Assembly (NCBI GenBank): GCA_013204345.1
Contig: JABMOB010000008.1
Coordinates: forward strand, 1-37,174
From: Parcubacteria group bacterium
GTDB taxonomy: Bacteria; Patescibacteriota; Minisyncoccia; Phycocordibacterales; JABMOB01
Direction of reading: 5' to 3'
DNA: 37,174 bases
Shown: one piece after another, positions 1 through 37,174 of the stretch
Layout of the letters: each line of letters begins with the position of its first letter
How positions within the stretch are numbered: position 1 is the stretch's first letter
Notes under the pieces: model-generated
Database searches by the model: none
What the model saw: only the letters and a program-made list of their open reading frames with translations
Told to the model about the DNA's origin: nothing
Program-made: the position numbers and the translations under genes

Positions 1-345
1 GTACTCGCCAGTGCGTGGGGCTTTCTCCGAGCGTACGATTTTGGTCAGAGCCACCACGCGCTCCGCGCGTGGCACATCATTTGTTTTGAAAATAGGTTCG
101 AGCTTGGTACAATAAAGACACAAATAAGAAAAATACCCGGTGAACTCTGGTATTTTTCTATATTTTGCAAGGATAGGAAGCACAAATTGCTTCCGTGGGG
201 GAATCGAAGCCTGATTGAGCCCCTCACCCAGTCGTAAAAGACTGAATCAATAACACTTATTGTTAAGAGAAAATATTATTAGCTGGGTGAGGGGCCAATC
301 AGGGTACTGCTCCTGTAAGGAGAGGTTCCCCCATCCCGCACCAGT
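1..345. other. Cluster of inverted repeats, no gene recognised; possible structured RNA
   Basis: This stretch holds no convincing coding frame but many stem-loops. Seen directly: a 7-bp stem 54-60/66-72 (ccacgcg/cgcgtgg); an 11-bp stem 127-137/149-159; a 6-bp stem 176-181/189-194; a long stem 210-231/283-303 (cctgattg..gcccctcacccag against ctgggtgaggggccaatcagg, one bulge) whose loop holds two mini-hairpins (230-233/240-243 and 248-253/257-262); a small hairpin 310-314/318-322; and an outer 8-bp stem 196-203/326-333 that closes the last two into a multibranched fold. I could not match it to tmRNA, RNase P RNA, SRP RNA or tRNA. It could be a strand-specific RNA, a nested repeat insertion, or the end of an element that began before the window. 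Confidence 0.4.
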
Positions 346-400
346 ATTTTATGAAAACTAAAACACAATATTATGCAAAATCTTTTGAAGAGGATTTGTT

Positions 401-988
401 TTGAAAACCCTTAAAAACAAAAAGAAGGTAAACTTTCAATCGATAGAGGATATTGTTAAAAAAAATATTATAAAACCAAATACAAATAGCTTTGGAAGAA
501 AAAGGAGGCTTGCTTGTTCTTTTATACACAAAAACTATCTAAAAACATATAGGTCGCAGGGTTTAATATTCAAAACTAAACAAAAGCCTGAACTCATTTA
601 TCCATTTGATCTAGTTATATTAGCTGATACAGATGATATCAAGGTTCAGTACTATCGGATAAAAAATAATTTGCATTTTTACTATAATCACAAATTAATA
701 CCTGGCTTTGAGCAGTTTGTTTTTAAGAATATACAAAGTTTGATAAAGAAATTTACAACTTTAGATAAGGTTTGGACGGAGGTCAATAAGTTTAGAGTGG
801 CTGGTGGACACGATGTTTTGTTGAAATCAAAATTTAAGCTTATCCAATACAACGAAGTTATTTTCCAAAAACAAGTTAGGATAACCCCCGTTGCTGTATT
901 TGGATACAAAAAGAATTCGAGAGATATGTCTAGAAAATTAGGTCTTCCTCATTTCCGAACAGCTAAGGATTTTTATGAGTCACTGTAA
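401..988 (+). CDS. Hypothetical protein, basic, unknown family
   Basis: A 195-residue reading frame beginning with TTG, preceded by an AGAGGA-type Shine-Dalgarno at about 389-394. The protein is rich in Lys, Phe and Tyr with no signal peptide or membrane segment. The C-terminal part (KQVRITPVAVFGYKK, then KLGLPHFRTAKDFYESL) looks like a compact domain, but I do not recognise the family. It stands alone, with the repeat cluster upstream and a shared bidirectional terminator downstream that separates it from the convergent TrmB-type regulator. The composition is AT-rich like the core genes, unlike the next two unknown genes. Alternative starts lie a few codons downstream. Confidence is for coding, not for any function. 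Confidence 0.7.
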   Translation: MKTLKNKKKVNFQSIEDIVKKNIIKPNTNSFGRKRRLACSFIHKNYLKTYRSQGLIFKTKQKPELIYPFDLVILADTDDIKVQYYRIKNNLHFYYNHKLIPGFEQFVFKNIQSLIKKFTTLDKVWTEVNKFRVAGGHDVLLKSKFKLIQYNEVIFQKQVRITPVAVFGYKKNSRDMSRKLGLPHFRTAKDFYESL

Positions 989-1003
989 TAAAGATTGGAT
1001 ATT

Positions 1004-1034
1004 AAAAACCCCGACAGCTAGTGCCGGGGTTTTT
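1004..1034. terminator. Bidirectional intrinsic terminator
   Basis: AAAAACCCCG (1004-1013) pairs with CGGGGTTTTT (1025-1034) around an 11-nt loop. The A and T runs make it work in both directions. It lies between two convergent genes. Confidence 0.85.
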
Positions 1035-1035
1035 G

Positions 1036-1767
1036 TTAGTGTAATTTTTTATAGAAAGTCTGAAATATCTGTTTTTGAAACTCAGCAATTCTTTTACTTT
1101 CAATAACCATTGCTGTTTCAGTATTGTAATCTATATAAGCTACTTTGTTTCCGTATATAATTTCAGTCACATTGTGCTCAAAGGGCCCAAAATCATCCGG
1201 CATAACTTTTGTAAATCTATCAAGACTTGGTTTTTTATGAACTGCAGTCTGGGAGTTTGTAATAACTTGTCTCTGTAATTTTTTATCATCTCGCATTTTA
1301 CGATAAATTCTCGGTAAATATTTGTCTTTCTTTTCGTTACCATCTTTATTAGAGCTATATCTATAAAACACATCTCCCTTTTTTAAACTTCTAACAACAT
1401 CATCAAAAATTCTTTTTGTGCCATCTTTACCTTCTAGAAATCTTACCCTTGGCTTACTCTCGTGTTTTCCATAGGTATCCTCAAGATCCGGTAGGATTTC
1501 AAAAAAATCTATTGTTAAGTCATCAAATAAAGACTCTAGTCTGTTGGGTGGTTCAGCGCTGTACACGGAACCTTTTTGTTTCTTGCTCTCTGTTATTAAG
1601 TTTTTCTGCAATAGGGAAGGGATGGCCTTATATATAAGGGGTCGATGGATTGATGTCCTCTCGGAAATTTTTGAGATATTTGCTGTACCGATCTCTAATA
1701 AGGCTAAATATATGGCGCTTTCATTTTTTGTTAGCCCTAGTTTCTCTAAAATTTCTTTTTTGTCCAT
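1036..1767 (-). CDS. TrmB-family transcriptional regulator
   Basis: A 243-residue protein. Residues about 1-75 form a winged helix-turn-helix of the TrmB type (KEILEKLGLTKNESAIYLAL, followed by TANISKISERTSIHRPLIYKAI and a wing near LITESKKQKG). The remainder, about 85-243, is the kind of C-terminal effector domain found in many short CPR TrmB-like proteins, with an 'RVRFLEGKDGTKRIFDD' segment. TrmB proteins are classically sugar-responsive regulators in archaea; what the bacterial CPR versions sense is unknown. It is transcribed alone and ends at the shared terminator. No target operon can be assigned from the window. The family call is from sequence pattern; the regulatory role is inferred from the family. 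Confidence 0.85.
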   Translation of the reverse strand: MDKKEILEKLGLTKNESAIYLALLEIGTANISKISERTSIHRPLIYKAIPSLLQKNLITESKKQKGSVYSAEPPNRLESLFDDLTIDFFEILPDLEDTYGKHESKPRVRFLEGKDGTKRIFDDVVRSLKKGDVFYRYSSNKDGNEKKDKYLPRIYRKMRDDKKLQRQVITNSQTAVHKKPSLDRFTKVMPDDFGPFEHNVTEIIYGNKVAYIDYNTETAMVIESKRIAEFQKQIFQTFYKKLH

Positions 1768-2038
1768 AAAATCTTATTTAAATGTAAATTGAAGTTACAA
1801 ACATTATATATAAATATAACCTTAAAATCAAACAAAAAACTAGATTCTGAAAGGTATTTATGTATTTGTAACTAAATATTACACCTTTTATGAGTAGAAA
1901 GACCTTATAAATAAGGATCTTTGGGAATCACCCCGATTCTTATTACAAGAAAGCAACGAAAACCAAGCAAAGTCAAGGATACCCGTGTATGCTCTTCACA
2001 GAAACGGTACCTTGAAATCTCTAGGAAAGGAACAGAGC
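1768..2038. other. Divergent intergenic region
   Basis: About 270 bases between the TrmB-type gene and the next plus-strand gene. It contains a short dyad CCTTAT-AA-ATAAGG at 1902-1915 that could be an operator or a -10 region. Short overlapping frames here have no support as genes. Confidence 0.4.
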
Positions 2039-2347
2039 ATGACTTCAAGTGGAACGGTAATGTGCGGGCGCGTGTTTGTAGAAGATTGGCAATACTCACG
2101 TGCAGTGATTGTCGAGGATCAGCGGGTTCTGATGGAAATCGCCAGGACGAGTAACAATTGTCACCATTGTCCAACCTGCCGACGCCGAGTTAACACTGTC
2201 GAGCAGGCACTCAGCAACAGTTCACTTGTCTGGAAATGGGAATACCTACCCATGGGCGGAATGTGGCTTGCGATCTATCGAAACGAGCAAGAAGATCCGA
2301 TCACACTGATCCAGAGAGCCCTCGGGCTCAACATCTCAGTAGCTTAA
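2039..2347 (+). CDS. Small hypothetical protein with CxxCxxC motif
   Basis: A frame of 102 residues from ATG 2039. This start is preferred because AGGAAAGGA lies at 2023-2031, seven bases upstream; the frame stays open to an ATG at 1985 that has no such site. Residues 41-47 are CHHCPTC, a potential metal-binding knuckle, followed by three Arg. The C-terminal half (VWKWEYLPMGGMWLAIYRNE) is likely beta-rich. I do not recognise the family. By eye the DNA is noticeably GC-richer than the flanking core genes, as is the next gene, suggesting a different history. It ends in its own intrinsic terminator, so it is probably a single-gene unit. Confidence 0.65.
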   Translation: MTSSGTVMCGRVFVEDWQYSRAVIVEDQRVLMEIARTSNNCHHCPTCRRRVNTVEQALSNSSLVWKWEYLPMGGMWLAIYRNEQEDPITLIQRALGLNISVA

Positions 2348-2364
2348 CCGTAGCTACGTTCCTT

Positions 2365-2386
2365 AGGGCGACCACCGGGTCGCCCT
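2365..2386 (+). terminator. Intrinsic terminator
   Basis: AGGGCGACC (2365-2373) pairs with GGTCGCCCT (2378-2386) around a 4-nt loop and is followed by a short T-rich tract. It closes the gene ending at 2347. Confidence 0.8.
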
Positions 2387-2471
2387 TCTTATCAAGCTCA
2401 TGAAAGTTTCGTGAGTTTGTAGGAAATGTTCTTTGAAAACAACAAACATAATTTACCACAGGAGAATTTCT

Positions 2472-2978
2472 ATGGAATGTTCGAACTCAAATCTGTGTCC
2501 GTACGCTGAAATTTCAGTTTTTCGTTCTCGAGATGGATCCTACGGTATGCATGGTCAGACTGGATGGGACGATACTCCATACTGGGTAATGCACGCTGCT
2601 TATGTGGTCTGCATCGAGGTCGTCGGCTTTACCAAGTGGGGACCTTTTACCTACCACCATCCGCGAGCACGGAGAAAACACGCAAGGGTCTCCCTTGTCA
2701 AAATTTCCAAGGGTTTCTTGTATAGAGATTCTTCGAAAGAGGTAGATGCTCCAGAGGAGAATCTCTCAGGCATTCGAGAGCTTGCTGAGGACAAAGCTCT
2801 CAGATGTGCCGAGATCTTTGAGGACAGAGGCATACCCGTGAGGTTTAAATTCGGATCTGACTTCTCCTCAAAAAATCTGGAGAAAAGGGTTGATTGGATG
2901 ACGGAGCCTCCTCCCAGGTGGTGTTTTGATAGAGCGTCGAAAGAGATTCTCTTTGAAAACCTTTCGAGCTCGCAGTAG
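2472..2978 (+). CDS. Hypothetical protein, unknown family
   Basis: From ATG 2472 the frame gives 168 residues. This start has AGGAG at 2460-2464, seven bases upstream. A TTG at 2433 in the same frame also has an AGGAAA site and would add 13 residues. The N-terminus has two Cys (ECSNSNLC); the middle holds aromatic residues (GWDDTPYWVMHAAYVVCIEVVGF) and the C-terminus a charged helix (LSGIRELAEDKALRCAEIFEDRGIPVRFKFG). There is no clear signal peptide. I cannot name the family. It shares GC-richer composition, plus-strand orientation and a private terminator with the preceding unknown gene, so both may have arrived together. Confidence 0.65.
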   Translation: MECSNSNLCPYAEISVFRSRDGSYGMHGQTGWDDTPYWVMHAAYVVCIEVVGFTKWGPFTYHHPRARRKHARVSLVKISKGFLYRDSSKEVDAPEENLSGIRELAEDKALRCAEIFEDRGIPVRFKFGSDFSSKNLEKRVDWMTEPPPRWCFDRASKEILFENLSSSQ

Positions 2979-2985
2979 TCATTAT

Positions 2986-3018
2986 GGGCAACCAACCTAA
3001 ACCCCTGGTTGCTCTTTT
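2986..3018 (+). terminator. Intrinsic terminator
   Basis: GGGCAACCA (2986-2994) pairs with TGGTTGCTC (3006-3014, one G-T pair) and is followed by a T run. It separates the unknown gene from the VOC gene. Confidence 0.8.
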
Positions 3019-3024
3019 TATTGA

Positions 3025-3030
3025 TATACT
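3025..3030 (+). promoter_or_regulatory. -10 element for a probably leaderless VOC transcript
   Basis: TATACT ends six bases before ATG 3037, the distance expected for transcription starting at the A of the start codon. No convincing -35 was seen. Confidence 0.5.
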
Positions 3031-3036
3031 TTGAGT

Positions 3037-3414
3037 ATGAAAATGATTATTGCCGTGAAAGTTATAGACCTAGACAGAGCTATTAGCTTTTATACTCAAA
3101 AATTAGGTTTAAGTTGTCGTAGGCAAGAAAAAGAATGGGCTTCGATAGTTGTTGGTGGTGCTGAGATCCATCTGTATCTTAACGGAGGTGTTTCCTCTGG
3201 TATAGAATTCTACGTTGATGATATCGATGTAGAGGTTGATAAATTAAAAGGGCTGGGCGTAGAGTTCTTTTCAGATGAGAGAATGCCAGATTTCATTAAG
3301 GCTGATCAGAATCAAATTACAGAATTCCCCTGGGGCAGGACAGCTTTCTTTAAAGATTCAGAAGGTAATCAGTTAGCTATTGTAAAAGATCACAAACAAA
3401 AAATCGCACCATAG
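3037..3414 (+). CDS. VOC/glyoxalase-family protein
   Basis: About 125 residues, a single-domain member of the vicinal oxygen chelate superfamily (glyoxalase I, fosfomycin and bleomycin resistance proteins, dioxygenases). The N-terminal beta-alpha-beta unit is clear (KVIDLDRAISFYTQKLGL), then AEIHLYL, the second module with GIEFYVDDIDVEVDKLKGLG, and the closing strand (RTAFFKDSEGNQLAIV). The family acts as dimers and uses metal; I see one His in AEIHLYL, but the ligand set and substrate cannot be read safely. The start at 3037 is chosen because a -10 box lies just before it; a TTG at 3031 and an ATG at 3043 are alternatives. It probably protects against, or modifies, a small reactive molecule. 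Confidence 0.8.
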   Translation: MKMIIAVKVIDLDRAISFYTQKLGLSCRRQEKEWASIVVGGAEIHLYLNGGVSSGIEFYVDDIDVEVDKLKGLGVEFFSDERMPDFIKADQNQITEFPWGRTAFFKDSEGNQLAIVKDHKQKIAP

Positions 3415-3447
3415 GCGCGATCCTTTGTAAGTAAGATAAGCTGTTTG

Positions 3448-3720
3448 TTATCGAACTGCTTCTTTTAGAGCTTTAGCTGCTCGGAACTTTGGAACTCGCA
3501 TAGCTGGAACTGAGATTGCTTCTCCTGTTCGTGGGTTTCGTGCTTGTCTTGCTGCTCGAGTTTTTGTTGAAAATATTCCCAAACCTGCGATTGACACCTC
3601 ATCACCTTTCTTTAGGCTTTCAACAACTGAACTGATAACAATTTCTACTACTTCTTCTGCTTGAACCTTTGTTCCTTGTAATTTTGCATGTACTGCGTCT
3701 GCGATTGATGCTTTGTTCAT
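3448..3720 (-). CDS. hup: HU-family DNA-binding protein
   Basis: A 90-residue protein of the standard HU length. It has the N-terminal helix pair (MNKASIADAVHAKLQG), the GDEVSIAGLGIFSTK strand region, and the minor-groove arm with the conserved RNPRTGE, whose Pro intercalates into DNA in characterised HU proteins. The C-terminal helix VPKFRAAKALKEAV is typical. It acts as a dimer that bends and compacts DNA. It is the only HU in the window, with its own promoter (3831-3858) and a leader of roughly 100 bases. Confidence 0.95.
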   Translation of the reverse strand: MNKASIADAVHAKLQGTKVQAEEVVEIVISSVVESLKKGDEVSIAGLGIFSTKTRAARQARNPRTGEAISVPAMRVPKFRAAKALKEAVR

Positions 3721-3830
3721 ATTATTTTTTAAGATTATTAATAATTATTAAAATAAGTTTGTAATACTCGACCAAAGTTTTCTTTTACTCCATTAAAACC
3801 TTGTTTTATTAGAGTTTTAAGCCTGAAATC

Positions 3831-3858
3831 ATTATATAACAGCCTTTTTTCTATGCAA
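3831..3858 (-). promoter_or_regulatory. Sigma70-type promoter for the HU gene
   Basis: Reading the minus strand, TTGCAT (3858-3853) and TATAAT (3836-3831) are separated by 16 bases. The -10 is a perfect consensus match. Transcription would start near 3824. Confidence 0.6.
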
Positions 3859-3860
3859 CT

Positions 3861-3917
3861 GTTTTTAGCCATATTTTAGCGATTGTCTTTTACATATAGC
3901 ATTATATGGCTAAAAAC
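3861..3917. repeat. 14-bp inverted repeat
   Basis: GTTTTTAGCCATAT (3861-3874) is the inverse of ATATGGCTAAAAAC (3904-3917), with 29 bases between. It lies upstream of the HU promoter and downstream of rny, so it could terminate rny transcripts or bind a protein. A T-rich tract on the minus strand follows the stem. Confidence 0.6.
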
Positions 3918-3987
3918 ATAGCTTTTTTGTTTTTAACTATTATACCCCTTCTGGGCTTTAAGACTTTGGGCTTTCGACTTTTAGACT

Positions 3988-4010
3988 ATAACAGCTAGTA
4001 TAGCTGTTAT
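3988..4010. terminator. Hairpin overlapping the rny stop codon
   Basis: ATAACAGCTA (3988-3997) pairs with TAGCTGTTAT (4001-4010) around three bases and contains the rny stop codon. It lacks a clean U tract, so it may mainly protect the mRNA 3' end. Confidence 0.45.
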
Positions 4011-5536
4011 CTCGCGTATTCTATAGATCGTGTTTCTCGAATGACGTTTACTTTGATTTCCCCTGGATATTTTAGTTCATTCTCTATTTTAACAGCGATA
4101 TCTCTTGCAATCTGGCGTGCTTCTAAGTCGGTAATCTGAGTAGGGAATACAAAAACCCTTATTTCTCTACCGGCTTGAAGGGCATAAGATTTTTCTACAC
4201 CCTTAAATGAGTTTGCCGTTGCTTCAAGGTCCTGGAGTCCTTTTAGATAGTTTTCTACAGTGTCTCGTCTTGCTCCTGGTCGTCCTCCAGATATGGCATC
4301 AGCCGCTTGGACTATATATGACTCTAATGTTTCGTAAGGATGCTCACCGTGGTGTGCTTCCATTGCTTTTACAATTTCTTCACTTGCCCCGAATTTTTGG
4401 AGTATTCTTCGGCCAATTTCTACGTGAGTTCCTGCCACCTCGTGGTCAAGGGCTTTCCCGATATCGTGAAGAAGTGCACCAGCTTTTGCTACCGCTACAT
4501 TTGCGCCAACTTCTTGAGCAATCATTCCTGCGATGTGCGCCATTTCTATTGAATGTTGCAGAACATTTTGTCCATAACTTGTTCGAAAGGCGAGTCTACC
4601 TAAGATAGAAACGATCCTAGGGTCAAGATTGAAAACTCCACATTCATAAACAGCAGCCTCACCTTTTTCTTTGATGGTTTTATTAATATCCTGCTTTGCT
4701 TTTTCAACCATTTCCTCAATTTTTACAGGTTGAATTCTTCCATCAGCAATAAGTGCCTCCAATGCGACACGAGCGATTTGACGTCGGACAGGATCAAATG
4801 AAGAGATGGTAATTGCTCCGGGTGTATCGTCAACAATAATTTCCACACCAGAGGCTCTTTCAAATGCTTTGATATTTCGGCCTTCTTTACCAATGATTTT
4901 CCCCTTCACTTCGTCAGAAGGAATGGGTACAGATGTCGCGAGCATATCCGAAGATACAGAGTTTGCTAAGCGTTGTATTGATGTGGTTAGAATCTCTTTT
5001 GCTTTTTGTTCCAAATTTTCTTCACCCATCATTTCCATTTTTTGTGTGCGAACGAGAAGATCTTCTTCGTATTTTTTCTCAATAATATCTAGAAGTTCCT
5101 TTTTTGCATCTTCTTCGCTTAGATTTGCGACTTTTTCTAATTCACCTTGTTTTTCCGACTGTAGCTGCTCGGCTTTTTCTCGGATTATTTTTATTTCACC
5201 GACTTTTTGTTTGACAACCTCCACTTCTTTGTCTATGTCCGTCTGTCTTCCATCAAGTAATTCTTCTTTTTTTACCAACCTATCCTCTGTTTTTTTAGAT
5301 TCTAATTCTTTCTCTTTAATATCTAAGCGAGTTTCATACAGAAGTTTGTCAGATTTCGATTCTGCCTCAGTGATAATTTTCTTGCTCGCTTCTTCCGCTT
5401 CAAGCATTTTTTGCTTGATTTCCAACTCCATAGAACCTTTTTTACCGAGGGATATGATGAGTCGTAGATAATAACCAAATGCAACTCCAGCTAGGGCTAC
5501 GGCGCCAGCCAAGAGAAATGCTAGTTTTAATGACAT
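4007..5536 (-). CDS. rny: Ribonuclease Y
   Basis: A 509-residue endoribonuclease with the full RNase Y architecture. There is one N-terminal transmembrane helix (about 5-27), a long charged coiled coil (about 30-180), a KH RNA-binding domain with GKIIGKEGRNIKAFE (near 212-226), and an HD phosphohydrolase domain with LLHDIGKALDHE, followed by AHHGEHPYE. RNase Y starts mRNA decay at the membrane, cutting single-stranded AU-rich sites. All key motifs are intact. It is transcribed toward HU but is probably its own unit: the gap upstream to clpP is long and contains a terminator-like structure. The start is the ATG directly before the membrane helix; no strong Shine-Dalgarno is visible. Confidence 0.97.
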   Translation of the reverse strand: MSLKLAFLLAGAVALAGVAFGYYLRLIISLGKKGSMELEIKQKMLEAEEASKKIITEAESKSDKLLYETRLDIKEKELESKKTEDRLVKKEELLDGRQTDIDKEVEVVKQKVGEIKIIREKAEQLQSEKQGELEKVANLSEEDAKKELLDIIEKKYEEDLLVRTQKMEMMGEENLEQKAKEILTTSIQRLANSVSSDMLATSVPIPSDEVKGKIIGKEGRNIKAFERASGVEIIVDDTPGAITISSFDPVRRQIARVALEALIADGRIQPVKIEEMVEKAKQDINKTIKEKGEAAVYECGVFNLDPRIVSILGRLAFRTSYGQNVLQHSIEMAHIAGMIAQEVGANVAVAKAGALLHDIGKALDHEVAGTHVEIGRRILQKFGASEEIVKAMEAHHGEHPYETLESYIVQAADAISGGRPGARRDTVENYLKGLQDLEATANSFKGVEKSYALQAGREIRVFVFPTQITDLEARQIARDIAVKIENELKYPGEIKVNVIRETRSIEYAR

Positions 5537-5913
5537 ATGCAGTTAGAGTAATCATTTCACAAACACACCATTTTGGTTTATCTGCTTATAAATTACCCGG
5601 CAATAATGTCGCCTTCCAGATTTTATATGTAGTGAGAAAAAATCATCAAAGATGTCAATTGTTTTTCTAGTTTGCTAAATTCCTGTTCGAAATGAATTTT
5701 CGTAGACATATTATTCGTGCAAATTTTCAGGGAAATCCAAAAAACGAAATTATTTTAATTAAAATTTAAATAATCGTACATATACAATATATAACAATGT
5801 GGGTTTTTTGTCCACCCTGTCAGAGGGTTATTAAACCCCTAACAGGGTAAACCCTTTAATATAGCCAAAAATTATGTAAAGTAGAAGAAACTTACTGTAA
5901 GTTTAAGTTTTGT
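5537..5913. other. Intergenic region rny/clpP with a branched hairpin
   Basis: About 375 AT-rich bases. At 5801-5854 there is a compound stem: gggttt/aaaccc (5801-5806/5849-5854), accctgt/acagggt (5814-5820/5842-5848) and an inner aggg/ccct (5824-5827/5837-5840). It lies just downstream of the clpP stop and is the best candidate for the clpP terminator. The rny promoter must also be here, but I could not pick one with confidence. No gene was seen. Confidence 0.5.
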
Positions 5914-6507
5914 CTATTTGGAATTTCCTGTTGGTTTTTGCATCACTTTATCCACAATACCGTATTTTACGGCTTCTTCAGCTGTCATAAAAAAGTCTCT
6001 TTCAACATCTTTTTCAATCTGGGCGATTGGCTTCCCTGTGTTTTTTGCCAAGATTTTATTGATCTGAGCTTTTAGTTTAATGATCTGGCGAGCAGAAATC
6101 TCTATATCTGTAGCTTGCCCTTCTGCTCCTCCGAGAGGTTGGTGAATGAGAACTTCTGAGTTTGGCAAAATAAATCTCTTACCTTTTTTACCAGCTGACA
6201 ATATGACAGATGCCATTGATGCGCCTATACCGACACAAATAGTAGAAACATCTGGTTTGATGTGTTCCATAGTGTCTAAAATTGCTAGACCAGAATAGAT
6301 AACTCCCCCAGGTGAATGAATGTATAACTGGATATCTTTTTTAGGATCTTCTGATTCAAGAAAGAGAAGTTGGGCGATAACAAGATTTGCTGTGTGGTCA
6401 TCTATCGGTCCGCCTAGGAAAATGATGCGATCTTTTAATAAACGTGAATATATGTCGTAAGCTCTTTCTCCAAATTGTGACTTTTCTATTACTGTAGGAA
6501 TCAACAT
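5914..6507 (-). CDS. clpP: ATP-dependent Clp protease proteolytic subunit
   Basis: From ATG 6507 the protein is 197 residues, [20 protein letters not shown] and onward. With this start the catalytic triad falls at Ser97 (in GIGASMAS), His122 (VLIHQP) and Asp171 (ERDFF), exactly the E. coli mature numbering, which favours it over GTG 6561 or ATG 6555 that would add 18 or 16 residues of unlikely sequence. ClpP forms a two-ring barrel that degrades proteins fed by Clp ATPases; no Clp ATPase gene is in the window. No Shine-Dalgarno precedes 6507. A strong palindrome sits just upstream of the alternative starts. Confidence 0.97.
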
Positions 6508-6567
6508 AAGTTTTGTATTTAAATTAAGTTTGTAAAGGTTATTGGTATCTAACATTACCACGTCTCG

Positions 6568-6598
6568 CCCCGTGGTGGTCGCAGACCATTTTACGGGG
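6568..6598. repeat. Palindrome in the clpP upstream region
   Basis: CCCCGT (6568-6573) pairs with ACGGGG (6593-6598), and GGTGGTC (6574-6580) with GACCATT (6584-6590, two G-T pairs), around a GCA loop. It shares the edge CTCGCCCCGTG with the palindrome behind fusA (35881 onward). In a clpP mRNA starting further upstream it would be a strong 5' hairpin. Confidence 0.65.
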
Positions 6599-6681
6599 TT
6601 ACGGTTGGGATAAGCATAATTTTGTTTAAGTTAATTAAATAAAATTTTTACTGGCATCTATACTAGCACACTAGTATTAAC

Positions 6682-6710
6682 TTGACAAATATTATAAATA
6701 CTGATAGTAT
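6682..6710 (+). promoter_or_regulatory. Strong sigma70-type promoter
   Basis: TTGACA at 6682-6687, a 17-base spacer, and TAGTAT at 6705-6710. The -35 and spacing are perfect consensus. The predicted start is near 6717, ahead of the small membrane protein gene. Confidence 0.75.
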
Positions 6711-6770
6711 TATTTTAGAGCGTCCTATGAAGGTTACTGATTTGGGGAAACAATAAGGGAAGGATAGATA

Positions 6771-6938
6771 ATGTCTACGGTCTTCTTTTTTCTTGGTTTT
6801 TTGTTTCTTATTACTGTTTTTTCTGATTTTTCTCTCAAGTCTTTTTCCACTAAATCCAAACGGAGGATCATTGCACACGCTTTATTTGCCATAATCTTTG
6901 ATTTGGCGGGTCTTCTCTGTTTGTATCTCAAAGTTTAG
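6771..6938 (+). CDS. Small two-helix membrane protein (55 residues), unknown
   Basis: ATG 6771 opens a 55-codon frame ending with TAG at 6936-6938. It begins MSTVFFFLGFLFLITVFSDF. Two hydrophobic segments (about 3-19 and 33-53, IIAHALFAIIFDLAGLLCLY) are linked by a basic hinge rich in Ser and Lys/Arg (KSFSTKSKRR). Support is unusually good for so short a gene: consensus promoter at 6682-6710, AAGGGAAGGA at 6755-6764 six bases before ATG, and an intrinsic terminator at 6988-7018. A 9-codon frame (6727-6756, MKVTDLGKQ) precedes it, its stop touching the Shine-Dalgarno, so translation may be coupled. I do not recognise the family; helical-hairpin proteins this small are often toxins, membrane-complex accessory subunits or stress proteins. 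Confidence 0.75.
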   Translation: MSTVFFFLGFLFLITVFSDFSLKSFSTKSKRRIIAHALFAIIFDLAGLLCLYLKV

Positions 6939-6987
6939 AAGGGAATTCATTTTTAGTTTCATTACTTAGCCATAATGGTTTCAGACT

Positions 6988-7018
6988 GACACCCTAACGA
7001 TTGCGGTGTCGTTTTTTT
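6988..7018 (+). terminator. Intrinsic terminator
   Basis: GACACC (6988-6993) pairs with GGTGTC (7005-7010), followed by G and seven T. It ends the small membrane protein transcript before rsmE. Confidence 0.8.
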
Positions 7019-7076
7019 GTTTTATATTTTATCGGTTTTACAATTAGTCAATTTATCTCTACACTATTACTACTCT

Positions 7077-7772
7077 ATGAAAATCCATCGTTTTTTTGTG
7101 GAACAAGAGATTGCCAATAAAGAGGAAATAATAATTTCTGATAGTTCTCTATTGAATCAATGGAGGAATGTTTTCAGGTTTCATTCCGATGATGTAGTTA
7201 TCCTCTTTGATAATTCTGGTTTCGAGTATGTTTCAGAAATAGTTTCACTTTCAAAAAAAGAATCAGTATTGAAAATTATTGAAAAAAATAAAAATAACAA
7301 TATTCCTAAAAAAGATATTACACTTTTTATTTCATTAATAAAAAAAGATAATGTTGAATGGGTGTTGCAAAAGGGGACAGAAATCGGGGTTTCACGCTTT
7401 GTACCTATTGTTTCGGAGAGAAGTGAAAAAAAAGATTTGAACATGGAACGAGCTAGAAAAATAGTAGAAGAAGCGTCAGAACAATCTGGGCGGGGAGTTT
7501 TACCGGAAGTTTATGAGGTTATAAAACTAGCCGATGTGTTTGAAAAATTTTCCATACCTAAAATTGCTTTTGACTTTAGCGGAGAAAAATTTGAAAAAGA
7601 AAAATTTGATAAATCTGACAGGCTCGGTTTATTGATTGGGCCGGAAGGTGGATGGACTGAAAATGAATTGAAAATGTTTAAAGAAAGAGACGTTATGATT
7701 TGTTCGCTTGGTCCACAAATTCTTCGCGCCGAAACAGCATCTATCGCTGTTGCTTCTCTTTTGCTTTTGTAA
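7077..7772 (+). CDS. rsmE: 16S rRNA (uracil-1498-N3)-methyltransferase RsmE
   Basis: A 231-residue protein from ATG 7077 (MKIHRFFVEQE); a frame extension to 7017 runs through the terminator and is discarded. The N-terminal part is the PUA-like RNA-binding domain (about 1-70). The C-terminal SPOUT methyltransferase has the signature knot motifs: LFISLIKKDNVEWVLQKGTE, then RARKIVEEASEQSGRG, LLIGPEGGWTENE, and SLGPQILRAETASI. RsmE methylates U1498 in the decoding region of 16S rRNA using S-adenosylmethionine as a dimer. All expected motifs are present. It may share a transcript with the ZIP transporter downstream, 67 bases away. Confidence 0.95.
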   Translation: MKIHRFFVEQEIANKEEIIISDSSLLNQWRNVFRFHSDDVVILFDNSGFEYVSEIVSLSKKESVLKIIEKNKNNNIPKKDITLFISLIKKDNVEWVLQKGTEIGVSRFVPIVSERSEKKDLNMERARKIVEEASEQSGRGVLPEVYEVIKLADVFEKFSIPKIAFDFSGEKFEKEKFDKSDRLGLLIGPEGGWTENELKMFKERDVMICSLGPQILRAETASIAVASLLLL

Positions 7773-7839
7773 TATTTTGGTTTACTTGAATGTTTCATAA
7801 CTTTTTCCAATTGCAGGGCTGGAGTTATTGGGGTAGCAT

Positions 7840-8589
7840 ATGGATATGATATATGCGTATGCTCTATTGAGCACAATACTAGTTAGTCTAGTTTCATTCG
7901 TTGGTCTAGTGTCACTTTCTCTCAAAGAAGGATTTATTCGCCATTACATTTTTCTTTTTGTGAGTCTTGCTGCAGGAGCTTTGTTGGGTGATGCTTTTAT
8001 CCACCTTATTCCAGAATCATTTGAAAAACTTGCTTCTGGTACGAGTGTTGGTCTACTAATTATCGTAGGTTTTTTTCTTTTCTTTATTATAGAAAAGTTC
8101 CTACACTGGCATCATCATGGTGACGACACAGAAGAACGCCACACACACCCTGTGGGTAATCTCATTCTATTTTCTGACGGTGTTCACAATTTTATTGATG
8201 GGATTGTTATAGGGGTAAGTTTTCTGATAAGTGTGCCGGTAGGTATTGCTACGACACTCGCTGTTATGCTCCACGAAATACCCCAGGAGATTGGCGACTT
8301 TGCTGTGTTACTTCATGCTGGTTACACAAGGCGGCGAGCATTGTGGCTCAATTTTCTATCTGCGTTAACTGCTGTTCTCGGAACATTAGTGGCTTTTATG
8401 CTTGGAAAAACGGGGGAGAGTTTGATGGTGTGGTTTTTGCCTGTGGCTGCAGGTGGATTTATTTATATTGCTGCTACAGATCTGATCCCAGAGTTGCATA
8501 AAACTAAAGTTGTTAGAGATTCAGTATTGCAGTTTGTGTGTTTGGCTGTGGGGGTTGCTCTGATGTTTGCTCTAACTTTTTTGGAGTAG
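7840..8589 (+). CDS. ZIP-family divalent metal transporter
   Basis: A 249-residue integral membrane protein with about seven to eight hydrophobic helices. The variable loop after helix 3 is His-rich (FLHWHHHGDDTEERHTHPVG), as in ZIP proteins. The metal-path motifs are clear: HNFIDG in helix 4 and HEIPQEIGDFAVL in helix 5. ZIP proteins move Zn(II), Fe(II) or related ions into the cytoplasm; the exact ion cannot be told. It could supply metal to the Fe/Mn superoxide dismutase and zinc enzymes encoded here, but that is only contextual. A second ATG lies two codons in. The gene ends at a hairpin shared with the convergent tig gene. Confidence 0.9.
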   Translation: MDMIYAYALLSTILVSLVSFVGLVSLSLKEGFIRHYIFLFVSLAAGALLGDAFIHLIPESFEKLASGTSVGLLIIVGFFLFFIIEKFLHWHHHGDDTEERHTHPVGNLILFSDGVHNFIDGIVIGVSFLISVPVGIATTLAVMLHEIPQEIGDFAVLLHAGYTRRRALWLNFLSALTAVLGTLVAFMLGKTGESLMVWFLPVAAGGFIYIAATDLIPELHKTKVVRDSVLQFVCLAVGVALMFALTFLE

Positions 8590-8591
8590 CG

Positions 8592-8630
8592 TTATTACTA
8601 CTTAGGAGTTAAGCTCCCAAGTAGTAATAA
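8592..8630. terminator. Bidirectional hairpin between ZIP gene and tig
   Basis: A 17-bp stem with one mismatch, 8592-8608 against 8614-8630 (TTATTACTACTT then GGAG, and the inverse), with a 5-nt loop. It lies between convergent stop codons. No long U tract follows. Confidence 0.65.
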
Positions 8631-8650
8631 TAACCATTCGTATATTGGTG

Positions 8651-9736
8651 TTATTTGCTTTCTAAAAATTCAAAAACTTTGTTGTTCGTAAGAAAGGTTT
8701 CTACATACATTCGTACACGAAAACGGTCGGCGTCTTTATGATGCTCCAAAATATGATCCATTTCTTTTTTAACCTCCTCTTCTTCAGGTTTTATATTTTC
8801 CTCCACTGATATTTTATTTAAGATCAATTGAAGTTTTGCTTTTTTCTCAGCGTTTTCTCGCCATTCTTTTCTCAAATCTTCCTCGGTCTTTTTTATATGT
8901 GTAAGATAGTCTGTGTATTTCAAACCCATTTTTTCTATATCATCTTTAAATTGTGCCATCATCTTTTCCAGTTCTCCTTCCACCAGTATTTCCGGAAGAG
9001 AAATATCAGAATTTTTTACTAAATTTTCTACTAGAGCCAAGCGAGCTTTTTCTTTTTGGGCATGTTCTTTTTCACGAGTAATATTTTCCTTTATTTTTTG
9101 TTTAAAATCAGCTACATCTTTGAACTCCCCTAAAGATTTTACGAATTCATCAGTTAAATCTGGAAGAGTGTCTTCCTGTTTGTTATGAGAAGCATTTTCT
9201 TCCTCACCTTCTCCTTTGTCTGTAGATATTGGTGGATGTTCGTGTTTTATCGCTCGACTTTTTCTAACCTCAGCTATCACATCCTCCACTTCTTTGTCTG
9301 TAACTTCAATTTTATCTGGCTTTTTCTCACCATGCTCTTTTGAGATCTTTTTGTAATCAGCCAATTTAATCTCTGGCATTACTGCAGTTTTTATTTTGAA
9401 ACCGAGTGGGTTTTCTGGGGCTAATTTTGTGATAGTAACAGCTGGTCGGCCAATAGCTTTGATATCATTTTCTGCAATAACGTTTGGGTATTCTTCCTGC
9501 AAAGCAATTTCCGCAGCTTCTTCCAAAATATTCACCTCTCCTAATTGTTTGATTAAAATATTCTCCGGAATATGGCCTTTTCGAAACCCTGGTATGTTTG
9601 CTTTTTCTCCTAAATTTTTTAAAGCTTTTTCCCAGGCAATTTTTAGTTTTTCAACAGAAATTTCCCCTTCAATCTCCACTTCGGAATTAGGAAGTTTTGT
9701 AACCTTTATATTTTGATAGTTTTTTATTTCGGGCAT
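8651..9736 (-). CDS. tig: Trigger factor lacking the PPIase domain
   Basis: 361 residues against roughly 430 for E. coli trigger factor. The N-terminal ribosome-binding domain (about 1-115) carries the signature GFRKGHIP at 50-57, which docks on uL23. The C-terminal substrate-binding arms are long helices (about 190-361). Between them, where the FKBP-type peptidyl-prolyl isomerase domain normally sits, there is only an acidic, polar linker (about 165-195, KGEGEEENASHNKQED). So it is probably a chaperone for nascent chains without isomerase activity. The N- and C-terminal parts are in one frame with no sign of damage, so this looks like a stable domain loss. Confidence 0.92.
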   Translation of the reverse strand: MPEIKNYQNIKVTKLPNSEVEIEGEISVEKLKIAWEKALKNLGEKANIPGFRKGHIPENILIKQLGEVNILEEAAEIALQEEYPNVIAENDIKAIGRPAVTITKLAPENPLGFKIKTAVMPEIKLADYKKISKEHGEKKPDKIEVTDKEVEDVIAEVRKSRAIKHEHPPISTDKGEGEEENASHNKQEDTLPDLTDEFVKSLGEFKDVADFKQKIKENITREKEHAQKEKARLALVENLVKNSDISLPEILVEGELEKMMAQFKDDIEKMGLKYTDYLTHIKKTEEDLRKEWRENAEKKAKLQLILNKISVEENIKPEEEEVKKEMDHILEHHKDADRFRVRMYVETFLTNNKVFEFLESK

Positions 9737-9823
9737 TGTTTTTTATATAAAGTATGTAATGCAAAGCATACTAACATAGTATTTTATATTTTTAAACTTT
9801 TGAAAAGTTAGGTCTCTATACAC

Positions 9824-9853
9824 AGACTAGGGGCGATATATCGCCCCTAGTCT
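9824..9853. terminator. Perfect 30-nt palindrome
   Basis: AGACTAGGGGCGATA (9824-9838) is followed without a gap by its exact inverse (9839-9853). It lies in the 177-base gap between tig and the next minus-strand gene upstream of its stop and may end tig-proximal transcripts. It shares the centre CGATATATCG with palindromes at 28525 and, with two central changes, 30220 and 35989. Confidence 0.55.
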
Positions 9854-9913
9854 GTTGCGGTAGAAAAACTTGTCTATCTTTTCTGCTGTTTTAAAAGATA
9901 GTTTGAGTAGTCT

Positions 9914-10201
9914 TTACTGTGCCGATTCTTTCAAACCTGCTTCTATCATAGTTTTTTCTGTATCAAGACCACTCAGATCTGTCGCGTTTAAATCTGCTTC
10001 TATGGAGTTTAATTCATCAGAATTGCTCTGATCTTTGAGTTGTTCTATTAGAGCTTCTGGGGTTGTTGTTGCTTGCATGTTTTTATTTTCCACTACTCTT
10101 TGATTCCAGAAATAAATACTACCGATAACAATGAGTGCGAGGATTATAATAACACCTACTGCTGGTCCTATTGGTTTTTTTTCTATGTTTTCGTTATTCA
10201 T
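9914..10201 (-). CDS. Small single-pass membrane protein, unknown
   Basis: 95 residues. A short polar N-terminus (MNNENIEKKPIG) is followed by one transmembrane helix (about 13-31, GPAVGVIIILALIVIGSIYF) and a polar tail of about 60 residues rich in Glu, Asp, Asn and Ser. By the positive-inside tendency the tail is probably outside. It lies 65 bases downstream of the coiled-coil secreted protein on the same strand and could be co-transcribed. Proteins of this style are common in CPR envelopes, but no domain is recognised. Confidence 0.7.
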   Translation of the reverse strand: MNNENIEKKPIGPAVGVIIILALIVIGSIYFWNQRVVENKNMQATTTPEALIEQLKDQSNSDELNSIEADLNATDLSGLDTEKTMIEAGLKESAQ

Positions 10202-10266
10202 TGTGATTTTGTTTGTCCCCTCAAGTTTTTCCGAGCAAAACTTTTAAAAGGATGAGTTAATAGTAA

Positions 10267-10998
10267 TTAATTTTCTGTGCTTCCGCTAGTGTTGTTATCA
10301 ACTGATGGTGTCGTTGTTGCTCTCCCGTTCAGCCCTGCTTTTAAGCTTGTTATCGCTTCTACTAAACTTTGGTGCGCTGATTTTATGTTGTTCTTTACGG
10401 TTTCTATTGCAGTTCGGATTTTAGACGATAAATCTTTCCTATTCTCAGCTTCATTCAATGCGTTTGTAATATCTGCACCAAGTGTTCTTAGTGATTGTTT
10501 TGCTATTTCGGTCTTTGCTTTTGCATCAGCTATAAGAACTTTTGCTTTTGACGTGTCCACTCCCTCTGCGTCTAGTTTTGTAATCCTCGATTCTATTCTG
10601 TTTGTTAGTTTTGTAATTCGCTCTATAGCGGATTCAAATTTTGCTATTATATTTTTAGTGTGATTTTCTACTGTGATCCTTACTCTCGTTAGTCGCGCCT
10701 CTCTTGTTTCAGCGCGTGTGCTGGAGGCAATTTCTCTTTTTTCCTCTCGTAAATCTTTCATTTGTGCTTTAGTGGAAGATGCTTCCTCTCTAATTTTTTC
10801 TTGTATGTCGCGAATTTCCTGCTTTTTGTTTTCAATTTCTGTTTTCCTTTCTTCCATTTGTGTTTTTATCAGACTCCTTTCATTGATGTTTGACGGCCTT
10901 GTCTCATCGTCGGCTAACACAGCAGACCCGAGCGAGAGAAACATTGCCGGTATTAAAATTCCCAAACTTATGTAAGAAACAATTTTTGTATTTTTCAT
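10267..10998 (-). CDS. Secreted coiled-coil protein, unknown
   Basis: 243 residues. It has a signal peptide (residues about 1-29, hydrophobic core YISLGILIPAMFLSLGSAV, likely cleavage after AVLA). The mature part is almost entirely helical and highly charged, with heptad-like stretches from about 40 to 110 (RKTEIENKKQEIRDIQEKI, KDLREEKREIASSTRAE) and a second helical region to about 220, then a Thr/Ser/Asn-rich tail. It is likely an extracytoplasmic rod or scaffold. No enzyme motif is visible. Its minus-strand neighbour, the small membrane protein, follows after 65 bases and may be a partner. Confidence 0.75.
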   Translation of the reverse strand: MKNTKIVSYISLGILIPAMFLSLGSAVLADDETRPSNINERSLIKTQMEERKTEIENKKQEIRDIQEKIREEASSTKAQMKDLREEKREIASSTRAETREARLTRVRITVENHTKNIIAKFESAIERITKLTNRIESRITKLDAEGVDTSKAKVLIADAKAKTEIAKQSLRTLGADITNALNEAENRKDLSSKIRTAIETVKNNIKSAHQSLVEAITSLKAGLNGRATTTPSVDNNTSGSTEN

Positions 10999-11057
10999 AT
11001 ATTTTATCTTTATGTTATTAAGCTATTTTAAATAATATCACACATCTTCTGTATACA

Positions 11058-11094
11058 AAAACAGCCAAGTATCATAATGATACTTGGCTGTTTT
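11058..11094. terminator. 18-bp palindromic terminator behind hppA
   Basis: AAAACAGCCAAGTATCAT (11058-11075) and its exact inverse (11077-11094) are separated by one base. The A and T runs at the edges allow termination in both directions. It lies 18 bases after the hppA stop. Confidence 0.8.
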
Positions 11095-11112
11095 CTAACT
11101 CAACTTTTTGAG

Positions 11113-13116
11113 TTATGTTTTTACGATAAATTTTACGATAAGAAGAGCTACAATGTTTAGTATTTTAATCATCGGATTTATTGCTGGACCCGCCGTATCC
11201 TTGTAGGGATCGCCGACAGTATCTCCTGTGACAGCTGCTTTGTGGGCTTCACTTCCTTTTCCTCCGTAGTTTCCTTCCTCAATATACTTTTTGGCGTTGT
11301 CCCAAGCTCCACCACCTGAAGTCATTGATATTGCCAAGAAGAGTCCTGTGATAATACTTCCTACGAGAACTCCTCCCAAAGCAACTGGACCTAGTGTAAA
11401 TCCTACCAAAATTGGTATAACAACTGGAATCAAGGCCGGAATAATCATTTCTTTTATTGCTGCTGATGTAACGATATCAACACACCTTGCGTAATCTGGT
11501 TTTGCTACTCCCTCCATAATGCCTTTGATCTCTCTAAATTGTCTTCGAACCTCTTCCACAACCTGTCCAGCAGCTTTGCCGACAGCTTCCATTGAAAGAG
11601 CTGTAAAATAATATGGCAATAGTCCTCCTATGAAAAGGCCAACTATAACTTTTGGATTACTTAGATCAAATCCGAGACTAACTCCAAGAATGCTACGGAT
11701 CTCTTCTGTATATGTAGCAAATAAAACAAGTGCGGCTAGGCCAGCAGAACCAATTGCGTAACCTTTTGTAACTGCTTTTGTTGTGTTTCCTACGGCGTCT
11801 AGTGGGTCTGTGACGTTACGAACACTTTCTGGTAAGTTTGCCATTTCTGCAATACCTCCAGCATTGTCTGTGATAGGGCCATATGCGTCAATTGCAACAA
11901 TAATTCCCGCCATTGAAAGCATACTCATTGCTGCTATCGCGATTCCGTATAGTCCTGCGAAATGGAAAGTAAACAAAATTCCCAAAACGATAGCAATCAA
12001 AGGAAGGGCTGTTGCTTTCATTGAATTCGCCAAACCTTGAATGATATTTGTTCCATGTCCTGAGACCGATGCTTTGGCGATTGATTGTACAGGTTTATAT
12101 TTTGTTGATGTGTAATATTCAGTAATAACAACAAGACATGCTGTAACTATAAGACCTATGAGAGCCGACATATACAATGCTTTTGTGGAGTATAGACCGT
12201 TACCTTCCATCAAGTAGTTTGTGACTGGATAAAAAATAACAGCTGACAAAATGCCGGCAGCGCCGAGACCTTTGTACAGAGCACCCATTATATTTTGTGA
12301 AGGACCCATTTTTACAAACCAAGTTCCTACGATTGAGGTCAAAATAGCCACCGCGCCTAAGACGAGGGGATAAATTAAAGCGTTGGGAAATGTTTTGAAT
12401 ATTGTTGCTCCCAAAATCATTGTGGCGATGATAGTAACCGCATAAGTTTCAAAAAGGTCGGCTGCCATTCCTGCACAGTCTCCAACGTTGTCTCCAACGT
12501 TGTCAGCAATAACGCCGGGGTTTCTCGGGTCATCTTCCGGAATGCCCGCTTCAACTTTTCCAACCAAATCTGTACCGACATCAGCGGCTTTTGTGAAGAT
12601 TCCACCACCAAGTCTGGCAAAAACAGAAATCAAACTAGAACCAAAGGCCAATCCGATAAGAGAAGCGACATCACCGGTTATTGCATAAAAACCAGTAACA
12701 CCGAGAAGTCCTAAACCAACAACCAAAAGACCCGTAACAGTTCCTCCTTGAAAAGCTACTTTTAGAGCGCTATCTAAACCTTCTTTTGCGGCTTCAGTTG
12801 TGCGGATGTTTGTTCGGACAGAGACATTCATACCGATATAACCAGCGAGAGCAGAGAAGAGTGATCCCACCACAAAACCTAAGGCGATGGTGATTCCTAA
12901 TCCCCACCATAAAATAACAAACAAAATTATGGCGATACCGCCGATAGTTTTGTATTGTCTATTGAGGTAAGCTTTTGCACCCTCTTGGATAGCTTTGGCT
13001 ATTTCGCGCATTTTGTCGTCACCCGTTCCTTTCTTCAAGATTAAAGATGTCAAGAAAAGACTGTATAAGATTGCTATTACTGAACATACTAGAGCAAAAA
13101 TTATGTAACTATTCAT
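11113..13116 (-). CDS. hppA: Membrane-bound proton-translocating pyrophosphatase
   Basis: A 667-residue protein with about 16 hydrophobic helices. The substrate and Mg-binding motifs are intact: [20 protein letters not shown], then [19 protein letters not shown], and near the C-terminus [20 protein letters not shown]. It couples pyrophosphate hydrolysis to ion export. The subtype motif reads [17 protein letters not shown]. In the family a Lys at this position marks K+-independent H+-pumping enzymes, where K+-dependent ones have Ala, so I infer a K+-independent proton pump. It would recover energy from the pyrophosphate released in biosynthesis and build a proton gradient. It follows nusA by 55 bases and ends at a strong terminator. 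Confidence 0.97.
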
Positions 13117-13171
13117 GGTTTTACTAAAAATTAACTGATTAATACTAATAAATATTATTGATAATTATTAA

Positions 13172-14395
13172 TTATTCAACCTCTTCACTTTTTTCATCTT
13201 TTTTAACCTCACTTTTATCGTCAGTTTCTTTAGGCCCTTCATCCCCAGAATTTTCCTGAACATTATTCTGAACAGACTGAATATCTATTCTCCATCCAGT
13301 GAGTTTTGCGGCGAGTCGAACATTCTGTCCACCTTTTCCGATAGCTAATGACTGTTGGTCATCAGATACTTCTATGTGAGCCTGTTTTTCTTCCTCATTC
13401 AATTCAACTTTCAAAACTTTTGCTGGAGAAAGTGCATCCTCAATGAATCTTTTTGGATCTTCTGACCATTCTATAATATCAATTTTTTCTCCACCAAGTT
13501 CACTCATCACAGTGGTAACTCTTACTCCGCGTTGCCCCACCATACTACCGACTGGGTCAATGTGGGTATCTTTTGATGCTACTGCGATTTTTGTACGAGA
13601 GCCAGCTTCACGTGCAACAGCTTTTATTTCGACTGTTCCAGTAACGATTTCTGGTGTTTCTATCTCAAAAAGTTTAGTTAGAAATTGAGGATGAGATCGT
13701 GAGAGACGTAAGAAGATACCTTTTGGTGTTTCTTCTACTTTGTATAAATATGCTCGAATTCTTTCTCCTTGAGTATATCTTTCACCCGGAATTTGATCTT
13801 CGTATGAAAGCATACCCGTGGCTCGTCCCATATCAACAAAAATACTACCGCGCTCTATGCGTTGCACTGTTCCTGTGACGATATCACCTTCGCGTTTACC
13901 GAATTCACCTAGGACTGCAGTTTTTTCTGCCTCTCTGATTTTTTGGATGATAACTTGTTTTGCTGTTTGTGAAGCAATACGGCCATAATCATCTTTTGCC
14001 TCAAGAGGGAATACGATTTCTTCATCAAGCTCTGCATCTTTTTTAATTTTTCTAGCGTCTTCAATCATAATATGATGTTCGGGGTTGAAGATATCTTTTT
14101 CGCGATCTGTTGGTTCACCGTCAACCATTACAATTGTATCTTCCTCGCTAATCTCCTCACCTTCTTTGTGTATGATAACGCGAGATTCATCTGCAACGAT
14201 TTTTACCTGGAAAAACTCAGTTTTTCCGGTATTCAAGTCAAACTTAGCTCGAATAATCTGGCCTCTTTGTCCGTATTCTTTCTTGTAAGCAGTGGCAAGC
14301 GCCATTTCAATTGCTTCAATAATTTTTTCTTTTGGTATACCACGCTCCTCTTCGAGCTGTTGCAATACCGAGTTGATCACTTTTAGATCTAACAT
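13172..14395 (-). CDS. nusA: Transcription termination/antitermination factor NusA
   Basis: 407 residues. The N-terminal RNA polymerase-binding domain comes first (about 1-130, MLDLKVINSVLQQLEEERGI), then the S1 domain (about 135-200, EGDIVTGTVQRIERGSIFVDMGRATGMLS), then two KH domains with VGQRGVRV and IGKGGQNVRLA loops. The tail is acidic and Lys-rich; the C-terminal acidic-repeat domains of E. coli NusA are absent, as in many bacteria. NusA promotes pausing and hairpin-dependent termination, relevant because this window has many intrinsic terminators. The usual partners (rimP, infB) are not adjacent. Upstream are short AT-rich repeats built on acgaattatgaattacgaat. Confidence 0.96.
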   Translation of the reverse strand: MLDLKVINSVLQQLEEERGIPKEKIIEAIEMALATAYKKEYGQRGQIIRAKFDLNTGKTEFFQVKIVADESRVIIHKEGEEISEEDTIVMVDGEPTDREKDIFNPEHHIMIEDARKIKKDAELDEEIVFPLEAKDDYGRIASQTAKQVIIQKIREAEKTAVLGEFGKREGDIVTGTVQRIERGSIFVDMGRATGMLSYEDQIPGERYTQGERIRAYLYKVEETPKGIFLRLSRSHPQFLTKLFEIETPEIVTGTVEIKAVAREAGSRTKIAVASKDTHIDPVGSMVGQRGVRVTTVMSELGGEKIDIIEWSEDPKRFIEDALSPAKVLKVELNEEEKQAHIEVSDDQQSLAIGKGGQNVRLAAKLTGWRIDIQSVQNNVQENSGDEGPKETDDKSEVKKDEKSEEVE

Positions 14396-14451
14396 GATGT
14401 ATTTTAATTAATTAATAATTACGAATTATGAATTACGAATTTTACTCTCTA

Positions 14452-14756
14452 TTTACCCGCACACTAACTTTACTTTTGCAGAAGGCTTCTCATAATTCTA
14501 CCTTTGAGATGCGTTCTGGCTTGGCCTCTAAGTTTCAAATTTGATTCACGCTCTCTCGCATCGCCTTCTGCTAGATATGCTTCGTAGTATATCAAAGTAA
14601 AGGGTTTGCGCGATTTTGTGGACCGAACTTTCCCGTTGTTATGTTCAGAAAACCTTTTTACTAAATCTTTGGTTGATCCAATATATAACTCACTATCTTT
14701 GCTACTTTTTAAAACATATACATAGAACATAAAAGCAAAATTAGTGTGCGGGTAAA
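14452..14756. mobile_element. GIY-YIG gene cassette bounded by 16-bp inverted repeats
   Basis: TTTACCCGCACACTAA (14452-14467) and its exact inverse TTAGTGTGCGGGTAAA (14741-14756) enclose the GIY-YIG gene almost without extra sequence. The first 13 bases, TTTACCCGCACAC, recur inside the pilin-type gene at 19278-19290, where the inverse GTGTGCGGGT also recurs. Terminal repeats plus a nuclease gene suggest a small mobile cassette; the mechanism is unknown and no target duplication was seen. The arms could also act simply as a gene-enclosing terminator pair. Confidence 0.55.
14470..14730 (-). CDS. GIY-YIG nuclease-domain protein
   Basis: From ATG 14730 the protein is 86 residues (MFYVYVLKSSKDSELYIGST). 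An extension to 14796 crosses the right inverted repeat and is discarded. The catalytic core is visible: the paired YVYVL and LYIGST strands, Arg in KDLVKRFSEHN, and the C-terminal helix with Glu in ARERESNLK. Small UvrC-like GIY-YIG proteins of this size (YhbQ/UPF0213 type) are common and mostly uncharacterised; the fold cuts DNA by a single metal-dependent step. Its tight enclosure by inverted repeats, which also appear in a pilin gene 4.8 kb away, suggests a role in moving or processing those repeats, but this is inference. Confidence 0.88.
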   Translation of the reverse strand: MFYVYVLKSSKDSELYIGSTKDLVKRFSEHNNGKVRSTKSRKPFTLIYYEAYLAEGDARERESNLKLRGQARTHLKGRIMRSLLQK

Positions 14757-14897
14757 AAAATAGCCCGCCGTTGGGCGAACTGCATAAACCTCTCAAAACT
14801 CACTAACATATATAAGTATATACTTTTCGTACAAAATGTCAATCCCATAGTGGGTTCCGGCATCATACTTAAGATATGTTTTGTTTAGTATTGAAAT

Positions 14898-14924
14898 TTG
14901 ACACAAGACCGAGTGTCATAGAAT
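14898..14924 (+). promoter_or_regulatory. Candidate promoter with an operator-like dyad in the spacer
   Basis: TTGACA (14898-14903) and TAGAAT (14919-14924) are 15 bases apart, slightly short. Inside is the dyad TGACAC (14899-14904) / GTGTCA (14913-14918), so a repressor bound there would cover the promoter. Confidence 0.4.
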
Positions 14925-14959
14925 GCATGTGTTTAACTAGTAAGATGCATAAAAAGTTG

Positions 14960-14968
14960 TGATATAAT
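14960..14968 (+). promoter_or_regulatory. Extended -10 promoter
   Basis: TGATATAAT is an exact TGn-TATAAT extended -10, which can work without a good -35. It would start a transcript near 14975 that runs into the pilus operon. Confidence 0.55.
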
Positions 14969-15065
14969 TAAACTTACAGCAATACAACATTGGGTGAGAT
15001 TACATTTGATAACTAAACCCCATCACCAATTTGGAATGCAATTTTTTGTGATATTATTATCTAAG

Positions 15066-15133
15066 TTTATGTCATTCTGGACTTGATTCGGAATCCAGTC
15101 CAAGTGAAATTAGTGAGGGGTGATGATTTTTAT
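15066..15133. mobile_element. 63-bp palindrome-bearing insertion in the pilB leader
   Basis: The pilB leader (15031-15160) matches the pilC leader (16930-17002) on both sides but has extra sequence flanked by TTTAT at 15066-15070 and 15129-15133. The insert starts gtcattctggacttgattcg and contains the palindrome ctggacttgattcggaatccag (15077-15098). This resembles an interspersed repeat I remember from many bacteria (GGACTTGATCCGGAATC type). It looks like a short insertion with a 5-bp target duplication. Confidence 0.6.
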
Positions 15134-15160
15134 AGTCGCTCCGCTCCTTATAAATCAATC

Positions 15161-16909
15161 ATGCACATAGAGGAAAAACAACTGAAGGATTTTATTCTAG
15201 ATTCAGGTCTAGTTTCTAAAGCGGATTTCATTGTCGCAGAAAAAAAAGCTAAAGAAGAGGATGAAGATGCCGGCAAGATTTTGGTGTCTATGGGGAAATT
15301 GGGAGAAGATGATCTTCGGAAAATTAAGGCGTATGTTTTGGGGATTCCTTTTGTTGACCTTAAAGAGCAAAAAATAAATTTTGATGTGCTCTCTTTAGTT
15401 CCAGAGCCTATTGCTCGTAACCACAATATTGTTGCTTTCAAAAAAACCAATGATGCTTTGGAGGTCGCTATGCTTGATACGGGAGATTTGACTGCGATTG
15501 ATTTTGTAAAAAAGAAGGTTGGTTTGAAGGTTTTACCTAGACTAACAGATAGTGAGTCAATGAAAAATGTTCTTTTGCAATATCAAAAGAGTCTCAAAGC
15601 GGAATTCGGGGATATTATTCAAAAAGAAGCGACGACTTTAAAGACTATTTCTGAAGAAGATGGAGAAAATGCAAGCGAAAGTGATTTGAAAAAATTGGCG
15701 GAAGATTTACCGGTAGTCAGAATTGTGGATACGCTTTTGAAACACGCTATTATACAAAATGCTTCAGATGTACATATAGAACCATTGGAAGGGCAGGTAG
15801 TGGTGAGGTATAGGATAGACGGTCTCTTGCATGATGCTATGGTACTTCCCAAAAATGTAGCGCCAAGTATCATCGCCCGTATCAAAGTACTCTCAAATCT
15901 AAAACTTGATGAGAAAAGACTTCCGCAAGATGGCAGATTTAAAATAGATTTAAATGGAGAGAAGATTTCTTTTCGTGTTTCTACTTTACCTATTTATTTT
16001 GGTGAAAAAATCGTGATGCGACTTTTGCGAGAGAACGCTTCAGGCTTTACTCTTGAAGCATTAGGTTTTCATGGTGAGGGTCTAGAAAGGCTTCACAGAG
16101 CCACAAAACTTACCACTGGAATGATTTTGACCACAGGCCCTACTGGTTCTGGGAAAACCACGACGCTTTATACAATGTTGGACATTTTGAACACACCAAA
16201 TGTAAATATTTCTACGATTGAAGATCCTGTGGAGTATCAAATGAATCGTATCAACCAAACTCAGGTCAGACCGGAGATAGGTTTTACGTTTGGTAATGGA
16301 CTCCGTACACTTGTGCGACAAGACCCAGATATAATAATGGTTGGTGAGATCAGAGACAACGAAACAGCGTCACTTGCCATAAATGCGGCATTGACCGGGC
16401 ATCTTGTTCTCTCCACCCTGCACACAAACTCTGCAGCTGGAGCTGTGCCACGTCTGATTGATATGAAAGTAGAACCATTTTTGCTTGTATCGACGATCGA
16501 TATAATTATTGCTCAGAGATTGGTGCGAAAACTTACGGATAAAAAAGAGAAATATTTCTTGACACGCGCTGAAATTGAAAATCTTCGTAAAGAAGTAGAT
16601 ATTGACAGAGTGCTCGATTTTCTTATTACCGAAAAAGTTATCAATAAAAAGACCACGTGGGATAAAATACCTTTTTATAGACCGAGAGATACTAAAGGCG
16701 AAGATGGATATAGTGGTAGGTTTGGTATTCACGAAGTATTGAAAATGTCACCATCAATCAAAGAGCTTATTGTGCAAGGGAAAACGAATAAAGACATTGA
16801 GGAGCAGGCAAAAAAGGAAGGGATGCTCACTATGATTGAAGATGGGATTTTTAAGGCAGTGCAAGGTTATACGACCATAGAAGAAATTTTGAGGGTGGTG
16901 TCGGAATAA
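15161..16909 (+). CDS. pilB: Type IV pilus assembly ATPase PilB/GspE
   Basis: From ATG 15161 the protein is 582 residues (MHIEEKQLKDFILDSGLVSK). A longer frame from 15083 would translate the inserted repeat and is rejected; TATAAA at 15149-15154 lies six bases before 15161. The N-terminal MshEN/T2SSE-N type domain spans about 1-150. The secretion ATPase core has Walker A GPTGSGKTTTLYT (about 326), the Asp box, Walker B IIMVGEIRDNE (about 390) and the His box HTNSAAG. The Zn-binding tetracysteine motif of E. coli-type GspE is absent; that region is Cys-free. PilB drives pilus extension from the cytoplasmic face through PilC. It is the first gene of the operon. Confidence 0.95.
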   Translation: MHIEEKQLKDFILDSGLVSKADFIVAEKKAKEEDEDAGKILVSMGKLGEDDLRKIKAYVLGIPFVDLKEQKINFDVLSLVPEPIARNHNIVAFKKTNDALEVAMLDTGDLTAIDFVKKKVGLKVLPRLTDSESMKNVLLQYQKSLKAEFGDIIQKEATTLKTISEEDGENASESDLKKLAEDLPVVRIVDTLLKHAIIQNASDVHIEPLEGQVVVRYRIDGLLHDAMVLPKNVAPSIIARIKVLSNLKLDEKRLPQDGRFKIDLNGEKISFRVSTLPIYFGEKIVMRLLRENASGFTLEALGFHGEGLERLHRATKLTTGMILTTGPTGSGKTTTLYTMLDILNTPNVNISTIEDPVEYQMNRINQTQVRPEIGFTFGNGLRTLVRQDPDIIMVGEIRDNETASLAINAALTGHLVLSTLHTNSAAGAVPRLIDMKVEPFLLVSTIDIIIAQRLVRKLTDKKEKYFLTRAEIENLRKEVDIDRVLDFLITEKVINKKTTWDKIPFYRPRDTKGEDGYSGRFGIHEVLKMSPSIKELIVQGKTNKDIEEQAKKEGMLTMIEDGIFKAVQGYTTIEEILRVVSE

Positions 16910-16929
16910 TTTACAGCCCCGTCAATAGT

Positions 16930-17002
16930 TTAGAATGCAATTTACCTTTTGTGTTATTATTACTTAAGTATATCGTCGTTCCACTCCTTATAAATCAACC
17001 AT
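16930..17002 (+). promoter_or_regulatory. pilC leader, a second copy of the pilB leader
   Basis: TTAGAATGCAATTT then TTTTGTGTTATTATTACTTAAG parallels the block at 15031-15069, and TCCTTATAAATCAACC (16987-17000) parallels 15145-15160 before pilB. TATAAA is at 16989-16994, eight bases before ATG 17003. This implies an internal promoter for pilC and the downstream pilins. Confidence 0.6.
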
Positions 17003-18220
17003 ATGCCAAAATATAATTTTAAGATCATAAAAACAAATGGAGAGACGTATGAGGGTGAAAAAGAAGCTCAGGATAAAACCTCACTTTCACGTGATATAAA
17101 AAAAGAAGGAGAAACTGTCGTTTCTATTACAGAAATTAAAGAAAGGAAAACACCAAGTTTTTTGTCCGATATAAGTATTTTGGGTAGTGTTAGCATGGTT
17201 GATAAAATTGCTTTTGCAAAAAATCTTGGGACCATGATTACAGCTGGGCTTCCGATGACGAGGTCTCTTTCTGTGATGGAAAGGCAGTCAAAAAGTAGAA
17301 ATTTTAAAAAAATTCTTGGTCGTCTAGGAGACGAAATAACCAGAGGTAGTAGTCTGAGTCAGGCGATGGTTTTATTTCCAAAAGTTTTTTCCACCCTTTT
17401 TGTTTCTATGGTAAAAGCGGGCGAAGAAAGCGGAAGTATAACAGAATCACTGAAAGCGGTTGGAAGCCAATTAGAAAAGTCTCATTTGTTGTATAAAAAA
17501 ATAAGAAGCGCAATGATTTACCCGATAATCATTGTTGTTGTGATGATCATTATCACGGTTCTTATGCTTATCTTTTTAGTGCCAACACTTACTGCAACAT
17601 TCAAAGATCTTAAAATAGAATTACCCTTAAGTACTAGATCAGTGATTTTTGTGAGTGATTTTATGAGCAATCATTATATTGCCACTTTCTCTATTGTTCT
17701 TGCTCTAATAGCTTTATTTATTGGCATAGGTAAGACAAAAAAAGGAAAACATTTTTTTGATTACATTCTAATTCATATTCCTATAATAGGAACAATCGTC
17801 AAAGAAACTAACTCTGCTCGCACAACAAGGACTCTGTCGTCTTTGCTATCTTCTGGCGTTGAATTTCTTTCAGCTATTAAAATTACCCAAGAGGTCATTC
17901 AGAATTCTTATTATAAAGCTGTATTAGAAAAAGCCAGTCAAAGTGTCGGCAAGGGTAGCCCCATATCAGCGGTTTTTCTGGAGGAAGAAAAACTTTATCC
18001 TATTTTTGTTGGTGAAATGATAAGTATTGGAGAAGAAACAGGAAAACTTTCTTTGATGCTCGGAAATGTCGCCGAATTTTATGAAAACGAAGTTGATCAA
18101 AAGACAAAAGATATGTCCACCATTATTGAGCCATTTCTTATGATTTTTATTGGTATCGCTGTAGGATTTTTTGCGATCTCAATGTTGAGTCCTATATATT
18201 CTCTTGTAGATACGATATAA
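17003..18220 (+). CDS. pilC: Type IV pilus inner-membrane platform protein PilC/GspF
   Basis: 405 residues with the duplicated GspF architecture. Domain one has FAKNLGTMITAGLPMTRSLS and VSMVKAGEESGSITESL; a strongly hydrophobic helix follows (YPIIIVVVMIIITVLMLIFL). Domain two has TRTLSSLLSSGVEFLSAIKI and EMISIGEETGKLSLML, and a final helix lies near the C-terminus (FLMIFIGIAVGFFAISMLSP). PilC sits in the cytoplasmic membrane, receives torque from PilB and adds pilins to the growing fibre. Pilin-type genes follow after only three bases. The preceding leader copies that of pilB, so it may also be transcribed separately. Confidence 0.95.
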   Translation: MPKYNFKIIKTNGETYEGEKEAQDKTSLSRDIKKEGETVVSITEIKERKTPSFLSDISILGSVSMVDKIAFAKNLGTMITAGLPMTRSLSVMERQSKSRNFKKILGRLGDEITRGSSLSQAMVLFPKVFSTLFVSMVKAGEESGSITESLKAVGSQLEKSHLLYKKIRSAMIYPIIIVVVMIIITVLMLIFLVPTLTATFKDLKIELPLSTRSVIFVSDFMSNHYIATFSIVLALIALFIGIGKTKKGKHFFDYILIHIPIIGTIVKETNSARTTRTLSSLLSSGVEFLSAIKITQEVIQNSYYKAVLEKASQSVGKGSPISAVFLEEEKLYPIFVGEMISIGEETGKLSLMLGNVAEFYENEVDQKTKDMSTIIEPFLMIFIGIAVGFFAISMLSPIYSLVDTI

Positions 18221-18223
18221 ATT

Positions 18224-18745
18224 ATGCAATTTTCTAGCCGTAAGATTTTTCTAAAATTCGAACAAAGCTGGTTTACCCACCCACAAAAAAGTTTTGTGGG
18301 TGGGTTTACACTAATTGAAATCCTGATAGTTATCTCTATTATCGTGGTTCTTTTGGCTATATCAACGTCCTTTTTTACTAATATAAACAAGGCGGAGTCT
18401 TTGAAGGCTGATGTTAGAAATATAGTTTCTGTTATTGATGAAGCGAGAGGGAAAACCTTGTCTTCCAAAAATTCGTCACAATACGGCGTTCATTTTGAAG
18501 AATTCAATGTGATTTTATTTACAGGTGCGACATATTCTTCTGGTAATCCAAGCAATCAAGTGAAAAATTTAGGTTCTTTAACTCACATTTCCTCTATTTC
18601 TTTGAACGGTGCGGGAAGTGATGTCATTTTTGATCGTCTTACTGGTGCTACAAGTCAAAACGGTACAATTACTGTCGCTTTGAAAGATTCTTCTGATTCA
18701 AAAAATATTTTGATTTCTTCTACAGGAATTATAGAATCGCAATAA
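18224..18745 (+). CDS. Minor pilin / pseudopilin, GspH-like, with palindromic insert
   Basis: 173 residues. The class III prepilin signal is VGG|FTLIEILIVISI, with cleavage after Gly27 and the key Glu at +5 (Glu32), followed by a 20-residue hydrophobic helix. The globular part is short and Ser/Gly/Asn-rich. The leader peptide is unusually long (27 residues against about 6-10) because residues 15-27 are encoded by a hairpin element: a 14-bp stem 18275-18288/18292-18305 flanked by the direct repeat GGTTTAC (18270-18276 and 18303-18309), 33 bases apart and so in frame. It starts 3 bases after pilC and lies within the pilus operon. It is probably a minor pilin; the main fibre subunit cannot be told apart. 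Confidence 0.85.
   Translation: MQFSSRKIFLKFEQSWFTHPQKSFVGGFTLIEILIVISIIVVLLAISTSFFTNINKAESLKADVRNIVSVIDEARGKTLSSKNSSQYGVHFEEFNVILFTGATYSSGNPSNQVKNLGSLTHISSISLNGAGSDVIFDRLTGATSQNGTITVALKDSSDSKNILISSTGIIESQ
18270..18309 (+). repeat. In-frame palindromic insertion in the GspH-like gene
   Basis: ACCCACCCACAAAA (18275-18288) pairs with TTTTGTGGGTGGGT (18292-18305). GGTTTAC stands on both sides, 33 bases apart. The insert adds 11 codons directly before the prepilin GFT codons. Confidence 0.8.
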
Positions 18746-18746
18746 A

Positions 18747-19229
18747 ATGTTTATTTATTACACAAAAAAAGGAATGGGTTTGGTGGAAGTTCTTGTGGCG
18801 GTATCTATAGTCACGGCGTTTATTGTAGTTCTTGTTTCTGTACATACACTTTATCTAAAGACAGCTTTTTCTAATATGAATACTGTAAAATCAGCTTTTT
18901 TACTTGAAGAGGGGGTAGAGGCTGTAAAATTTATGAGAGATGCTTCGTGGTCCGCAAATATTGCGTCACTTGTATCTGGAACGACATACTATTTAGATTT
19001 TACAGGAACATCTTGGCAGTCTACAAACTCTAATATTTATATAGATGATGTTTTTGAAAGGAAATTTGTAATAGATGATGTATATAGAGACGCAACAACA
19101 AAAGATATCGTCACGTCTGGTGGTTCATTAGACGCGGGCACGAAAAAAGTCACAGTTTACCTATCTTGGTGGTCAGGAACAAGCACTACAACCAAATCAA
19201 TACCTACATATATAACCGATATTATCTAG
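18747..19229 (+). CDS. Minor pilin, GspI/PilV-like
   Basis: 160 residues with a normal short leader: MFIYYTKKG|MGLVEVLVAVSI, cleavage after Gly9 and Glu at mature +5 (Glu14). The hydrophobic helix runs to about residue 36. The body contains LLEEGVEAVKFMRDASWSANIA, a segment typical of PilV/GspI-like minor pilins next to GspH-, GspJ- and PilX-type genes. It ends with Trp/Ser/Thr-rich strands. It is the only pilin-type gene here without an N-terminal insertion, a useful control for the neighbours. It starts 1 base after the previous stop, so translation is probably coupled. It is likely part of the priming complex at the pilus tip. Confidence 0.85.
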   Translation: MFIYYTKKGMGLVEVLVAVSIVTAFIVVLVSVHTLYLKTAFSNMNTVKSAFLLEEGVEAVKFMRDASWSANIASLVSGTTYYLDFTGTSWQSTNSNIYIDDVFERKFVIDDVYRDATTKDIVTSGGSLDAGTKKVTVYLSWWSGTSTTTKSIPTYITDII

Positions 19230-19238
19230 GTGATTTTT

Positions 19239-19868
19239 ATGATAAAGAAAATATTTAAAAAGAAATACTGTCGAGGGTTTACCCGCACACAAAACCTAAC
19301 TTCAAATTCTATCCGAGATAAAAAATTTCAATCGAATTTTATTTCCGTGATTAAATCGAAACATAACTTTGTGTGCGGGTTTACTCTCATAGAAATGCTT
19401 GCTTATATTGCAGTACTCTCTATCATTCTTGTTCTTATTGTGACAAGTCTATCCTCTCTTATAACTTCAGAAAATCGTGTCAATATTGAAAAAAATATAG
19501 AAACTTCTGCTAGTACAGCTCTTGAGAGAATGACTCGTGATATACGAGATGCTAAAAGTATTGATACTGCTGGGAGCACATTTGGAAGCAATTCTAGCGT
19601 GTTGTCGCTGAATACAACTGATGTCGGAGGTAATCCAAAAACGGAGGCATTTTATCTAGATAATAATATTTTGAAAATATCAGAAAATGGGACGGAAACT
19701 GGGGCACTCACTTTCTCTAGTAGTAGGGTGACAAAACTTGTTTTCAAGTCTTTGGATAGTGGTAACAGTAGTGCCATTCAAATAAAAATAACGATAGAAA
19801 GTGGAATCGGACAATATCTCAAATCGGAAACTTTTTATTCTACAGTAATTTTACGTGGTTCTTATTAA
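19239..19868 (+). CDS. Minor pilin, GspJ/PilW-like, with 34-codon insertion
   Basis: From ATG 19239 (AGGTGA at 19228-19233 overlaps the previous stop) the protein has 209 residues. The prepilin motif VCG|FTLIEMLAYIAVLSI lies at 45-62, cleavage after Gly47, Glu52 at +5. The leader is far too long for a prepilin because codons for a second GFT (residues 13-15) and 34 extra codons precede the real one. The insert is bounded by the direct repeat GGGTTTAC (19275-19282, 19377-19384) and by inverted 13-mers ACCCGCACACAAA/TTTGTGTGCGGGT. The body (SASTALERMTRDIRDAKSI) fits PilW/GspJ. It is open to question whether the peptidase still processes it or an internal start is used. Confidence 0.83.
   Translation: MIKKIFKKKYCRGFTRTQNLTSNSIRDKKFQSNFISVIKSKHNFVCGFTLIEMLAYIAVLSIILVLIVTSLSSLITSENRVNIEKNIETSASTALERMTRDIRDAKSIDTAGSTFGSNSSVLSLNTTDVGGNPKTEAFYLDNNILKISENGTETGALTFSSSRVTKLVFKSLDSGNSSAIQIKITIESGIGQYLKSETFYSTVILRGSY
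19275..19384 (+). repeat. In-frame insertion with inverted ends in the GspJ-like gene
   Basis: Direct repeat GGGTTTAC at 19275-19282 and 19377-19384 (102 bases apart). Inverted ends ACCCGCACACAAA (19281-19293) and TTTGTGTGCGGGT (19368-19380). The end sequence is shared with the GIY-YIG cassette at 14452-14756. Confidence 0.8.
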
Positions 19869-19871
19869 AAT

Positions 19872-21245
19872 ATGATTTTCCAACCTAAAATTAAAAAAAT
19901 AGAAAAAAAGCAAGACAGATTCAACTTCTGTCGACATCGAGGCTATGGCGGGCAGGCAGGACAGGCCCTTCGGTTCAACTCAGGACAGGTGGTGATTTTG
20001 TCGACAGTTTTCTTTTTGATTATTTCAATCGCGATAGTTCTTGGTCTAGCTTCTCCTATATTGAAACAGGCAAAGTTGTCTTCAGATTTATTGAGATCAA
20101 GAGAAAATTTATTTTGGGCAGAAGCTGGAATAGAAGATGTTTTGTACCGATTAAAAAATAATATGGCCGTTTCTTCAACGGAAGTACTTATTTTGGGTGA
20201 AAATAAAGTTACTACAACTATTACTACCAACTCAGAAGGTAAAAACGTTTTAGCTGAAGCCGACCGCGACAATTATGTGCGTAAAATGCAAACAGTTGTT
20301 ACATCGGGTACGGGTGTACCTTTTGAGTACGCTATTCATAGTGGTTTGGGAGGTTTTGATATTTCTGGTTCATCAGGGGTGGTCGGTAGTGTTTATTCTA
20401 GTGGGGATATATCATCGTCGGGTACTACTTATGTTACAAAATCCACGACCGTATCGGGTAGTACTGGTCAGATTTCTGGTACCTCTGCAGGTAGTTTCAG
20501 GGTCGGTTTGGGCGTTACCGGAGATGCATGGGCACATACGGTTAAAAACTCTACGGTTTATGGAGGTTTGTATTGTCAAACTGGATCTGGCAATAATAAA
20601 TTTTGTGATACCTCCAAGGGAGATCCACCTCAAAAAGATTTTCCAATTTCTGATGCAGATATAACTCAATGGAAAGCGGATGCTTTGGCCGGTGGTATTT
20701 CTAGTGGAAATTATAGTTTAAATAATATTCATGCTTCTATCGGGCCTAAAAAAATTACAGGTAACCTTAGTTTGTCTCATGAGGCGGTTCTTACTTTGAC
20801 TGGTACAGTTTGGGTTCAGGGTAATATAACTTTATCTGGTCCATCAATAATTCAACTTGATTCATCATACGGGACGAGTGGGGGTATTATTATTGCTGAT
20901 GGTTATATACAAGTAGACAATAGCGCCAGACTAAATGGCACTGGACAAAGTGGTAGTTATATTATGGCTCTGACTACAAGTACTTGCCCTGTGGGGTCTT
21001 GCAGTGGAAAAGGTGGTGGAAAAGATGCGATTTCAATTACAGGCGCCGCAGGTTCTGTTATTTTGGTTGCTCAGAATGGAACGATAAGTCTTGCGAATAG
21101 CGCTAGCGCCCAAGAAGTGGTTGCCAAGAAGGTTATTTTGAGTGGTTCTTCGTTTGTGTATTACAGTAGTAAACTTTTAGACATGAGTTTTATGAGTGGC
21201 TCTTCTGGCGGTTTCGGTATAGGTAGTTGGAAAGAAGTAGAATAA
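19872..21245 (+). CDS. PilX-like pilus-associated protein with repetitive beta-rich body
   Basis: 457 residues. After a basic N-terminus comes a hydrophobic helix (about 40-60, VVILSTVFFLIISIAIVLGLA) preceded by SGQ, the usual start of PilX-type N-termini in CPR. The large exterior part is rich in Gly, Ser and Thr with recurring short strands (GSVYSSGDISSSGTTYV, GNLSLSHEAVLTLTGTVWVQGNITLSG), likely a beta-solenoid or adhesin-like fold. It has paired Cys (YCQTGSGNNKFC, CPVGSC) that could form disulfides outside. The N-terminus carries an 18-codon insert between two RFN encodings (TTCAACT at 19920-19926 and 19974-19980). It is the last gene of the pilus operon and may be a tip or adhesive component. 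Confidence 0.78.
   Translation: MIFQPKIKKIEKKQDRFNFCRHRGYGGQAGQALRFNSGQVVILSTVFFLIISIAIVLGLASPILKQAKLSSDLLRSRENLFWAEAGIEDVLYRLKNNMAVSSTEVLILGENKVTTTITTNSEGKNVLAEADRDNYVRKMQTVVTSGTGVPFEYAIHSGLGGFDISGSSGVVGSVYSSGDISSSGTTYVTKSTTVSGSTGQISGTSAGSFRVGLGVTGDAWAHTVKNSTVYGGLYCQTGSGNNKFCDTSKGDPPQKDFPISDADITQWKADALAGGISSGNYSLNNIHASIGPKKITGNLSLSHEAVLTLTGTVWVQGNITLSGPSIIQLDSSYGTSGGIIIADGYIQVDNSARLNGTGQSGSYIMALTTSTCPVGSCSGKGGGKDAISITGAAGSVILVAQNGTISLANSASAQEVVAKKVILSGSSFVYYSSKLLDMSFMSGSSGGFGIGSWKEVE
19920..19980 (+). repeat. In-frame insertion in the PilX-like gene
   Basis: TTCAACT occurs at 19920-19926 and 19974-19980, 54 bases (18 codons) apart. The inserted DNA includes ggcgggcaggcaggacaggc and cccttcggttcaactcagg, resembling widespread interspersed repeats of the CCCTTCGACAAGCTCAGG type that I remember from other genomes. 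Confidence 0.6.
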
Positions 21246-21272
21246 GGGGTTATACTTCTTAAGTGGGTTTTG

Positions 21273-21302
21273 TTGACAAAAAACCTAAATCCGCGTTCTA
21301 AT
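21273..21302 (+). promoter_or_regulatory. Promoter for tpiA-pgk
   Basis: TTGACA at 21273-21278 and TCTAAT at 21297-21302 with 18 bases between. The start would be near 21309, giving a leader of about 47 bases. The -35 sits inside a weak gggttttg/caaaaaacc inverted repeat that may terminate the pilus operon. Confidence 0.55.
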
Positions 21303-21355
21303 GGTTTGTTGGTCTTTGTGCCACGTCAAATTATTCAAGTAAGATTTTTACTGAG

Positions 21356-22123
21356 ATGAAAAAAAACAAAAAAATTATAGTAGGCAACTGGAAGATGAAT
21401 CCTAAGAATATTGCTGTTGCGGAAAAAATATTTACTGGTATCAAAAAAGTTTTCTCTAGGTCTAAAAATTTAAATATAATTATCTGTCCACCTTTTCCAT
21501 ATATAAAAACTTTCAATGCAGATCTTCCTTCGGGAATGTTTCTTGGTACTCAAAACGTTTCGGCAGAATCCATAGGTGCTTTTACTGGTGAGGTTGCTTC
21601 ATCGATGGCAAAAAGTGTGGGTGCTGTCTACACAATAGTTGGTCATTCTGAACGACGGGCGATGGGAGAAACAAATGAGTCGGTAAATAAAAAGGTGATG
21701 CAAGCCTTGTTGGCAAAACTCAGCGTCATTCTTTGTGTTGGAGAGCGTGAAAGGGATAGTGATGGGCGTTACCTCTCCTTTCTTAAAGATCAAATAAAAA
21801 ATTCTTTGGCAAAAATTCCTAAAAAAGCTCTTTCGCAAATTATTATTGCTTATGAGCCTGTGTGGGCTATTGGTAAGAAAGATACAGAGGCAATGAAAGG
21901 CCGAGATGTTCACGAGATGCTTATTTTTATCAGAAAAACTTTGTCTGATATGTATGGAGGAGAGAGTGGTGCAAAAGTTCCGATTCTTTATGGTGGTTCT
22001 GTGACACCTCTTAATACTGGTGAAATTGTTGGTGAAGGTAATGTCGATGGTCTTTTGGTTGGTAGACAGAGTTTAGTTCCGGAAAGTTTTGGCGAGATTC
22101 TGAGTATTGTTAGCCGAATTTAA
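21356..22123 (+). CDS. tpiA: Triosephosphate isomerase
   Basis: A 255-residue TIM barrel of normal length. All catalytic residues are in place: Lys13 in GNWKMNPKN, His97 in IVGHSERR, Glu167 in AYEPVWAIG, and the phosphate loop ILYGGSV with the final GLLVGRQSL. It interconverts dihydroxyacetone phosphate and glyceraldehyde 3-phosphate in the cytoplasm as a dimer. pgk follows 22 bases downstream on the same strand, so the two make a lower-glycolysis operon. The other glycolytic genes (gapdh, eno, pyk) are not in the window. Confidence 0.97.
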   Translation: MKKNKKIIVGNWKMNPKNIAVAEKIFTGIKKVFSRSKNLNIIICPPFPYIKTFNADLPSGMFLGTQNVSAESIGAFTGEVASSMAKSVGAVYTIVGHSERRAMGETNESVNKKVMQALLAKLSVILCVGERERDSDGRYLSFLKDQIKNSLAKIPKKALSQIIIAYEPVWAIGKKDTEAMKGRDVHEMLIFIRKTLSDMYGGESGAKVPILYGGSVTPLNTGEIVGEGNVDGLLVGRQSLVPESFGEILSIVSRI

Positions 22124-22145
22124 AAAATAAAAAGTTTTTAATTGA

Positions 22146-23267
22146 ATGAGAAAAATTACAGATTTAAAAGACCTTCGCGGTAAAAGAGTGCTTCTTCGGG
22201 CGGATTTCAATGTGCCAATAAACAATAACGGGGAGGTAGAAGACATTTTTCGCATAGAAAAAACGTTACCAACTATTAATTTTTTGAGAGAAGCAGGCGC
22301 GAAAACAATAATCGTTAGTCACTTTGGTAGTAAAGAATCAAAGAGTTTGAAACCGGTTTACCTGTATCTTGAAAAAAACTTTCCGGTCACCTTTTTGGAA
22401 CATCCTTATTCCGGGGCGAATGATCCTGAGCTTTCTCAGATGAGTAATGGTGATGTTGTACTTTTAGAAAACCTTCGTTTTAATGACGGAGAAAAAAATA
22501 ATGATGAAAAATTCGCCAAGTTTCTTGCATCTCTCGCGGACATTTATGTGAACGATGCTTTTTCGGCTTCCCACAGAGAACATGCTTCAATTGTTGGGGT
22601 GCCTAAACATATATCGGGATATGCGGGGATTCTTTTTATTGAAGAAGTAGACAATTTATCAAAAGCTTTTCACCCCACAAGACCGTTTCTTTTTGTGCTA
22701 GGTGGTGCCAAGTTTGACACAAAATTGCCACTTATAAAAAAGTTTATACCTTTAGTTGATAATATTTTCGTCGGCGGAGCTTTGGCTAACAACTTTTTTA
22801 AGGAAACAGGTAAATCTGTTGGCAGATCTCTTGTCTCAGAAGGCGATTTTGATCTGAAAGAACTGATTGGTAATAAAAAAATTATTTTACCTACTGATGT
22901 GGTGGTAAAAAATGGTGAAGAAATTTCAACAAAAACTCCCGATCAGATTTTACCAGAAGATTTTATTTGGGATGCTGGTGAAAAATCTATAGATGAGATC
23001 AAAAAAATACTTTTCGAATCAAAGTTTGTGCTTTGGAACGGTCCTTTGGGTAATTTTGAAATCGGTTTCAAGCAAGGGACCTTAAATTTGGCAAAAATAA
23101 TTGCGGAAAGCGATGTGGAATCAATTGTTGGCGGTGGAGATACTCTTGCAGCAATAAAAGAGCTTGGTTTGTACAACAAATTCTCTTTTGTTTCTACCGG
23201 TGGTGGAGCGATGTTGGACTTTTTGGCCAATGAAATGCTTCCAGGCATTGAGGTGCTTAATTCATAA
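22146..23267 (+). CDS. pgk: Phosphoglycerate kinase
   Basis: 373 residues, slightly shorter than the usual 390-415. The N-terminal domain has LLRADFNVPINN for 3-phosphoglycerate binding, SHFGS where most have SHLGRP, LLENLRFNDGEKNN, and the hinge VNDAFSASHREHAS. The C-terminal nucleotide domain has VLGGAKFDTKLPLI, WNGPLGNFE and the Gly-rich loops GGGDTLAA and STGGGAMLDFL. It makes ATP from 1,3-bisphosphoglycerate. Small deletions in surface loops explain the shorter length. It is co-transcribed with tpiA. No clear terminator follows; the next gene has its own promoter. Confidence 0.97.
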   Translation: MRKITDLKDLRGKRVLLRADFNVPINNNGEVEDIFRIEKTLPTINFLREAGAKTIIVSHFGSKESKSLKPVYLYLEKNFPVTFLEHPYSGANDPELSQMSNGDVVLLENLRFNDGEKNNDEKFAKFLASLADIYVNDAFSASHREHASIVGVPKHISGYAGILFIEEVDNLSKAFHPTRPFLFVLGGAKFDTKLPLIKKFIPLVDNIFVGGALANNFFKETGKSVGRSLVSEGDFDLKELIGNKKIILPTDVVVKNGEEISTKTPDQILPEDFIWDAGEKSIDEIKKILFESKFVLWNGPLGNFEIGFKQGTLNLAKIIAESDVESIVGGGDTLAAIKELGLYNKFSFVSTGGGAMLDFLANEMLPGIEVLNS

Positions 23268-23331
23268 GGAATTTTTATAAAATTTTACTCACAGAAAACT
23301 ATCCACAGCTTTTTATTTTTCTCTATGTCAT

Positions 23332-23346
23332 GCTATAGCGTATAAT
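23332..23346 (+). promoter_or_regulatory. -10 element with adjacent GCTATAGC dyad
   Basis: GCTATAGC (23332-23339) is one base before a perfect TATAAT (23341-23346), which is nine bases before ATG 23356. The same dyad is at the centre of the palindrome behind this gene (23913-23920), so it may be an autoregulatory operator. Confidence 0.5.
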
Positions 23347-23355
23347 AGGTAAAAT

Positions 23356-23895
23356 ATGAAAAAAGGTGAAATTGCAAAAACGATATTAAAAACACTTGTA
23401 TCAAGTGGGGCGGTTCTTGCTTTATTGGCATTACCTGGTATGTCTCCCATGTTAAAATTATTTGGGAATACAGATAAGACTAAAAAATATAAACTAAATA
23501 AATCCCTCCGAAAACTAAAAGAGAAAAAATTTGTAAATATTTACTACAAAGACGGAAGAGAATTTATCGAAATTACAGAAAAAGGTAAAAAAAAGTTATT
23601 GGCGTATGATTTTGATGATCTTGAAATAGTGAAACCTAAAAAATGGGATGGTTTGTGGAGAATCGTTATTTTCGATATACCAGAAAAGAAAAAATATGTA
23701 AGAGATACTTTAAATATAAAACTCAAAGAGTTGGGATTTAAACCAATCCAAAAATCGACATTTGTCCTACCTTATGACTGCGAAGATCTTGTGTGTTTTA
23801 TCAGAGAGCATTTATACGCAAGAGATGGTATTCAATATATTCTCGCCAAAAAAATTGAAGGAGAGTCAGATTTAAAAGATTATTTTGGTATTTAA
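23356..23895 (+). CDS. PaaX-type winged-helix protein with Cas2-like C-terminal domain
   Basis: 179 residues. An N-terminal hydrophobic helix (about 8-32) leads into a winged helix (about 38-80, LNKSLRKLKEKKFVNIYYKDGREFIEITEKGKKKL). The C-terminal domain (about 93-179) is a ferredoxin-like Cas2/PaaX-C fold, starting WDGLWRIVIFDIPEKKKYVRD with Asp at the end of the first strand where Cas2 keeps its metal-binding Asp, then KELGFKPIQKSTFVLPYDC. Such stand-alone proteins are common in CPR genomes without CRISPR and are often mislabelled as Cas2. No cas gene or array is near. A transcriptional regulator or nucleic-acid-binding role is inferred; GCTATAGC dyads flank it. Confidence 0.85.
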   Translation: MKKGEIAKTILKTLVSSGAVLALLALPGMSPMLKLFGNTDKTKKYKLNKSLRKLKEKKFVNIYYKDGREFIEITEKGKKKLLAYDFDDLEIVKPKKWDGLWRIVIFDIPEKKKYVRDTLNIKLKELGFKPIQKSTFVLPYDCEDLVCFIREHLYARDGIQYILAKKIEGESDLKDYFGI

Positions 23896-23938
23896 TTACT
23901 TCCCTATCATTTGCTATAGCATGTGATAGGGAAGTAAT
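23895..23938. terminator. Long palindrome between convergent genes
   Basis: ATTACTTCCCTATCA (23895-23909) and TGATAGGGAAGTAAT (23924-23938) enclose TGCTATAGCA (23912-23921), itself palindromic. The left arm overlaps the stop codon region of the PaaX/Cas2-like gene. It probably ends transcripts from both sides. Confidence 0.65.
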
Positions 23939-23967
23939 GGGGGCAATGAGTAATAATTAAGTTTTTA

Positions 23968-24330
23968 TTATAGGTGGGATTTTATTTTTTTTGCATTGTC
24001 TGCAAAATTTTTTTTGTCCCCGGTTGCAGTTGGGGGGAATGGAAAAATCCAAATATGAGCGTGGGGGACTTCCTCGCCTACTATTTTTGAGAGAATTTGT
24101 TCTGTACCGAAAGCTTTTTGTTGTGCCAAGGCTATTTTTTTTACCACCTCAAAATATTCACCAACATTAGGCACTTCCCATACCCATCGGTAATGTTTTT
24201 TCGGTATAACAAGTGCGTGTCCAGGAGATTCAGGTTTTATATCCAAAAAAGCCAAGAAGTTCTCATCCTCATATATTTTATTTGAAGGTATTTCTTCTTT
24301 TACAATTTTGCAAAAAATGCAATTTTCCAT
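23968..24330 (-). CDS. HIT-family nucleotide hydrolase/transferase, variant HIT motif
   Basis: 120 residues, typical length. It starts MENCIFCKIV with the CxxC zinc pair (Cys4, Cys7) of the Hint/HinT branch. The conserved FLDIKPESPGHALVIPKKH segment follows. The HIT motif reads HAHIWIF: His90 and the nucleophilic middle His92 are present, but the third His of HxHxHxx is Trp94. HinT-like enzymes hydrolyse nucleoside phosphoramidates and similar adducts; activity may persist since the nucleophile is intact. It faces the PaaX/Cas2-like gene and shares the palindromic terminator with it. Confidence 0.92.
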   Translation of the reverse strand: MENCIFCKIVKEEIPSNKIYEDENFLAFLDIKPESPGHALVIPKKHYRWVWEVPNVGEYFEVVKKIALAQQKAFGTEQILSKIVGEEVPHAHIWIFPFPPTATGDKKNFADNAKKIKSHL

Positions 24331-24388
24331 GCTTTTATCATACTATTTTTTACGATTTAAACTAGGGTAACTGTGCGAACCTTTGTGT

Positions 24389-24394
24389 TAAAAT
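24389..24394 (+). promoter_or_regulatory. -10 element for recJ
   Basis: TAAAAT ends seven bases before ATG 24402, consistent with a leaderless transcript. No clear -35 or Shine-Dalgarno was seen. Confidence 0.45.
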
Positions 24395-24401
24395 ATATCA
24401 A

Positions 24402-26120
24402 ATGGATAAATATACCTTACGGGAGAAAATTGATATAAAAACAGGATTACAAAATTATCCAGAGCTTTTAAAAAGTCTTCTTATGGCTCGGGGAGTAGAC
24501 ACGGAAGAAAAAGCCGAGGTTTTTCTTAATCCCGACTATGAAAATCACCTACATGATCCATTTTTGCTAAAAGATATGGAGAAAGCTGTAGAAAGGATTC
24601 TCCGAGCAATTGACTCCGGCGAGAAAATTTTGATTTATAGCGACTATGATGCCGATGGAATTCCCGGCGGAGCGATTTTACATGATTTTTTTGAAAAAAT
24701 TCAGTACAAAAATTTTGAAAACTATATTCCACATCGCCACGACGAAGGTTATGGTCTAAATACCGATGCAATCGATGAATTCGGTAAGAGCGAGGTCAAG
24801 CTTCTCATCACTGTCGATTGCGGTATCGTTGACAAGAAAGAAGTTTCTCATGCAAACAGTTTTGGTATTGATGTCATTGTGACGGACCACCATTTACCAA
24901 ACGGTTCTGTGCCGGAAGCCTATGCAATTTTAAACCCAAAACAGGCTGACTGTAGTTATCCTTACGATATGCTCTGTGGTTCTGGGGTCGTTTTTAAATT
25001 GATACAAGCAATTTTACAAAAAAGAGATTTTGGAATTAAGGCAGGACAAGAAAAATGGTTTTTGGATTTGGTAGGTTTGGCAACACTTTCTGACATGGTT
25101 CCGTTGAATGGAGAGAATAGGGTTTTCGCACATTATGGTTTGAAGGTTTTGCGCCGTTCCCCACGTTTGGGTTTGATGAAACTCTTGCGTAAATTGAAAA
25201 TAAATCAAAAATATATTTTGGAAGATGATATTGGTTTCATGCTTGCTCCACGAATCAACGCAGCGTCACGAATGGGAATTCCGATGGACGCTTTCAAACT
25301 TTTGACTACCACTGATGAGGTTGAAGCCGATCTTTTGAGTGACCATTTGAATAAAATAAACGACGAACGTAAGGGGGTCGTTGCTTCTATAGTCAAAGAT
25401 ATAAAAAAACATCTTAAATCAAAAAATCTGGAGGATATGAGTTCGGTATTGGTGATGGGGAATCCGGATTGGCGTCCGGGAGTGCTTGGTTTGGCGGCAA
25501 ATAAATTGGTGGAAGAATATTCTCGGCCAGTATTTTTATGGGGGCGAGAAGGGGGTTCGGATCTCAAAGGCTCTTGTCGTTCGGATGGCACAATAAATCT
25601 GGTTGAATTGATGGAAACTGTAAAAGATCAGTTTATTGCCTTTGGTGGTCACGCACTTTCTGGTGGATTTTCTGTTTTGAATGAAAAAATTCACACTCTT
25701 TCCGATGTTTTGTCCAAAGCTTACGAAAAAATCCAATCTACTTCTGGAGAAAAGGCAGAAAAAGAAAAAATTTGGATTGATGGAAAGCTTTTTCTTGATC
25801 AGGTAAATTGGGACACATATAAAACTATAGAAAAACTTGCTCCATATGGAGTGGGGAATCCAAAACCGACATTTCTTTTTGAAAATATAAAAATATCTGG
25901 AGTAAAAATGTTTGGTAAGGATAAAAACCATTTGGAGCTTTCTTTTTTGGATAAAAACAACAATAAAAAAACCGCTATGGGATTTTTTATGAAATCGGAT
26001 AGTTTTGGTGAAGAACTGAAAGAGGGAGATAGTATAAATCTCGTCGCCACAATAGAAAAATCAATGTTTCGCAATTTTCCAGAACTCAGGCTCCGAATTG
26101 TGGATGTGATATTAGTCTAA
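24402..26120 (+). CDS. recJ: Single-stranded-DNA-specific exonuclease RecJ
   Basis: A 572-residue DHH-family 5'-3' exonuclease. Metal-binding motifs are visible: DYDADG at 81-86, ITVDCG at 137-141, VTDHH at 160-164, and later the DHHA1 motif GGHALSGGF. The C-terminal OB-like domain (about 470-572, KIWIDGKLFLDQVNWDTYKT and onward) contacts DNA in known RecJ structures. RecJ degrades single strands in recombination, base-excision and mismatch repair. In this window its neighbours RNase H and ComEC suggest a set for handling imported DNA, but that link is inference. The start is fixed by a -10 box seven bases upstream. Confidence 0.96.
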   Translation: MDKYTLREKIDIKTGLQNYPELLKSLLMARGVDTEEKAEVFLNPDYENHLHDPFLLKDMEKAVERILRAIDSGEKILIYSDYDADGIPGGAILHDFFEKIQYKNFENYIPHRHDEGYGLNTDAIDEFGKSEVKLLITVDCGIVDKKEVSHANSFGIDVIVTDHHLPNGSVPEAYAILNPKQADCSYPYDMLCGSGVVFKLIQAILQKRDFGIKAGQEKWFLDLVGLATLSDMVPLNGENRVFAHYGLKVLRRSPRLGLMKLLRKLKINQKYILEDDIGFMLAPRINAASRMGIPMDAFKLLTTTDEVEADLLSDHLNKINDERKGVVASIVKDIKKHLKSKNLEDMSSVLVMGNPDWRPGVLGLAANKLVEEYSRPVFLWGREGGSDLKGSCRSDGTINLVELMETVKDQFIAFGGHALSGGFSVLNEKIHTLSDVLSKAYEKIQSTSGEKAEKEKIWIDGKLFLDQVNWDTYKTIEKLAPYGVGNPKPTFLFENIKISGVKMFGKDKNHLELSFLDKNNNKKTAMGFFMKSDSFGEELKEGDSINLVATIEKSMFRNFPELRLRIVDVILV

Positions 26121-26186
26121 GGTCGAATGTTAAAAGTCCAAAATCTAATATAAATACGGGACATTTTCTATCAAACCAATTACTTG

Positions 26187-26192
26187 TATACT
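26187..26192 (+). promoter_or_regulatory. -10 element for rnhA
   Basis: TATACT ends seven bases before ATG 26200, again the leaderless spacing. Confidence 0.5.
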
Positions 26193-26199
26193 AAGGCGT

Positions 26200-26913
26200 A
26201 TGAATTTGAATAAAATTATAATTTTTTGTGATGGTGCATCAAAAGGCAACCCGGGTAGAGGTGGTTGGGGAGCTGTTATTGTATCTTCTGATACTGTTGT
26301 AGAACTCGGAGGTTCACAAATAAATACTACCAACAATCGTATGGAACTTCAGGCCGCTATATCTGCTCTGCAAATTATTAAAGAAAAAAATAGTGATGTT
26401 TCCATCTACACCGATTCAAAATATGTTGTAAATGGAATTACTGAGTGGGTTTATTCTTGGGAGAAAAGAAATTGGGTTACTGCCAAAAAAGAAGCAGTTT
26501 TAAATAAAGATTTGTGGGAAGATTTGCTTGACCTGGTTAGATCTCGAGGGGAAATTAAATGGAAACTTTTGTCTGGACATATTGGTATTGTGGGGAATGA
26601 AAGAGTAGACAAAATCGCTTCACTTTTTGCAGAGGGTAAGTTTCCTGACCTTTGGCGAGGGACTTTAAAAGATTACAAAATAGATATTCTTGATATTAAA
26701 CATGATGAGCATAAAAAATCTTTAAAAAAATTGAGCAAGAAAAAGAACAATTTTAAGGCATATTCATATGTAAGTTTGGTGAAAGGTATTGTGAAAACAC
26801 ATAAAACTTGGGAGGTATGTGAAAAGCGTGTAAAAGGTGTAAGTGGTGCGAAGTTTAAAAAAGTGGCGAGCTTGGAAGAGGAGAAGGGTCTTGTTTCTTT
26901 GTGGAAAAAATAA
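26200..26913 (+). CDS. rnhA: Ribonuclease HI with C-terminal hybrid-binding-like domain
   Basis: 237 residues. The N-terminal RNase H domain (1-145) has all four acidic catalytic residues: Asp11 (FCDGASKGNPG), Glu49 (RMELQAA), Asp72 (YTDSKYV) and Asp137 (GNERVDKIA), plus His127. After a basic linker (about 150-180, HKKSLKKLSKKKNNF) comes a domain, about 183-237 (AYSYVSLVKGIVKTHKTWEV, then VKGVSGAKFKKVASLEE), resembling the RNase H1 hybrid-binding/viroplasmin domain: aromatic N-terminal strand, TW..C, and G..GAKFK. In most RNase H1 proteins that domain is N-terminal; here it is C-terminal. It removes RNA from RNA-DNA hybrids. It overlaps comEC slightly. Confidence 0.93.
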   Translation: MNLNKIIIFCDGASKGNPGRGGWGAVIVSSDTVVELGGSQINTTNNRMELQAAISALQIIKEKNSDVSIYTDSKYVVNGITEWVYSWEKRNWVTAKKEAVLNKDLWEDLLDLVRSRGEIKWKLLSGHIGIVGNERVDKIASLFAEGKFPDLWRGTLKDYKIDILDIKHDEHKKSLKKLSKKKNNFKAYSYVSLVKGIVKTHKTWEVCEKRVKGVSGAKFKKVASLEEEKGLVSLWKK

Positions 26914-28516
26914 AATATTGAATCAGCGCATTCAAAATTTTGCTCTATTGGGGTTTGTTGGAGGAATTGCATTCTCCTCTTTTTTATTTGTATCTATATA
27001 TTTAAGTCTGTTACTTATCGTTTTGTCTCTTTTTGTTCTAATATATTTTATATTTCTAAAAAGGATGCAATCTTTTGAAGATAAAATAGATTACCAGAAA
27101 GTTTTTATTGTTTGTGTGGTGGTAATTTCTTTTAGTCTTGGTTTGTATAGAGTTGCTCTTTCACCAAAAAATGATGGTAATGAATTTCTGAACAATTTTA
27201 TCGGGCAAAATATAAAATTTGATGCGGTGATTGTTGAAGAGCCGGACTTGAGAGAGACTTCTACACGACTCATTGTTTCTTTAGATAAATTTTACAAAAA
27301 TAATGAAGAAATAGCGGGTTTGGATGAAAAAGTGATTCTTACTGTCGGTTTATATCCAAAGTTTAGTTATGGTGACAAGATTATTGTCGAGGGTAAACTT
27401 GGTATTCCAAAAAATTTTGCAAATGATAACGGGGGACGTGTTTTTGATTACGTTTCCTATTTGGCAAAAGATGGAATCCATTATGAAATGTATCGCCCTT
27501 CTGTTGTTTTTGAAGGAAAGGGTCATGGAAATATTGTAAAAACAAAATTACTACAATTTAAGGGTGTTCTAACGCAAAAAATAGCTTCAGTAATACCAGA
27601 ACCACAGGCCTCTCTTTTGGGAGGACTTCTTATTGGAGCAAAACAATCTCTCGGTAAAGATCTCCAAGAAGAATTTAGAAAAGCCGGCATTATCCATATT
27701 GTTGTTTTGTCTGGATACAATATTACTATCATTGCCGAGTTTATTATGCGTATTTTTTCCTTTCTTCCGCAAGCTCTCGGGATATCTTTTGGTTCGATAA
27801 GTATTGTCCTTTTCGCTTTAATGACAGGTGCATCTGCTACTACGATTCGCGCCTCAATTATGGCATTACTAGTTATCCTCGCTCGCTCTACGGGAAGAAC
27901 TTATCAGGTTACACGCGCTCTTTTTCTCGCTGGATTTTTTATGATTCTGTATAACCCTAAAATTTTGGTTTTTGATCCATCATTCCAACTTTCTTTTACC
28001 GCAACACTCGGTTTGATTTATGTTTCACCGATTGTTGCTCGTTATTTAAACTTTCTCCCACAAAAGTTTCAGCTTCGTGAGTTTGCGATTGCCACAATCA
28101 CTACTCAGATTTTTCTTTTACCATTACTCTTGTATATGACGGGTATGCTTTCTATTGTTGCCTTGCCTGTAAATCTTCTTATTCTGGTTTTTGTTCCCGT
28201 TACGATGTTTTTTGGATTTATCGCCGCTCTTTTTGGCTTTTTTAGTTTTATTTTAGCTCTTCCTTTTAGTCTCGTTGCTTATATTCTTCTTTCTTATGAA
28301 TTAGATGTTGTAAGATTTTTCTCAAACCTTCCTTTTTCAGCAGTTAGTGTACCCTATTTCCCAGCTTGGCTCCTCGTTGTGTTTTATATTTTTTACGGGG
28401 TGGTGATTTTAAAACTGCGCAAGAAACTTTCTCTGACAGCAGATAAATCAGAAGAAAAAATGGAATCAAAAAGTTTGAATAATGATCCCACTGTTTCGAC
28501 ACCAATAGATTTTTAA
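26891..28516 (+). CDS. comEC: ComEC/Rec2 membrane channel domain protein
   Basis: Start taken as TTG 26891 because AGGAGAAGGG (26879-26888) precedes it; the gene then overlaps rnhA by 23 bases. A TTG at 26918 or the frame opening at 26843 are alternatives. The protein (541 residues) has many membrane helices. It has the DUF4131-like N-terminal OB region (about 70-190) and the competence core with LGGLLIGAKQSLGKDLQEEF, IIHIVVLSGYNI, ATTIRASIMALLVILAR and FDPSFQLSFTATLGLIYVSP. It ends after the membrane part: the C-terminal metallo-beta-lactamase domain of classical ComEC is a separate gene at 29357. It conducts single-stranded DNA into the cytoplasm. Confidence 0.93.
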   Translation: MFLCGKNKILNQRIQNFALLGFVGGIAFSSFLFVSIYLSLLLIVLSLFVLIYFIFLKRMQSFEDKIDYQKVFIVCVVVISFSLGLYRVALSPKNDGNEFLNNFIGQNIKFDAVIVEEPDLRETSTRLIVSLDKFYKNNEEIAGLDEKVILTVGLYPKFSYGDKIIVEGKLGIPKNFANDNGGRVFDYVSYLAKDGIHYEMYRPSVVFEGKGHGNIVKTKLLQFKGVLTQKIASVIPEPQASLLGGLLIGAKQSLGKDLQEEFRKAGIIHIVVLSGYNITIIAEFIMRIFSFLPQALGISFGSISIVLFALMTGASATTIRASIMALLVILARSTGRTYQVTRALFLAGFFMILYNPKILVFDPSFQLSFTATLGLIYVSPIVARYLNFLPQKFQLREFAIATITTQIFLLPLLLYMTGMLSIVALPVNLLILVFVPVTMFFGFIAALFGFFSFILALPFSLVAYILLSYELDVVRFFSNLPFSAVSVPYFPAWLLVVFYIFYGVVILKLRKKLSLTADKSEEKMESKSLNNDPTVSTPIDF

Positions 28517-28524
28517 TTTCTCCA

Positions 28525-28566
28525 TAACCACTAAATGTTACGATATATCGTAACATTTAGTGGTTA
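28525..28566. terminator. Perfect 42-nt palindrome between comEC and superoxide dismutase
   Basis: Each half is 21 bases (28525-28545 and 28546-28566) with no gap; the centre reads TTACGATATATCGTAA. It lies between convergent stop codons, so it probably terminates both transcripts. Confidence 0.7.
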
Positions 28567-28601
28567 AACCATCGGTGCTGGGATGGTATATTTTGTTGAA
28601 A

Positions 28602-29198
28602 TTAGCTATTTTCTGCGGTTTTATAGTTTTGTTCTACAACTTTCCAGTTTAGGTTTTCAAAAAATACTTCCACATATTTTTTCTTTTCAGATGGTGCATA
28701 GTCGAGCATAAATGAGTGTTCCCACATATCTAGGGCTAAAACAACCTGAAGTCCTGTAAGATGTCCTAAATGTTGTTCGTCTATCCAAGTATTCAGAAGC
28801 CTTTTTGCTGTTGGGTCGTAATAGAGAATTGCCCAACCTACTCCTCGTGTCATTGCTATTGCTTTAAATCGTGTGAGCCATGTCTCAAAATTTCCAAATT
28901 CTCTCTCTATCGCTTTTGCAAGTGCCTCGTTTGTGTCGAGCGCTGTTGGACCCCCTTCGAAACTCTTGAAATAATATTCATGATTTCTCATTCCATCAAA
29001 TTCAAAAGCAAATCGGCGCTGAAGTTCTCCTAAAACATAAGAGTTTTCCTCTGAATCTTTTGCTAGCTCATCGATTTTTTCTAAAATTAAATTTGTATTT
29101 TTGACATAACCAGCGTAAAGCTTGAGATGTTCCTCAATTGTTTTTACGGATATCTCATTTAGCGATGGTATATTAAATGTTTGTGGTTCGTATTTCAT
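28602..29198 (-). CDS. sod: Superoxide dismutase, Fe/Mn family
   Basis: From ATG 29198 the protein has 198 residues (MKYEPQTFNIPSLNEISVKT). A start at 29225 would add nine residues. Metal ligands are at the expected spots: His24 (EEHLKLY), His73 (MRNHEYYF), Asp157 and His161 (LALDMWEHSFMLDY). The hairpin N-terminal domain and alpha/beta C-terminal domain are both present. The metal, Fe or Mn, cannot be read safely. It converts superoxide to hydrogen peroxide and oxygen, so the cell meets oxygen at least at times; no catalase or peroxidase is in the window. It sits on the opposite strand between the two ComEC parts. Confidence 0.95.
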   Translation of the reverse strand: MKYEPQTFNIPSLNEISVKTIEEHLKLYAGYVKNTNLILEKIDELAKDSEENSYVLGELQRRFAFEFDGMRNHEYYFKSFEGGPTALDTNEALAKAIEREFGNFETWLTRFKAIAMTRGVGWAILYYDPTAKRLLNTWIDEQHLGHLTGLQVVLALDMWEHSFMLDYAPSEKKKYVEVFFENLNWKVVEQNYKTAENS

Positions 29199-29356
29199 AT
29201 TTTTGTTTGTTCTCCAGCTCTTCATTTAGAATGCCGATTACTTAAATAAGATAAATTCAGTACTTAAACATATCTTGGCATACTAGGTGAGGGGTTTTAG
29301 AAGACGAATTAGTTTTTAATAATGTATGATTATAGTTTAACACAGTTGCAGAACCA

Positions 29357-30217
29357 ATGAAGCATTTTTTTAAACATTTTTCTTTTTACCTCGTTCCCAT
29401 TCTGATTTTAGCCAATCTTTTTGTTTGGCAATCTGTTTTGTCCCAAGGAAACAGGCCACTTTCTGTTAGTTTCTTTGATATTGGTCAGGGTGATTCCGAA
29501 TTTATCGAAGCGCCAAATGGTAATCAGGTTTTGATCGATGGAGGGCCGACAAACGCTATACTCGCTAAACTTGGAGAAGTGATGCCTCTGGGCGACAGAA
29601 GTATTGATTTGATAATTCTAAGTCACCCTCATGTCGACCATCTTCTCGGTCTTGTAGAAGTTCTTAATCGTTATGATGTGGGTGCTGTTTTGGAATCCGG
29701 TGTGGTTTATGGCACATCAGAATATAAAGAATGGAATCGTTTGCTTGAAGAAAAAAATATTCCTGTAGTAATTGCCATAACTGGAGAGAAAGTTTATTTA
29801 TCTGACGATGTTTATTTTGATATCTTTGCTCCGCGCAAAAATTTTGTCGATCAAAAATTAGCGAATGTTCATGATTCTATGGTTGTGGCGCAACTTCATT
29901 TTGGAAGTTCTACGATAGTGTTTTCCGGTGACATGGAAACATCATTGGAACGCGAACTTGTCTTGACTGGTGACAATTTAAAATCAGATATCCTAAAAAT
30001 AGGACACCATGGTTCAAAAACTTCTACTTCCGAGGAGTTCTTGAAAGCCGTGAATCCCCAATTCGCTGTAATTTCTGTTGGGGAAGGGAATACCTACGGA
30101 CATCCGACAAAAGAAATTTTAGGTCGCCTCACATCATTTGGTATAAAAATTTTTCGTACGGATTTAGATGGTGACGTTTTTCTCCAAAGCGACGGAAGAA
30201 CTTGGGTGAGAAAATAG
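29357..30217 (+). CDS. ComEC-type metallo-beta-lactamase domain protein, membrane-anchored
   Basis: 286 residues. One N-terminal membrane anchor or signal (about 9-29, FYLVPILILANLFVWQSVL) is followed by a metallo-beta-lactamase fold: SVSFFDIGQGDSEFIEAPNG, the ligand motif LSHPHVDHLLGL (HxHxDH), later FSGDME and the characteristic ILKIGHHGSKTSTSEEFL, then SVGEGNTYGHP. This matches the C-terminal domain of ComEC, proposed to act as the nuclease that degrades the non-transported DNA strand. Its anchor puts the catalytic domain outside, fitting that role. It is separated from the channel gene by superoxide dismutase on the other strand. Confidence 0.92.
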   Translation: MKHFFKHFSFYLVPILILANLFVWQSVLSQGNRPLSVSFFDIGQGDSEFIEAPNGNQVLIDGGPTNAILAKLGEVMPLGDRSIDLIILSHPHVDHLLGLVEVLNRYDVGAVLESGVVYGTSEYKEWNRLLEEKNIPVVIAITGEKVYLSDDVYFDIFAPRKNFVDQKLANVHDSMVVAQLHFGSSTIVFSGDMETSLERELVLTGDNLKSDILKIGHHGSKTSTSEEFLKAVNPQFAVISVGEGNTYGHPTKEILGRLTSFGIKIFRTDLDGDVFLQSDGRTWVRK

Positions 30218-30219
30218 AA

Positions 30220-30257
30220 TTTAAAAAACCTTACGATACATCGTAAGGTTTTTTAAA
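30220..30257. terminator. Bidirectional palindromic terminator
   Basis: An 18-bp stem (TTTAAAAAACCTTACGAT, 30220-30237) and its inverse (30240-30257) around two bases. It begins three bases after the hydrolase stop and contains the rpmB stop codon. A and T tracts on both edges support two-way use. Confidence 0.85.
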
Positions 30258-30495
30258 TAATTCCTGCTTTTTTTAGTGTGGCGTAGGCGCCGTTTTTGTT
30301 TATAGTTTTAATCGCACGGGTTGAAAGTGTTAAAGTGACGTTCTTTTTTAATTCAGGAACGTAGATTTTTTTCTTTTGAAGGTTGGGGTATTTTCTAACT
30401 TTTCCGGTAGGATTAAACTGCGTGGCACGAGTTCTGTTGCTGTAGCCGCCTCCTACTATTGATTTTGATTTTGTGATCGGACAAATTTTTGCCAT
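30253..30495 (-). CDS. rpmB: 50S ribosomal protein bL28
   Basis: 80 residues. The N-terminus MAKICPITKSKSIVGGGYSN is the bL28 start, followed by NPTGKVRKYPNLQKKKIYVP and VTLTLSTRAIKTINKNG, as in the family. The usual zinc-binding Cys set is reduced to one Cys (position 5), so this is a non-zinc type. It binds 23S rRNA near the E site and is important for late 50S assembly. The stop codon lies inside the shared palindromic terminator. It is transcribed alone on the minus strand; rpmG is not adjacent. Confidence 0.95.
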   Translation of the reverse strand: MAKICPITKSKSIVGGGYSNRTRATQFNPTGKVRKYPNLQKKKIYVPELKKNVTLTLSTRAIKTINKNGAYATLKKAGII

Positions 30496-30574
30496 AGGTA
30501 AACCATCGTAGCATCCATGGTATTAAATGTCAAAGATTAATTTTTTGCTAAAAGATTTTTGATAAAAAGCAAAA

Positions 30575-30593
30575 CCTCACCAAAAAAGTGAGG
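30575..30593 (-). terminator. Intrinsic terminator of the histidine-phosphatase-like gene
   Basis: On the minus strand CCTCAC and GTGAGG (30588-30593/30575-30580) form the stem, followed by a TTTTGCTTTTT tract. Confidence 0.7.
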
Positions 30594-30611
30594 CTGGGAT
30601 GCAGTTTTCGA

Positions 30612-31058
30612 TCAGTTTATGGTGAATTCTTGGGCAAAAATTGCGCAAGAATTCACACCACCTTGCATATTCAAGAAAACTTCGATACCACGTCTGTGAG
30701 TGATAAAGATGTGAAAAGCTCTTTCGTCACTATCAACAATCTGATCAATATTTTGCTGTGTCAGGTCGTTCGAGTCTGGTCTAAGCCAATCCAAAGGTTT
30801 AGAGATGACAACACCCGATTCGCAAGCCATTAACTGATCAGCAACAATTTCCATTGTTAGTTTTGCACGCTTCAATGGAGAAGTGTGTAGGACGAACCTT
30901 CCCGGTCCAACCTCTTGAACTAGCCGATTGATATTTAACCGACAGATTTTGATTGATTTTGGATCAAGTCTGACTTTTTCTTCTTTACCTTCATCCCCAC
31001 GATATTTGGCGTGACTCATCAAAGCAAATTCATTTCTGGGAAATTGATCGTTTGACAT
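30612..31058 (-). CDS. Degenerate histidine-phosphatase-like protein
   Basis: 148 residues with the outline of a SixA/phosphoglycerate-mutase type histidine phosphatase. The N-terminal motif that normally reads RHG is S15-H16-A-K (FALMSHAKYRGDEG). The second motif is intact (TSPLKRAKLTMEIVADQL, Arg64), and the second His is present in FITHRRGIEVFL (His121). Loss of the first Arg, which binds phosphate in the family, suggests weakened or altered catalysis, perhaps ligand binding only. It stands alone with its own terminator on the strand opposite its M50 neighbour. Fusion or frameshift signs are absent. The family call is moderately sure; activity is uncertain. Confidence 0.7.
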   Translation of the reverse strand: MSNDQFPRNEFALMSHAKYRGDEGKEEKVRLDPKSIKICRLNINRLVQEVGPGRFVLHTSPLKRAKLTMEIVADQLMACESGVVISKPLDWLRPDSNDLTQQNIDQIVDSDERAFHIFITHRRGIEVFLNMQGGVNSCAIFAQEFTIN

Positions 31059-31201
31059 ATTAACAGCTTTCTTTTGAGGTGTGTTTGTTCCTTACTTGTT
31101 TTAGCAATAAAAAGTGTTTGTGTCAAAAAACTTTTAACGAAATTTTGTTATCAGAGTATTTAAGTTTTTTTGTTGTGAAAATATGCGAAAATTTATGCTA
31201 A

Positions 31202-31207
31202 TATAAT
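31202..31207 (+). promoter_or_regulatory. -10 element before the M50 protease gene
   Basis: TATAAT is four bases before the GTG start at 31212; a less canonical TAATAT at 31199-31204 would give a spacing of seven. Either suggests a leaderless or near-leaderless transcript. Confidence 0.45.
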
Positions 31208-31211
31208 CTCT

Positions 31212-31829
31212 GTGGATGTTAATATTATATTTCAAATAGCTATTCTTATTGTCTCGGTAATAATTCACGAGGTGTCTCATGGTTATGCGGCACTTATGCT
31301 CGGTGATCATACAGCCGAATATGAAGGTCGGTTGACATTAAATCCAATTAAACATTTGGATTTGTTTGGATCGATTATTTTACCGCTCATTTTGATCATC
31401 ACTAAAGTTGGTTTTGTTATTGGTTGGGCAAAACCGGTTCCTTACAATCCCTACAACCTTAGAAATCAAAAATGGGGGGAGGCAATGGTCGCGGGGGCTG
31501 GGCCATTGACCAATATAGTAATTGCAATATTTTTCGGGCTTTTACTCAGATTTCTTTTACCTGTAGTTTCTTTGTCTCAATCAATGATTAGTGCACTTAG
31601 TTTGATTGTGATTATAAACTTGCTTTTGGCTTTTTTTAATCTAATCCCAATTCCACCTCTTGACGGTTCGAAAATTCTTTTTTCTATTCTTCCGTATCAT
31701 CTGGCTCATATTAGGACTAAATTGGAACAATATGGTTTTTTTATTCTAATTTTCTTCATCATCTTTTTGGGGCAATTGTTGTTTACACCAGTTATTATGA
31801 TTTTTTCATTGATTACAGGTATTAGGTAA
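31212..31829 (+). CDS. Site-2 protease family protein (peptidase M50)
   Basis: 205 residues starting with GTG. The zinc motif HEVSH (residues 19-23, IIHEVSHGYAALMLGD) lies in the first hydrophobic segment, and the third ligand Asp is in NLIPIPPLDGSKIL near residue 150. There are about five membrane helices. It has no PDZ domain, so it is the compact group (YwhC/SpoIVFB-like) rather than RseP. Intramembrane proteases of this type release membrane-bound regulators or clear signal peptides; the substrate here is unknown. A TATAAT lies four bases before the GTG. Confidence 0.93.
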   Translation: MDVNIIFQIAILIVSVIIHEVSHGYAALMLGDHTAEYEGRLTLNPIKHLDLFGSIILPLILIITKVGFVIGWAKPVPYNPYNLRNQKWGEAMVAGAGPLTNIVIAIFFGLLLRFLLPVVSLSQSMISALSLIVIINLLLAFFNLIPIPPLDGSKILFSILPYHLAHIRTKLEQYGFFILIFFIIFLGQLLFTPVIMIFSLITGIR

Positions 31830-31843
31830 GGTTTTTGTAGTAG

Positions 31844-31894
31844 TTGCATTTTTCCTCATAACATATTAAAGTACTCACCACTGCCTATGGCAGT
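31844..31894 (+). promoter_or_regulatory. rpsL promoter and 5' hairpin
   Basis: TTGCAT (31844-31849), 17 bases, TAAAGT (31867-31872); the start would be near 31879. The mRNA would then begin with the stem ACTGCC/GGCAGT (31880-31885/31889-31894) followed by TTTTAT, 13 bases before ATG 31907. It may protect the 5' end or act as an attenuator. Confidence 0.45.
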
Positions 31895-31906
31895 TTTATA
31901 TCGACC

Positions 31907-32320
31907 ATGCCTACAACCAACCAATTAGTTCGAAGAAAGAGAACAAAAATCCAGAGCAAAACAAAATCTGTGGCTCTTGCTCGTGGTTTTAATACCATCA
32001 AAAATAAACCTGTATATTTTCCTGCTCCTTTCAAGCGAGGTGTTTGCATAAAAGTTACGACCAAAACTCCAAAGAAACCAAACTCAGCTATTCGAAAAAT
32101 TGCCAGAGTGCGTCTTACAAATGGTATGGAAGTCACTGCTTATATCCCTGGTATGGGTCATGCTCTACAAGAGCACTCCGTCGTGTTGCTTCGAGGTGGT
32201 AGGGTAAAAGATGTTGGACTTCGTTACACTGTTGTTCGTGGTATTTTGGATGCGACGGGTGTGGAAAATAGGAAGAAAGGCCGAAGTCAGTATGGTGCGA
32301 AGAAACCTAAAAAAAGCTAA
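31907..32320 (+). CDS. rpsL: 30S ribosomal protein uS12
   Basis: 137 residues. It has the family core [34 protein letters not shown] and [18 protein letters not shown]. The region after the N-terminus ([20 protein letters not shown]) has the insertion found in Firmicutes-type uS12. The loop normally reading VKDLPGVRYH is one residue shorter, VKDVGLRYT: Asp102, the site modified by RimO in E. coli, is kept, but the Pro next to it is gone. uS12 shapes the decoding centre, and changes at this Pro alter streptomycin response in model bacteria. It is the first gene of the str cluster; rpsG follows nine bases later. Confidence 0.97.
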
Positions 32321-32329
32321 TCAATTTAA

Positions 32330-32800
32330 ATGCGAAGAAAAGTTAAAAATAGAAATATAGTTGGACCAGACTCCGTATACAGCTCCGAAAAGATCGGAAA
32401 GTTTATAAACTATACCATGGAACAAGGTAAAAAAAATACTGCCCGTAAGATTATTTACGGTGCTTTAGATGTTGTAAAAGAAAAAACAAAAGTCACTGAT
32501 CCGTTAGAAGTTTTTGACACCGCTTTGAAAAATACAGGCCCTACTATGGAAGTGCGATCACGAAGGGTTGGGGGTGCTAACTATCAGATTCCTCGAGAAG
32601 TTAGACCAGAACGCCGACAATACCTTTCAATGAAATGGATTATTGAAGCGGCTAGGGCAAAAAAGGGAGCCCCAATGCATATGAGATTGGCTGATGAAAT
32701 CATTTCTGCTTCTAAAAACGAAGGAGAAGCTGTAAAGAAAAGAGAAAATACTCACAAGATGGCGGAGGCCAATAAGGCATTCGCTCACTTTGCTTGGTAG
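32330..32800 (+). CDS. rpsG: 30S ribosomal protein uS7
   Basis: 156 residues of the normal family length. It begins MRRKVKNRNIVGPDSVYSSE, with the conserved KFINYTMEQGKKNTARKIIYGA, VRSRRVGGANYQIPREVRPE and the C-terminal REGTHKMAEANKAFAHF-type helix (here RENTHKMAEANKAFAHFAW). It binds the 3' major domain of 16S rRNA and starts head assembly; it also contacts E-site tRNA. It is co-transcribed with rpsL. fusA, usually next, is displaced by about 900 bases containing repeats and an antisense gene. Confidence 0.97.
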   Translation: MRRKVKNRNIVGPDSVYSSEKIGKFINYTMEQGKKNTARKIIYGALDVVKEKTKVTDPLEVFDTALKNTGPTMEVRSRRVGGANYQIPREVRPERRQYLSMKWIIEAARAKKGAPMHMRLADEIISASKNEGEAVKKRENTHKMAEANKAFAHFAW

Positions 32801-32801
32801 T

Positions 32802-32926
32802 CAGAACACTAATTCTGGCAATCTTCTTCGTTGGATTACAATTTTCCTCCCTCGCTGTACCGATAAGTACAGCTTAGTCGTAAAATTATAATTCGCCTTG
32901 AATCTTATCCAGAATTAGTGTTCTGC
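32802..32926. repeat. Nested inverted-repeat element behind rpsG
   Basis: Outer arms: CAGAACACTAATTCTGG (32802-32818) and its exact inverse (32910-32926). Middle arms: ATTACAATTTT (32835-32845) and AAAATTATAAT (32883-32893), one mismatch. Inner hairpin: GCTGTAC (32854-32860) and GTACAGC (32867-32873). The 125-base fold starts one base after the rpsG stop and precedes a normal terminator. It could be a folded mRNA end or a repeat insertion. Confidence 0.7.
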
Positions 32927-32928
32927 AA

Positions 32929-32961
32929 AAACACACCGAGGACAAACCTCGGTGTGTTTTT
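32929..32961. terminator. Strong terminator after rpsG
   Basis: AAAACACACCGAGG (32929-32942) and CCTCGGTGTGTTTT (32948-32961), a 14-bp stem with a 5-nt loop followed by more T. It ends the rpsL-rpsG transcript. Confidence 0.9.
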
Positions 32962-33041
32962 TATTTATTTTGAACTTTCCTCAAAATATATCAACTTGAA
33001 TCATCTGTGCGCATGTTTTTTGAATAAAAGATAATAATAAA

Positions 33042-33057
33042 AGCCCCGGATGGGGCT
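33042..33057 (-). terminator. Terminator overlapping a stop codon
   Basis: AGCCCC-GGAT-GGGGCT; on the minus strand it is followed by TTTTATTATTATC. It overlaps the stop codon (33056-33058) of the antisense gene. Confidence 0.75.
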
Positions 33058-33514
33058 ACGAACATTTGCTGACTATTTGAAGAATACCATTCTCAACTTT
33101 TTGAAAAACAGGATGAGGTAAATCTACGATTTTTGCTTCATCCAACCATCGTGCGATGAGTGCAGCCCTTGCTTCATTGGCTGTTATGATTTCTTCATCA
33201 GTTTTCTCTATGGGCAAAGTTGGTAACACATTTACTTTGTCCCACCTACGAGTTTTTAGCTCTTTCATCCAAAGTTCATAAACTACAATAAGTAAGTCTG
33301 AGACCTGAGTTGTGGGTTTACATTGGCGATGAAAAACTTGAATGACTCCAGATGGATTTATTGTCCACACCAAAACACTAAAACGAGTACCTTTATGTTC
33401 ATCACGCGCTCTTTCTAAAATTATACGAGTGCAGGCTTTCTGGATAGCATCAATTTTGTCCTGAAGTGTGTGCACATCAAGCGAAGTAAAATGAGGATAA
33501 ATATGCAGGTTCAT
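33056..33514 (-). CDS. Hypothetical protein between rpsG and fusA
   Basis: 152 residues, unknown family. GGAAAGGAAGAG precedes the ATG, very like the site before the unknown gene at 2039. The N-terminal half is compact and mixed (MNLHIYPHFTSLDVHTLQDK, then FSVLVWTINPSGVIQVFHRQ), followed by helical segments (VSDLLIVVYELWMKEL; TANEARAALIARWLDEAKIV). There is no signal peptide or membrane helix. It lies on the strand opposite the str genes, splitting a gene pair (rpsG-fusA) that is normally adjacent, and it carries its own terminator. This suggests late insertion of a single-gene cassette. Confidence 0.7.
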   Translation of the reverse strand: MNLHIYPHFTSLDVHTLQDKIDAIQKACTRIILERARDEHKGTRFSVLVWTINPSGVIQVFHRQCKPTTQVSDLLIVVYELWMKELKTRRWDKVNVLPTLPIEKTDEEIITANEARAALIARWLDEAKIVDLPHPVFQKVENGILQIVSKCS

Positions 33515-33685
33515 TTTCTCTTCCTTTCCGTGTGGTCGTATGTCATTTTGTACAATGTTTCTATTTTAGCTTATATTTTTTTGTCTTTAGTTTCAAAAAT
33601 AGTTAATAGTTTAAATTGACGAGGTGATTACTTACAGGAGTAGACTTTTTTTGTCACTTGGGTTACAATCGTTGTCAATTACTAA

Positions 33686-33697
33686 AGGCTTCGGCCT
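33686..33697 (+). promoter_or_regulatory. UUCG hairpin in the fusA leader
   Basis: AGGC-TTCG-GCCT, an extra-stable cUUCGg tetraloop, is followed by ATTTTATTATT and then ATG 33709. TACAAT at 33664-33669 could be the -10, placing the hairpin close to the mRNA 5' end. No Shine-Dalgarno lies between hairpin and start. Confidence 0.5.
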
Positions 33698-33708
33698 ATT
33701 TTATTATT

Positions 33709-35850
33709 ATGAATAGAGATTACCCATTAGACAAAATCAGAAACTTTGGAATCATTGCTCACATTGATGCCGGCAAAACCACCACTTCCGAGCGTGTTTT
33801 GTTTTATACAGGAATGTCCCATAAAATCGGCGAAGTGCACGACGGTGATACAGTGACAGACTGGATGGAACAGGAAAGAGAAAGAGGTATTACTATCACC
33901 TCTGCTGCTATTACTTGTTTTTGGAATCCCTCATATATGGGGACTGATGTTTCTAAAAAAGTTCGTTTCAATATTATAGATACACCTGGGCACATTGACT
34001 TTACTGCTGAAGTAAAAAGATCACTGCGTGTTTTGGACGGTGCGGTTGTAGTTTTTGATGGTGTTGCTGGTGTAGAACCTCAATCAGAAACAAACTGGAG
34101 ATATGCTGATGACGGTAATGTGTCAAGAATTTGTTTCATAAATAAACTTGACCGAATGGGTGCAAACTTTGAGCGATCTTACGCGTCAATTCTTGATCGT
34201 CTTAGTAAAAAAGCTGTAAGAATGCAGATCCCGATGGGATTGGAAGAAAATTTCAAAGGTGTTATTGATCTTCTAAAAATGAAAGCATATTATTTTGAAG
34301 GGGAAATGGGAATTATCGTTAAAGAAGAAGAAATTCCCGCAGAATTTGCAGAGGAAGCAAAAAAATATCGAGCGGAACTCATCGAAAAAATTGTTGAACA
34401 AGATGATACTCTCATGACTGCTTATCTGGAAGGTAAAGAGCCATCCTTTGAAGATTTAAAAAGAATACTTAGAAAAGCTGTGATAGATGTAAAAATTATT
34501 CCAGTATATGCTGGTTCAGCTCTTAAAAATAAAGGGGTTCAGCTTGTTTTAGATGCTGTGGTGGATTATCTTCCGTCCCCCGTAGATATGCCTCCTATTG
34601 TTGGAGTTCACCCTGATACCGGCGCCGAAGTTATTCGTCATGCTTCTGATGAGGAACCTTTTGCTGCTCTTGCTTTCAAATTACAAAATGACCCATTCGT
34701 TGGTCAGCTTACATTTTTCCGTGTATATTCAGGAACAATTGAGGCTGGTACGTATGTTTACAACTCCACAACTGGCGAGAAAGAACGTCTAGGCCGTATT
34801 GTTCGTCTTCAAGCCGATAAACGCGAGGAGGTAAAGAAAGTTTTTGCCGGAGAGATTGCTGCCGCCGTTGGTTTGAAAAGCGCAAAAACATCTCATACTT
34901 TATGTGATGAAAATGATCCGATAATCCTTGATCCAATCAAATTTGTTGAGCCTGTTGTTTCTTTGCGTATTGAACCAAAAACCAAAGCTGATCAAGAAAA
35001 AATGGGTATGGCTTTGAAAAAACTTTCTGACGAAGACCCAACATTCAAGATTAGTTCAAATATTGAAACTGGCGAAACTATCGTTTCCGGTATGGGTGAG
35101 CTTCACTTGGATATTATGATTGATAGAATGAAAAGAGAATTCAATGTGGAGGCGAATATCGGTAAACCACAAGTAGCATACAAAGAAACCATTACAGATG
35201 AAGCGGAAGCTGAACACAAGTACATCAAACAATCTGGAGGTAAGGGGCAATATGGTCACGTCAAGATTATCTTTAAACCATTGGAGCCGTTGGATCCAGA
35301 AAAGAAACTTCCTAAAAATGTACATCGTTATGATGATTTTGAATTCATCGATTCTATCAAAGGTGGGGTTATTCCTCAGGAATTTATTCCAGCTGTTGAA
35401 AAAGGTATTAGGGAGGCTATGGAGCGTGGAATTGTGGCTGGCTACAAAATGGTAAATGTTTCAGCCGAACTTACTTTCGGTTCTTACCATGACGTGGACT
35501 CATCTGAAATTGCTTACAAAATTGCTGCATCTCAAGCATTTCAGGACGGAGCAAAAAGAGCGAAGCCTGTTATCCTTGAGCCGATTATGAAAATTGAAGT
35601 TGTTTTCCCAGAAAAATTTATGGGAGACATCACTGGAAGTCTTTCTTCAAAACGAGGGCAGATTGAAGGTATGGAAGAGCGAGGGATGTTGCGAGTTATA
35701 AACGCAAAAGTACCGCTTTCCGAAATGTTTGGTTATACAACTCAGCTTCGTTCTATGACAGAAGGTCGTGGAAATGCAAACATGGAATTTTCTCACTATG
35801 AAGTTGTGCCGAAAAACGTAGAGTTAGAAATTATTGAAGCACGTAAGTAG
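33709..35850 (+). CDS. fusA: Elongation factor G
   Basis: 713 residues from ATG 33709 ([20 protein letters not shown]); the frame opening at 33658 runs through the leader hairpin and is discarded. GTPase motifs are intact: AHIDAGKTT (G1), RGITI (G2), DTPGHIDF (G3), NKLDRMG (G4). Domain II follows ([20 protein letters not shown]), then domain III, domain IV with [12 protein letters not shown], and domain V ([20 protein letters not shown]). It drives translocation with GTP. The last codons ([14 protein letters not shown]) are repeated, diverged, 72 bases after the stop, with a palindrome between. tuf is not adjacent. Confidence 0.98.
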
Positions 35851-35884
35851 GGCGAGTAAAAAATCTATATATAAGCACTTCTCG

Positions 35885-35922
35885 CCCCGTGATGACTCGC
35901 CAGTCAGCGAGTCATCACGGGG
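35885..35922. repeat. 16-bp palindrome between fusA and its 3'-end relic
   Basis: CCCCGTGATGACTCGC (35885-35900) and its exact inverse (35907-35922) around CAGTCA. It shares CTCGCCCCGTG with the palindrome before clpP (6565-6575) and ACTCGCCAGT with the window start (3-12). Confidence 0.8.
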
Positions 35923-35966
35923 TGCCAAAAAATGTGGAATTGGAAATTATAGAATCTAGGAAATAG
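35922..35966 (+). pseudogene. Relic of a fusA 3' end
   Basis: Codons from GTG 35922 to TAG 35964-35966 encode [14 protein letters not shown], matching the fusA end [14 protein letters not shown] (35806-35850) in 13 of 14 residues. At DNA level 11 of 45 positions differ, and eight of the nine changed codons are synonymous. This is the pattern of two coding copies that diverged under selection, not of a fresh duplication. It has no start and is not a gene. Most likely the upstream fusA, or its end, was replaced by a homologous copy and this is the leftover tail of the older one. Confidence 0.8.
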
Positions 35967-35988
35967 AAGAATAGTCCATAAAGTTAAA

Positions 35989-36024
35989 ACAAAAAACCTT
36001 ACGATGTATCGTAAGGTTTTTTGT
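35989..36024. terminator. Palindromic terminator
   Basis: ACAAAAAACCTTACGAT (35989-36005) and its inverse (36008-36024) around two bases, with T tract. Nearly the same sequence as the terminator at 30220-30257. Confidence 0.85.
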
Positions 36025-36038
36025 TGTGTTTTTATACC

Positions 36039-36067
36039 TTGCAAATTTGCTGGTGGGTGGATAGAAT
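36039..36067 (+). promoter_or_regulatory. Promoter for a leaderless transcript
   Basis: TTGCAA (36039-36044), 17 bases, TAGAAT (36062-36067), then six bases to ATG 36074. Confidence 0.65.
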
Positions 36068-36073
36068 TGAAAC

Positions 36074-36946
36074 ATGAAAAAACTAAATAAAGGTTTTGTA
36101 ATTCCTTTGGTGATTAGTATTATTGTGTTGGTGATGGTTGGAGGGGGGATTTATTATACTAAAACTAAACAATCAGATTTATCTATTAAAATTAATTCTA
36201 CAATAGATCAGAATGTCGGTTGGAAAACATATACAGATTCATCTTATGATATTCAATTTAAATACCCAGATAGCTGGCAAATTGTAGATGAAAAAAGTGA
36301 TGTGCTTATAGTTAAAATTGCTGATAGTATGGCTTTACCTAAACCAGATTCTGACACTCCTTCCAACTTTTTTTTCGTCCGTACAATTGGAGATGCTGAT
36401 ATAAGGGATTTAGAAAATGGTTCGTTGGGGACTGATGGTGGTTGGAATGTTGGTTTTGCTGGTATTTTTTGGAGATATGTCTACAATCAAGACAAAAATA
36501 TTAACATAGTAATGAGCGCTCTAGATTCTCATGCTCAAAAAGTAGAAGAGCAGATTCTCTCAAGTTTTATTTATACTGATTCCAAAGATATTTCGACGAC
36601 TATTAATAACACTAAATCTGTGATTAGTTCAATTTTACCAACCTTTGGTGCTATTGGGACAGTTGTAAAAATTAACGGCAACAACCTTTCTGGTTTTGAG
36701 GGAGACAAAAATATATGGATTGAAAATTCTTTGGGGCAAAAAGGCATTATATATAGTGATCGAACGGTAGCCACTGATAAAGTTATTCCTTTTAAGCTAG
36801 AAAATAAATATTGCACAGAGGATATATCTTATTCAGGCAAGCCTTGCCCAGCCTACTTGAATATTGTTCAGGGGGTATACGGTATATATGTATCTCCGTG
36901 GGGGGAAAAAAGTAATGAAGTTGAGTTTACAGTAACTTCAAACTAA
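36074..36946 (+). CDS. Membrane-anchored surface protein with a TIG-like domain
   Basis: 290 residues. An N-terminal anchor (about 9-29, FVIPLVISIIVLVMVGGGIYY) follows a short basic start. Residues about 48-165 (GWKTYTDSSYDIQFKYPDSW, then HAQKVEEQILSSFIY) form a PsbP-like type of domain often seen in CPR exported proteins. Residues about 183-288 look like an IPT/TIG immunoglobulin-like domain (SSILPTFGAIGTVVKINGNN, ending EKSNEVEFTV), with two Cys (YCTEDISYSGKPC) likely forming a disulfide outside. The KGFVIP start resembles a class III signal but lacks Glu at +5. No enzyme is implied; a surface binding role is inferred. It has its own promoter. Confidence 0.75.
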   Translation: MKKLNKGFVIPLVISIIVLVMVGGGIYYTKTKQSDLSIKINSTIDQNVGWKTYTDSSYDIQFKYPDSWQIVDEKSDVLIVKIADSMALPKPDSDTPSNFFFVRTIGDADIRDLENGSLGTDGGWNVGFAGIFWRYVYNQDKNINIVMSALDSHAQKVEEQILSSFIYTDSKDISTTINNTKSVISSILPTFGAIGTVVKINGNNLSGFEGDKNIWIENSLGQKGIIYSDRTVATDKVIPFKLENKYCTEDISYSGKPCPAYLNIVQGVYGIYVSPWGEKSNEVEFTVTSN

Positions 36947-37008
36947 TAAGTAGATAACATCAGCTGTCATTTATATCGCAAACTTTCGACTTTGGAGTTT
37001 CTGCTTGT

Positions 37009-37014
37009 TACACT
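37009..37014 (+). promoter_or_regulatory. -10 element for the helicase gene
   Basis: TACACT ends six bases before ATG 37021; TTCGAC (36985-36990) is a weak -35 at 18 bases. Confidence 0.45.
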
Positions 37015-37020
37015 ACAGTA

Positions 37021-37174
37021 ATGACTCAAAAGGAGGCACTACAAATTTTCAAAACTGGGGCGAATGTTTTTCTAACCGGAGAGCCTGGGTCTGGTAAGAC
37101 TCATACTATTAATGAATACGTCTGGTATCTACGACGGGCTGGCATAGAGGTGGCCATCACGGCTTCTACCGGCA
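37021..37174 (+). CDS. Pif1-like DNA helicase, N-terminal fragment (runs off the window)
   Basis: Only the first 51 codons are inside the window. The sequence MTQKEALQIFKTGANVFLTG leads into Walker A GEPGSGKTH, followed by EYVWYLRRAGIEVAITASTG. The short run from start to P-loop and the ITASTG motif are typical of Pif1/RecD-type superfamily 1B helicases, which unwind DNA 5' to 3', including G-quadruplexes and hybrids. The truncation is caused by the window end, not by mutation. The TACACT -10 box six bases upstream suggests a leaderless mRNA. Confidence 0.85.
   Translation, partial: MTQKEALQIFKTGANVFLTGEPGSGKTHTINEYVWYLRRAGIEVAITASTG

Follow-up and report, generated by a model that had tools for sequence, protein, structure and literature searches.

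What are the first 345 bases of this contig, which hold a dense series of stem-loops? A sequence-only reading of the same DNA had described the region as rich in stems, free of reading frames and foreign to the known RNA families, and had offered that it could be a new structured RNA or nested insertions of repeats. The window analysed here is the entire 37,174-base contig, so its base 1 is a contig end, and it comes from a genome of 756 kb in 47 contigs.

A structured region made of two parts

All of the stems were recovered. An inverted-repeat search yields helices of 8 bp (54-61/65-72), 11 bp (127-137/149-159) and 13 bp (219-231/283-295). The last is extended past one bulged A by 210-217/296-303 to give 21 bp together, and it lies inside an outer 8-bp stem (196-203/326-333), as the earlier reading had it. 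Two further stems, one within 175-194 and one at 310-313/319-322, were found in predicted folds. The minimum free energy of bases 1 to 345 on the plus strand is -137.1 kcal/mol, compared to a mean of -94.4 for shuffled sequences (z -8.07; 0 of 100 shuffles as low). The minus strand gives a z of -6.45, and bases 160 to 345 of the plus strand folded alone give -7.88 (0 of 200 shuffles).

No open reading frame of at least 80 amino acids, the threshold for listing, overlaps the region. Rfam searches at gathering score returned no family anywhere in the window, and nothing credible appeared below that score in bases 1 to 450, so the description of the region as lacking both genes and known RNAs holds. 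The reading had also noted that ACTCGCCAGT at 3-12 recurs within a palindrome. A second exact copy is present at 35895-35904, and this recurrence is weak against shuffles: three sites occur at up to one mismatch, a number that 2 of 100 shuffled sequences reach. The palindrome, CCCCGTGATGACTCGC...GCGAGTCATCACGGGG, occupies 35880-35925 behind the open reading frame at 33658-35850. Near the other end of the window, a reverse-strand frame at 1036-1767 encodes a TrmB-type regulator domain (PF01978), and the frame that follows the region, at 401-988, has no Pfam match.

When the 345 bases are used as one query, matches are found in 33 of 60 relatives and fall into blocks. Parts of 1-122 and of 167-343 are found separately in other genomes, which rules out a single RNA of 345 bases. 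The region is instead two separate things, the right part of a repeat (1 to about 122) and a copy of a structured element (about 167 to 343). Each of the two explanations offered earlier therefore applies to one half: the right half, with covariation and no Rfam match, behaves as a new structured RNA, the left half as a dispersed repeat, and neither description fits the region as a unit.

The left half is a dispersed repeat that is now placed in front of the element. This repeat, called repeat A here, is supported by a BLAST search of bases 1 to 130 against ten loci. The window holds its right part on the plus strand (1-122), truncated by the contig start, and the many matches in relatives are often at contig ends as well. 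One locus (L029) is without exactly bases 31 to 75, and the block 26-71 is found on its own in other loci. Within repeat A, the inverted-repeat pair CCACGCGC/GCGCGTGG makes a REP-like hairpin (54-72), and a promoter-like TTGAAA-16-TACAAT (86-113, plus strand) is oriented toward the element. The latter is a consensus match only, at 10 of 12 bases, from a search that found two sites compared to a mean of 0.5 in shuffled sequences. Repeat A often starts directly after the CCA end of tRNA genes, for example, at the end of contig C43 of the same genome and at three loci elsewhere (L276, L284 and L028), and its left end resembles GAAYAGAACTYARRGG. Thus, repeat A too may prefer tRNA 3' ends.

Conserved structure of the element

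Copies of the 167-343 family occur elsewhere with neighbours that differ from repeat A. Eight of these copies define a structure of 29 base pairs that none of 500 shuffles equals on any measure. A covariance model (R1) built from this structure finds 14 matches at E up to 1 in the window's own genome. In a draw of 148 genomes from the same order, it matches 78, with up to 20 matches in a single genome.

Covariation in the right-half element is strong. Across 122 distinct sequences found with this model, changes on both sides are seen in 26 of the 29 pairs, a result that none of 500 shuffles equals. Paired cells make up 94.9% of the total, compared to 71.1% in shuffled sequences, in an alignment that was fitted to the structure and is biased toward it; controls with the structure slid along the alignment drop to 31-51%. 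The shared helices are P2, P3, which joins an antisense arm to the second copy of a tRNA end, P4, with one bulged A and a loop that varies, and P5, whose loop resembles TGTAA. In the window, where the whole copy is read on the plus strand, P2 is a hairpin at 175-194, and all six of its pairs change on both sides. P4 spans 210-303, with paired strands 210-217/296-303 and 219-231/283-295, the bulged A at 218 and a loop at 232-282, and it also covaries. P5 (310-322) reads CTCC-TGTAA-GGAG and has four pair types at most positions.

The remaining mismatches carry information about the strand. Among non-Watson-Crick cells in 97 sequences, G-U occurs 82 times and A-C 31 times, an excess that favours an RNA made from the plus strand. 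In P4, 18 of the 23 G-U cells come from one pair, and P5 alone has no bias (3 to 5).

Location behind tRNA genes

A DNA pattern that uses only the letters of the core retrieved 97 stretches of named public contigs with 102 cores. A tRNA 3' end on the same strand is found at most 130 bases upstream of 79 of these cores, where chance would give 1.6%. Ten others have a tRNA at 131-700 bases, three lie at the edges of their stretches and ten have none within 700 bases. The tRNAs ahead of the cores in this set represent 31 anticodons. In the first set, 97 of the 119 model matches were carried into the analysis of tRNA distance, and 75 of these 97 lie within 70 bases behind a tRNA. One copy in the window's own genome, on contig C12, follows the tmRNA, and several copies without a tRNA have terminator-like hairpins ahead of them. 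This association was invisible to the earlier reader because the window holds no tRNA gene.

Bases 167 to 343 are very probably a member of a covarying element (P2, P4 and P5) that, in one order of Paceibacterota, follows genes for tRNA and tmRNA. The 5' part of the element is complementary to the 3' strand of the tRNA ahead of it, and its 3' part is, or was, a copy of that strand.

The titles of the contigs found with the core pattern mostly name Taylorbacteria, Zambryskibacteria, Nomurabacteria, Kaiserbacteria, Parcubacteria, Paceibacterota or Patescibacteria, or give no group. Two titles (Gottesmanbacteria and Elulimicrobium) name groups other than Paceibacterota or Patescibacteria, perhaps through mistakes in binning or naming. 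The element is seldom met outside the order: it was found in 23 of 334 genomes drawn from the class, 7 of the 23 outside the order, and in 7 of 332 genomes drawn from the phylum, all within the order; both draws used stricter filters, and their counts are lower bounds. A viral origin is ruled out, as the core pattern is absent from viral contigs.

Antisense arms follow the neighbouring tRNA

The nine bases that precede the core are complementary to positions 57-65 of the tRNA ahead of it. On average, 8.08 of the 9 bases pair with the locus's own tRNA, compared to 5.31 with shuffled tRNAs (72 of 75 loci, 2000 shuffles, shuffled maximum 5.79). Most units have a copy of tRNA positions 57-73 behind P5, which is kept in full in 25 of 71 loci, scores below 14/17 in 32 and falls below 10/17 in 14. 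When gaps are allowed, the antisense arm fits the tRNA better than it fits the second copy in 40 loci, worse in 2 and equally well in 29. The imbalance of 40 to 2 gives a sign test value of 4e-10 for loci that are not fully independent. This comparison skipped 4 of the 75 loci, and it counts both reversals although they look like wrong anchors. An ungapped version gave 27 to 1 with 44 equal and 3 of 75 loci skipped; some of its rows were anchored wrongly, for example by mistaking TGTAGGG of the tRNA copy for the P5 loop.

A pair of genomes from one genus (G031 and G108) provides a direct example of this tracking. Their tRNA-Lys genes differ at one acceptor base, and the antisense arms behind them, GGCGCCCA and GGCACCCA (L066 and L104), differ to match. 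The second copies have decayed at both loci. The combination of antisense and copy can also be counted without any model. It is present at 8 of 29 tested tRNAs in the window's own genome, 15 of 38 in G101 and 4 of 35 in G023, and control counts with the ends of other tRNAs are 0.12%, 0.50% and 0%, respectively. In three genomes without model matches it is found at 0 of 51 tRNAs, counting the tRNAs within 30 loci.

An arm might also follow its tRNA without having any function. Together, the tRNA 3' end, the intervening hairpin and the arm make up a quasi-palindrome, in which replicative template switching could keep correcting the arm as a mere bystander. Many of the tRNA-arm hairpins are near-perfect palindromes, and the arm does track the tRNA and not the more distant second copy, as such a process would have it. 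However, P2 splits the arm, and in 51 of 72 loci the portion on the far side of P2 still makes a perfect match to the T-stem. Covariation in P2, P4 and P5 would also be left unexplained, and we consider this explanation improbable.

Decayed second copies, such as those at L077, L081 and L057, recurrently have one or two extra bases in their T-loop part (CGAATATCCC for CGAATCCC), and look as if they had been altered in a set way.

The probable tRNA partner of the window copy

The antisense arm of the window copy, GGGGGAATC at 197-205, which is the 5' strand of P3, is the complement of positions 57-65 of tRNA-Gly(UCC) at 9 of 9 bases. Bases 324-343 are a copy of positions 57-73 of this tRNA followed by CCA, with 324-332 as the 3' strand of P3, and match it at 15 of 16 bases over positions 57-72. 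Both fits are the best among the tRNAs of the genome that were ranked. Ahead of P2, bases 167-174 (GCAAGGAT, compared by eye to ATCCCGC) may be a weak remnant of an arm complementary to the acceptor 3' strand, and the 11-bp hairpin at 127-159 sits in the same place as the hairpin between tRNA and element at other loci.

The tRNA-Gly(UCC) gene is on another contig of the same genome (C43, G000:C43:7327-7397). This contig stops just over 110 bases after the gene, within a repeat. A repeat located directly behind a tRNA in another genome shares 97% identity with it. Another copy of the element in the window's genome shows a similar arrangement: the element on contig C34 fits best to tRNA-Leu(GAG) on C19 (8/9 and 16/16), and C19 also stops nearby in repeat sequence. 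In a different genome (G054, locus L028), tRNA-Leu(GAG), a repeat with the same promoter-like block and an antisense element are all found on one contig, and the core of the element differs. The partner of the window copy is most likely tRNA-Gly(UCC), parted from it by an inserted repeat that carries its own promoter-like site. The window most likely starts inside this repeat, at a junction that we infer between tRNA-Gly(UCC) and its element.

Relation to known systems

To our knowledge, the RtT repeats of E. coli are the sole known relative of the element in layout. RtT (RttR, RF00391), in the tyrTV operon, consists of tandem units behind a tRNA. In each unit, a folded core is combined with an antisense segment and with a copy of the 3' end of the tRNA, and a small RNA is processed from the tRNA transcript. 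At the E. coli locus (NC_000913.3:1286200-1288000, L317), the antisense segment GGGGAAGGAT lies ahead of the core and is the complement of ATCCTTCCCC in the 3' end of tRNA-Tyr. We know of no report of this segment, and its place among the features of RtT is an observation of the present analysis. The Paceibacterota family likewise has an antisense segment ahead of its core, resides behind tRNAs and carries a copy of their 3' ends; for the window copy, the position behind a tRNA holds only by way of tRNA-Gly(UCC) on another contig.

RtT follows one tRNA in E. coli, whereas the Paceibacterota element follows tRNAs with 31 anticodons. The RF00391 model has no match in 17 Paceibacterota loci at E up to 1 or in bases 1 to 450 of the window at E up to 10, and as a control it gives four matches in the E. 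coli locus. Together with the Rfam searches of the window and loci, this result rules out a known RNA family. The kind of element is known from RtT-like repeats trailing tRNAs at one locus; what is new is a conserved RNA that is spread over many kinds of tRNA. A literature search found no report of the Paceibacterota element, although most subscription papers were outside its scope and it is no proof of absence in print.

Other known systems share single features with the element. The 3'ETS-leuZ RNA of E. coli is a tRNA 3' external spacer RNA, derived from the trailer that follows the tRNA in its transcript, and the Paceibacterota element would resemble it as an RNA from a tRNA trailer. We know of no such spacer RNA that is antisense to its own tRNA or that has a core conserved across many tRNAs. 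Mobile elements integrated at tRNA 3' ends (attL/attR) have a copy of the tRNA 3' end at their far edge, as the Paceibacterota element does, but the latter is about 150 bases long, has no genes and includes an added antisense arm. REP and MITE sequences are dispersed, palindromic and intergenic. Repeat A has all three properties and fits this description well, whereas the element at 167-343 keeps a covarying core of several helices and adapts its arms to each tRNA. TIGR arrays, which have Parcubacteria among their sources, are tandem small-RNA units as well; as described in PMC12045711, they carry box C/D motifs and paired spacers, where the element has tRNA-derived arms and P2, P4 and P5. Judged by eye against that description, a TIGR D box would be CTGA, and the window has CTGC.

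Possible action on the tRNA transcript

We propose that this covarying, tRNA-trailing element acts as an RNA in cis on the tRNA transcript and spreads as a repeat, and we give this statement as a whole an even chance. Polymerase would read past the tRNA into the element, and the antisense arm would then draw the T-stem and the acceptor 3' strand of the tRNA into one long hairpin. An intact second copy could pair with the antisense arm instead, or could complete the tRNA body. The element would thus operate as a strand-exchange trap or switch on tRNA maturation, and would move as a repeat between tRNA loci. For the switching step, in which the element would take hold of the tRNA 3' strand in cis, our confidence is somewhat short of even.

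Joint folds of tRNA, gap and element are compatible with such an exchange. In these folds, the acceptor 3' strand finds its partner downstream in 60 of 75 loci and keeps its own 5' strand as partner in only 2, and in 53 loci the second copy is the partner of the tRNA 5' strand; the energies are for bare secondary structure and leave out tRNA tertiary structure, modification and the order of folding. The folds suggest that a read-through RNA could swap the tRNA 3' strand for the second copy, with the antisense arm kept matched to the tRNA itself.

Several observations count against a role in cis. A crude scan for terminator-like sites in the 75 loci found none before the element or within 70 bases behind it in 42, sites only before it in 24, only behind it in 5 and on both sides in 4. 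Because a terminator-like site lies between tRNA and element in 28 of the 75 loci, the element may often escape transcription from the tRNA promoter. The second copy appears decayed in many loci, as its scores attest, and 10 of 102 cores have no tRNA in the 700 bases upstream. Occupancy is also patchy and turns over within a genus, unlike that of an essential part.

Another explanation is an independent small RNA, made as its own transcript or cut from the tRNA transcript, that acts in trans, for example as a sponge or as a protein-directed tRNA mimic, and uses its tRNA-like ends only as aids to processing. The promoter-like site in the window points toward the element, and RttR of E. coli is annotated as a separate small RNA. 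However, action in cis is favoured by the way in which the antisense arm tracks the tRNA next to it, and we judge a trans-acting RNA to be distinctly improbable.

Proposed spread of the element as a repeat

Close relatives differ in which tRNAs carry the element. G108 has a unit behind its Gly(tcc) tRNA that the congeneric genomes G148 and G031 lack at this tRNA. Behind tRNA-Pro there are two units in G108 and one in G031, and the extra unit adjoins the tRNA. Exact tandem units occur. In G101, P2-P4-P5 modules are found inside another core type (L253 and L282), at GTGGAGG^AAAACC and GTCGGG^AAACGGG, and look as if they had been inserted there. Similarity between cores within a genome is 0.705, compared to a permuted mean of 0.668 and a permuted maximum of 0.706 (73 of 75 loci). 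Cores behind tRNAs with the same anticodon in different families score 0.657, compared to 0.665, and descent by tRNA locus across families is unsupported by this test.

No protein was found to be associated with the element. Of 25 element-rich genomes, 18 have a gene for Y1 transposase and 9 one for reverse transcriptase; of 17 element-poor genomes, 8 and 6 do, respectively. Dependence on either enzyme in the same genome was rejected for lack of association. A mobile repeat of the REP/IS200 type would be expected to have a Y1 transposase in every carrier; for the tRNA-trailing element, the enzyme is missing from 7 of the 25 element-rich genomes. A scan of 1.32 Mb of loci found 135 paired cores and no larger copies bearing cargo. 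It also gave 26 half-matches without a partner, which on visual inspection resembled complete copies that are diverged or chimeric.

The main rival to a function in cis is a selfish non-coding repeat. Such a mobile unit would settle behind tRNA-like 3' ends with the arm as a homing or guide sequence and the second copy as a duplicated target, and the host would gain no benefit. A guide must match the tRNA rather than a by-product copy, as is observed. Presence and absence within a single genus, cores slightly more alike within a genome but not by tRNA across families, nested modules, exact tandem units and orphan copies without a tRNA are all in keeping with such a repeat. However, the lack of an associated protein and of cargo, together with the missing core pattern in viral contigs, tells against it, and a guide tied to one tRNA fails by itself to explain spread to others. 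We regard a purely selfish repeat as possible, if doubtful.

The same data bear on an integron-like recombination site, wherein folded single-stranded DNA would be used by a recombinase and the tRNA ends would be attachment sites. The element is an imperfect inverted repeat with extrahelical hairpins, and the new unit behind tRNA-Pro arises at the tRNA-proximal end of its array. The ratio of 82 G-U to 31 A-C cells points instead to RNA, and cassette cargo was not seen. We find this reading highly improbable and keep to an RNA that acts in cis on the tRNA transcript and spreads as a repeat.

Maturation of tRNA 3' ends relies on a small set of conserved enzymes, and the element points to a hitherto unknown RNA-level link with tRNA making. 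A repeated RNA that is complementary to the end of the tRNA it follows, and that reaches up to 20 copies in a genome of one megabase, would represent either a so far unrecognized level of control over tRNAs or a new non-coding lifestyle on tRNA genes. The tyrT repeats of E. coli gain a much larger set of relatives in layout, and function becomes testable by comparison.

Other core types

Some tRNAs are followed by other core types with the same layout of antisense, core and copy (L216, L221, L222, L228, L229, L233, L253, L258, L260 and L270). They were recognized by eye, as types II, III and IV, and include, for example, one with GGGGTCGGGAAACGGGAGTTTCCCGTGGAGG and one with GAGTCGGGGTCG...CGTGACC; none has an Rfam match at gathering score. 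Tentatively, Paceibacterota might carry a class of small RNA elements of several core types written around the 3' ends of tRNA and tmRNA, as a general system that captures nascent tRNA 3' strands or homes to tRNA genes by complementarity.

Two loci (L031 and L164) have a further unannotated stretch upstream of the element. It has no Rfam match, is about 150 bases long, looks RNA-like and ends in a tRNA-like 3' end, and it is alike in the two genomes, with the pattern ..AAGTCCGGAATTATGCC..TCTCGGATATTTCGGAG..GGGCA.

Follow-up and report, generated by a model that had tools for sequence, protein, structure and literature searches.

The window analysed here, a contiguous stretch of 37,174 nucleotides from a Parcubacteria group bacterium, contains a putative autonomous element of 297 bp on the minus strand (positions 14456–14752) with the ends CCCGCACAC...GTGTGCGGG. 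Its sole open reading frame (ORF; 14470–14730, minus strand) encodes a GIY-YIG nuclease of 86 amino acids, identified by PF01541 (E = 6e-17) and by protein alignments, and the protein carries the C-terminus LKLRGQARTHLKGRI that is typical for the CCCGCACAC clade. Terminal inverted repeats (TIRs) bound the unit: including the outer TTTA, the left arm occupies 14452–14477 on the plus strand and the right arm, read on the minus strand, 14731–14756. Ends of 16 bp had been proposed for this unit; the inverted repeat exists, but it extends over 26 columns (TTTACCCGCACACTAAYTTTRCTTTT), of which 24 match between the arms and two are mismatched. Since the bordering TTTA and TAAA are inverted, this copy has no exact target duplication.

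The original prediction held further that these ends are shared with an insertion in a pilin gene. Arms of the type ACCCGCACAC are present at all four places concerned, i.e. 14455 (+), 14744 (-), 19281 (+) and 19371 (-). At a tolerance of one mismatch, five arm matches occur in the window against 0.56 expected, a number reached in none of 100 shuffles. The second pair of arms delimits a gene-free, MITE-like element of 98 bp (19282–19379, plus strand) that has the same ends as the GIY-YIG unit and lies in frame within a pseudopilin ORF (19230–19868, plus strand). It is flanked by a target-site duplication (TSD) TTTA (19278–19281 and 19380–19383, plus strand). Deletion of the 98 bp together with one TTTA joins the flanks to read KKYCRGFTLIEMLAYI, a normal prepilin start, and the empty site restores RGFTLIEML; the motif GF(T/S)L(I/V)E is likewise uninterrupted in the pilin orthologues of relatives. 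In the fold of the 98-bp unit (z = -4.2), the two ends pair and close a hairpin. At 19341–19380 the insertion also contributes an in-frame GTG (GTGATTAAATCG...), which could be the start of a short leader of normal length (MIKSKHNFVCGFTLIE).

Gene-bearing and gene-free copies in related genomes

In an order-wide scan the extended arm ACCCGCACACTAANNTTG was matched in 27 of 397 genomes, and a reversed-pattern control matched almost none. Arm pairing in the loci of related genomes yielded 55 distinct units of the CCCGCACAC family, mostly of approximately 59–77 or 123–138 bp, or about 300 bp if GIY-YIG-bearing; two of them (297 and 308 bp) carry the nuclease gene. Exact 4-bp target repeats, mainly TTTA, TAAA, TATA or CAAG, flank 21 of the 55 units, compared with a mean of 3.8 and a maximum of 10 in 1000 permutations of the flanks. 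Outside the window, gene-free copies are found on three further contigs of the genome under study, namely C36 and, with target repeats TAAA and CAAG, C24 and C30. By folding, short copies of the family form a stem with two apical hairpins; copies of 68–76 bp at loci L047 and L035 were seen to fold Y- or T-shaped around a three-way junction, with a long stem and two small hairpins.

A search with a strict arm-plus-gene pattern gave six matches in genome contigs and none in viral contigs; one of the six, L068, is a false match to a Bacteroidales ORF. Further copies with these ends around GIY-YIG genes, as had been anticipated, do occur elsewhere (L012, L046/L067, L069, L070, L071, L195, L211). 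The proposed pairing of an autonomous with a non-autonomous form is supported by genomes that contain both (G000, G036 and G279). In these three, the units of 59–138 bp are short, lack an ORF and have TIRs and TSDs in common with the autonomous element, as MITEs do; in G045, a gene-free unit of 74 bp bears the TIR of that genome's GIY-YIG element. Gene-free derivatives with the same ends, approximately 30–140 bp long, behave as MITEs of the GIY-YIG element. Two MITE-bearing genomes (G116, G347) have no close GIY-YIG match, and some others have a match around which no cognate TIR was detected. A separate observation is a tRNA-Ile gene at L019 (1155–1329) between two CCCGCACAC-type arms 175 bp apart, which could represent two remnants or a captured tRNA.

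Small GIY-YIG genes and their terminal repeats across Patescibacteria

The order was searched with a profile of small GIY-YIG proteins, and each locus was tested for inverted repeats near the gene. The scan was anchored on the protein core; anchoring on the codons that begin and end the ORF loses those elements whose stop codon is part of the target. Over the order-wide set, other classes of the phylum and the MITE-bearing genomes, TIRs closely bracket 100 of 149 small GIY-YIG genes, as against 0 of 176 other ORFs of 75–115 amino acids in the same loci. Order-wide, 69 of 98 loci were positive at a score reached by 1% of shuffles, and a phylum-wide sample gave 17 of 28; about a third of the small GIY-YIG genes have no clear TIR. 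The TIR-bearing elements measure 258–322 bp, and their TIRs start with (T)CC(C/G). Exact 4-bp repeats were found at the two expected offsets in 16 of 56 gene-bearing elements (8 + 8; null means 0.65 and 0.45), an exact TSD being lost or absent in most. TSD length varies among clades: it is often 4 bp, and 5–7 bp in the tRNA-targeting clade.

About ten further TIR families were recognized, each with its own GIY-YIG clade. The protein C-terminus LKLRG(Q/N)AR goes with the ends CCCGCACAC, KKDGKALGQLK with CCCCCACACC, KHHG/KHYG with CCCAGCAC, KRFSGS with CCCCTCAC, KTTQGG with CCCGTAGTAGA, KSYLTG with CCCTGTTAAATA, and KSGxGKRYL with CCCGTTAGAGA or CCCGTACGAAA. Among 88 elements, TIR similarity correlates with protein identity more strongly for residues 59–78 (Mantel r = 0.54; permutation maximum 0.07) than for residues 1–58 (r = 0.37), and nearest protein neighbours have their TIR in common in 74% of cases vs 14% of random pairs. 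TIR sequence tracks the protein clade, most strongly in the C-terminal segment, from which we infer that the C-terminal helix may read the ends. Part of the correlation arises because gene and ends have been inherited together as one unit, which is precisely what is argued here. Two side observations concern the clades. Genome G139 has eleven near-perfect, REP-like palindromes of 27 bp (CCCGTTAGAAAC...GTTTCTAACGGG) with ends of the KSGxGKRYL clade type. In the window, GGGGTGATGATTTTTATAGTC...TTATAAATCAATCATG (15119–15165) precedes an ORF starting near 15163, and a near-identical leader follows KSYLTG-clade genes at L060 (same genome), L111 and L144; the leader in the window is possibly a solo remnant.

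The protein belongs to the GIY-YIG superfamily (PF01541, 6e-17), with Y3, Y5, Y16, G18, R26, H30 and E62 invariant in the alignment. Its closest solved structures are UPF0213 (1ZG2, E = 1.1e-13; Foldseek 1.8e-5) and Slx1, and the fold is related to I-TevI. Structure prediction was poor from the single sequence (pLDDT 57) and moderate for a five-sequence model (74.7). For unsaturated, reliably aligned gene pairs, leaving out L145/L216 (indel) and pairs saturated at synonymous sites, dN/dS was 0.04–0.14. On this codon evidence the gene is under purifying selection, and the protein is therefore used. Distant relatives only, with 36–41% identity, were found in phage and plasmid collections; a phage origin is thus unsupported.

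An alternative reading takes the nuclease as cargo: a conventional transposase (DDE or HUH) working in trans, or host replication and repair acting on palindromes, would mobilise the TIR units. TIRs combined with a 4-bp TSD are typical of DDE transposition, and the absence of a close cognate gene from some MITE-bearing genomes also fits. So do genes in the same genomes that encode the nuclease-free four-helix bundle of the 23S rRNA IVP (S23), since inverted terminal repeats flank 23 of 30 such loci of the order (L271–L300); TIR-enclosed genes of this kind make a host process acting on palindromes conceivable. The IVP units, mostly 395–500 bp long, end in inverted arrays of degenerate 7–9-mers, unlike the TIRs of the GIY-YIG elements, and seem to form another class of small elements with TIRs in these genomes. 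The genome under study has IVP genes on contigs C2, C5 and C15, and directly outside the left arm of the window's GIY-YIG unit the sequence AATTACGAATTATGAATTACGAA (14419–14447) is similar to the arrays at the ends of IVP elements (cf. L293). Against the cargo reading, some ten TIR families with GIY-YIG genes of the matching clade would need many independent captures, and the gene is under strong purifying selection. Nor was any larger element with these ends seen among the loci examined: none with another transposase came to light in approximately 20 additional loci up to 10 kb long, their arms pairing at 63–138 bp and longer pairings reflecting neighbouring MITEs. Full-length copies of about 300 bp encode GIY-YIG only; no DDE, HUH or recombinase gene was found in them, and a Y1 transposase with HUH motif is absent, the sole gene product being PF01541. 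We regard the cargo reading as unlikely.

Mobility, empty sites and targets

Elements with 72–82% identity over their entire length are embedded in unrelated flanks (unrelated flanks score approximately 16–29 in this comparison), and two such pairs reside within single genomes (L195/L211 in G279 and L122/L130 in G010). The same loop of the RNase P RNA gene is occupied in G031 and empty in G108 of the same genus; it is likewise occupied in G123, G205 and G260 and empty in the same-genus genomes G168, G283, G054 and G305. Empty sites, for which a search had been suggested, hence exist within genera, and the position of the cassette is not fixed in all relatives. In G205 a different RNase P stem additionally houses a hairpin that lacks the gene but shares its ends with the element in the loop. 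These sequence comparisons demonstrate movement of the unit as a block into different sites, and its mobility is well supported.

Stable hairpins are formed by the elements, many of which lie in intergenic DNA, so that the arms might be read as regulatory structures (terminators, attenuators) or as chance repeats, and not as ends of a mobile unit. However, the ends occur in matched pairs at approximately 66, 135 or 300 bp with TSDs and empty sites, and insertions are found in frame in the pilin gene and inside rRNA and RNase P genes. This highly improbable reading is refuted by the TSD and empty-site data.

Each GIY-YIG clade has its own preferred kind of target: ribosomal RNA (16S or 23S), loops of RNase P, the 5′ ends of tRNAs, or ATGA start codons. 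Rfam/ARAGORN placement located elements in the V1 region of 16S rRNA (L087, L088, L123), in 23S rRNA (L098, L102, L149, L153, L204), at the 3′ end of tRNA-Gly (L066, L067), and at the 5′ ends of tRNA-Ala (L080, L083, L198, L199), tRNA-Val (L063, L082) and tRNA-Lys (L240). RNase P RNA is the target at L084, L235 and L250 and, by alignment, at L086 and in G205 and G260. The CCCCTCAC clade accounts for seven loci at tRNA 5′ ends. Insertion there duplicates approximately 5–7 bp of the tRNA, and the acceptor strand is rebuilt by the GAGGGG end of the element; gene-free copies also occupy tRNA 5′ sites at L083, L198, L199 and L082. For one clade, 11 of 17 elements adjoin the ATG of a host gene, and the target supplies the TGA stop of the GIY-YIG gene (ATGA); named by eye from their N-termini, the hosts include transaldolase, phosphoglycerate mutase, exonuclease III and MscL.

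Repeated use of conserved sites (16S rRNA at L087, L088 and L123, RNase P RNA, tRNA 5′ ends), together with the relation of the fold to I-TevI, would also suit homing, in which recombination copies a free-standing endonuclease into an empty allele that it has cut; the palindromic ends would then be incidental or former target halves. Against this stand the duplicated targets, the gene-free copies that share their ends with the gene-bearing ones, and the many unrelated sites used by a single clade. Homing also copies flanks with the element, whereas here homology ends at the element ends. By Rfam, no intron was present at the element in the loci scanned, the hosts being rRNA, RNase P or tRNA; one group I intron lies near the element of L199, outside it. 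As the general explanation homing seems quite improbable to us; it could be a second route at RNA-gene sites.

A candidate GIY-YIG transposon and known systems

Taken together, the units are likely to represent a minimal TIR transposon of Patescibacteria, approximately 260–320 bp long, that encodes a single-domain GIY-YIG protein only and has given rise to MITE derivatives. This is probably a previously unrecognised class of very small transposons in which a GIY-YIG nuclease takes the place of a transposase. We infer that the nuclease itself moves the element through GIY-YIG catalysis. With somewhat guarded confidence we further favour the view that these are DNA transposons of a new superfamily, whose single-domain GIY-YIG protein of about 85 residues would perform both excision and target cutting for autonomous elements of about 300 bp, with clade-specific targeting of safe havens. 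The palindromic ends would form hairpin, cruciform or Y structures and be recognised by the C-terminal helix; the GIY-YIG domain would nick at the folded ends and then make a staggered cut at the target, and insertion would be finished by host repair or by direct strand transfer. Slx1 cuts branched DNA, an activity that suits element ends able to adopt a hairpin or cruciform shape. Most cuts by known GIY-YIG enzymes produce short 3′ overhangs, and we know of none of these enzymes that joins strands. Targets would be places where a palindrome does little harm, such as loops in rRNA and RNase P RNA, ATGA starts, and those tRNA ends whose sequence is rebuilt by the end of the element itself.

If true, this would add a class of nuclease to the enzymes that drive DNA transposition, with elements among the smallest conceivable autonomous transposons, and would account for the abundance of tiny GIY-YIG genes and short palindromic repeats in Patescibacteria. 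The link between clade and target (tRNA ends, RNase P loops, ATGA) would offer short, site-specific insertion systems for study. GIY-YIG elements with TIRs are not described in the open-licence literature searched, outside which lie most subscription journals and preprints. A study from 2024 on insertions in the rRNA genes of CPR bacteria placed GIY-YIG ORFs outside any intron and judged them apparently outside homing, and the passages considered here name neither TIRs nor target duplications, nor copies without the gene, nor non-rRNA sites (PMC11270868); the present elements plausibly explain the intron-less insertions in rRNA genes described there. A survey of the superfamily from 2006 raised, and left open, the question of molecular parasitism by members other than homing and restriction enzymes (PMC1564403), which becomes directly testable.

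Among known systems, homing endonucleases (I-TevI, Seg proteins) likewise combine a GIY-YIG catalytic domain with a selfish gene, but the elements here have neither an intron nor a separate DNA-binding domain and occupy unrelated sites with TSDs. Single-domain proteins of the UPF0213/YhbQ type are of the same size as the element protein; to our knowledge their genes are chromosomal and not TIR-bounded units. Penelope-like elements, which are eukaryotic reverse-transcriptase elements, are also mobile and have a GIY-YIG endonuclease, whereas no reverse transcriptase is present here. The Rickettsia palindromic elements, for which we know of no nuclease-encoding partner, resemble the pilin insertion as palindromic in-frame inserts of approximately 100–150 bp in protein genes. 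REP palindromes and their RAYTs, which are Y1 HUH proteins, similarly tie short palindromes in many copies to a small nuclease-type protein, but here the enzyme is GIY-YIG, with TSDs and TIR-bounded genes. With insertion sequences and MITEs the GIY-YIG elements have in common TIRs, short TSDs, and autonomous and gene-free copies with common ends; they differ from insertion sequences in encoding, within about 300 bp in all, just a nuclease of 85 amino acids in place of a DDE, HUH or recombinase enzyme.
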